The notes beneath the pieces are model-generated. The model searched no databases, was not told where the DNA came from, and saw nothing but the letters and a program-made list of their open reading frames with translations. A program made the translations under genes and the position numbers. From assembly GCA_025980665.1 (NCBI GenBank), contig JAICXC010000057.1, positions 1-32,494 on the forward strand: DNA of 32,494 nucleotides, in the 5' to 3' direction. This DNA comes from Bryobacteraceae bacterium. GTDB taxonomy: Bacteria; Acidobacteriota; Terriglobia; Bryobacterales; Bryobacteraceae. Positions 1 to 32,494 of the stretch are shown piece by piece. The first letter of the stretch is position 1. Each line of letters starts with the position of its first letter.

Positions 1-33
1 CCAAACTTTGAGCTGCAGAAGCATGTTCTTCAT
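1..33 (-). CDS. Start of a gene leaving the left edge, possibly a Flp-type pilin
   Basis: An ATG on the minus strand opens a frame reading MKNMLLQLKVW before the window ends. A purine-rich GGAGAGGAG stretch lies about 13 nt upstream, somewhat far for a ribosome binding site. The start resembles Flp/Fap pilins, which commonly begin MKN-L-L followed by a short basic stretch and then an EEGQDLVEYAL motif, but only 11 residues are visible. The pilin suggestion is a guess from this beginning. Confidence 0.35.
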   Translation of the reverse strand, partial: MKNMLLQLKVW

Positions 34-65
34 AATTTAGTTCAATCTCCTCTCCCTTAAGTGCA

Positions 66-80
66 CGACAGTCCCTGTCG
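66..80. repeat. Small perfect hairpin CGACAG-TCC-CTGTCG
   Basis: A 6-bp perfect inverted repeat with a 3-nt loop lies in the non-coding stretch between the left-edge gene and the peptidase gene at 351. No T-run follows on either strand, so it is not an obvious terminator. It could be an operator or an RNA hairpin. The rest of 34-350 shows no convincing gene. Confidence 0.35.
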
Positions 81-171
81 CCAACTCAAAAGTATCATCG
101 GCACTCGCCTGAAAGAATCGGGGTTACACCTAAGGCAGGGGGTGAAATGTCCTCAGAACGCTGATTTTTGA

Positions 172-195
172 AGTACTTGCAATGTATTCAGTACT
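172..195. repeat. Paired AGTACT sites, possible operator
   Basis: Two copies of the self-complementary hexamer AGTACT are separated by 12 nt, about 155 nt upstream of the peptidase gene at 351. The arrangement could be a regulatory site or chance. Nothing else in this intergenic stretch supports a choice. Confidence 0.2.
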
Positions 196-350
196 ATGAC
201 CTTCGATTACGGCCCGGCCCGGGCCATTCACCGAACACTTCGCATTCGATTGATTCGCGGACGCCTTTCCGCTCCCTGTTAAAAGACCTGAGGCGAAAGT
301 ACGGCGTTTACCGGAGCGTATTTCGACCCATTCGTCCGTAAGCTCAGACT

Positions 351-1574
351 ATGTCTGCCCTGTTGCTGGTTCTTCTGCTGGCCGCTGCCGTGAAGGATGG
401 CCCGACTCCGCTGCGCTCAGGCTCGGCCGACGCGCGAGTCCTGGCTTCCCTGCCCGCCGGCGCCCCCGTAACCATTCGATATTCGATCAATGGGGAGACC
501 GGGCCCTGTTACAAAGTAGCCGTCGAGTTAGAGGGCAAGACTCTAGAAGGTTCTCTGCCCGCTAATGCCATCAGCGAGACCGAGGATTTCGACAAGGCTC
601 GCAGCCAGGCCGTATGGATGGATACTCCGTTGATCGTGAATACAATCCGGGAGAGCGCTACCTTGCCGTCCTTGCGAGCGAGTGGAGGCGCTAGCTCGGC
701 CGTTGCGCAAAAAGCCGCGGACTTGATCACTTCCAGCCGGCCCCAGAAAGCGTTGGAAATTCTGGAGCCCGAGCTGAAGACCCATCGCGATCCAGGCCTG
801 CTGGCCTTGGCCGGCGTGGCCGCTTGGCGTTCCGACGATCCGCGCCTGGCGCTGGAGTATTTGCGAGCTTCATTGGACATCGCACCGGCACCGGAGGTGG
901 AAAAGCTCTACCGCCAGGTAGAGCGCGAATCCAAAGGCGACCAAAGCACGGAACGTTTGTACGGACTGCGCGTACTGCTGCGCTATGAAAGCGCGGTGGT
1001 CCCCACCGAGACCGCGCGCCAGATGACTACGGTTCTCGACCAGGAGTTCATCCGGATTTCGCAGCAGCTGGGTTGTAACGCCGAGGAACGCGTGATCGCG
1101 ATTGTGCAGAGCCGCGATGCGTATCGCAAGTCTACCGATGCGGCGGAGTGGGCTGGCGGACAATTCGATGGCAGGATCCGCGTGCCGGTTTTCGATCCGA
1201 AGGTTCTGGATCGAGGTATGCTCAAGGCGCTGGCGCATGAGACCGCCCACGCCTGCCTGACTATGCTCGGACGCTGGCCAGCTTGGCTACAGGAAGGAAT
1301 CGCGCAGAAGCTATCCGGGGATTCGCTCACGGCGGCACAGATGAAGCAGATCAACGGTTGGGTCCGTGAAGGGAAACTTCCGCGCTTGAGTAACCTTCGG
1401 CAGGACTGGTCGCGCCTGGATGCCGCGCACGCGGCGCTGGCATATGCATTGTCGCTCGCGGCGGTAGAGTTGCTGTGGCAAGAATTGGGCGACGATGGCG
1501 TGCGGAACTTGGTGCGGAATCCGGACCGGCTGCCGCAGGTGACCGCCGACCTCGATCGCAAGTTGGGGCTCTAG
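351..1574 (+). CDS. Exported TPR-containing gluzincin metallopeptidase (peptidase MA-like)
   Basis: A 407-residue protein with a short hydrophobic N-terminus (about residues 2-14) suggesting export. The middle (about 110-195) is alanine/leucine-rich and helical with TPR-like spacing. The C-terminal third holds the zinc motif H296-E-T-A-H300, followed by W-L-Q-E315-G, the usual third ligand of gluzincins of the peptidase MA-like group. The zinc site looks intact, so it is probably an active peptidase; the substrate is unknown. It is monocistronic and convergent with the minus-strand operon ending at 1582. No strong ribosome binding site precedes the ATG at 351. Peptidase fold confidence is good; the physiological role is not known. 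Confidence 0.8.
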   Translation: MSALLLVLLLAAAVKDGPTPLRSGSADARVLASLPAGAPVTIRYSINGETGPCYKVAVELEGKTLEGSLPANAISETEDFDKARSQAVWMDTPLIVNTIRESATLPSLRASGGASSAVAQKAADLITSSRPQKALEILEPELKTHRDPGLLALAGVAAWRSDDPRLALEYLRASLDIAPAPEVEKLYRQVERESKGDQSTERLYGLRVLLRYESAVVPTETARQMTTVLDQEFIRISQQLGCNAEERVIAIVQSRDAYRKSTDAAEWAGGQFDGRIRVPVFDPKVLDRGMLKALAHETAHACLTMLGRWPAWLQEGIAQKLSGDSLTAAQMKQINGWVREGKLPRLSNLRQDWSRLDAAHAALAYALSLAAVELLWQELGDDGVRNLVRNPDRLPQVTADLDRKLGL

Positions 1575-1581
1575 GCCCGGC

Positions 1582-2388
1582 TTATTTTCCGGGAGCCTGT
1601 TTTGAAGCGCCTTCGACCAGAGACTGGGTTTCGTTTGAGCAAGCCAGTTCCATGATCTGATCGAACGGCGCCAATACCAGAGTCTGCTTCGGAACGACCC
1701 AGGGCTTAGTCAGTACCTTGGGATCCTCGAGCGTGGCCTCGATCTCGAGCGTGTTCGCGTCCACGCGCCGATAGCGCTCCACCATATGCAGTGCGTCGGA
1801 ATGGAACGAGACTCGGCCCTCCGCATAGATCCAGCTCGTGTCGGTAAAGTTGGTCTTGTCGACCACGAGCGTATCGCCTTCCCAATGACCTATGCCATCT
1901 CCGCGATTCGAAGGAGGTATCGCATCCCGGCGCGGCCTTCCGTCGATGGGGATAATCTGGAAGCTGTTATAGGTTTCCGTCAGCAGGATGAGGAACTTCG
2001 GAGTCTGAACGATCTGCCCGACAGCGCCAACATCGAAGAGGCTCACATTCAAAGTGCCGAATGCCGTGTTAGTGCAACCCAGGGCCGGGTCATCTTTATC
2101 CGACAGCGTCTTGGCCTTCGCCGCAGCCGCAGGCGTATACAAGCTAGTAAACGTAGGCGGGGGGGTCGCACCTCTGCCACCGGCCGGTGCGGTAATGCTT
2201 CCGCCACCGGGCAACTTTCCGCCGACATCAGCGCCACGCCACCAGACCCCGGATAAGTCCGGATGACCGTCTGCCGTCCGCGGTACCTTTGCGGACGCGG
2301 TTCCCGACTGTGCCGCGAGGCGAGTGGTTCCCGCCGTGGACAATGCCAGCGCGGCTGCCACCATCGCGGTCAGGATCGAGCGTTTCAC
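1582..2388 (-). CDS. Exported protein of unknown function with DGHPDLSGVW motif
   Basis: A 268-residue exported protein. The signal peptide runs from residue 1 to the Ala-rich end near LAAQ (about residue 26). It is followed by the P-R-T-A-D-G-H-P-D-L-S-G-V-W signature that opens a family very common in Acidobacteria and of unknown function, then a Gly/Pro-rich loop. The central part contains GHWEGDTLVVDKTNF, a beta-strand motif shared by this family. The start codon is GTG and overlaps the stop of the upstream DUF6152 gene by 4 nt (GTGA), so the two are probably translationally coupled. It is the last gene of the minus-strand run that begins near 7548. No catalytic residues could be assigned. 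Confidence 0.75.
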   Translation of the reverse strand: MKRSILTAMVAAALALSTAGTTRLAAQSGTASAKVPRTADGHPDLSGVWWRGADVGGKLPGGGSITAPAGGRGATPPPTFTSLYTPAAAAKAKTLSDKDDPALGCTNTAFGTLNVSLFDVGAVGQIVQTPKFLILLTETYNSFQIIPIDGRPRRDAIPPSNRGDGIGHWEGDTLVVDKTNFTDTSWIYAEGRVSFHSDALHMVERYRRVDANTLEIEATLEDPKVLTKPWVVPKQTLVLAPFDQIMELACSNETQSLVEGASKQAPGK

Positions 2389-2792
2389 TTGCCCGGTCCC
2401 TCCTGAGGGCCGAACATACCGTAACTTTTGCCATCCGCGGTCGTAAGCTCCCGCAACATGCCGCGATTCTGGGAGGCATCCCTGGCGCGGAAACCCTTGA
2501 TGGTGACCTCGGCGCCCTGCTTGATGATGTCAGGCTTGTAACCGTTACGAATCATCCCGCTGGGCGTCCCGGCCTCAAAGGACCACTGCTCCACTTTGCC
2601 ATTGGCATCCTTCACGTCGATGACAAACCATGAATGCGGGTTTCGTAGTAGAACTTGACTGATCACACCATGAACGGTGATCGCGTTCGTCGTATCGTAG
2701 GCCGCGGCAAACGAATGATGGGCCCACGCCGGCACTCCCGTGACGAGCGCGGCCAGACCGGACGCCAAAACGGCAAGAAATGTTCGTTTCAT
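2385..2792 (-). CDS. DUF6152 family exported protein, copy 1
   Basis: A 135-residue protein when started at the ATG at 2792, preceded by GGAGGTGGTC, a strong ribosome binding site; the open frame upstream is not needed. A signal peptide ends in A-W-A, so cleavage would leave a mature protein beginning HHSFAAAYD. The DUF6152 pattern follows: a T-V-H-G-V-I-S strand, NPHSW, D-V-K-D-A-N-G-K, W-S-F-E, a Gly-Tyr turn, and G-F-R-A-R-D. The fold is presumably a small beta barrel; the function is unknown. It is paralogous to the next gene upstream (2861-3310) and coupled to the downstream DLSGVW gene by a 4-nt overlap. Confidence 0.82.
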   Translation of the reverse strand: MKRTFLAVLASGLAALVTGVPAWAHHSFAAAYDTTNAITVHGVISQVLLRNPHSWFVIDVKDANGKVEQWSFEAGTPSGMIRNGYKPDIIKQGAEVTIKGFRARDASQNRGMLRELTTADGKSYGMFGPQEGPGK

Positions 2793-2860
2793 GACCACCT
2801 CCAGGGTGTGCTTCCAAGATTGCACTTGGAATTCTTAGCACAGTATATACCCGCGCGCGA

Positions 2861-3310
2861 TTACTGTTTGACCTTGCGGTCGCCGTTAGGCTTGGCACTG
2901 AAGGGCTGGGGCGGAAGGCCGCCCAGCGTGATCACAGTCTTGCCGTCGCTACGTGTCAGGCCGGCAGCCCAGGCGTGCTTCGCGCCATCTTTAGCGAGAA
3001 ATGCCGTCACCGTGATCTCCTCATGGCCTTCCTCCATAGCTTTGTACACGGAGGTGTTGAAGCCATTGCGTTGAAGAACGTTCGGCGGGGGTAGTTCGCA
3101 AGCCCAATTGATGACTCTGCCTTTATCATTCTTCACATCCAGATAAATCCAGCCGTGCGGATTGTCAGGCGATACCTTGGTGACTTTTCCAGTCAAGGTG
3201 ATCGGCTTCTGATCGTCGTACTCGGCCTGGAAGGAGTGATGAGCGGACATCGGAATCCACGTGCCCAGCAAGCAGGCGCCAAGCGAGAGCACTAATCTCA
3301 AGTTCTTCAT
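2861..3310 (-). CDS. DUF6152 family exported protein, copy 2
   Basis: A 149-residue protein. The ATG at 3310 is preferred over the one 6 nt upstream because GGAG lies 7 nt before it and only 1 nt before the other. The signal peptide ends in M-S-A and the mature protein would begin HHSFQAEYD. It then follows the DUF6152 pattern: T-L-T-G-K-V, D-N-P-H-G-W, D-V-K-N-D-K-G-R, N-W-A-C-E. It is clearly paralogous to the 2385-2792 gene but diverged, with a longer charged C-terminus. It lies in the middle of the minus-strand operon, 20 nt after the SUMF1-fold gene. Function unknown. Confidence 0.82.
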   Translation of the reverse strand: MKNLRLVLSLGACLLGTWIPMSAHHSFQAEYDDQKPITLTGKVTKVSPDNPHGWIYLDVKNDKGRVINWACELPPPNVLQRNGFNTSVYKAMEEGHEEITVTAFLAKDGAKHAWAAGLTRSDGKTVITLGGLPPQPFSAKPNGDRKVKQ

Positions 3311-3329
3311 GAGCATTCTCCAAATAGTC

Positions 3330-4199
3330 CTATTGCGCTTCCCGTACCACGCGAAAACCGATGTCGCCGACTTTTAAGTCCGTACCGTAATAGTAGTAGC
3401 GCGAGGACAGGCGCAGGTAGGGGGCGAAATTATCCCAACCGCCGCCACGGAAAAGCGGCAGCCCTTCGGCTCCGCCGCCGTTGATCAGCAGTCTTCCCTG
3501 CGCATCGAAACCCTTGGGGGGACGACCGCCCTTGTCGCCGCGTCCGCGTCCGCCTCCTCCACCGCCACCACCGCGGCCGCCCTGAGGTCCCTTGGGATCG
3601 ATGCTTACCTCAGGCAGCGGAGCGTAATCGTAGTAGGCCGCCCGATCGTCGACCCACTCGCGTACGTTGCCGAGCATATCGTAGAGACCCCAAGCGTTCG
3701 GCTTCTTCAAGCCCACCGGATGCGACTCGTCGTCGGAGTTGTCTGCAAACCAGGCGTAGTCGCCCAGGGAAGCCCGCGGGGGGTCAGGGGCGCCCGCGCG
3801 AGCCGCGTATTCCCACTCCGCTTCGGTGGGCAGCCGGTACTTATAGCCATCGTTTTGCGCGTTGAGTTTGTCAAGGAACGCGCGAATTTCGGCCTTGTTT
3901 ACGCTATCCACGGGGTTCTTCGGGCCTTTGGTGTCGCTAGGGTTGGATCCGGGACCCATTACGGCTTCCCACTGCGCCTGAGTAACTTCGTACTTGCCAA
4001 GTTCGAAGCCCTTGGTTAGCTGCACTTTATGGCGCGGCACTTCATCTTCCAGGCAATCCTTGTCCCCCGGTACGCAGCCCATCGTGAATTCGCCGGGAGC
4101 GATCTTCACGAATTCCATTTGAGCCAGGGACTTCGCTACATTGGGCTGGCTTTGCGCAAGGGCGGTCAAAGCCGCCAGGAATCCGACGCGAACCAACAT
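3330..4199 (-). CDS. Exported SUMF1/formylglycine-generating-enzyme-fold protein lacking active-site cysteines
   Basis: A 289-residue protein from the ATG at 4199, which has GGAG 9 nt upstream and starts a good signal peptide (LVRVGFLAALTALAQS). A longer frame from a TTG at 4256 overlaps the permease stop but would bury the signal. The SUMF1/FGE-sulfatase domain is clear: M-x-F-V-K-I-A-P-G-E-F-T-M-G, K-Y-E-V-T-Q-A-Q-W, RLPTEAEWEYAARAG, N-A-W-G-L-Y-D-M-L-G-N-V-R-E-W, and a terminal G-D-I-G-F-R-V-V. The C-terminal stretch where true formylglycine-generating enzymes carry their cysteine pair reads GGGWDNFAPYLRLSSRYYYY, with no cysteine. It is therefore probably not a sulfatase activator. A Gly/Arg-rich insert interrupts the domain between the N-V-R-E-W motif and the C-terminus. 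Confidence 0.85.
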   Translation of the reverse strand: MLVRVGFLAALTALAQSQPNVAKSLAQMEFVKIAPGEFTMGCVPGDKDCLEDEVPRHKVQLTKGFELGKYEVTQAQWEAVMGPGSNPSDTKGPKNPVDSVNKAEIRAFLDKLNAQNDGYKYRLPTEAEWEYAARAGAPDPPRASLGDYAWFADNSDDESHPVGLKKPNAWGLYDMLGNVREWVDDRAAYYDYAPLPEVSIDPKGPQGGRGGGGGGGGRGRGDKGGRPPKGFDAQGRLLINGGGAEGLPLFRGGGWDNFAPYLRLSSRYYYYGTDLKVGDIGFRVVREAQ

Positions 4200-4252
4200 C
4201 AAAGGTTTCTCCAGGACACTCGTCGAGTATACGCCGACATCGCGACCGTTCT

Positions 4253-6856
4253 TCAATCGTGCCGCAGCGCCATCATCGGGTCGACGCGCGCTGCACGCCG
4301 GGCCGGGAGGTATCCGGCCAATAGCCCCACCGCGGCCAGCATCAACACGGCGACGGCGATGGTCAATGGATCGTTCGGCTTCATTCCATAGGCGAAGCTG
4401 TCCCTGTAAGCGGGCGCGAGAGCGTGATTCAGAATCGGGCTGAGCGCCAGAATCGCAGGAACACCAATGACGATGCCTGCCACGGCCAAGAGCAGCGTCT
4501 CGCGAACGACCATCCAGGCGACGCCTGCGGGCTTCGCTCCCAAGGCAACGCGGATGCCGATCTCATTGGTTCGCCGCGTGACGGCATACGCCATCACCCC
4601 GTAGATACCAATCGACGCCAGAATGAGAGCTAAGCCGCCGAAGACCGCGGCGAGCGACGCCATCAACCGTTCCTGCGACAGCCCGCTCTCAATCTGTTGC
4701 GTTTCCGTGCGCACATCGGTAATGGCGAGATTTGAATCGACCGAGCGAATACTTTGACGAATCGCCTGCATAACTTCTGCCTCATCGCCGGCAATTTTCA
4801 CCTCAAATGTCACCGGACTAAGACGAGGCGCTTGCGCCCACGCACTGTACACCGATGGTCTGATCGCTTCGCGCAATTGATCAACCCGCCAGTCCGCGCA
4901 AACTCCCACGATTTCATACGCCGCGTCGCCCGAGCCCATGAACGTAGTGCCGACAGTATTCTCGTGCTGAAAAAAGTATCGTCCGAACTCCTGGTTCACC
5001 ACCACGGCGTGCACACCCTTTAAGCTGTCATGCTCATCGATCGCTCGTCCATAGAGAATGGGAATACCCATCGTTTCGAAGAAGCGGCTGCCCACGTCAC
5101 TCGCAACCGCACCATTGTCCACACCCGGTTTGGCTTCGGCGGGATTTACAGGAATCCTGCGAAAATTTAAGGAGGACTGGCCCAGGGTCCCTCCGCCGCC
5201 TCCGCTAAACGTCGCCGACGATACGCCTGGGATTGCATTGAGTCTTTCCTGCAGCGCCGTCATCAACGCTCCGATTCTATCTAGCGGATACTGCAGCCGC
5301 GGAGGGTCCAGGGTAAACAACAACACTCCTTCCGGGTGAAGGCCCAGCGGAATCGCCCGTAAGTTTGTGAACGTCTTTAGACACAGCCCCGCTCCAGCCA
5401 ACAGCAGCACGGACAGCGCGATCTGTAACACCACCAACAGCCGTCCGATGCGCAACTTGGAAAGGCTCGCCGTCCCGCGGCTGGCGTCCTTCAAGGCTTC
5501 GTTCAAATCCACCCGTCGCGATTGCACGGCAGGCGCGAGGCTGAACAGGAAACCCGTGAGCGAAGTGATCCCCAGTGAAACCAGCAGCACCTTCCAGTCG
5601 AATCCTGTCTCAAATGGATTCGGCCTCCACGGGGTCGCCAGCAATGCCGGAATCGCGTTGCGGCTCACATATCCCAGCAGAAGCCCCGCGACACCGGCCA
5701 TCGCGGCCAGAGGCAGCCCCTCAGCCAGCAACTGCCGCACGACCCGCCACCTGCCAGCTCCCAGGGCGAGCCGCACACTGATTTCCCGTTGCCGGGCTGC
5801 GGATCTAGCGAGCAGTAGATTCGCCACGTTCGCGCACGCGATCAATAGCACCAAGCCGGCCAGGGACAGCAGCGCCAGCAGCGTCCGATCATAGTGCGGG
5901 GTAAGATAATCCAGTCCTCGCGCGCCCGAAACGACGTTGAGATGAGGACGCTTCGCGGGGTCTTTCAACATCTCGCTGAACCGAGCCTGTCCGTAATCCG
6001 CGTCGAGCTTTTGCTGAAAGATCAAATCGAACGCGCTCTGCGCCTGCGCATCCGACACACCAGGCTTCAGCCGGCCCATGAGTGGCATCGACCACACTCT
6101 GTCTTCGTCTAATAGCGAATGTCCGCCAATCGGACCTGAAAGACTCAAGGGCGTCCAGACTTCGAAATGTCCTCCCGGCACAACCCCCGTGAAATACTCG
6201 GGATTCACGCCAATGATCGTCACCGGAACCTGACTTAGCGTGATGGTCTTGCCGATTGCCGACGGGCTGCGCGCGAATCTCCGCGTCCAATAGTCATAAC
6301 TGATCACGGCCACGGAGCCTTCGGGCGTCTTCACGTCGTCGTCCGGCCCGATCGCGCGCCCGATCACCGGCGAAACCTCCATCCCTCGATAGAAGTCCCC
6401 GGAGACGACAAAACAATTCAGCGGCTCGGCGCTTCCATCGACTACGGCCGTCACGCGCCCGAGCTCCTTAAACCCGAACAGGCTCTCGAACACCGTGTTG
6501 TCGCGCAGAAATTGTTTGTAAAAAGGAGGCGAGAAGTCCGTGTGCGCTAATCCGCCATCCGCCGTCTCGCGCTGCTCGTAAATCCAGCCATAGGTAGGAG
6601 AAACATAACCGAGGTTGGGCGCGACCCATCCGCCTCCCCGCCCGAGCCACGTCACTAACCGTAGTTCTTCCGCATGCTTCACAGGAATCGGCCGTAAGAG
6701 CGTCGATTCGATTAGCGTGAAGATCGCCGTGTTCGCGCCAATGCCGAGCGCCAGCGAGAGGACCGCTACAGCAGTAAATCCAGGAGTCCGACGCAGCTGC
6801 CGGATCGCGAACCGGAGGTCTTTCTGGAAATCTTCAAGCCATCGGACGGCCAACAC
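4253..6856 (-). CDS. FtsX-type ABC transporter permease, acidobacterial duplicated orphan permease (ADOP) family
   Basis: An 867-residue membrane protein with the ADOP opening L-R-F-A-I-R-Q-L-R-R-T-P-G-F-T-A-V-A-V-L and L-G-I-G-A-N-T-A-I-F. Membrane segment 1 spans about residues 28-50. A MacB-like periplasmic core follows, then a first FtsX block with L-L-I-A-C-A-N-V-A-N-L-L-L-A-R-S and E-I-S-V-R-L-A-L-G-A-G-R. A second periplasmic domain and a second FtsX block follow, with N-E-I-G-I-R-V-A-L-G-A-K and a C-terminal L-P-A-R-R-A-A-R-V-D-P-M-M-A-L-R. The duplication in one chain is the family hallmark. No ATPase gene is nearby, also typical. The start is GTG (6856), 12 nt after the stop of the upstream secreted-protein gene; TTG at 6853 is an alternative. 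Substrate unknown. Confidence 0.93.
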   Translation of the reverse strand: MLAVRWLEDFQKDLRFAIRQLRRTPGFTAVAVLSLALGIGANTAIFTLIESTLLRPIPVKHAEELRLVTWLGRGGGWVAPNLGYVSPTYGWIYEQRETADGGLAHTDFSPPFYKQFLRDNTVFESLFGFKELGRVTAVVDGSAEPLNCFVVSGDFYRGMEVSPVIGRAIGPDDDVKTPEGSVAVISYDYWTRRFARSPSAIGKTITLSQVPVTIIGVNPEYFTGVVPGGHFEVWTPLSLSGPIGGHSLLDEDRVWSMPLMGRLKPGVSDAQAQSAFDLIFQQKLDADYGQARFSEMLKDPAKRPHLNVVSGARGLDYLTPHYDRTLLALLSLAGLVLLIACANVANLLLARSAARQREISVRLALGAGRWRVVRQLLAEGLPLAAMAGVAGLLLGYVSRNAIPALLATPWRPNPFETGFDWKVLLVSLGITSLTGFLFSLAPAVQSRRVDLNEALKDASRGTASLSKLRIGRLLVVLQIALSVLLLAGAGLCLKTFTNLRAIPLGLHPEGVLLFTLDPPRLQYPLDRIGALMTALQERLNAIPGVSSATFSGGGGGTLGQSSLNFRRIPVNPAEAKPGVDNGAVASDVGSRFFETMGIPILYGRAIDEHDSLKGVHAVVVNQEFGRYFFQHENTVGTTFMGSGDAAYEIVGVCADWRVDQLREAIRPSVYSAWAQAPRLSPVTFEVKIAGDEAEVMQAIRQSIRSVDSNLAITDVRTETQQIESGLSQERLMASLAAVFGGLALILASIGIYGVMAYAVTRRTNEIGIRVALGAKPAGVAWMVVRETLLLAVAGIVIGVPAILALSPILNHALAPAYRDSFAYGMKPNDPLTIAVAVLMLAAVGLLAGYLPARRAARVDPMMALRHD

Positions 6857-6867
6857 GTCGGTGGCGA

Positions 6868-7548
6868 TCAGTTTGATGGAGTTGCCGCGTCACGTTTGAC
6901 CGGCTTTCCGTAAACCTCGATCCAGGCGACGTCGGAGTACCCGCCTGTACCGTGGCCGCTTCCTGGAGTCAGATCGGCAAAGCCAACCGCGTCGACCTTG
7001 CTGAGGTCCACCTTGTCCAAAAGCGTTCCTTTGGTCTGGACCTTGGGCATGTCCAGCTTGAGCCAGTGCACCTCGGCCGGGTAAAATTCGCTCTCGTGAT
7101 AGTCGAAGGTGTTCGCATCGACGTGGTCTCCAATGAGCCAGGTTCCGTCGGCGAGTTTCAACACGGGGCGAACTTCATGGAAGCCGGACGTCTTGGTGTA
7201 CCAGCGGATCTTCGCCTTGCCTGTCAGATCCACAAAACTATCTTTATGACTGAGAGTAAGCGCGCACGAGGAAGCGCACAGTCCCGTCCAGATGTGAGGC
7301 ATGTTTCCTTCGCTGGTGACACCGAAATCTTCCTTGCCCGCGCCATATATGTTCAGCTGCAGGTCCGGATTCACAACAAAGGCTTGCGTCACCGGAACAT
7401 TACCGGGAGCTTCTTTCCACGTTTCTTTAAAGAACAGTGGCGGCGGTTGAGGTGCTTGCCCCCTGCCACCTCCGCGCGGCCCGGCTTGTTGAGCAAACAC
7501 GCTGGCTGCCATACCTAAAAAGATCAGGGCAAAAATCGGTCGCTTCAT
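6868..7548 (-). CDS. Exported protein of unknown function
   Basis: A 226-residue protein from the ATG at 7548, preceded by GGAGGTGTT, a strong ribosome binding site. The signal peptide (KRPIFALIFLGMAASVFA) is followed by a Gly/Arg/Pro/Gln-rich linker. The body is rich in beta-strand and aromatic residues: F-F-K-E-T-W-K-E, WLIGDHVDANTFDYHESEF, GYSDVAWIEVYGKPV. Two cysteines (GLCASSCAL) may form a disulfide. The overall look is of a jelly-roll or concanavalin-like secreted protein, but I do not recognise the family. It is the first gene of the minus-strand run down to 1582 and is divergent from the hydrolase gene at 7630. Confidence 0.72.
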   Translation of the reverse strand: MKRPIFALIFLGMAASVFAQQAGPRGGGRGQAPQPPPLFFKETWKEAPGNVPVTQAFVVNPDLQLNIYGAGKEDFGVTSEGNMPHIWTGLCASSCALTLSHKDSFVDLTGKAKIRWYTKTSGFHEVRPVLKLADGTWLIGDHVDANTFDYHESEFYPAEVHWLKLDMPKVQTKGTLLDKVDLSKVDAVGFADLTPGSGHGTGGYSDVAWIEVYGKPVKRDAATPSN

Positions 7549-7591
7549 AACACCTCCATCGTAATGCGCTTCACGGCAGCTTATCACAACA

Positions 7592-7621
7592 CTGACGTTC
7601 GTGCGCGCGATTGTCTACAAT
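7592..7621 (+). promoter_or_regulatory. Likely sigma-70 promoter of the hydrolase gene
   Basis: CTGACG (7592-7597), an 18-nt spacer and TACAAT (7616-7621). Transcription would start about at 7628, only 1-2 nt before the ATG at 7630, and no ribosome binding site is present. This is one of several apparent leaderless arrangements in the window. Confidence 0.55.
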
Positions 7622-7629
7622 AAGCCACT

Positions 7630-8760
7630 ATGACAAAGTTTCCTGGGCAACGTTGGACTCGCCGGCAGGCGCTTGAAGTCTTAGGTATCGGCGCGGCCGC
7701 CGCTTCATTCCCGAAAGGTCTGTTCGCGCAGGACCCCGCATTTCCGAAAGGCGCGGTGATCAGAACGCTCCTCCGAGACTACGCTCCCGAGGAGTTGGCG
7801 GGAGGCGCCACGCTATTCCACGAGCACATGCAGCTGGGCCCCGACTTCAATGCGAAATTTGCAGCGGCCTCCGCTGCTGTTCGAGCCGCGAATGGTTTGC
7901 CGCCGGTGCCACCGCGTGGCGGAGGCGCTCCCAAAGGCGGAGGCGCTCCCAAGGGCGGTGGTGGAGCTCCGCCAACACCCCCTCCGGACATCATGCATAA
8001 TGTCGACCTCATGTCAGACGAGGTCGCCAAGACCAAAAGTGCGGGCGTCGTGTGCATTGTCGATGCAGGACATCCCGACATGGGCCGCGACATCAACTTT
8101 ATTCGTCAGGTCTCGATGAAGTCCGGCGTCCCGATCGTCGCAGGCGGCGGGTTCTATTCGCAGCCGTTTTATCCGAAAGAGATCTCCACGATGAGCGAAG
8201 AACAGATCGTCAAGGCGCTCATCAAGCAAGCCGACGAAGACACGCTGGGCGTGTTCGGCGAAATCGGCTCGTGGGACGAGATCACCGCGGACGAACGCAA
8301 GGTGTTCCGCGCTGTCGGCAAGGCGCATGTCGCCACGAACCTTTCGATCTTCACGCACACTGGGATTCCCGGCAAGTCGGCGCTCGAACAGCTCGACATT
8401 CTGGAGGATGCCGGGGTTAAGCCGGATCGCGTGGTCATCGGGCACTTGGGAAATCTTGTGGATCCAAACGTGTATGTGCACAAAGCGATCTGCCGCCGCG
8501 GGGCATTCGTGGGTTTCGATCGGCAGGGCGGGAACAACGATGCGCAGCAAGTGCCGATGGTCATGGCTCTGATCGACGCGGGCTTTGTCGACCATCTGAT
8601 GTTCTCGGCCGACGCATCCAGCGGCTATTCGAAGACGTTGACTGTGTTCGTACCAAAGTTGAAGGCCGCTGGGATCAGTGATCAGGCTCTGCATCGGATT
8701 ACTGTGGATAACCCGCGCAGGTTCCTGGCCTTCGTTCCCAAGCGGCCTCGAAAGAAATAA
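7630..8760 (+). CDS. Phosphotriesterase-family metal-dependent hydrolase, Tat-exported
   Basis: A 376-residue protein with a twin-arginine signal (T-R-R-Q-A-L-E-V-L-G-I-G-A-A-A-A-S). All five metal ligands of the phosphotriesterase (amidohydrolase) barrel can be placed: H64-E-H66 on strand 1, E211 in G-E-I-G, H243 in F-T-H-T-G, H272 in G-H-L-G, and D328 in F-S-A-D-A-S. The bridging position is glutamate, as in phosphotriesterase homology proteins, not the carbamylated lysine of true phosphotriesterases, so a lactonase or ester hydrolase is more likely than a phosphotriesterase. A Gly/Pro/Lys repeat (three G-G-G-A-P-type units at about residues 95-120) is inserted between strands 1 and 2. Export to the periplasm is inferred from the Tat motif. 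Confidence 0.88.
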   Translation: MTKFPGQRWTRRQALEVLGIGAAAASFPKGLFAQDPAFPKGAVIRTLLRDYAPEELAGGATLFHEHMQLGPDFNAKFAAASAAVRAANGLPPVPPRGGGAPKGGGAPKGGGGAPPTPPPDIMHNVDLMSDEVAKTKSAGVVCIVDAGHPDMGRDINFIRQVSMKSGVPIVAGGGFYSQPFYPKEISTMSEEQIVKALIKQADEDTLGVFGEIGSWDEITADERKVFRAVGKAHVATNLSIFTHTGIPGKSALEQLDILEDAGVKPDRVVIGHLGNLVDPNVYVHKAICRRGAFVGFDRQGGNNDAQQVPMVMALIDAGFVDHLMFSADASSGYSKTLTVFVPKLKAAGISDQALHRITVDNPRRFLAFVPKRPRKK

Positions 8761-8768
8761 CAGCGATC

Positions 8769-9389
8769 TTACCGGCTGTAACCCTGGCGTTGATTGGGAT
8801 CGTAGCTGGGCTGCTGCTGATACTGCTGTTGGTCGTAATTGTAGTTTTGTTGCGGCTGCTGCGTATACTGCTCCGGATACTGTTGTTGATTGTAATCGTA
8901 ATTCTGCTGCGGCGGAGCATATTGTTGCTGTGGATTGGAGCAGTTGGGATTGGGGATCCAATTACCGTTCTGATCGTACGATCCTGGAACACACGCCTGC
9001 GCCGCGGGCGTCGGTCCGTACGAATAGGCTGGAGCGTACGCATACCCCGGATCGTAATAGCCGGGGCCGTACGCAGAACCATAAGGAGCACCGACTCCAA
9101 GATAAACGCCGCTGCCGTAATATCCGCGATAAACCGGGCGGCCATACGACCGCGGAGCGATATAGCCACGGCTGTAGCCCCTGGCCGGACTCACAAAGCT
9201 CCGCCCTTCGGAACGCCGAATCTCGCCGCCACGCGGGGCGACGCCTCGGTTCCCTCCCCTGATGCTTTGAGCGTGGCCGCTGTTACCTCGTCCGCCCGAA
9301 CCCCTATTCGCGGCCAGGCCGGCAACCGGCATCAACGTGGTGAGCAGCGTGCCAGCCACGAAAGCGGTCAGTGCGATCCTTGGAAGCAT
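8769..9389 (-). CDS. Exported low-complexity protein rich in Gly, Tyr and Gln
   Basis: A 206-residue protein from the ATG at 9389 (GAAGG 10 nt upstream; the frame extends to a GTG at 9413). A hydrophobic signal segment ends near A-G-L-A-A-N. A Gly/Arg/Ser-rich part follows (about residues 30-80), then Gly/Tyr/Pro repeats (GYYGSG, GPGYYDPGYAYAPAYSYGP), and a C-terminal 70 residues made almost only of Gln, Tyr, Asn and Pro (QQQYxxQ units). Two cysteines lie between the Tyr-rich and Gln-rich parts. No enzyme domain is visible. It may be a surface, matrix or adhesive protein. It ends 8 nt from the hydrolase stop in a convergent arrangement. Confidence 0.78.
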   Translation of the reverse strand: MLPRIALTAFVAGTLLTTLMPVAGLAANRGSGGRGNSGHAQSIRGGNRGVAPRGGEIRRSEGRSFVSPARGYSRGYIAPRSYGRPVYRGYYGSGVYLGVGAPYGSAYGPGYYDPGYAYAPAYSYGPTPAAQACVPGSYDQNGNWIPNPNCSNPQQQYAPPQQNYDYNQQQYPEQYTQQPQQNYNYDQQQYQQQPSYDPNQRQGYSR

Positions 9390-9442
9390 AACAAAGTACC
9401 TTCTTTCCTTCACCCCTAGAGACGCGGGGACGCCCCACGAGG

Positions 9443-9466
9443 GTTCACGCGAGGTCCCTTGTGAAC
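9443..9466. repeat. Inverted repeat GTTCAC-N12-GTGAAC upstream of ribB
   Basis: A perfect 6-bp inverted repeat with a 12-nt spacer lies between the divergent low-complexity protein gene and ribB. It could be an operator for either gene. No FMN riboswitch core was found in this intergenic stretch. Confidence 0.3.
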
Positions 9467-9549
9467 GATAAATAATCCGGAGGCTCTAGGATTATGGTCT
9501 GGCAGGAAAAATTGCGTACCCGCGTTCGCTATCCTGAAGATAATCAAAC

Positions 9550-10635
9550 ATGGCATTCGCCACCATTCCCGAGGCGATTGAAGAAATCCGCGCCGGCCGC
9601 ATGCTGGTCGTCGTCGACGACGAAGACCGCGAAAATGAGGGCGACCTCACCATGGCGGCTCAGTTCGTCACACCAGAGGCCATTAACTTCATGGCTGTCC
9701 ACGGCCGCGGGCTGATCTGCCTGGCCCTGTCTCCCGAACGCTGCGACCAGCTTCATCTGCCGCTGGTTTCTCCGATGAATACGTCGCGCTTCGGCACGGC
9801 CTTCTGCGAATCGATCGATGCCGCCGAGGGCGTCACTACCGGCATCTCCGCGGCCGACCGCTCTCAGACCATTCACGTCGCCATGCGCCCGGGGACCAAG
9901 CCCTCCGATCTCGCGCGTCCCGGTCACGTTTTCCCTTTGCGCTCGCGTGAAGGCGGCGTCCTGGTCCGCGCGGGGCAAACCGAGGCCGCTGTCGATCTGG
10001 CCCGCCTGGCGGGCCTCGAGCCGGGCGGTGTGATCTGCGAAATCATGAACGAGGACGGCAGCATGGCGCGCGTCCCCGAGCTGACTCAGTTTTGCGCGCG
10101 CCACGGACTCAAGATGATCTCGGTCGCCAGCCTGATCCGCTATCGTCATCAGACTGAGAACCTGATCCAGCGTCGCGCCGAGGGTTGTCTCGAAACCGAA
10201 TTCGGCAGCTTTAAGACTGTGACGTACGGAAGCACTGTGAATGATGAGGCTCACCTGGCTCTGGTCCACGGCGAGGTTCGCGGCAAGGACAACGTCCTGG
10301 TCCGCATGCACTCACGGTGCATTCTGGGTGATGTGTTCGGTTCCACCGCGTGCAATTGCGGTGCGATGCTGCGCGCCTCTTTAGAAAGGATCACGGAAGA
10401 GGGCGAAGGGGTGGTGGTTTATTTGCACCAATCCGGGTGGGGCGAGCGTAAACATACTCCCATGCCGGACGGTTCTCCGCGACCCCTGCACGAATTCGGC
10501 ATCGGCGCGCAGATTCTGGCGGACCTCGGCTTATCGACGATTCGTATTCTGACCAATCGCGTCCGCAAACTGCCGGGCCCGGGTCTGGACGCTTTTGGCA
10601 TTCGCGTGACTGGTCAAGTGCCGCTGTCCGAGTAA
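9550..10635 (+). CDS. ribB: 3,4-dihydroxy-2-butanone-4-phosphate synthase fused to a degraded GTP cyclohydrolase II-like domain
   Basis: A 361-residue riboflavin-pathway protein. Residues 1-205 are the RibB domain, with D-D-E-D-R-E-N-E-G-D-L, H-G-R-G-L-I-C-L, GVTTGISAADR and RPGHVFPLR. The metal-binding histidine of the usual G-H-T-E-A motif is Gln143 here (G-Q-T-E-A, codon CAA). Residues 206-361 follow GTP cyclohydrolase II and keep the zinc cysteines C257, C268 and C270. However, the segment corresponding to Arg-Gln-Glu-Gly-Arg-Gly through the Arg-Asp-Tyr loop is shortened and replaced by Y-L-H-Q-S-G-W-G-E-R-K-H and P-L-H-E-F-G-I-G-A-Q. This resembles RibBX proteins, whose second domain lacks cyclohydrolase activity, so a separate RibA is probably encoded elsewhere. 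Convergent with the proline dehydrogenase gene. Confidence 0.9.
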   Translation: MAFATIPEAIEEIRAGRMLVVVDDEDRENEGDLTMAAQFVTPEAINFMAVHGRGLICLALSPERCDQLHLPLVSPMNTSRFGTAFCESIDAAEGVTTGISAADRSQTIHVAMRPGTKPSDLARPGHVFPLRSREGGVLVRAGQTEAAVDLARLAGLEPGGVICEIMNEDGSMARVPELTQFCARHGLKMISVASLIRYRHQTENLIQRRAEGCLETEFGSFKTVTYGSTVNDEAHLALVHGEVRGKDNVLVRMHSRCILGDVFGSTACNCGAMLRASLERITEEGEGVVVYLHQSGWGERKHTPMPDGSPRPLHEFGIGAQILADLGLSTIRILTNRVRKLPGPGLDAFGIRVTGQVPLSE

Positions 10636-10637
10636 GG

Positions 10638-11546
10638 TTACTTCAACAAGTTCCGCAGCACGAACCATAGGTTCGCAGGCCGCTCCGCGAGCCTTCGCAT
10701 GAAGTATGGATACCACTCCGTTCCATAAGGAACATACAGGCGCAGCCGGTAGCCTTGCTCGATCAATTTGCGCTGCAGGTCGCGGCGAATCCCGTACAGC
10801 ATCTGGAATTCGAAACTTTCCTTCCGGATACTCCGTCCCGTGACGTATTCGATCGCTTCCTGGATAATCTTCTCATCGTGAGTGGCGATTGCGGGATACA
10901 CGCCATAATCGAGCAGCGTCTTCATGAGGCCAACGTAGTTCGCATCGACGTCCTGCTTGCGCGGAAATGCCTCCGAAGGCGGCTCACGATAGGCTCCTTT
11001 GACCAGACGAACAGGCACAGCCGCCGCATTCAGCCGCTCGATATCCGCGGCGCTTCGATGCAGGTATGCCTGGACGCACACTCGCACGCATCCGCACTCG
11101 CTGCCGGCCTGAATGGCCATGGCCAGCGTGCGTTCGGTGTAGGCGCTCGACTCCATGTCGATTTCGACCCGGCTTCCCGTGGTCTTGGCTTTCGCTTCCA
11201 GACGGCGGATGTTTTCGAGGCAAGCTTCTGGCGAAAGATCGAGACCGAACTGAGTGAGCTTGATCGCGATGGTGCTGGAGAGGTGCCGATCGCCAATCTG
11301 CTCGAGCGCGCTCACGTACGCATCGCAGGATAGGGAGGCTTCTTCGATCGTGCGCACGTTCTCTCCCAGATGGTCGAGCGTGGAGAAAACGCCTTCCGTC
11401 TGGAGCCGTTCGCATACCGCCAGCGCTTCTTCGAGGGTGTCGCCCGCGACGAACCGGCGGGTCACTTTATGCGATGGCGGCCAGGCCTCCATCCATCTCC
11501 GCAGCGCCGGCTGCTTGGATAGATAGAGAAAAATACCGCGCATCAT
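10638..11546 (-). CDS. Proline dehydrogenase (monofunctional)
   Basis: A 302-residue FAD-dependent enzyme that oxidises proline to pyrroline-5-carboxylate and passes electrons to the quinone pool. It has the family's beta-alpha barrel motifs: I-A-I-K-L-T-Q-F-G-L-D, V-E-I-D-M-E-S-S-A-Y-T, R-L-V-K-G-A-Y-R-E-P, A-T-H-D, E-F-Q-M-L-Y-G-I, and the signature R-L-Y-V-P-Y-G-T-E-W-Y-P-Y-F-M-R-R-L-A-E. The length matches the short monofunctional class (as in Bacillus and Deinococcus), not bifunctional PutA; no pyrroline-5-carboxylate dehydrogenase lies in the window. Two ATGs are adjacent (11546 and 11543). The upstream region is a set of CATCAT/ATGATG half-sites that overlap the preceding gene's stop codon. 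Confidence 0.93.
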   Translation of the reverse strand: MMRGIFLYLSKQPALRRWMEAWPPSHKVTRRFVAGDTLEEALAVCERLQTEGVFSTLDHLGENVRTIEEASLSCDAYVSALEQIGDRHLSSTIAIKLTQFGLDLSPEACLENIRRLEAKAKTTGSRVEIDMESSAYTERTLAMAIQAGSECGCVRVCVQAYLHRSAADIERLNAAAVPVRLVKGAYREPPSEAFPRKQDVDANYVGLMKTLLDYGVYPAIATHDEKIIQEAIEYVTGRSIRKESFEFQMLYGIRRDLQRKLIEQGYRLRLYVPYGTEWYPYFMRRLAERPANLWFVLRNLLK

Positions 11547-11569
11547 ATTGAAATGATGCTACGCATCAT
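11541..11569. repeat. Three alternating CATCAT/ATGATG half-sites at the proline dehydrogenase start
   Basis: The stretch reads CATCAT (11541-11546), 6 nt, ATGATGC (11553-11559), TAC, GCATCAT (11563-11569). The central arm can pair with either neighbour: a 7-bp perfect hairpin with a 3-nt loop on one side, a 6-bp one with a 6-nt loop on the other. The first half-site is the pair of possible start codons of proline dehydrogenase and the last overlaps the rmuC-family stop codon. It could be a transcription factor site or a pair of competing RNA hairpins at the translation start. Confidence 0.4.
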
Positions 11570-12618
11570 GCGCGAGGAATGCGGGCCGCATCCTCCGGCA
11601 ATTCCGGCTGGCGCGCTGCTGCATCGATCCGCGCAGGCTGCGGAGGTTCGGCCGATCCGCCAACCCCCAGTTCACGCATGCGCTTGAGCGAGGGAAGCAG
11701 GCGTGCGTCCCAGGACGCGACGGAGCGATTGTACGCTTCAATCGCCTTCGACAAGTGCCGGCCTGAGTCGGCGTAGTATTCGGCAAAGGCGCGCACGCGC
11801 TCGTGGAACTCGCCCGCGATCCGGCGCAGCTCTTCCGCATTTTTTGCCAGGCGTTCCTGACGCCAACCGTACGAGACACCTTTAAGGATGCTGACCAGCG
11901 TTACCGGAGTCGCCAGCAAAACCTTCTTCGCCAGAGCGGATTCGAGCAGGTCGCGATTCCGCTCAAGCGCAGCACTCATGAAATGTTCGCCGGGCAGAAA
12001 CAACACGACCATCTCGGGCGCCGGATCGAACTGGGCCCAGTATTCCCGCGTCGAGAGATCCATCACATGCCGCCACAACTGCTGCGCGTGACGATCCATG
12101 GCCGCCGCGCGCGCGGCGGGATCCTGGGCTTCCTCGGCATCGAGATATGCCGACAAGGGTGCCTTGGCGTCCACAGCCAGGGTCCGGCCGCCCGGCAGCT
12201 TCACCAGCATGTCCGGACGTCTTCTGTCTTCCGTTTGCTGTTCGAAGAAATCGCAATAGGGCGCCATTCCGGCCAGCTCCGCCACGCGGCGCAGGGTCAG
12301 CTCACCCCAGCGCCCGCGCGAGTTCGGTCCGCGCAGGGCTTGCGACAGCGCCAAAGTATCCTTGCTTAAGGTGGCCAGATGCGCCTCCAGGCCTCCCAGC
12401 GCATGCTGCCTTTGCGATTCGATCTCGCGCATCTGCGATTCGATACGGGCTAAGGCGTCGACCATGGGACGCGCGGCTTCGGCCGCTGTGCGCGCGTCAT
12501 TGGCGATCGTCCGAGCGGTACTTTGCGCGGCCAGGCGCGCTTTCATCCAAACCACTGCGAGCGTCACGCCGGCAACGGCCGCCAAAACAATCGCGATCCA
12601 AAATGTTGCGGCGCCCAT
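11566..12618 (-). CDS. rmuC: RmuC family protein (DNA recombination)
   Basis: A 350-residue protein started at the ATG at 12618 (a GTG at 12639 is also possible). The N-terminal membrane segment (about residues 4-24, FWIAIVLAAVAGVTLAVVW) is followed by a coiled-coil region (to about residue 95) and the RmuC core: S-R-G-R-W-G-E-L-T-L, R-P-D-M-L-V-K-L-P-G-G-R-T-L-A-V-D-A-K, F-L-P-G-E-H-F, and A-T-P-V-T-L. The D...D-A-K pattern is the restriction-endonuclease-like nuclease fold of the family. RmuC limits inversions at short inverted repeats in E. coli; the mechanism is not settled. The gene ends 20 nt before proline dehydrogenase on the same strand. Confidence 0.9.
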   Translation of the reverse strand: MGAATFWIAIVLAAVAGVTLAVVWMKARLAAQSTARTIANDARTAAEAARPMVDALARIESQMREIESQRQHALGGLEAHLATLSKDTLALSQALRGPNSRGRWGELTLRRVAELAGMAPYCDFFEQQTEDRRRPDMLVKLPGGRTLAVDAKAPLSAYLDAEEAQDPAARAAAMDRHAQQLWRHVMDLSTREYWAQFDPAPEMVVLFLPGEHFMSAALERNRDLLESALAKKVLLATPVTLVSILKGVSYGWRQERLAKNAEELRRIAGEFHERVRAFAEYYADSGRHLSKAIEAYNRSVASWDARLLPSLKRMRELGVGGSAEPPQPARIDAAARQPELPEDAARIPRA

Positions 12619-12766
12619 AGCTTTCTTACAGTTTGGCACACCGGAAAAGAATTAGTAGCGCGGTTTCAACACCGTTGCCTTGACGTTAAAGCTTCCTCCC
12701 AATCTCGCCGATAAAACCTCGGGACATTGTGTCTCCACGGGAAGGTGGACCTGTGAGGAGGATAGC

Positions 12767-15214
12767 GTGGGTATTTTGAAGAGCCTAAATCGATTGGCAA
12801 TAGTCGGCTTACTGGCCTGCGGCGGCGCCTGGGCGCAAAGCTCTGTCACCGTGCAGGTAGGTCTGACCCTGCCCGGCGTGTACTTCCTGATCGACGGCCA
12901 GCCATTTTCCAGCATCCAGACCGTGCAGTGGGACGTCGGGAGCACTCACCAGGTTTACTTCGTCCAGTCTCCCGAAGCGGATGAGACGTTCACCAATCAC
13001 CAGTATCCGATGTTCATCGCCGGGTCCCGCTACACTTTCACAGGGTGGAACATCGTTGGCCAAGCGCCGGCCTTTAACCTGCCTCTATTGACCATCACAG
13101 TATCGCCGACACTCAGCCAAGTGATGGGCCAGGTCCTGTGGGAAGTGAAAGTTGCCGTCTCATTCGATGGTTTCACCGATCCAAGTTTCCCGTGCTCGCC
13201 TGCCGTCGTACCGAACGACCCACGCCCAGGCGCCGTGACTATTGGGTCCGCTTGTTTCACCTCCCCAGGAGAATTCTGGATGACGCCCGGGCCCATCGAT
13301 CTGGCCGCCGCAGCCTTCCCGGGATATTTGTTCACCAACTGGCTGATCAACGGCAGCCCTGTTTCCGGGCAGACAATATCCCAGTATCAGATTGTGATTC
13401 CCACCAGCGTCTCGGCGACGTTTGTGAAAGCCAAGCGCGTGCGCATTCGTTCTAACCCGCTGGGCCTGAGCCTGCTCGTCGATCGTCAGACGATTCAGCC
13501 CGGGCCGATCCCGGCGAAACCCTATTCGGGCGATCCCTACTGCCCGGTGAGCTACGACGTGCTGCCCGTCGGCGCGCCGGTAGGATATGTCCCGTTGTGC
13601 GTGGGCGATTTCGATTTCATGCCGGGATCCCAGCACATCCTCGGTGCGCCTCCCGTTCAAGCCGACGCTATCGGAAAAACTTGGCTTTTCACCGGATTCA
13701 GCAACGGAATTCAACAGAACTCCGTCTACACTGCCGGATCCGACATCAACGTGCCGGATATCTTTACCGCGAACTTTTTCTCGGGGGTTCCCGTTCAGGT
13801 AGTCACATCACCTCCCGGCCTCACGGTCAACGTGGACGGGCAAGACGATTCGAAAGGCATCCAGCGTTATTGGACGGAAACAGATACCCATCATCTGATC
13901 GCCCCGCCGACCCAAACCGATGCTGGGGGACGTCCATGGCAGTTCGTAAGCTGGTCCAACGGCGGCACCGCCGACCAGAATTACACTGTTCCCGTTGGAC
14001 AGCTCGGACAGTACCTGGTGGCGACTTATGTGCCGCTCGGGAAGCTTCAAGTGTTAAGCGTGCCGTCTGGATTGCCTTTCGTCGTGGACGGCACGGCCTG
14101 CACCACGCCTTGTGTCCTGATCGATAAGCCCACCGGGGCCAAGGTGCAGGTGATCGCCCCGCCTTCAGCATCGCCGGACGCTTTCAGCCGGTATACCTTC
14201 AGCTCGTGGAATGGAGGAAACACCTCCAATTCATTCCAGGTCACAATTGGCGATCAGGTGCAGGTGTTCACCGCGACATATCAGTCGTTTTTCAAAATCA
14301 CCGCAACCTCCGTGCCGCCCAAGCTGGTAGCTTTCCTGTACACCCCGTCGCCCTCGGCCGATGGATTCTTCCCCGGCGGAACGCAAGTGTCTGTCACCGC
14401 TTTCCCCAACAACGGATTCGCCTTTAAACATTGGTCCGGCGACCTCTCCGGGACCAATTCGACGGCAACCGTGACGATGAATGCTCCCCGCTCCGTGGTA
14501 GCGGTCCTCGACGGGTTCCCCTATATTTCTTCCGTCGCGAACGCCGCTGGACCCACACCCTCCAATACAGTTGGACCGGGATCGGATATCTCGATCATCG
14601 GCGAAGATCTTGCGGCGATAACGACGTACTCTCCGCCCGGCGAACTCGCACAATCCATTGATGACGTCTGGGTCACCGTGAATGACCGCCTGCTGCCGTT
14701 GTTTTCCATATCGCCCCAGATGATCAACGCGCAGCTTTTCTCCGACCTGGCGGACGGCTCCTATACTCTCACGCTGCATCGCACGGGCCAAGGGGATACC
14801 AGCAGCAACTTCACAGTCCAGCGCGACTCTCCGGGACTCTTCCAGTTTGTTCCGCCGCAAGGCAGCCCCACTGTGTCCGCCTATCATTCGGATGGAAGCA
14901 TGATTACGGCCGACAGTCCGGCTACGGCCAATGAAACCATTTCGATCCTGGGCACGGGGTTCGGTTTGTACGACCATCCCCTGGTGGATGGTTTCCTTAC
15001 TCCCCCGACCGGCGACTGGGACGTGGTGGATCCGATCAAGGTAAAAGTCGACGGCCAGATCTATACACCGGTCAGTGCGAAAGCCGAAAATGGCGACGCC
15101 GGTGTCGTGGTGCTGCAAGTGACGCTAACCGGCACTCTGCCGTCGGGCCTGGTGGATCTGAAAGCGACCGTCAACAACGCGGACAGTAACACCGTCCAGC
15201 TGCCGATCAAGTAA
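12767..15214 (+). CDS. Large exported protein with InlB-like beta repeats and a TIGR03437-like Solibacter C-terminal domain
   Basis: An 815-residue protein starting at the GTG at 12767, which has GAGGAGGAT just upstream; the open frame extends 29 codons further but lacks a signal there. The signal peptide covers about residues 5-25 (A-W-A-Q end). Residues 25 to about 580 carry about six diverged repeats, each with a P-x-G-L-x-x-x-V-D-G-like strand, a proline turn, F-x-x-W-S-N-G, and a closing A-T-Y or A-T-F, like divergent InlB B-repeats. The C-terminal 230 residues begin Y-I-S-S-V-A-N-A-A-G and resemble the TIGR03437 Ig-like domain abundant in Solibacter. Probably cell-surface or secreted, with an adhesive or structural role (inference). 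Confidence 0.85.
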   Translation: MGILKSLNRLAIVGLLACGGAWAQSSVTVQVGLTLPGVYFLIDGQPFSSIQTVQWDVGSTHQVYFVQSPEADETFTNHQYPMFIAGSRYTFTGWNIVGQAPAFNLPLLTITVSPTLSQVMGQVLWEVKVAVSFDGFTDPSFPCSPAVVPNDPRPGAVTIGSACFTSPGEFWMTPGPIDLAAAAFPGYLFTNWLINGSPVSGQTISQYQIVIPTSVSATFVKAKRVRIRSNPLGLSLLVDRQTIQPGPIPAKPYSGDPYCPVSYDVLPVGAPVGYVPLCVGDFDFMPGSQHILGAPPVQADAIGKTWLFTGFSNGIQQNSVYTAGSDINVPDIFTANFFSGVPVQVVTSPPGLTVNVDGQDDSKGIQRYWTETDTHHLIAPPTQTDAGGRPWQFVSWSNGGTADQNYTVPVGQLGQYLVATYVPLGKLQVLSVPSGLPFVVDGTACTTPCVLIDKPTGAKVQVIAPPSASPDAFSRYTFSSWNGGNTSNSFQVTIGDQVQVFTATYQSFFKITATSVPPKLVAFLYTPSPSADGFFPGGTQVSVTAFPNNGFAFKHWSGDLSGTNSTATVTMNAPRSVVAVLDGFPYISSVANAAGPTPSNTVGPGSDISIIGEDLAAITTYSPPGELAQSIDDVWVTVNDRLLPLFSISPQMINAQLFSDLADGSYTLTLHRTGQGDTSSNFTVQRDSPGLFQFVPPQGSPTVSAYHSDGSMITADSPATANETISILGTGFGLYDHPLVDGFLTPPTGDWDVVDPIKVKVDGQIYTPVSAKAENGDAGVVVLQVTLTGTLPSGLVDLKATVNNADSNTVQLPIK

Positions 15215-15230
15215 CGGCGCGACAAGAGCA

Positions 15231-16442
15231 TTACCGTACAAAAAACGCCGGCTTGTCGACGGATGCATCCACCGCGACGTCGAAGAATCCGACCATCATT
15301 TCGTCCCAGCTCTGGTGCCCGTATCGCACGTCGACAGTAGGGTCGGGATTCCTGGGATTCGCCGCGGAGTTGTCATACGTAGCGATCCAGTTGAGCCGGG
15401 TCCCCTTCTTGAGCGGCATAGGCTCGGCGAGCCGGTAGTAAAGCTGCCAGTAAAAATCGTAAGGCTTTACGCGCAACAGCGTCTCCGGAAGCCCGTTGTC
15501 CCTGATCCTGGTGTACTCGAACGCTGTCCCCCTTAAGTGCATGTGTGGGAAGAATCCCAGCAGCAGCGCATCATTCGGCAGAGTGCCCCACACGCTGATC
15601 CGGAAATCGCGCTCCCCCGCCGGGATCAGAAATTTCTCGTTATCCATTTGCAGCGTGAGAACGCGCTTGGCCGGAGGCGCCTTGGCAAACACCATCCCGA
15701 CCTTGATTCGATCGTCCACCGCCTTGCCCGAAGGAGTGTAGTGGACCTCGAACACCAGATCGGACCCGGCCTTCACCAGCTTGGCCATGCCCGCCGGATA
15801 CACGTCCGGTGCACTGCCAGGAGCATATACCGCCAGGATGTCGGCCTTGGTCGGGCCGCGGGTCCAGGTATCGCCGGGCTCGCGAATGTAAACCACCGCG
15901 TGATGCACGACCTGGCGTTCGCTCGGACGCACCTCGACCGATTGCACCCAACGATCCTGCCGGAATCCCGTGGGCACGATGAAGTATTGATACTCGACTG
16001 CTCCTGTCTTCGGGACACGAAACGCGCGCGGCATTTCGATCACGGCGTCGGGTGCCGTATTCGACGCGCCTATGTTCCATCCCTCGGGCCAGGACTTGGG
16101 CGCAGGAGCGTCCGCTTCTCTGCCCTGCTGGGCGCCTGAATCCGCCCATCGTGCCAGCGTCTCGCGCTCAGAGGCGGTCAGCGACCGATCGTTGGAGAAT
16201 TTCCCGCAACACGGATCGGCGAACCAGGGCGGCATCTTGTTTGTGCGCACCGCTTCACGAATGCCCTTGGCCCACGGCCGCGTCTGTTGGTAAGTCGAAA
16301 ACGCCATGGGAGCCATCTGCCCTTCGCGATGGCACTCCTGGCAGCGATTCTGCAAGATCGGTAGGATGTCGCGATAGAAAGTGACCTGCTGCGCCATCAT
16401 CGGCAAACCGAGTAAAACGGCAACAATCGTCCGCGGAATCAC
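15231..16442 (-). CDS. Exported cytochrome c fused to a copper type II monooxygenase-like (PHM/DBM-fold) domain
   Basis: A 403-residue protein with a signal peptide ending at M-M-A-Q and a heme motif C34-Q-E-C37-H38 near the mature N-terminus. M-P-P-W-F-A-D follows, as expected for a heme-ligating methionine loop. The rest resembles the two copper-binding beta domains of peptidylglycine/dopamine monooxygenases: V-V-H-H-A-V-V-Y (first copper site), V-H-Y-T-P-S-G, F-P-H-M-H-L-R-G (second site, His-x-His), and D-E-M-M-V-G-F near the end (the methionine ligand). Homologues are frequent in Acidobacteria and often misnamed thiol-disulfide isomerases. Substrate unknown. The start is GTG with only a weak binding site. 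Confidence 0.82.
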   Translation of the reverse strand: MIPRTIVAVLLGLPMMAQQVTFYRDILPILQNRCQECHREGQMAPMAFSTYQQTRPWAKGIREAVRTNKMPPWFADPCCGKFSNDRSLTASERETLARWADSGAQQGREADAPAPKSWPEGWNIGASNTAPDAVIEMPRAFRVPKTGAVEYQYFIVPTGFRQDRWVQSVEVRPSERQVVHHAVVYIREPGDTWTRGPTKADILAVYAPGSAPDVYPAGMAKLVKAGSDLVFEVHYTPSGKAVDDRIKVGMVFAKAPPAKRVLTLQMDNEKFLIPAGERDFRISVWGTLPNDALLLGFFPHMHLRGTAFEYTRIRDNGLPETLLRVKPYDFYWQLYYRLAEPMPLKKGTRLNWIATYDNSAANPRNPDPTVDVRYGHQSWDEMMVGFFDVAVDASVDKPAFFVR

Positions 16443-16469
16443 TGTCTTTACTATATCGGTGCCGCTTTG

Positions 16470-17525
16470 CTAGTTCCCCGTAACGCTTAAGTTCAACTGC
16501 TCCGCATTGCCCGGGTGCACCACCTGCACCACCGCCTCAGGTGGGATCGAACCGCTCTCCACCATCGCCGCCAGCGGCTGCGTCAGCTTGCGCAAAATCA
16601 CTCGTTTCAACTCCCGAGCTCCGTATTCGCGGCTGGTGCCTCTCGCCAACAGAAACCTCCGCGCACTTGCGTCAAGTTCCAGCGTGAAAGCTCGCTCTTC
16701 TAGCCGATGCGCGATGTGCCGCTCTAGAGCCGCGATCTGCTGATCCAGAATCACGTCCAGCGCCTCGGCATCCAGCGGCTGATACGTGATCACCGCGTCG
16801 ATCCGGTTGACGAACTCCGGAGAAAATTTTCGCTTAACGGCGGCCAACCCTATACTCGACAATTTCCGCAGTGTTCCCTCCCCGGAGCCCGGAACGGCCG
16901 CGCCGAAACCGAAATCCGGCAGCACTTCCTTCCGCATCGCCGAAGCCCCCAGATTGCTGGTCAGAAAAATCAGCGTCCGCTCGAAGTTGACCGACGTGTT
17001 ATCGCCCAGCCGCAACACCGCTTTATCCAGCACCCCCAAGAGCAAGCGGGTCATGCTGGGCGCGGCCTTCTCGATTTCATCGAATAGGATCAGCGCCAGA
17101 TGCGATCCTTCGCTCGTCACCGCCCCAAGCTTCTGCTGCGTCAGCATGGGCGGCGTTTCCCGATGCCCCAGATATCCCGGAGGTGCGCCAATCAGCTTGG
17201 CGATTTCATGCTCCATCTGGAACTCGCCGCAGTCGATGCGAAGGAGGCTTTTCTCATTCCCGTGCAGGGTATCCGCCAGCGCCTCTACCGTTCGTGTTTT
17301 ACCGGTACCGGTGGGACCCAGCAGCAGGAATACTCCCGCCGGGCGCCCTTCAGGCGCCAGCCCCGCACGATACATTTGCACGTAAGGAACAATCTCCGCG
17401 ATGGCGTGAGTCTGACCAACGAGGCGGGTCGCAAGCTGCTGCGTGAGTTCCTCCCGCCCGCTTGTAGGAGTGGGGAAACTCAGGACGTTCCGACGGGGAC
17501 GGATTGGAATGGGTTGGCCGCGCAC
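16470..17525 (-). CDS. Stand-alone Clp-type AAA+ ATPase (single D2-like module)
   Basis: A 351-residue protein made of one AAA+ module like the second ATPase domain of ClpA/ClpB. Walker A is G70-P-T-G-T-G-K-T77, the pore loop G-A-P-P-G-Y-L-G lies near residue 115, and Walker B is L-I-L-F-D149-E150. Sensor 1 is F-L-T-S-N, the arginine finger is F-V-N-R-I-D, and sensor 2 is G-A-R-E-L-K-R in a C-terminal small domain. It lacks the N-domain, first ATPase domain and zinc finger, and no ClpP-binding loop was recognised. Threading of substrate is possible given the aromatic pore loop; the partner is unknown. Start GTG at 17525 with GAGA 7 nt upstream. Confidence 0.85.
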   Translation of the reverse strand: MRGQPIPIRPRRNVLSFPTPTSGREELTQQLATRLVGQTHAIAEIVPYVQMYRAGLAPEGRPAGVFLLLGPTGTGKTRTVEALADTLHGNEKSLLRIDCGEFQMEHEIAKLIGAPPGYLGHRETPPMLTQQKLGAVTSEGSHLALILFDEIEKAAPSMTRLLLGVLDKAVLRLGDNTSVNFERTLIFLTSNLGASAMRKEVLPDFGFGAAVPGSGEGTLRKLSSIGLAAVKRKFSPEFVNRIDAVITYQPLDAEALDVILDQQIAALERHIAHRLEERAFTLELDASARRFLLARGTSREYGARELKRVILRKLTQPLAAMVESGSIPPEAVVQVVHPGNAEQLNLSVTGN

Positions 17526-17593
17526 ACTTCATTCTCGGTGTGCCGTGCGTGGCTTAATGGGGGGCGCAGTGCTAAGAGTTGGGAAACACTGCG

Positions 17594-17812
17594 TTATTTA
17601 TGGCGGTAGGTGATGCGTCCTTTGGTCAAATCGTACGGGGAAAGCTCTAAAGTGACCCGATCGCCAGCCAGAACCCGGATGCGATTGCGGCGGAGTTTGC
17701 CAGCGAGGTGCGCCAGCACACTACGCTCTTGATCCAACTGGACACTGAACAGGCCGCTGGGAAATTTCTCAACTACAGTTCCAGTGACTTCAATGCAATC
17801 TTCTTTACTCAT
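17594..17812 (-). CDS. infA: Translation initiation factor IF-1
   Basis: A 72-residue single OB-fold protein that binds the ribosomal A site during initiation. It has [47 protein letters not shown] at the expected places and the family's full length. GGGAGGACG precedes the ATG. It is not beside ribosomal protein genes, so it may be an additional copy. An inverted repeat with a 7-bp stem (17565-17593) lies just past its stop but has no T-run. Confidence 0.96.
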
Positions 17813-17828
17813 CGTCCTCCCAGAGGTG

Positions 17829-17858
17829 ATTATACACGGTAGGCACTTCCGATAGAAT
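17829..17858. promoter_or_regulatory. Face-to-face divergent promoters of infA and the TPR membrane protein
   Basis: On the minus strand TATAAT (17834-17829) lies 17 nt from TTCTAT (17857-17852), placing infA transcription near 17822. On the plus strand TAGAAT (17853-17858) lies 10 nt before the ATG at 17869. The -35 of one overlaps the -10 of the other, so the two promoters probably compete. Confidence 0.5.
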
Positions 17859-17868
17859 CTTAACCCAG

Positions 17869-18999
17869 ATGGTCGAAAACCTTGGCACGCTGCTTCAACT
17901 TTATTACCGGCCCTCCCGCGCGCTGAGTAAGATTCTGGACTCCGGGAGCCTTATCCTGGCGGTCGTGGTGGCCGCGGTTTTGGGCTTGATACCGTCAGGC
18001 GAAGGTATCAGCCGCCCGGTGCTCCTCGCGGTGCTTTTCGTGCCTGCATGTGTCGCGATCATATCGCTATGGGATCACCTCGGCAGCATCGGAGTCGTGC
18101 TTCGCCGCGACTATTCCCCGTTGCTCGTCTGTGCCTTGATGTGCTGGATCGCCGCCAGCGTTCCGGGCGTGCTCGCCAGCTTCCTCGCACCTGCGTTCAT
18201 TTTCTGGATCCACCTGGCTATGGATCTATATTTCGTGGCCTTGGCTGCCATCGCCGTTCGTACCGTCTTCGGCGCGGGAATCGGCAAAGCCATTGGAACC
18301 GTGTTGGGCGGCTTGATCGCAACCGTCGCAGGCTATGTCGCCTACGAAACCTTCGGCGGAATGCTGTCTTATTTCGCCTCACCGCTCGTACTCCTCTGGC
18401 TGTATTTCCTGTTCCGTCCCAATCTCGATATGTTCAGGGGCCTTGGTGGCGGCCTGCGCTCGGGCCAAAACTTCCGGCGGAACCTGGACGCATTGACGGT
18501 CAATCCGCGCGATTCCGATGCGCACTACCAGCTCGGCTTGATCTATCAGCAGCGCCGCAATTACGCGGAAGCGATTTCCCGGTTCACAAAAGCCATCGAA
18601 ATCGATCCAGGGGAGACGGATGCGCAACATCAATTGGGCATCATCGCCCTGGAGCAGAAGCGCTACGAAGACGCCCGCCGGCACTTCGCCGCCGTTTTGG
18701 CTCTGGACGACAAGCATTCCTCGAGTGAAGCCTGGCGCGGCCTGGGCGCGGCCGACCTGCAACTTGGGAAAACCGAGCAGGCGCTGGCCGAGCTTCAGAA
18801 ATATACCGACCGCCGCGAGTTCGATCCCGAGGGTTTGTATTGGCTGGGCATAGCCTTCAAAAAGCTCGGGCGCACTGCGGAAGCCCGCGACGCATTTCAG
18901 CGCGCAATCGAAGCCGCCCGCACGTCCCCGCCCCACCGCCGGCGATACACGTCAGCTTGGGGCCGCCAAGCCAAAGCTGAGCTGAAAACATCAAGCTGA
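17869..18999 (+). CDS. Integral membrane protein with C-terminal TPR repeats
   Basis: A 376-residue protein. Residues about 28-180 hold five or six membrane segments in a compact, Yip1-like hydrophobic block. From about residue 215 the chain consists of tetratricopeptide repeats ([40 protein letters not shown]), ending in a basic tail. The TPRs would lie on one face of the membrane to bind a partner. The ATG at 17869 has no ribosome binding site and is close to a -10 hexamer. The 3' end overlaps the convergent methyltransferase gene by 9 nt. Role unknown. Confidence 0.8.
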
Positions 19000-19653
19000 C
19001 CCCGCGGCCAGCGCTATTCGGAAGGCCGGCCGGAACACCCGAGCCTCTGGACTCCGCAACCCAGCTTGCCGAGCCAAATCCTCCAACTCCCTGCGATGAA
19101 ATGCCGCCTCCACCGAGATCGCCCCATCATGCACCGTCACGGGATCCCAGCCCAGCAGCGGGCGGCTCCAGGCAATGAAGTAATACGGAATCGGATTCCG
19201 CTCCAGGTCGATCACCAGGACGGCTTTGCGAGCCAGCGCTCCAAAATCCCGCAATAGCTCGACCACGCGGTCATCTGAAAAATGATGCAGGAACAGGGAA
19301 CAGAAGACGTAGTCGAAGCTCCCGGCGCGAAACGGCAAGCGGAACGCATCGCCGGCGACTCGCTGTCCCGAAGAGCTCTTTAGGTGTGTTTCGAGGTAAT
19401 CTAGCAAGGTAACCTTCGCTGCCGGATACCACCGTTCGATGCAGGCTCCCATGTCCCCGGACGCTGCCCCGACATCCAAAATCGAAAACGGCTGGCCGTC
19501 CGGAACGTTCTGCCGGAGCAGGCTGCGGAGCGTCGAATGCCCTCCCCAGTACCGGTTGATCCGTACCAGGTCGGCTAAACTCGCACGGGCCTGATCCGGC
19601 GGCAGCGTATCGAGGACTTCCGGCACAATCAGGCGTTTACCCAGGCAGTGCAT
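18991..19653 (-). CDS. Class I SAM-dependent methyltransferase
   Basis: A 220-residue protein with the Rossmann methyltransferase core: motif I F-S-I-L-D-V-G-A-A-S-G-D-M-G, an acidic residue after the second strand (L-L-D-Y), G-D-A-F-R-L-P-F (motif II region), and S-F-D-Y-V-F-C-S-L-F-L-H-H-F. The N-terminal helix region R-I-N-R-Y-W-G-G-H-S-T-L-R is typical of a bacterial small-molecule methyltransferase family. Substrate unknown; no biosynthetic partner lies beside it. Start ATG at 19653. Confidence 0.88.
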   Translation of the reverse strand: MHCLGKRLIVPEVLDTLPPDQARASLADLVRINRYWGGHSTLRSLLRQNVPDGQPFSILDVGAASGDMGACIERWYPAAKVTLLDYLETHLKSSSGQRVAGDAFRLPFRAGSFDYVFCSLFLHHFSDDRVVELLRDFGALARKAVLVIDLERNPIPYYFIAWSRPLLGWDPVTVHDGAISVEAAFHRRELEDLARQAGLRSPEARVFRPAFRIALAAGSA

Positions 19654-19694
19654 CCTGTTCCCGACCCACTCTACTAGTACTCTAATGCTACTGC

Positions 19695-19700
19695 TAAAAT
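19695..19700 (+). promoter_or_regulatory. -10-like element for the coiled-coil protein gene
   Basis: TAAAAT lies 31 nt before the GTG start at 19732. The leader contains AAAGGAG about 8 nt before the start, so this transcript appears to be conventionally led, unlike several neighbours. No clear -35 was found. Confidence 0.4.
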
Positions 19701-19731
19701 AGGTCGAGAGTTCCGTAAAGGAGACTACACT

Positions 19732-20628
19732 GTGAGCGATAGCTTTGATCCTTCCGGCAGTTCTTCCAGCCCGAAGATTCCAATACTTTTTGGGGCCGTG
19801 GTAGCTCTGGTGGGAGCATCCCTATACCAGTTCTATGAGGTTCGGCAGGTCCGCTCGGAGTTGGAAACCACGCGCGATGCCTTGATGGACCAGATTGCGA
19901 AAGTGCACGAAACCACCGCGGTTTCGAGCAAAACCAATCGCCAGTCCGTCGATTCGCTGAAGACGCAGATGGATGAGGCGCGCCGCCAGGCCAGCATTCT
20001 GGCCGGCCAAGCCAAGATCGATGCCAGCAAGCATGCCGATGAACTGGCTGCGAAACTGGAGAAGGCTCAACAGGACCAAGCCGCGAAAGTGGCTGAAACC
20101 GCCGCCGCCGTTTCCAGCGTTACAGGCGAAGTTTCAAAGGTGAAGGACGACGCCAACACCACGAAGACGCGCGTGGGCGAAGTCTCCACGGATTTGGCCA
20201 GCGTCAAGACCGACGCCGCTGCCACAAAAGCTGAACTCGAGAAGACCATTTCCGACCTCAAGAGCACGAAGGGCGATCTCGGGGTGCAAAGCGGGCTGAT
20301 CGCGACCAATGGCAAAGAGCTGGCGGCCCTGCGCGCTCTAGGCGAGCGTAATTACACGGAATTCCGGCTGACCAAGGAAAAGACGCCACGTAAAGTCGGT
20401 GACGTCCAGATGCGCCTGAAGGCGGCCGACATGAAAAAGAACCGCTATACCATCGAGCTGATTGCCGATGACAAGCTGGTCGAGAAGAAAGATAAAACCA
20501 TCAATGAGCCGGTGCAGTTCATGTTGAGCCGGGCGACCCAGCCGTTTGAGATCGTCGTGAACGAAGTGAAGAAGGATATGATCGCGGGCTACATCTCGTC
20601 CCCCAAAGTTCAACAGACGCGCAACTAG
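19732..20628 (+). CDS. Single-pass membrane protein with a long coiled coil
   Basis: A 298-residue protein starting at GTG (19732) behind AAAGGAG. One membrane segment (about residues 16-33, I-P-I-L-F-G-A-V-V-A-L-V-G-A-S-L-Y) is followed by a helical heptad region to about residue 200, rich in Ala, Lys, Asp and Thr (repeating K-T-D-A-A-A-T-K-A-E-L-E-K-T pattern). The C-terminal 95 residues form a beta-rich globular domain. It is closed by a strong terminator, so it is probably monocistronic. Function unknown; it may act as an envelope-spanning or scaffold protein. Confidence 0.82.
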   Translation: MSDSFDPSGSSSSPKIPILFGAVVALVGASLYQFYEVRQVRSELETTRDALMDQIAKVHETTAVSSKTNRQSVDSLKTQMDEARRQASILAGQAKIDASKHADELAAKLEKAQQDQAAKVAETAAAVSSVTGEVSKVKDDANTTKTRVGEVSTDLASVKTDAAATKAELEKTISDLKSTKGDLGVQSGLIATNGKELAALRALGERNYTEFRLTKEKTPRKVGDVQMRLKAADMKKNRYTIELIADDKLVEKKDKTINEPVQFMLSRATQPFEIVVNEVKKDMIAGYISSPKVQQTRN

Positions 20629-20648
20629 TTTCTCCTTGTAAACGACAA

Positions 20649-20677
20649 GGGCGGGCCCTCACGGGTCCGCCCTTTTT
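20649..20677 (+). terminator. Strong intrinsic terminator of the coiled-coil gene
   Basis: GGGCGGGCCC, loop TCAC, GGGTCCGCCC (10 bp including one G-T pair), followed directly by TTTTT. A smaller hairpin CCTTGT-N5-ACAAGG (20634-20650) overlaps its foot. Confidence 0.92.
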
Positions 20678-20704
20678 ATTGCCGGATTGTTCTTTGCTGT
20701 GCGT

Positions 20705-21214
20705 CTACTTCTGTGCGACGGTACCAGCTCCGCCCCAGGTGTCCCGGTTACGAGTAGTCTTCCAGTAGCCATCGCCCCACCAGCTGGTGTTGGCGACTTT
20801 TGGGCTATAACGTTCGATGATGCCGAGCACGCCATCCACGGATGTCTTCGACATCTCAATCGTCATGGTCTGATCCCGGCCGTTTCCGTCCGTAAAGGCC
20901 AGCTTCATCTGTTGCGTTTCCGTCTTGACCAGCCGCTTGGGGAGCGCCCAGACTTTATACAAAGGCTCCGGTTCCGGAGTGTGAGGCGTAACCGATCCTA
21001 GCTCCGCTTTCGAAATCTGCGCGTACGGGATTTGAACGCTATGTAGCGGAGTCTTCAGTTCCAAAGACTGCGGGTTATTCAGGTACAAAGTCGCGCCGGT
21101 ATTGGGCGAAAGCCCGGCGACATTTCCGTCGATATAGGTAACAATCGTCGAATCGGCGGCTGCCAGGAGCCCGCCGGTAAGAATCGTGAGTGTGGAGAGA
21201 GTCAAAAAGCGCAT
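20705..21214 (-). CDS. Small exported protein of unknown function
   Basis: A 169-residue protein with AAAGGACCACC before the ATG at 21214 and a signal peptide (RFLTLSTLTILTGGLLAAA). The body is beta-rich, with Y-I-D-G-N-V-A-G, I-P-Y-A-Q-I-S-K-A-E-L-G, and a repeated polar segment, ending in a Trp-rich part (S-W-W-G-D-G-Y-W-K-T-T-R-N-R-D-T-W). The I-x-Y-x-x-I-S-x-A-E-L pattern recurs in acidobacterial exported proteins of unknown role. It is convergent with the coiled-coil gene and divergent from the S9 peptidase gene. Confidence 0.72.
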   Translation of the reverse strand: MRFLTLSTLTILTGGLLAAADSTIVTYIDGNVAGLSPNTGATLYLNNPQSLELKTPLHSVQIPYAQISKAELGSVTPHTPEPEPLYKVWALPKRLVKTETQQMKLAFTDGNGRDQTMTIEMSKTSVDGVLGIIERYSPKVANTSWWGDGYWKTTRNRDTWGGAGTVAQK

Positions 21215-21300
21215 GGTGGTCCTTTCCAGAGAAATGATCGACAGGCTAGTGGATGAGCTTTAGATCTATCAGCGCCCTAGTACTATGCGAGAATCGGCTC

Positions 21301-23376
21301 GTGGGTAAATCGCTTCTCGCCTGTTTGCTGGCGCTCAGCCCGATATTTGGGGCCGATCCCATTGAACGGTATCTGAACGCTCCGTTCGCATCGGAGCTGG
21401 TGGCGGCGCCGGGTGGTGGCGAAGTCGCCTGGATCCTGGACGAAGCCGGAGCAAGAAACCTTTGGGTGGCCGCCGCCCCGGATTTCAAGGCTCGCCGGCT
21501 CACTTCCTATAAGGATGATGACGGCCAGGACTTGGGCGACCTGGCCTGGAGCGCCGACGGACGTTTTCTGGTGTACACGCGCGGTGGCGATCTCGAAACT
21601 AACGGCGATATTCCGAATCCCAGGAATCTTCCTGAGACGCCGGAGCAGGCCGTCTACGCGATCCTCTTCGATGGTGGTGCTCCCAGGAAACTGAGCGACG
21701 GCCACGGGCCCACCGTTTCGCGCGACGGCCGGGTTGCATTCCTAAAGAACGGCCAGATCTGGATGACCACGCTGGACGCGGAAAAGACCGGCGCGAAGCC
21801 AGAGGAGGCAGTCCACACCAAGGCTTCCTCGTATGAATTGCAATGGTCACCAGATGGCGCCGCGCTCGCGTTCACCAGTTATCGCGGCGGTCACAGCTTC
21901 ATCGGCGTTTACCGGATCGCAAGCAAATCCGTCACCTACTTGGATCCCAGCGTCGATCACGACAACTCCCCCGTATGGAGTCCGGATAGCCGCCGCATTG
22001 CATTTGTCCGCCGCGCGTATTCTTCCGCGATATCCGTCGGTCCGGTGCGCGATGCGCAAACTCCCTGGTCCATTCGAGTCGCGGACGCGACGACAGGCGC
22101 GGGCCGTGCTGTGTGGCATGCCGAAAAAGGCCCCGGCAGCGCATTTCGCGGAATGGAGGCGGAAAGTCAGATCCTGTGGGCCGACGGTGACCGTCTGGTG
22201 TTTCCCTGGGAGCGCGACGGTTGGCTCCATCTTTATTCGGTACCGGCGGATGCCGGACACGCCCAGTTACTGACTCCCGGCGAGTTTGAAATCGAGCAGG
22301 TCTCGCTCTCGCGCGATCGGCGCGAGATACTCTTCTCTTCCAATCAGGACGATATCGATCGCCGCCACGTGTGGCGCGTGGCCGCATCAGGCGGCAAAGT
22401 GTCACCGATTCTCGGATCGCAACTTGGCGAAGGGATTGAATGGGGGCCAGTGGACGTAGCCGGCGGAGCCATCGCGTTCCTGCGTTCAAGCGCCACCGAA
22501 ATCAGCCGTGCGGCAGTGAAGATCGGCAACGCGCCAGTCCGCGATCTGGCGCCCGATTCAATCCCAGCGGATTTCCCTAAAGATCTGGTCAAGCCCCAGC
22601 AGGTGATCTTCCCCTCCTCGGACGGCCTCCAGATCCATGGTCAGCTCTTCCTGCCCGCGGGGGGCGCCGCCGCGAAACACCCTGCCGTGATCTTCTTTCA
22701 CGGAGGCTCAAGGCGGCAGATGCTGCTGGGCTATCACTACCGGCGTTATTACTCGAATGCCTATGCGATGAACCAGTATCTGGCCGCCCGTGGATTTGTC
22801 GTGCTCAGCGTGAACTACCGCAGTGGCATCGGCTACGGACTGAATTTTCGCGAAGCTCTGAATTTCGGCAACTCCGGAGGCAGCGACTTTAACGATGTCA
22901 TGGGCGCGGGACTCTACATGGCCTCTCGGCCGGACGTCGATCCCAAACGCATCGGCGCGTGGGGCGGATCTTACGGAGGTTATCTGACCGCCATGGCGCT
23001 GGCACGGGCCAGCAACTTATTTGCTGCGGGCGTGGACATGCACGGCGTCGAGGACTGGAGCATTCGCGGGGATCGCCAGCTCACCGCACTCAATGTGGAT
23101 GAGCTCCGCGAAATCGAGCGTACGGCGCTGCAATCGTCGCCATTGGCCGACGTGAAGAACTGGCACTCGCCCGTGCTGCTGATTCATGGCGATGACGATC
23201 GCAACGTCGCCTTCAATCAGACGGAACGGCTGGTGGAAGCTCTGCGAGCGCAAGGCGTGGACTTCGAAGAACTCATCTTCCCCGGAGAAGTACACGAATT
23301 CTTGCTGGAAGAGAGCTGGATCAAGGCTTATCGCGCAGCGGGCGATTTTCTAGCGCGGAAACTCAAACCACAATAA
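21301..23376 (+). CDS. Exported S9 family serine peptidase (prolyl oligopeptidase/acylaminoacyl peptidase type)
   Basis: A 691-residue protein from the GTG at 21301, which begins a signal peptide (GKSLLACLLALSPIFGA). An ATG at 21253 is possible but would add 16 unusual residues, and TACTAT at 21281-21286 fits a -10 for a near-leaderless transcript at 21301. The N-terminal part (to about residue 430) is a WD40-like beta propeller, with repeated W-S-P-D-x-x-x-I/L-A-F units. The C-terminal alpha/beta hydrolase holds the triad: S557 in W-G-G-S-Y-G-G, D633 in H-G-D-D-D-R-N-V, H665 in E-V-H-E-F. It probably cleaves short peptides in the periplasm. Confidence 0.92.
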   Translation: MGKSLLACLLALSPIFGADPIERYLNAPFASELVAAPGGGEVAWILDEAGARNLWVAAAPDFKARRLTSYKDDDGQDLGDLAWSADGRFLVYTRGGDLETNGDIPNPRNLPETPEQAVYAILFDGGAPRKLSDGHGPTVSRDGRVAFLKNGQIWMTTLDAEKTGAKPEEAVHTKASSYELQWSPDGAALAFTSYRGGHSFIGVYRIASKSVTYLDPSVDHDNSPVWSPDSRRIAFVRRAYSSAISVGPVRDAQTPWSIRVADATTGAGRAVWHAEKGPGSAFRGMEAESQILWADGDRLVFPWERDGWLHLYSVPADAGHAQLLTPGEFEIEQVSLSRDRREILFSSNQDDIDRRHVWRVAASGGKVSPILGSQLGEGIEWGPVDVAGGAIAFLRSSATEISRAAVKIGNAPVRDLAPDSIPADFPKDLVKPQQVIFPSSDGLQIHGQLFLPAGGAAAKHPAVIFFHGGSRRQMLLGYHYRRYYSNAYAMNQYLAARGFVVLSVNYRSGIGYGLNFREALNFGNSGGSDFNDVMGAGLYMASRPDVDPKRIGAWGGSYGGYLTAMALARASNLFAAGVDMHGVEDWSIRGDRQLTALNVDELREIERTALQSSPLADVKNWHSPVLLIHGDDDRNVAFNQTERLVEALRAQGVDFEELIFPGEVHEFLLEESWIKAYRAAGDFLARKLKPQ

Positions 23377-23379
23377 GTA

Positions 23380-23404
23380 GCGGCCGTTTTGATGCGGCCG
23401 CATC
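23380..23404. repeat. GC-rich palindrome between convergent genes
   Basis: GATGCGGCCGCATC (23391-23404) is a perfect 14-bp palindrome. GCGGCC at 23380-23385 can also pair with GGCCGC at 23396-23401. It lies in the 32-nt gap between the S9 peptidase stop and the RRM protein stop. No T-run follows, so a terminator role is uncertain. Confidence 0.35.
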
Positions 23405-23408
23405 GATT

Positions 23409-23696
23409 CTACCGTCGCGGAGGACGTACCGCGCCACCCTCGCGCGGAGCCATGGGACGGGCTTCGTTTACCACCAGCGTTCGGCCCATCAGTTCTTTCC
23501 CGTGGCAAGTATCGACGGCGCGCTGCGCGGCGGCGTCATCGTTAATTTCCACGAAGCCAAAGCCTCGAGCCTGACCTGTAAAGCGATCGCGCATAACCGT
23601 CACCGAGTCCACATTCACGCCTGCATCTGCAAAGAGACTCTGGACATCCGTCTCGTTCGCACCGTACGGCAGATTTCCAACGAAAAGCTTCTTCAC
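23409..23696 (-). CDS. Small RNA-binding protein with one RRM domain
   Basis: A 95-residue protein. The GTG at 23696 is the best start: AGGAG lies 7 nt before it and it begins directly at V-K-K-L-F-V-G-N-L-P, the RNP2 motif. Longer frames from ATG at 23717 or beyond lack a binding site. RNP1 reads A-R-G-F-G-F-V-E-I. The C-terminal tail is Arg/Gly/Pro-rich, typical of the glycine-rich small RNA-binding proteins of bacteria that are often cold-induced. RNA targets unknown. Confidence 0.9.
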   Translation of the reverse strand: MKKLFVGNLPYGANETDVQSLFADAGVNVDSVTVMRDRFTGQARGFGFVEINDDAAAQRAVDTCHGKELMGRTLVVNEARPMAPREGGAVRPPRR

Positions 23697-23804
23697 CGGA
23701 GCACTCCTGACTGTCATTGGAGACAACAGCATCCAAGTACGCGAAATATTATGTCAAAAAGGCGTTTCCGAGTCAAAAAGGATACAAGGCGCCGGGACCG
23801 CTGT

Positions 23805-23810
23805 TAAAAT
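23805..23810 (+). promoter_or_regulatory. -10 element for the bacilliredoxin gene (leaderless)
   Basis: TAAAAT lies 6 nt before the GTG at 23817, so transcription would start at or next to the start codon. No ribosome binding site is present. Confidence 0.5.
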
Positions 23811-23816
23811 CGAACC

Positions 23817-24236
23817 GTGGCATACTCTCAAGACCTGATCGCCCCCATGCGGGCGGACCTTACTCAATACGGCGTCGAGGAAGCCCGGACGCCGGCCGAC
23901 GTCGACCGCGTTCTCGCACCTGGACACGGCACCGTGCTGATGGTGGTGAATTCCGTCTGCGGCTGCGCGGCTGGCCGAGCTCGTCCCGCTGTCGGAATGG
24001 CTCTTCAGCATCCGGTACGCCCTTCGAAAACGGCTACTGTCTTCGCGGGTGGCGATGAAGCCGCCGTGGCTCACCTGCGCGATATTCTAGTCGAATATCC
24101 GCCCTCATCTCCCTTTATGGCTTTATTCCAGGATGGCAAGCCGGTCTACGTGCTGCACCGCAGCGATATTGAACGCCGGGATCCGCAGCAGATCGCTGGG
24201 CTGCTCACTGACGCGTTCGACCAGTTCTGCGTATAA
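23817..24236 (+). CDS. Bacilliredoxin (BrxA/BrxB, YphP/YqiW family)
   Basis: A 139-residue thioredoxin-fold protein with the family's C-G-C active site in V-V-N-S-V-C-G-C-A-A-G-R-A-R-P, and the later motifs T-V-F-A-G-G-D and Y-P-P-S-S-P-F-M-A-L-F. Bacilliredoxins remove bacillithiol from mixed disulfides on proteins; whether this organism makes bacillithiol cannot be seen here. The gene starts at GTG with no leader. Its stop overlaps the -10 hexamer (TATAAT) of the downstream PQQ dehydrogenase promoter. Confidence 0.93.
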   Translation: MAYSQDLIAPMRADLTQYGVEEARTPADVDRVLAPGHGTVLMVVNSVCGCAAGRARPAVGMALQHPVRPSKTATVFAGGDEAAVAHLRDILVEYPPSSPFMALFQDGKPVYVLHRSDIERRDPQQIAGLLTDAFDQFCV

Positions 24237-24237
24237 T
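24208..24237 (+). promoter_or_regulatory. Promoter of the PQQ dehydrogenase gene
   Basis: CTGACG (24208-24213), an 18-nt spacer and a perfect TATAAT (24232-24237), inside the end of the bacilliredoxin gene. The -35 hexamer and spacing are the same as in the promoter at 7592. An AAGAAGGG ribosome binding site lies before the ATG at 24266. Confidence 0.65.
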
Positions 24238-24265
24238 CAACGCTAGCCCAAGAAGGGTTTAAAAG

Positions 24266-26005
24266 ATGAGAGCTCACATCATCGGTTTACTATCCGCGTC
24301 TGGCTTGTTGCTGGCACAATTGTTGCTCGCGCAACCACGAACCTTCGTGCCTGTCACTAAGGACATGCTGCTGAATCCCAGTCCCAACGACTGGCTGATG
24401 TACAACCGCACGTACGATGCGCAGCGGTATTCGCCTCTCAAGCAAATCGACAAAAGCAACGTCGATCAGCTGCGCATGGTATGGACGCGCGGCCAGGGCG
24501 CGGGCGCGCAAGAAGGTATCCCTCTGGTGCATAACGGCGTGATGTATCTGATGGCTCCCGGCGCGGCGGTCCAGGCGCTGGACGCCACCAACGGCAATCT
24601 CATCTGGGAATACCAGCGCAAGCTTCCCGCCAACCAGGCGAGTCAGGCGCGCGCGAAGACCATCGGCATGTGGGACGACATGATCTACACCACCACGCCG
24701 GATAGTTTCCTGGTCGCGCTGGACGCCAAGACCGGCGAGATGCGTTGGGAAACCAAGACCGATACGCGCGGAAATATTTCGGGCGCTATCGTGGCTGGCG
24801 ACAAGATTATTTCGGGCGGGTCCTGCACCGGCAACCACGTGAATTGCTACATCTCGGCGCACGACGCCAAGACCGGAAAACTGTTGTGGAAGTTCGCTAC
24901 GGCTGCCAACACCGGCGAACCGGGCGGCGACTCCTGGGGCAATACACCGGACGACAAGCGCTTTGCCTCCACTTGGGGCGGTCCCGGAACCTATGATCCC
25001 TCTACTAATTCCGTGATCTACGGTGTGGCAAATCCCACGCCGAACACGCGCATGGAGCGCCATGGCGATGCGTTCGCGGTTCCCACTTCGGGGCCGGTCG
25101 ATCTCTTTAGCGATTCCACTATATCCATCAATGCGGATACCGGGAAATTGAATTGGTATTACCAGCACTTGGCCGGCGACGATTGGGATGAGGATTGGAC
25201 TGATGACCGCCTCCTGGCTTCGACCACGCTCAATCCCACGGCGGCTACGGCCAAGTGGTTCAACAATAAAATCAAACCGGGCGAGAAACGCGACGTGGTC
25301 ATCGCCACCGGCGAATCCGGCGGCGTCTTTGCAATGGACCGCCACACGGGTGAGTTCCTTTGGGCTAACCCATGGCCCTTCGACGTCTCGAATTTCCTGA
25401 TCGATAAAGTGGATCCGGACGGCAAGGTCCATTTGAACGAAAGCCTTATCTTCACCGGTCCGAGTCAACATAAAACGATCTGCTTTTTCAACACACGCAG
25501 CTACTGGTCGCAGGCCTATAGTCCGGTGACCAATTCACTGTACGCTCCGTGGGTGGACACTTGTTTGGACATGCAGACGGGTCCGATGTTCCCGACCGTT
25601 CGCCCAGTGCGCAACGGCAAAGCTCGCGAAGGGTCGAATCCCGCCGAGTTCTCGGGCATTTCGAAGATTAATCTCGCGACCGGAAAGATCGAACACATTT
25701 ATAAGGGCGCAGCGCCGATCAATGGGGCCGTGCTCGCCACCGCCGGCGGCCTGGTGTTTTTCGGAGACCTGGATCGCAGGGTTCGCGCGCTGGATGCGGC
25801 TTCGGGCAAGGTGCTCTGGGAGCAGACCATCGGCGGCCCGATTGCCAACAGCACGATTACTTATTCGGTGAACGGCCAGCAGTACATCGCGGTCGCGACC
25901 GGTGATGGTCTCTTGACGCAAAGCGTCATCGGCTACGCGCCGGGCCTGAAGGAGCCCAAGGGCGCCAACGCGATTTACGTGTTTGCCCTGCCGCAGAAGA
26001 AATAG
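24266..26005 (+). CDS. PQQ-dependent alcohol dehydrogenase (methanol/ethanol family), probably lanthanide type
   Basis: A 579-residue exported quinoprotein; the signal peptide ends near L-L-L-A-Q. It is an eight-bladed propeller with tryptophan-docking repeats (A-L-D-A-T-N-G-N-L-I-W, A-L-D-A-K-T-G-E-M-R-W, A-H-D-A-K-T-G-K-L-L-W, A-L-D-A-A-S-G-K-V-L-W). The G-T-Y-D-P-S-T-N-S-V-I-Y-G-V-A-N-P motif is present. The catalytic aspartate is D308 in D-D-W-D-E-D310-W; D310 occupies the position that is Asp in lanthanide-dependent XoxF and Ala in calcium MxaF. The vicinal Cys-Cys of methanol dehydrogenases is missing. No cytochrome c domain is fused, so electrons must go to a separate acceptor. Confidence 0.9.
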   Translation: MRAHIIGLLSASGLLLAQLLLAQPRTFVPVTKDMLLNPSPNDWLMYNRTYDAQRYSPLKQIDKSNVDQLRMVWTRGQGAGAQEGIPLVHNGVMYLMAPGAAVQALDATNGNLIWEYQRKLPANQASQARAKTIGMWDDMIYTTTPDSFLVALDAKTGEMRWETKTDTRGNISGAIVAGDKIISGGSCTGNHVNCYISAHDAKTGKLLWKFATAANTGEPGGDSWGNTPDDKRFASTWGGPGTYDPSTNSVIYGVANPTPNTRMERHGDAFAVPTSGPVDLFSDSTISINADTGKLNWYYQHLAGDDWDEDWTDDRLLASTTLNPTAATAKWFNNKIKPGEKRDVVIATGESGGVFAMDRHTGEFLWANPWPFDVSNFLIDKVDPDGKVHLNESLIFTGPSQHKTICFFNTRSYWSQAYSPVTNSLYAPWVDTCLDMQTGPMFPTVRPVRNGKAREGSNPAEFSGISKINLATGKIEHIYKGAAPINGAVLATAGGLVFFGDLDRRVRALDAASGKVLWEQTIGGPIANSTITYSVNGQQYIAVATGDGLLTQSVIGYAPGLKEPKGANAIYVFALPQKK

Positions 26006-26008
26006 TTT

Positions 26009-26221
26009 CTATCCGCAGCCATGCGAGGCTACATGCTGGTTTAGCTTTTTTAGCGAAACTTCGTAAGCCAGTCTGGCCCTTTCCGCGTGTTTTTGAGGTT
26101 TTGCCTCTTCGATGTTCGCCTGTAGCGCCACTACGGCTTCGTGGTAAACCCGGATATCCGCGTGCAGGCGGATCTTTAGAGTCTCCCGTTCGGGACAGAA
26201 GGTAGCCTCGTTAGTTGGCAT
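26009..26221 (-). CDS. Small helical protein, paralogue of 26749-26958
   Basis: A 70-residue protein from the ATG at 26221 (GGGGA is only 2 nt upstream, so the start is uncertain; a TTG lies at 26245). The main part is two helices: L-K-I-R-L-H-A-D-I-R-V-Y-H-E-A-V-V-A-L-Q, then R-A-R-L-A-Y-E-V-S-L-K-K-L-N-Q-H-V-A-S-H-G-C-G. It aligns with the 69-residue gene at 26749 through V-Y-x-E-A-V-x-x-L-Q, A-x-R...E-R-A-x-L-A-x-E and L-x-Q-H-x-x-x-H-x-C. The family is common in Acidobacteria as I recall it, with no known function. Convergent with the PQQ dehydrogenase gene. Confidence 0.7.
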   Translation of the reverse strand: MPTNEATFCPERETLKIRLHADIRVYHEAVVALQANIEEAKPQKHAERARLAYEVSLKKLNQHVASHGCG

Positions 26222-26400
26222 TTCCCCAAACGTCCGTGGTGTCAATCGCCAGAGTGGGGCGCTCTAATCTGAATCGTCTTACGGTCAACATTGCTATAAT
26301 TCCCGCTACAAGAAAGGGAGATGCGAGATCACTGCAGCGAAACCGCAGATTACTTTCAAATCGGGGCGATTTCAAGTATCCCGTGCAATTGCACACTCTA

Positions 26401-26422
26401 CAACTAGGGAGCGCCCTAGATC
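26401..26422. promoter_or_regulatory. Inverted repeat CAACTAGGG-N4-CCCTAG, copy 1
   Basis: CTAGGG (26404-26409), AGCG, CCCTAG (26414-26419) ends 5 nt before the likely GTG start of a small helical protein gene at 26425. A second copy at 27018-27038 shares 18 of 22 positions, including flanking CAA and TC. The size and TAGGG/CCCTA arms resemble sites bound by LuxR/NarL-type response regulators (inference). A further 12-bp palindrome GTGCAATTGCAC lies just upstream (26383-26394). Confidence 0.5.
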
Positions 26423-26424
26423 TT

Positions 26425-26730
26425 GTGTTGACCCACAATACAGGTAAGCATAGGCACGTGTCCATTGAGCTCTCAGAACTGAAACGCGAGAGTCAAAAGG
26501 CTCTCGTCGATTTTTTATGGTGCGAGGTGAAACTCGCCAATACGTTCCATGAGATAGCGAAAGGTACTCACGACCCCGGGCACAGGGCGAAACTTCTGGA
26601 GGACATGCGAAAGGCGGTCAGTACGCTCCGTCACTTTGAAGTACGCATCACAGATCCCGCGGGCCGGAAAGCGCTTAACGCTGAGGCCGACAAGCTCGAC
26701 GCACTTCTTTCCGGGGACAAGGGTCGTTGA
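26425..26730 (+). CDS. Small helical protein of unknown function
   Basis: About 101 residues if started at the GTG at 26425, just after the inverted repeat; a GTG at 26458 is an alternative. The open frame extends upstream to 26215 but that part looks non-coding. The body is helical: L-V-D-F-L-W-C-E-V-K-L-A-N-T-F-H-E-I-A, D-P-G-H-R-A-K-L-L-E-D-M-R-K-A-V-S-T-L-R-H-F, and a final helix to L-D-A-L-L-S-G-D. The D-P-x-H-R-x-x-x-L-x-x-x-R-K-A pattern recalls small acidobacterial proteins that occur near the H-x-C family on either side. Function unknown. Confidence 0.65.
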   Translation: MLTHNTGKHRHVSIELSELKRESQKALVDFLWCEVKLANTFHEIAKGTHDPGHRAKLLEDMRKAVSTLRHFEVRITDPAGRKALNAEADKLDALLSGDKGR

Positions 26731-26748
26731 CAATTTTCGTCGGCTGGC

Positions 26749-26958
26749 TCAATCCCCTGCCTGGCGGCACTGGTGCAAGCGAAGATGCTGGCTAAGTTGC
26801 TCACGCGCTTTTTCGAAGGCCAACAGAGCGCGCTCTACCCGTCGAGACGCTGCGACAAGGTGTGGCTCAGCGGCCGTCTGCAAAAAATGCACGGCTTCTG
26901 CATACACTTTTGACTCGGCGTCGAACCGCTTGGCTAGAATATCCAGATCCTGGCACAT
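26749..26958 (-). CDS. Small helical protein, paralogue of 26009-26221
   Basis: A 69-residue protein from the ATG at 26958, preceded by GGAGGGTTGT, a strong ribosome binding site (an ATG at 26976 is upstream of that site). Helix 1 is I-L-A-K-R-F-D-A-E-S-K-V-Y-A-E-A-V-H-F-L-Q; helix 2 is R-R-V-E-R-A-L-L-A-F-E-K-A-R-E-Q-L-S-Q-H-L-R-L-H-Q-C. It is clearly paralogous to the gene at 26009, separated by the plus-strand helical gene. An inverted repeat matching the one at 26401 lies about 60 nt upstream (27018-27038). Function unknown. Confidence 0.75.
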   Translation of the reverse strand: MCQDLDILAKRFDAESKVYAEAVHFLQTAAEPHLVAASRRVERALLAFEKAREQLSQHLRLHQCRQAGD

Positions 26959-27017
26959 ACAACCCTCCAGGCTCATCGGAACGGGACACAGTGGAGTCGT
27001 TTTCGGTGAGCAGCCAC

Positions 27018-27038
27018 AACTAGGGGAGTCCCTAGGTC
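27018..27038. promoter_or_regulatory. Inverted repeat CAACTAGGG-N4-CCCTAG, copy 2
   Basis: CTAGGG (27020-27025), GAGT, CCCTAG (27030-27035) in the divergent region between the small helical gene at 26749-26958 and the aroF leader at 27117. It is near identical in arms and flanks to the copy at 26401. It could control either gene, or both. Confidence 0.5.
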
Positions 27039-27099
27039 GGAATAATGTTTCAGGAATGTGCCGCCGGCCCTGCCCTGCGCTACAAAACTTCAGGCGCTG

Positions 27100-27108
27100 T
27101 GATACAAT
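27100..27108 (+). promoter_or_regulatory. Extended -10 promoter of the aroF leader
   Basis: TGATACAAT gives an extended -10 (TG-N-TACAAT, hexamer 27103-27108). The expected transcription start is about 27115, at or next to the leader peptide ATG at 27117. No good -35 is visible, which fits an extended -10 promoter. Confidence 0.6.
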
Positions 27109-27116
27109 CGAACTTC

Positions 27117-27173
27117 ATGAATCGCAGTTTTGCTAGCTCGTATCGATTTTGGTTCCGGTATTTTACCGGCTGA
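27117..27173 (+). CDS. aroF leader peptide, rich in aromatic residues
   Basis: An 18-codon open frame encoding [18 protein letters not shown] and a TGA stop. Seven of 18 residues are aromatic (F5, Y9, F11, W12, F13, Y15, F16), covering all three aromatic amino acids and clustered in the last ten codons. The frame lies between a promoter and a leader terminator, upstream of a DAHP synthase gene, exactly the layout of attenuator leader peptides such as those of pheA and trp operons. It has no ribosome binding site; the ATG is within a few nt of the predicted transcript start, so it is probably read as a leaderless message. Its stop codon is 7 nt before the antiterminator arm. A short hairpin (CCGGTA-TTT-TACCGG, 27155-27169) lies within its last codons and could act as a pause site. 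Confidence 0.82.
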
Positions 27174-27179
27174 AGCGGA

Positions 27180-27218
27180 CGAGTGGGCCCATTCGGAATT
27201 TCAAAACGAACCCACTCG
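27180..27218 (+). promoter_or_regulatory. Antiterminator of the aroF attenuator
   Basis: CGAGTGGG (27180-27187) is perfectly complementary to CCCACTCG (27211-27218), the first arm of the leader terminator plus one base. Pairing here excludes the terminator. A ribosome stalled on the aromatic codons (27141-27164) would leave the first arm free; one that reaches the stop codon (27171-27173) would cover it. A weaker alternative pairing of CTCGT (27137-27141) with ACGAG (27179-27183) could sequester the arm when translation does not occur. Confidence 0.75.
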
Positions 27219-27234
27219 AAAGAGTGGGTTTTTT
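27208..27234 (+). terminator. Leader (attenuation) terminator upstream of aroF
   Basis: CCCACTC (27211-27217), tetraloop GAAA, GAGTGGG (27222-27228), then six T (27229-27234). The stem can extend by A-T and G-T pairs at 27208-27210. It lies about 100 nt before the aroF start and within the untranslated part of its transcript, so it must be conditional. Confidence 0.9.
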
Positions 27235-27331
27235 CGTTTCCGCGCACAGCGCCGGGCGCGGACTCATTGCTGGCAGAAAGCTTTCGCGACCGGCTGAGTT
27301 GTGCGCAAAAGAAAATGGGAGGGTGTTTCAA

Positions 27332-28372
27332 ATGATTATCTCCATGCGGCTGCATGCGACTAAGGAGGAGGTGGCTCAGGTGCGCGCGCGTATCGAAGAA
27401 TTCGGCTACAAGGTCCACTCCATTGAAGGGGAGGAGCGCGTGGTGATCGGCGCGATCGGGATGGGTGATGTCACCGCCTGCCTCGAATCGCTTGAGGCCA
27501 TGCCCCAGGTGGAGAAGGCGGTCCGCATTTCTGCCCCGTACAAATTCGTAAGCAAGGAATTTCGACCCGAGAGAACGGAAATCAAAGTAGCGGGTGCCAC
27601 GATCGGCGGTGACGAGTTTGTCGTTATGGCCGGTCCCTGCTCCGTCGAAAGCGAGAAGCAGATCCTGGAATCGGCGGAGATCGTCGCCAAAGGCGGAGCC
27701 AAACTTCTGCGCGGCGGCGCATTCAAGCCTCGGACGTCACCTTACGATTTTCAAGGCCTCGAAGAAGAAGGACTCAAACTGCTGGCGAAGGCTCGCACGC
27801 TGACCGGGCTCGGCATCGTCACCGAAGTGATGAGCGATCGCGATGTGAGTCTGGTCGCCGAGTACGCCGACGTTCTCCAGATCGGCGCGCGCAACATGCA
27901 GAACTTCGCGTTGCTCAAGACCCTGGGCAAGTGCGGCCGACCCATTCTGCTGAAGCGCGGCCTGAGCGCCACCGTCAAGGAACTGCTGATGTCGGCCGAA
28001 TACATCGTGGCTCACGGCAATCCCGATGTGATGCTGTGCGAGCGGGGAATCCGCACCTTTGAGACCGTTACCCGCAACACCTGCGATATCGGAGCGATTG
28101 CTGCGCTGAGCGAGATGACGCATCTGCCTGTGATCCTCGATCCCAGCCATGCGGCCGGTAAGCGCAGTCTGGTGCCCGCCCTGGCGCGAGCCGGAGTCGC
28201 CGTGGGCGCCGACGGTTTGATTGTCGAAATGCATCCGCACCCGGAAAAGGCCGTAAGCGATGGTGCGCAATCGCTCGATCCCAAGCAATTCGCGAAGATG
28301 ATGGCCGATCTGAAACCGTACATCGCCCTGTGGAAGCAGGCCCGCATGGCCGAGACTGCCGCCACAGTCTGA
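27332..28372 (+). CDS. aroF: DAHP synthase (3-deoxy-7-phosphoheptulonate synthase), type I beta
   Basis: A 346-residue enzyme that condenses phosphoenolpyruvate and erythrose 4-phosphate, the first step of aromatic amino acid synthesis. The ATG at 27332 has GGGAGGG 8 nt upstream; the frame extends back through the terminator but that extension is not translated. Residues 1-70 form the ferredoxin-like regulatory domain known from Thermotoga maritima. The barrel holds [26 protein letters not shown] and D-P-S-H-A-A-G-K-R. The metal ligands C103, H273, E299 and D310 fall one residue after their Thermotoga counterparts. The enzyme thus combines likely feedback control by its own domain with control of transcription by the upstream attenuator. 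Confidence 0.96.
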
Positions 28373-28388
28373 TGATTTATCTAACGAG

Positions 28389-29300
28389 ATGAAAAAAGGT
28401 GCCGCCATCGCAGCGGTGCTGGGCGTTGCCCTTGGCATCTGGGGATACCGGTTCTATTCGCGTCCTTACGATGCGGTCAGGCTGGTGCAGTGCCTTCCCC
28501 AGGACCGGTCCTTGCACGCCTATCTGAACGTCGGACTGCTGCGTTCGGCGGGCATCCTGGAGTTGCTGGCAGGCTCGCAAGCAAGTGAAGAAGCCGACTA
28601 TAAGCAGTTTGTCGAACAGACGGGGTTCGATTACCGCACCGATTTGGATGCAGTCGCCGCCGGATTCCGCGATGGCGATGAATACTTCGCCGTACAGGGC
28701 CGATTCAAGTGGAATCGGTTAGCAGACTACGCCCAATCGCACCAAGGGAAGTGCGAGAACGAAACGTGCAGCATGCCTGCCAGCCAAGCCGGCAAGACGA
28801 TTTCCTTTGCTCTTCTGCGGCGGGATGTGCTTGCGCTAGCGGTGGCCCGCGATCCGCAAGCCGCGCGCGTCATCTTCCCCGGATTCTGGAAAGACCCGCC
28901 CAAAATTCCGACTGCCGCGATCTGGATCTCTGCTCCGCCCTACGTATTCGCCGATGCCAAAACGTTACCCGCGGGATTGAGCCCCTTCCGGACGCAGCTT
29001 GCACAGGCTCGCGGCACGGTATTTACGCTCGGTCCCTCGGGGGATCAAAAGAGCTTCGAATTGCGGATGACTGTAGACTGCACGAGTCCGGATGACGCCG
29101 CCAAGATGGCCGCGCAGTTTTCGAGCGTGACTGACCTGCTCAAGAAGATGCTCGATCGCGACAAGCTCAAGCCGGCTGCGGGCGATCTCAGCGGGGTGCT
29201 GGTGGCCGGACGTTTCGGAGCACAGAAGGACCAGGTGACCGGAACGTGGCCGATCGAGCGAAAGTTTATTGAGTCGCTGGTGTCAGGAAGAGTTGAATGA
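28389..29300 (+). CDS. Membrane-anchored or exported protein of unknown function downstream of aroF
   Basis: A 303-residue protein starting 17 nt after the aroF stop, so it is probably cotranscribed and would also fall under the attenuator. An N-terminal hydrophobic segment (about residues 5-20) suggests a membrane anchor. The rest is a mixed alpha/beta globular chain of about 280 residues with two cysteines in C-E-N-E-T-C and a further pair elsewhere. No motif was recognised. It overlaps the convergent anti-sigma gene by 35 nt. A link to aromatic metabolism cannot be told from sequence. Confidence 0.75.
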   Translation: MKKGAAIAAVLGVALGIWGYRFYSRPYDAVRLVQCLPQDRSLHAYLNVGLLRSAGILELLAGSQASEEADYKQFVEQTGFDYRTDLDAVAAGFRDGDEYFAVQGRFKWNRLADYAQSHQGKCENETCSMPASQAGKTISFALLRRDVLALAVARDPQAARVIFPGFWKDPPKIPTAAIWISAPPYVFADAKTLPAGLSPFRTQLAQARGTVFTLGPSGDQKSFELRMTVDCTSPDDAAKMAAQFSSVTDLLKKMLDRDKLKPAAGDLSGVLVAGRFGAQKDQVTGTWPIERKFIESLVSGRVE

Positions 29301-30141
29301 GTATCCGGCCGTTCGGCCGATCCTGATCGGTCACCGTTCCCACAGTCCCATCACGGCGTACTGGCAATCCTGTAATTCCCGGCATCGCGGAAAAAGCGAT
29401 CACGAGGCTGGATGCGTCTGAAGGGATCGCAATCCGAATGGGCGTTCCCGGGCTGACCGCGCTGCTAGAAAAGAGTACCGCATCCCCGGCTGTAACCGAC
29501 AGGTATCCAGACGCCGCGGGCACGATTTCCAGAAACCCATCGCCGCGAACCATGTAGTTGAACGCGAACCTGGCGGGTGCGCGGGTGGCCGCGAATTCTT
29601 GTACGACTCCCGCCGCCGCTTGAGGTCTAGCTTGTTGCAGTTGGTCGGCAAGCTTGTTCTCCGCTTCCGCTTTCTGGAGTTCGGGAGCCGGTATCGGCGC
29701 AAGTGCAGGAGGCTTAGGAGCGACCTTTGGTTGGACCACAGGCCGCGGCGAGGTCGCCGGCGCAGGTGCTGCTACGCGCGGTGACGCAGGACGCTCTGCC
29801 GGGGCCACACTACGCTGCGGCGATTTCAGCACCTGGGCTATTTGCTGAGGAGGCGGCGGCGTTCGCTGCGAAACCACTATTCCGATGACGACTGCGATCG
29901 CCAGAGACGCTGCCGCCGTGGCCCATAACCACGTTCGATGCCGCGGCGCCTCCAGTGCAGCGATAAGCCGTTGCCGCGCTCCGGGATCATCCAGAACTTC
30001 CTTTAAGACTTGCTCGCCCGCGAGCTCATCGAACAATTCCTGGTCTTCGAGAGCAGCTTGAAAGAGAGCCGTCCGTTCAGCCTCGGTGAGCGAACCGGTA
30101 GCGTACCCCCCTAGAAACTTGCGGGCTTCGTCCTTGGTCAT
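29266..30141 (-). CDS. Probable anti-sigma factor (membrane-anchored)
   Basis: A 291-residue protein started at the ATG at 30141, whose ATGA overlaps the stop of the sigma gene by 4 nt. The N-terminal 65 residues are an acidic helical domain (L-G-G-Y-A-T-G-S-L-T-E-A-E-R, F-D-E-L-A-G-E-Q-V-L) like that of anti-sigma proteins, without the zinc-binding H-x3-C-x2-C of the ZAS type. A membrane segment spans about residues 72-93. A Pro/Ala-rich linker (about 95-175) leads to a beta-rich periplasmic domain. Coupling to the sigma gene strongly supports the role; the signal is unknown. Confidence 0.75.
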   Translation of the reverse strand: MTKDEARKFLGGYATGSLTEAERTALFQAALEDQELFDELAGEQVLKEVLDDPGARQRLIAALEAPRHRTWLWATAAASLAIAVVIGIVVSQRTPPPPQQIAQVLKSPQRSVAPAERPASPRVAAPAPATSPRPVVQPKVAPKPPALAPIPAPELQKAEAENKLADQLQQARPQAAAGVVQEFAATRAPARFAFNYMVRGDGFLEIVPAASGYLSVTAGDAVLFSSSAVSPGTPIRIAIPSDASSLVIAFSAMPGITGLPVRRDGTVGTVTDQDRPNGRILIQLFLTPATQ

Positions 30142-30644
30142 TTCCGATCCCAATCCTTGCCTAGCCGCTCCCGAAGCTCTTTGCGGCAGCGAAAGTCCCA
30201 GGTATATAAAGTATTAATCGAACCCACCTTCAACTGCTTCTGGATATCTATAAAGCTAAGTCCCTGTAACTTAAGACGAAATATCTCTCGGCAACGCTCT
30301 CCAAGGCCTTTGAGCGCTGCCTCCAGCAGCTCCAGTTTCTCCCGTCGAACCGCCTGTTCCAGCGGGTCCGGACCCGCGCCAACCAGCGGAAGATCATCTA
30401 CCGAAATCTGAGTGTTTTCGCCCCGTCGGTGGGTCTTTCGCCGCGACGCCAGGACCTTAAAACGGGCAATTTCGATCGATAGGGGCAGCAGATCCTCGAT
30501 CCTGTCCAGGGCCGGATATTTCTCGTACAGGACCAAAAGAACCTCCTGGGCAATATCTTCGGCGCCAATGCCCCCTACTAACCGAGATGCCGCGAAGCGG
30601 ACGATCCTTTCGCGCAGCGTCTCCAGGATCTGGTTCCGTGTCAC
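30138..30644 (-). CDS. ECF-type RNA polymerase sigma factor
   Basis: A 168-residue protein started at the GTG at 30644; a TTG at 30704 would add 20 residues but would include a TATAAT promoter element (30675-30670). Region 2 contains G-A-E-D-I-A-Q-E-V-L-L-V-L-Y-E-K-Y. Region 4 contains L-G-E-R-C-R-E-I-F-R-L-K-L-Q-G-L-S-F-I-D-I-Q and a helix-turn-helix (I-N-T-L-Y-T-W-D-F-R-C-R-K-E-L). It is cotranscribed with the anti-sigma gene. Target promoters are not known. Confidence 0.85.
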   Translation of the reverse strand: MTRNQILETLRERIVRFAASRLVGGIGAEDIAQEVLLVLYEKYPALDRIEDLLPLSIEIARFKVLASRRKTHRRGENTQISVDDLPLVGAGPDPLEQAVRREKLELLEAALKGLGERCREIFRLKLQGLSFIDIQKQLKVGSINTLYTWDFRCRKELRERLGKDWDRK

Positions 30645-30669
30645 GTTGTTAGCAGTAGGATCTCGATTT

Positions 30670-30705
30670 ATTATATTGCCAACGTCCCCGTACTCCTGCC
30701 ACAAT
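30670..30705. promoter_or_regulatory. Overlapping divergent promoters of the sigma gene and glgC
   Basis: Minus strand: TATAAT (30675-30670), about 26 nt before the sigma gene GTG. Plus strand: TTGCCA (30676-30681), an 18-nt spacer and CACAAT (30700-30705), 7 nt before the glgC ATG, which implies a leaderless glgC transcript. Confidence 0.45.
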
Positions 30706-30712
30706 AACCCCC

Positions 30713-31966
30713 ATGCAGGCTAGGGTGCTCGCGTTCGTGCTGGCCGGAGGTAAAGGTACGCGGCTCTCGCCGCTGACCAAGGAGCGGGCTAAACCGGCCA
30801 CGCCTTTTGGAGGACGCTATCGAATTGTGGACTTCGTCCTTAGCAACCTGGTCAACTCAGGCATTTATTCCATCTATGTCCTGATCCAGTTCAAGAGCCA
30901 GAGCCTGCTGCAGCACTTGAGCGAAGGCTGGGAAGTCGGCGGCCTGTTGCAGCAGCACTTCATTATCCCGGTGCCGGCGCAGATGCGTTCGCCTGGCGAA
31001 GATTGGTATCGAGGCACAGCCGACGCACTGCACCAAAACATCAACTTGATCGAGCAAGCCGATCCGCACTATGTGGCGATCTTCGGCGCCGATCACATCT
31101 ACCGCATGAATATCCGCGAGATGCTGGAGTTCCACATGCACAAGCGCTCGCAGGCCACCATCGCCGCAATCCCCGTGCCCAGAGACCAGGCTTCGGAATT
31201 CGGAGTGATCGAAGCGGCTCCCGACGGCACCGTCGTCGGCTTTCATGAAAAACGCGCCGACGCGCCGACCATGCCGGGCGATCCGGATCGAGTGTATGCG
31301 TCCATGGGGAATTACATTTTCTCCACCAACCTTCTACTACGCGAGCTGTACGCGGATGCGGAAAACGAAAACAGCTCGCACGATTTCGGCCGCGATATCC
31401 TTCCGTCGTTGGTGGGGCGAGCACCGATGTATGCCTATGATTTTCAGACCAATCGTATTCCCGGAGATCCTCCGAATCAGGAACCCTACTGGCGCGATGT
31501 AGGAACTATCGATTCCTTCTATGACGCCAATATGGATCTAAAGGCGATCAGTCCCGCCCTGAATCTTTATAACCGGCAGTGGCCGCTGCGCACCACCAAC
31601 TACTCCGATCCGCCCGCGAAATTTATCTTCGACGAACACGGCCGCCGCGGTCAGGCGATCGATTCCATCGTCTCGGGGGGGTCGATTCTTTCCGGCGGTA
31701 TGTTACGCGGTTCAGTAATGGGTCGTAACGTGAAGGTGCACTCTGGCGCGGTGGTCGAAGATTCGGTGGTGTTCGATAACTGCGATATCGGACGGAGGGC
31801 CCGGGTGCGCCGGGCCATCCTCGATAAAAACGTCCGCGTGCCGGAAGATGCCACCATCGGCTTCGACCGCGAACGCGACAACAACCTCTACTACGTCACT
31901 CAAAGCGGCATCGTAGTCGTGGAAGGCCACCGATCCACTGTAGATGTCGCGACGATGTTGGTTTAA
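30713..31966 (+). CDS. glgC: Glucose-1-phosphate adenylyltransferase (ADP-glucose pyrophosphorylase)
   Basis: A 417-residue enzyme that makes ADP-glucose for glycogen synthesis. The nucleotidyltransferase domain carries L-A-G-G-K-G-T-R-L-S-P-L-T, K-P-A-T-P-F-G-G-R-Y-R-I-V-D-F, W-Y-R-G-T-A-D-A-L, F-G-A-D-H-I-Y, S-E-F-G-V-I and Y-W-R-D-V-G-T-I-D-S-F-Y. The C-terminal left-handed beta helix has S-I-V-S-G-G-S-I-L-S-G-G and S-V-V-F-D-N-C-D-I-G-R. The length is typical. No other glycogen genes are in the window. Confidence 0.97.
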   Translation: MQARVLAFVLAGGKGTRLSPLTKERAKPATPFGGRYRIVDFVLSNLVNSGIYSIYVLIQFKSQSLLQHLSEGWEVGGLLQQHFIIPVPAQMRSPGEDWYRGTADALHQNINLIEQADPHYVAIFGADHIYRMNIREMLEFHMHKRSQATIAAIPVPRDQASEFGVIEAAPDGTVVGFHEKRADAPTMPGDPDRVYASMGNYIFSTNLLLRELYADAENENSSHDFGRDILPSLVGRAPMYAYDFQTNRIPGDPPNQEPYWRDVGTIDSFYDANMDLKAISPALNLYNRQWPLRTTNYSDPPAKFIFDEHGRRGQAIDSIVSGGSILSGGMLRGSVMGRNVKVHSGAVVEDSVVFDNCDIGRRARVRRAILDKNVRVPEDATIGFDRERDNNLYYVTQSGIVVVEGHRSTVDVATMLV

Positions 31967-31974
31967 CCCGTCGA

Positions 31975-32494
31975 CTATCTGCGGTTTGAATAGTAACCCT
32001 GCTCGAACTGATCGATATGGGCGCTGCGAACTTCTCCTGTGTCGAAATTGACTGAGCAGGTAAAGTGGTAGACATCCTGGCGGTTGAATCGCCGCGGTAT
32101 TGCTACATCCCCCGTGATCCAATCGCGACGGCCTGGATTATTGTCCACGGCTATGTTCCTGATGTCGACGTTCTGGGTCCGGAAACGGGTAATCGCTTGA
32201 TCTCGAATCGATCGCCGGCAAATGTCAAACGCCTGGTCGTCGGGCATGCGCCGGCCACCACGAAATTCCCCGCGCTCTGGCGGCCGGCCGTCGGGCGGCC
32301 TGAATCCCTGGTCATTGCGATCGCCGCGGTCGCCTTGCCGATTATCACCAGGGCCGGGACCACGGCCACCCTGGAATCCGCCTGAGATGGGCGGCTCGTT
32401 ACCCCAAAAGAGATCGAAGGTGTACCCCTCGGATCCGCCTTGGGTGTCTTCGATTTGAACCACGGCCGTCCCGCCATTGTTGCGCGGATCACGC
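31975..32494 (-). CDS. Partial exported Gly/Arg/Pro-rich protein, 5' end outside the window
   Basis: The minus-strand frame stays open from its stop at 31975 to the right edge, so at least 172 residues are visible and the start lies beyond the window. The first visible residues read R-D-P-R-N-N-G-G-T-A-V-V-Q-I-E-D. An Asp/Arg/Gly/Pro-rich linker in the middle is followed by a C-terminal domain with two cysteines (D-I-C-R-R-S and F-T-C-S-V-N-F-D-T-G-E-V-R-S). Function unknown; convergent with glgC. Confidence 0.7.
   Translation of the reverse strand, partial: RDPRNNGGTAVVQIEDTQGGSEGYTFDLFWGNEPPISGGFQGGRGPGPGDNRQGDRGDRNDQGFRPPDGRPPERGEFRGGRRMPDDQAFDICRRSIRDQAITRFRTQNVDIRNIAVDNNPGRRDWITGDVAIPRRFNRQDVYHFTCSVNFDTGEVRSAHIDQFEQGYYSNRR

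Follow-up and report, generated by a model that had tools for sequence, protein, structure and literature searches.

A conserved leader peptide element, probably a four-armed ribosome-mediated transcription attenuator, before the DAHP synthase gene of an acidobacterium

In the stretch of DNA analysed here (the window, 32,494 nt, from a Bryobacteraceae bacterium), the DAHP synthase gene is preceded by an element that is, in all likelihood, a ribosome-mediated transcription attenuator with four RNA arms. This interpretation is supported with high confidence as a reading of the anatomy of the element and of its evolution. Attenuation before DAHP synthase is a known kind of switch, and what appears to be new is an acidobacterial case. 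The parts of the element and of the gene that it would control are as follows.

27100..27108, + strand: extended -10 promoter element TGA TACAAT (TGATACAAT), from the sequence
27117..27173, + strand: leader peptide ORF of 18 codons with its stop codon at 27171-27173, from the sequence
27132..27141, + strand: arm 1, GCTAGCTCGT, within leader codons 6-9, pairing with arm 2 in the minimum free energy fold
27142..27179, + strand: inner hairpin containing the control codons with the stop codon, as well as the 5' flank of arm 2, from folds
27180..27187, + strand: arm 2, CGAGTGGG, the 5' arm of the antiterminator, pairing with arm 3
27209..27234, + strand: intrinsic terminator AACCCACTC-GAAA-GAGTGGGTT with six T, from folding and covariation
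27211..27218, + strand: arm 3, CCCACTCG, common to antiterminator and terminator, from sequence and folding
27317..27323, + strand: GGGAGGG, by sequence a probable ribosome binding site for the gene downstream
27332..28372, + strand: DAHP synthase of the aroF type with a ferredoxin-like regulatory domain, 346 aa, from Pfam and NCBIfam

The protein encoded downstream matches PF00793 (E 1.7e-78) and PF18152 (E 2.7e-17), the latter being its ferredoxin-like regulatory domain, and it exceeds the cut-off of the NCBIfam models TIGR01361 and NF006421. Its start codon is the ATG at 27332; an N-terminal extension of the frame up to 27149 was rejected, because the matches of relatives begin at the same MI(I/V)S and the open frame comprises 348-350 residues in several. 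Since the second PF00793 match in the source genome is named KDO8P synthase by NCBIfam equivalogs and the class II family PF01474 found no match there, the gene at 27332 is the only DAHP synthase detected in this genome, which is 89% complete. Most of the protein's named relatives carry the label Bryobacterales, Bryobacteraceae or Acidobacteria, Bryobacterales being an order in the class Terriglobia of the phylum Acidobacteriota.

The extended -10 element proposed in the initial annotation is present at 27100-27108 and predicts a transcript start at about 27114-27116, which would leave the leader ATG at 27117 nearly leaderless; a promoter scan found no sigma-70-like site with a -35 element. 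Relatives were searched on condition that a TANNNT box stood 4-14 nt ahead of the leader start, and with this condition the box lies 8-14 nt before the start in all 36 retained relatives, the gap being 8-10 nt in 26 of the 36 and 14 nt at most. Such a short gap between -10 box and ATG leaves hardly any space for a ribosome binding site, and leader translation is therefore predicted to be leaderless or nearly so. The initial annotation had also called a leaderless ATG unusual for an attenuator; by sequence the start is indeed almost leaderless, but its rarity has to be qualified, because the leader transcript of trpL-trpE(G) in Sinorhizobium meliloti is described as beginning at the ATG of the leader ORF (PMC7298713). 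That system shares the leaderless start and differs in sensing Trp alone and in belonging to another phylum and another gene. Mycobacterial polycysteine ORFs are likewise named as leaderless leaders in the title of a reference listed in PMC13236596.

Amino acid control codons stand directly upstream of the DAHP synthase gene: as the initial annotation had read it, the 18-codon leader at 27117-27173 carries seven aromatic residues covering Phe, Tyr and Trp (F5, Y9, F11, W12, F13, Y15 and F16). In 60 relatives the leaders have on average 19 residues (range 14-27), of which 34% are aromatic in varying order, and Phe occurs in 60, Trp in 58, Tyr in 57 and all three in 55 of them; these proportions describe a selected set, because all 60 passed a script demanding aromatic residues. 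Among 24 pairs of similar leaders, pN/pS was 0.60 over all codons taken together and 0.29 at the aromatic ones. Both the composition, read within this aromatic-selected set, and the lower pN/pS at aromatic codons bear on the idea that the element is a premature terminator or a growth-rate-dependent attenuator whose leader would do no more than link translation with transcription and would respond to no particular amino acid. Specificity for amino acids is a prediction here, which leaves this idea some room, but together with the His-rich leaders at the his operon of the source genome and its relatives (described below) these data make it very improbable, and we retain the reading as an attenuator specific for aromatic amino acids.

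Arm 2 (27180-27187) is perfectly complementary to arm 3 (27211-27218), as originally noted, and the predicted terminator with its six T was found between the leader and the gene that starts at 27332; its stem and loop span 27209-27230, with arm 4 at 27222-27230 and the T run at 27229-27234. Antiterminator and terminator are mutually exclusive through their common arm 3. What the first reading had overlooked is another arm upstream: leader codons 6-9 and the control-codon stretch fold onto arm 2, giving a protector pairing (1:2) of leader codons with arm 2 that is seen in folds and in the swap test below. Folds from the leader through arm 2 had a mean z of -2.35, with z under -2 in 35 of 60 relatives, and in 55 of 60 at least four of the six core bases of arm 2 pair at least 9 nt upstream, mostly with leader codons. 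Outside the genus, arm 2 in many relatives is GAGTGG-C-GTTGG, whose partner is CCAACCCACTC with one bulged C.

The inner hairpin also bears on the possibility of an arrest peptide, in which a free aromatic amino acid or some other metabolite, and not uncharged tRNA, would be the signal that makes the nascent sequence around R-F-W stall the ribosome. An order of R, then F or Y, then W recurs in many leaders, as an arrest motif would; the conservation of this stretch can also be explained by its nucleotides being paired in the inner hairpin, and the variation of leader length (14-27 residues) and of aromatic order speaks against peptide recognition. We therefore regard an arrest peptide as improbable, and control by the charging of tRNA as the preferred reading.

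From this arrangement we infer leader translation from a leaderless start, ribosome stalling, termination and a response to each amino acid, in the following way. Transcription would start at or just upstream of the leader ATG, and therefore a ribosome could load directly on the 5' end of the RNA. A shortage of charged Phe, Tyr or Trp tRNA would stall the ribosome on codons 5, 9, 11-13, 15 or 16, where it would cover or open arm 1 and leave arm 2 free; arm 2 would then pair with arm 3 before arm 4 exists, the terminator would come too late and DAHP synthase would be transcribed. When Phe, Tyr and Trp are all plentiful, the ribosome would reach the stop codon and cover arm 2, so that arms 3 and 4 would form the terminator and transcription would end 97 nt ahead of the gene.

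A folding model, in which the ribosome footprint was assumed to end 15 nt past the first base of the A-site codon, bears out the geometry claimed at the outset, namely that a ribosome on the aromatic codons leaves 27180-27187 free and one at the stop codon covers it. Before arm 4 is present, the 2:3 pairing has a probability of 0.95-1.0 with the ribosome on codons 2-17, 0.62 at codon 18 and 0.02 at the stop codon; a ribosome at the stop codon thus blocks the antiterminator and one on the control codons does not. Once arm 4 is present, the terminator beats the antiterminator at equilibrium in this model for every ribosome position, and hence read-through would depend on timing. For untranslated RNA before arm 4, equilibrium favours 2:3 (0.96) over 1:2 (0.11), and 1:2 can form earlier than 2:3.

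Statistics on the arms were gathered from 36 of 50 upstream regions of relatives; the 14 dropped, in which the script defined no leader or no terminator, are G004, G027, G028, G031, G033, G038, G040, G042, G043, G044, G046, G047, G053 and G060, of which G047 has an aromatic leader by eye. Neither the 2:3 nor the 1:2 pairing played any part in selecting the 36 regions. When bulges were allowed, the 2:3 duplex outdid its dinucleotide shuffles (p<0.05) in 30 of the 36 and the 1:2 duplex in just 14; in a helix test with mononucleotide shuffles and without bulges, the counts at p<0.05 were 19 and 9. The corresponding 3:4 result (36/36) is circular, because these regions were chosen for having the ORF and the terminator.

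An alignment of 60 sequences combined 33 of the 36 regions with 27 of 39 detector-positive named loci (the detector is described below). Left out of it were L004, L023 and L041 as near-duplicates, L053-L056, L100 and L101 as copies or close kin of included genomes, L080 as a duplicate, L092 and L130-L132 as different elements, and L094, which has a GTG start. In this alignment 98.0% of the terminator cells were paired, compared with at most 54.8% in slid controls, and two-sided changed cells numbered 29 versus 8.7 in shuffles (0/500) and at most 6 in slid controls; the number of terminator pair types was not clearly above shuffles (51/500). For the antiterminator, 81.3% of cells were paired versus at most 46.4% in slid controls, and 29 cells had two-sided changes versus 18.8 in shuffles (4/500). 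Two of its five measures stood at shuffle level, namely pairs with two-sided changes (104/500) and pair types (167/500), and several of the slid controls equalled the real pairing in two-sided changes.

Individual sequences display changes of all three arms that preserve both 2:3 and 3:4: in L087, T-A-T has become C-G-C, in L083, A-T-A has become G-C-G, and G057 has different arms that still form both helices. Other deviations of the arms in relatives preserve just one of the two, and the arm core is nearly fixed, as expected if one arm has to fit two partners. Independently of any alignment, a swap test set the cognate pairing of each arm against pairings with arms taken from genomes less than 60% identical across the element. 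The cognate partner paired better for 1:2 in 39 of 60 (p 4e-4), for the inner hairpin in 41 (p 8e-6), for 2:3 in 44 (p 2e-6) and for 3:4 in 55 (p 1e-10), although neither these values nor the combined shuffle p-values are strict probabilities, because related sequences are not independent. The cognate partner was not better in two control pairings (29/60 and 27/60, p 0.59 and 0.90), and the effects are modest, because 19-53% of distant partners match or beat the cognate one at the median. Compensatory change in the two alternative stems, named in the initial annotation as a check, is thus seen as concerted change in pair counts, three-way changes and the swap test.

The spread of the element was followed with a detector that asks for a short, aromatic-rich ORF and a terminator after it. 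A protein search over the genomes of 61 relatives matched 60, from which the 50 upstream regions were taken, and the detector was positive in 35 of these 50, but in none of 500 shuffles or 50 reverse strands. In the 32-kb source stretch, just one of 286 sliding windows was positive, the attenuator itself, and none of 1,500 other real windows was. Of 80 named loci 39 were positive, 36 among the 49 closest (L053-L101) and 3 among the remaining 31; the detector misses leaders that can be seen by eye in L062, L065, L072, L085 and L095, and also those of G023 and G049. A conserved short aromatic-rich frame upstream of aroF, the other comparison that had been suggested, is thus found in most of the relatives' regions and in 39 of the 80 loci.

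These counts also weigh on the simplest account of the locus, an ordinary terminator of an upstream transcript with a chance frame beside it. Terminator-like sites are common, six having been found in the region where 2.6 were expected; nevertheless, the same succession of ORF and arms is met again ahead of DAHP synthase across Bryobacterales, and the detector was silent in all 1,500 control windows, so that conservation already speaks strongly against this account, to which we assign next to no probability.

A covariance model built from 60 examples gave a full-length match at E <= 1e-5 in 102 of 150 Bryobacterales genomes, a figure that describes spread and is no blind test, because some of these genomes supplied model sequences. 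The 102 are counted without second (his) matches; at E <= 0.01 the tally is 107, of which five are partial. Of 30 inspected matches (L161-L190), 29 have DAHP synthase directly downstream, and the thirtieth lies at a contig end. Over 396 genomes of the phylum the model matched 41, three of them from the source genus, and many of the others are the terminator part alone. Outside the order, L192-L194, three genomes of one family, and L215 (partial) were the matches before DAHP synthase among the loci examined, and homology is not claimed for them. Three genomes of another Acidobacteriota family (L193, L194 and L222, the last being G103:C74) have a short ORF rich in Trp and Phe (MMRNQKADIRITSCANWFWWSWRFAEAAWVSHRPL in L222), which begins 7 nt past a TACAAT box and has a terminator and DAHP synthase downstream. 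Aromatic-rich short ORFs with unrelated terminators also precede DAHP synthase in L130, L131 and L132, two Clostridiales contigs and one Verrucomicrobia contig, and these are possible independent attenuators. Rfam has no family at gathering threshold in the whole window, and 11 loci, the attenuator locus L190 among them, yielded no match to a leader or T-box family up to E = 1.

In 14 of the 50 upstream regions of relatives the script defined no leader or no terminator. One of them, G004 (L008), belongs to the same genus and has kept a -10-like box and a hairpin with a CCCACTC arm but has no leader ORF; the attenuator has likely been lost there. As a separate observation, an inverted repeat ACACC-N10-GGTG stands 86-107 nt before DAHP synthase in 5 of 11 attenuator-less upstream regions (G027, G033, L071, L074 and L077), some of which have a -10-like box near the start codon, and in 4 of 48 other upstream regions, at 150-260 nt. 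This repeat is possibly an operator.

A His-rich leader, MFVARQHSHLRHHHHHHIGARNRAHA, followed by a terminator precedes hisI-hisG in the source genome (G000:C206:5722-5878, - strand; loci L219 and L280) and is likely a second attenuator of this genome, again with a nearly leaderless leader; it was picked up by the covariance model of the DAHP synthase element. A model made from three such sequences matched 27 of 150 Bryobacterales genomes, its three source genomes included, with hisI and hisG just downstream in 26 of the 27 and an adjacent His-rich ORF in 25. The his terminator is better than shuffles (z -5.4), and the full fold of the his leader is not (z -0.23). No comparable aromatic leader was found before trpE (24 places) or pheA (20 places) in 21 genomes, the source genome and close relatives of it, by a script that demanded a -10 box, an ATG start and a terminator within the first 1,600 bases, some of the loci ending at contig ends.

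Elsewhere in the phylum, the loci matched by the covariance model of the DAHP synthase element include putative Tyr/Phe/Trp-rich leaders before trpE (L223, L227) and before a PALP-family gene that we read as trpB (L228). At L224 (G058:C283:4079-4231), a Tyr-rich short ORF, MTSGTAEVTHSYYYGYPYWSRRRGEK, gives a leader with SYYYGYPYW and is followed by a terminator-like hairpin and a gene for a biopterin-dependent aromatic amino acid hydroxylase; a tyrosine-sensing attenuator would be in keeping with this arrangement. Also among these matches, in other Acidobacteriota, L225, L226, L231 and L233 have a short ORF in which Cys codons stand in runs, identified by eye, and a terminator-like hairpin; the downstream gene is of the AhpC/TSA family at L225 (by Pfam) and L226 (by similarity) and encodes PAPS reductase at L233; L231 looks like a twin of L233 and has no Pfam match. 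We would give an even chance to the proposal that Acidobacteriota use almost leaderless leader-peptide attenuation as a general layer of amino acid control, acting on aro, his, trp, cysteine-linked and hydroxylase genes, and that its origin was independent of the proteobacterial and actinobacterial systems or long preceded them.

The trp and phe attenuators of Escherichia coli consist of a leader peptide with control codons, an intrinsic terminator, a competing antiterminator and a 1:2 protector pairing. The element described here has the same anatomy, and differs in having Phe, Tyr and Trp codons in one leader, almost no 5' leader and a position at the first step of the common pathway. Closest in gene context is the aroR leader before aroF of Corynebacterium glutamicum, a published attenuator (Neshat et al. 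2014, as cited in PMC11802643; also predicted in PMC4046766), whose leader holds Phe-Tyr-Phe and for which Phe limitation is reported as effective and Tyr availability as not (PMC11802643). Compared by description, it shares with our element a leader peptide attenuator with aromatic residues before DAHP synthase, but it is actinobacterial and its description gives Phe-Tyr-Phe with no mention of Trp. In Acholeplasma, uORFC-13-1 has been proposed before aroF as a short ORF with one or more Phe codons and an adjacent intrinsic terminator, with 24 unique representatives from Acholeplasma and the environment and a mechanism likewise given as proposed (PMC8632094). By description it too combines a short ORF and a terminator before DAHP synthase, and it differs in its ribosome binding site before the leader and its Phe codon within a U run. 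Classical trp attenuators of actinobacteria carry complementary triples gGCC-rGCy-GGCC in antiterminator and terminator (PMC1262725); conserved triples are also found here (GAGTGG-CCACTC-GAGTGG), with other genes and another triple sequence. Shewanella aroF is listed as 'Attenuator sensing tyr-tRNA', with E. coli work cited (PMC2659441).

For the phylum itself, a 2010 screen states that hardly any of its predicted attenuators from phyla such as Acidobacteria could be given an associated function, and that, until their Firmicutes cases, its authors had known of leader peptide systems in Proteobacteria and Actinobacteria alone, leaving aside the atypical ermC leader; its main text contains neither 'aromatic' nor 'DAHP' (PMC2965389). 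In the accessible literature on Acidobacteria and leader peptide attenuation we found no case before DAHP synthase, and subscription surveys (Vitreschak and colleagues) may hold one. Within this literature the initial annotation, which knew of no description in Acidobacteria, is borne out; attenuation of DAHP synthase as such is already published for C. glutamicum and proposed for Acholeplasma.

What is notable in the present element is the phylum, the three types of aromatic residue, the almost leaderless start and the depth of conservation. The locus supplies a little-studied soil phylum with a conserved case in which every expected part is present, and the his operon of the genome adds a second; with it the origin and spread of ribosome-mediated attenuation become testable. 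Moreover, a natural system is at hand here in which a single leader may combine the signals of three amino acids where their shared pathway begins.
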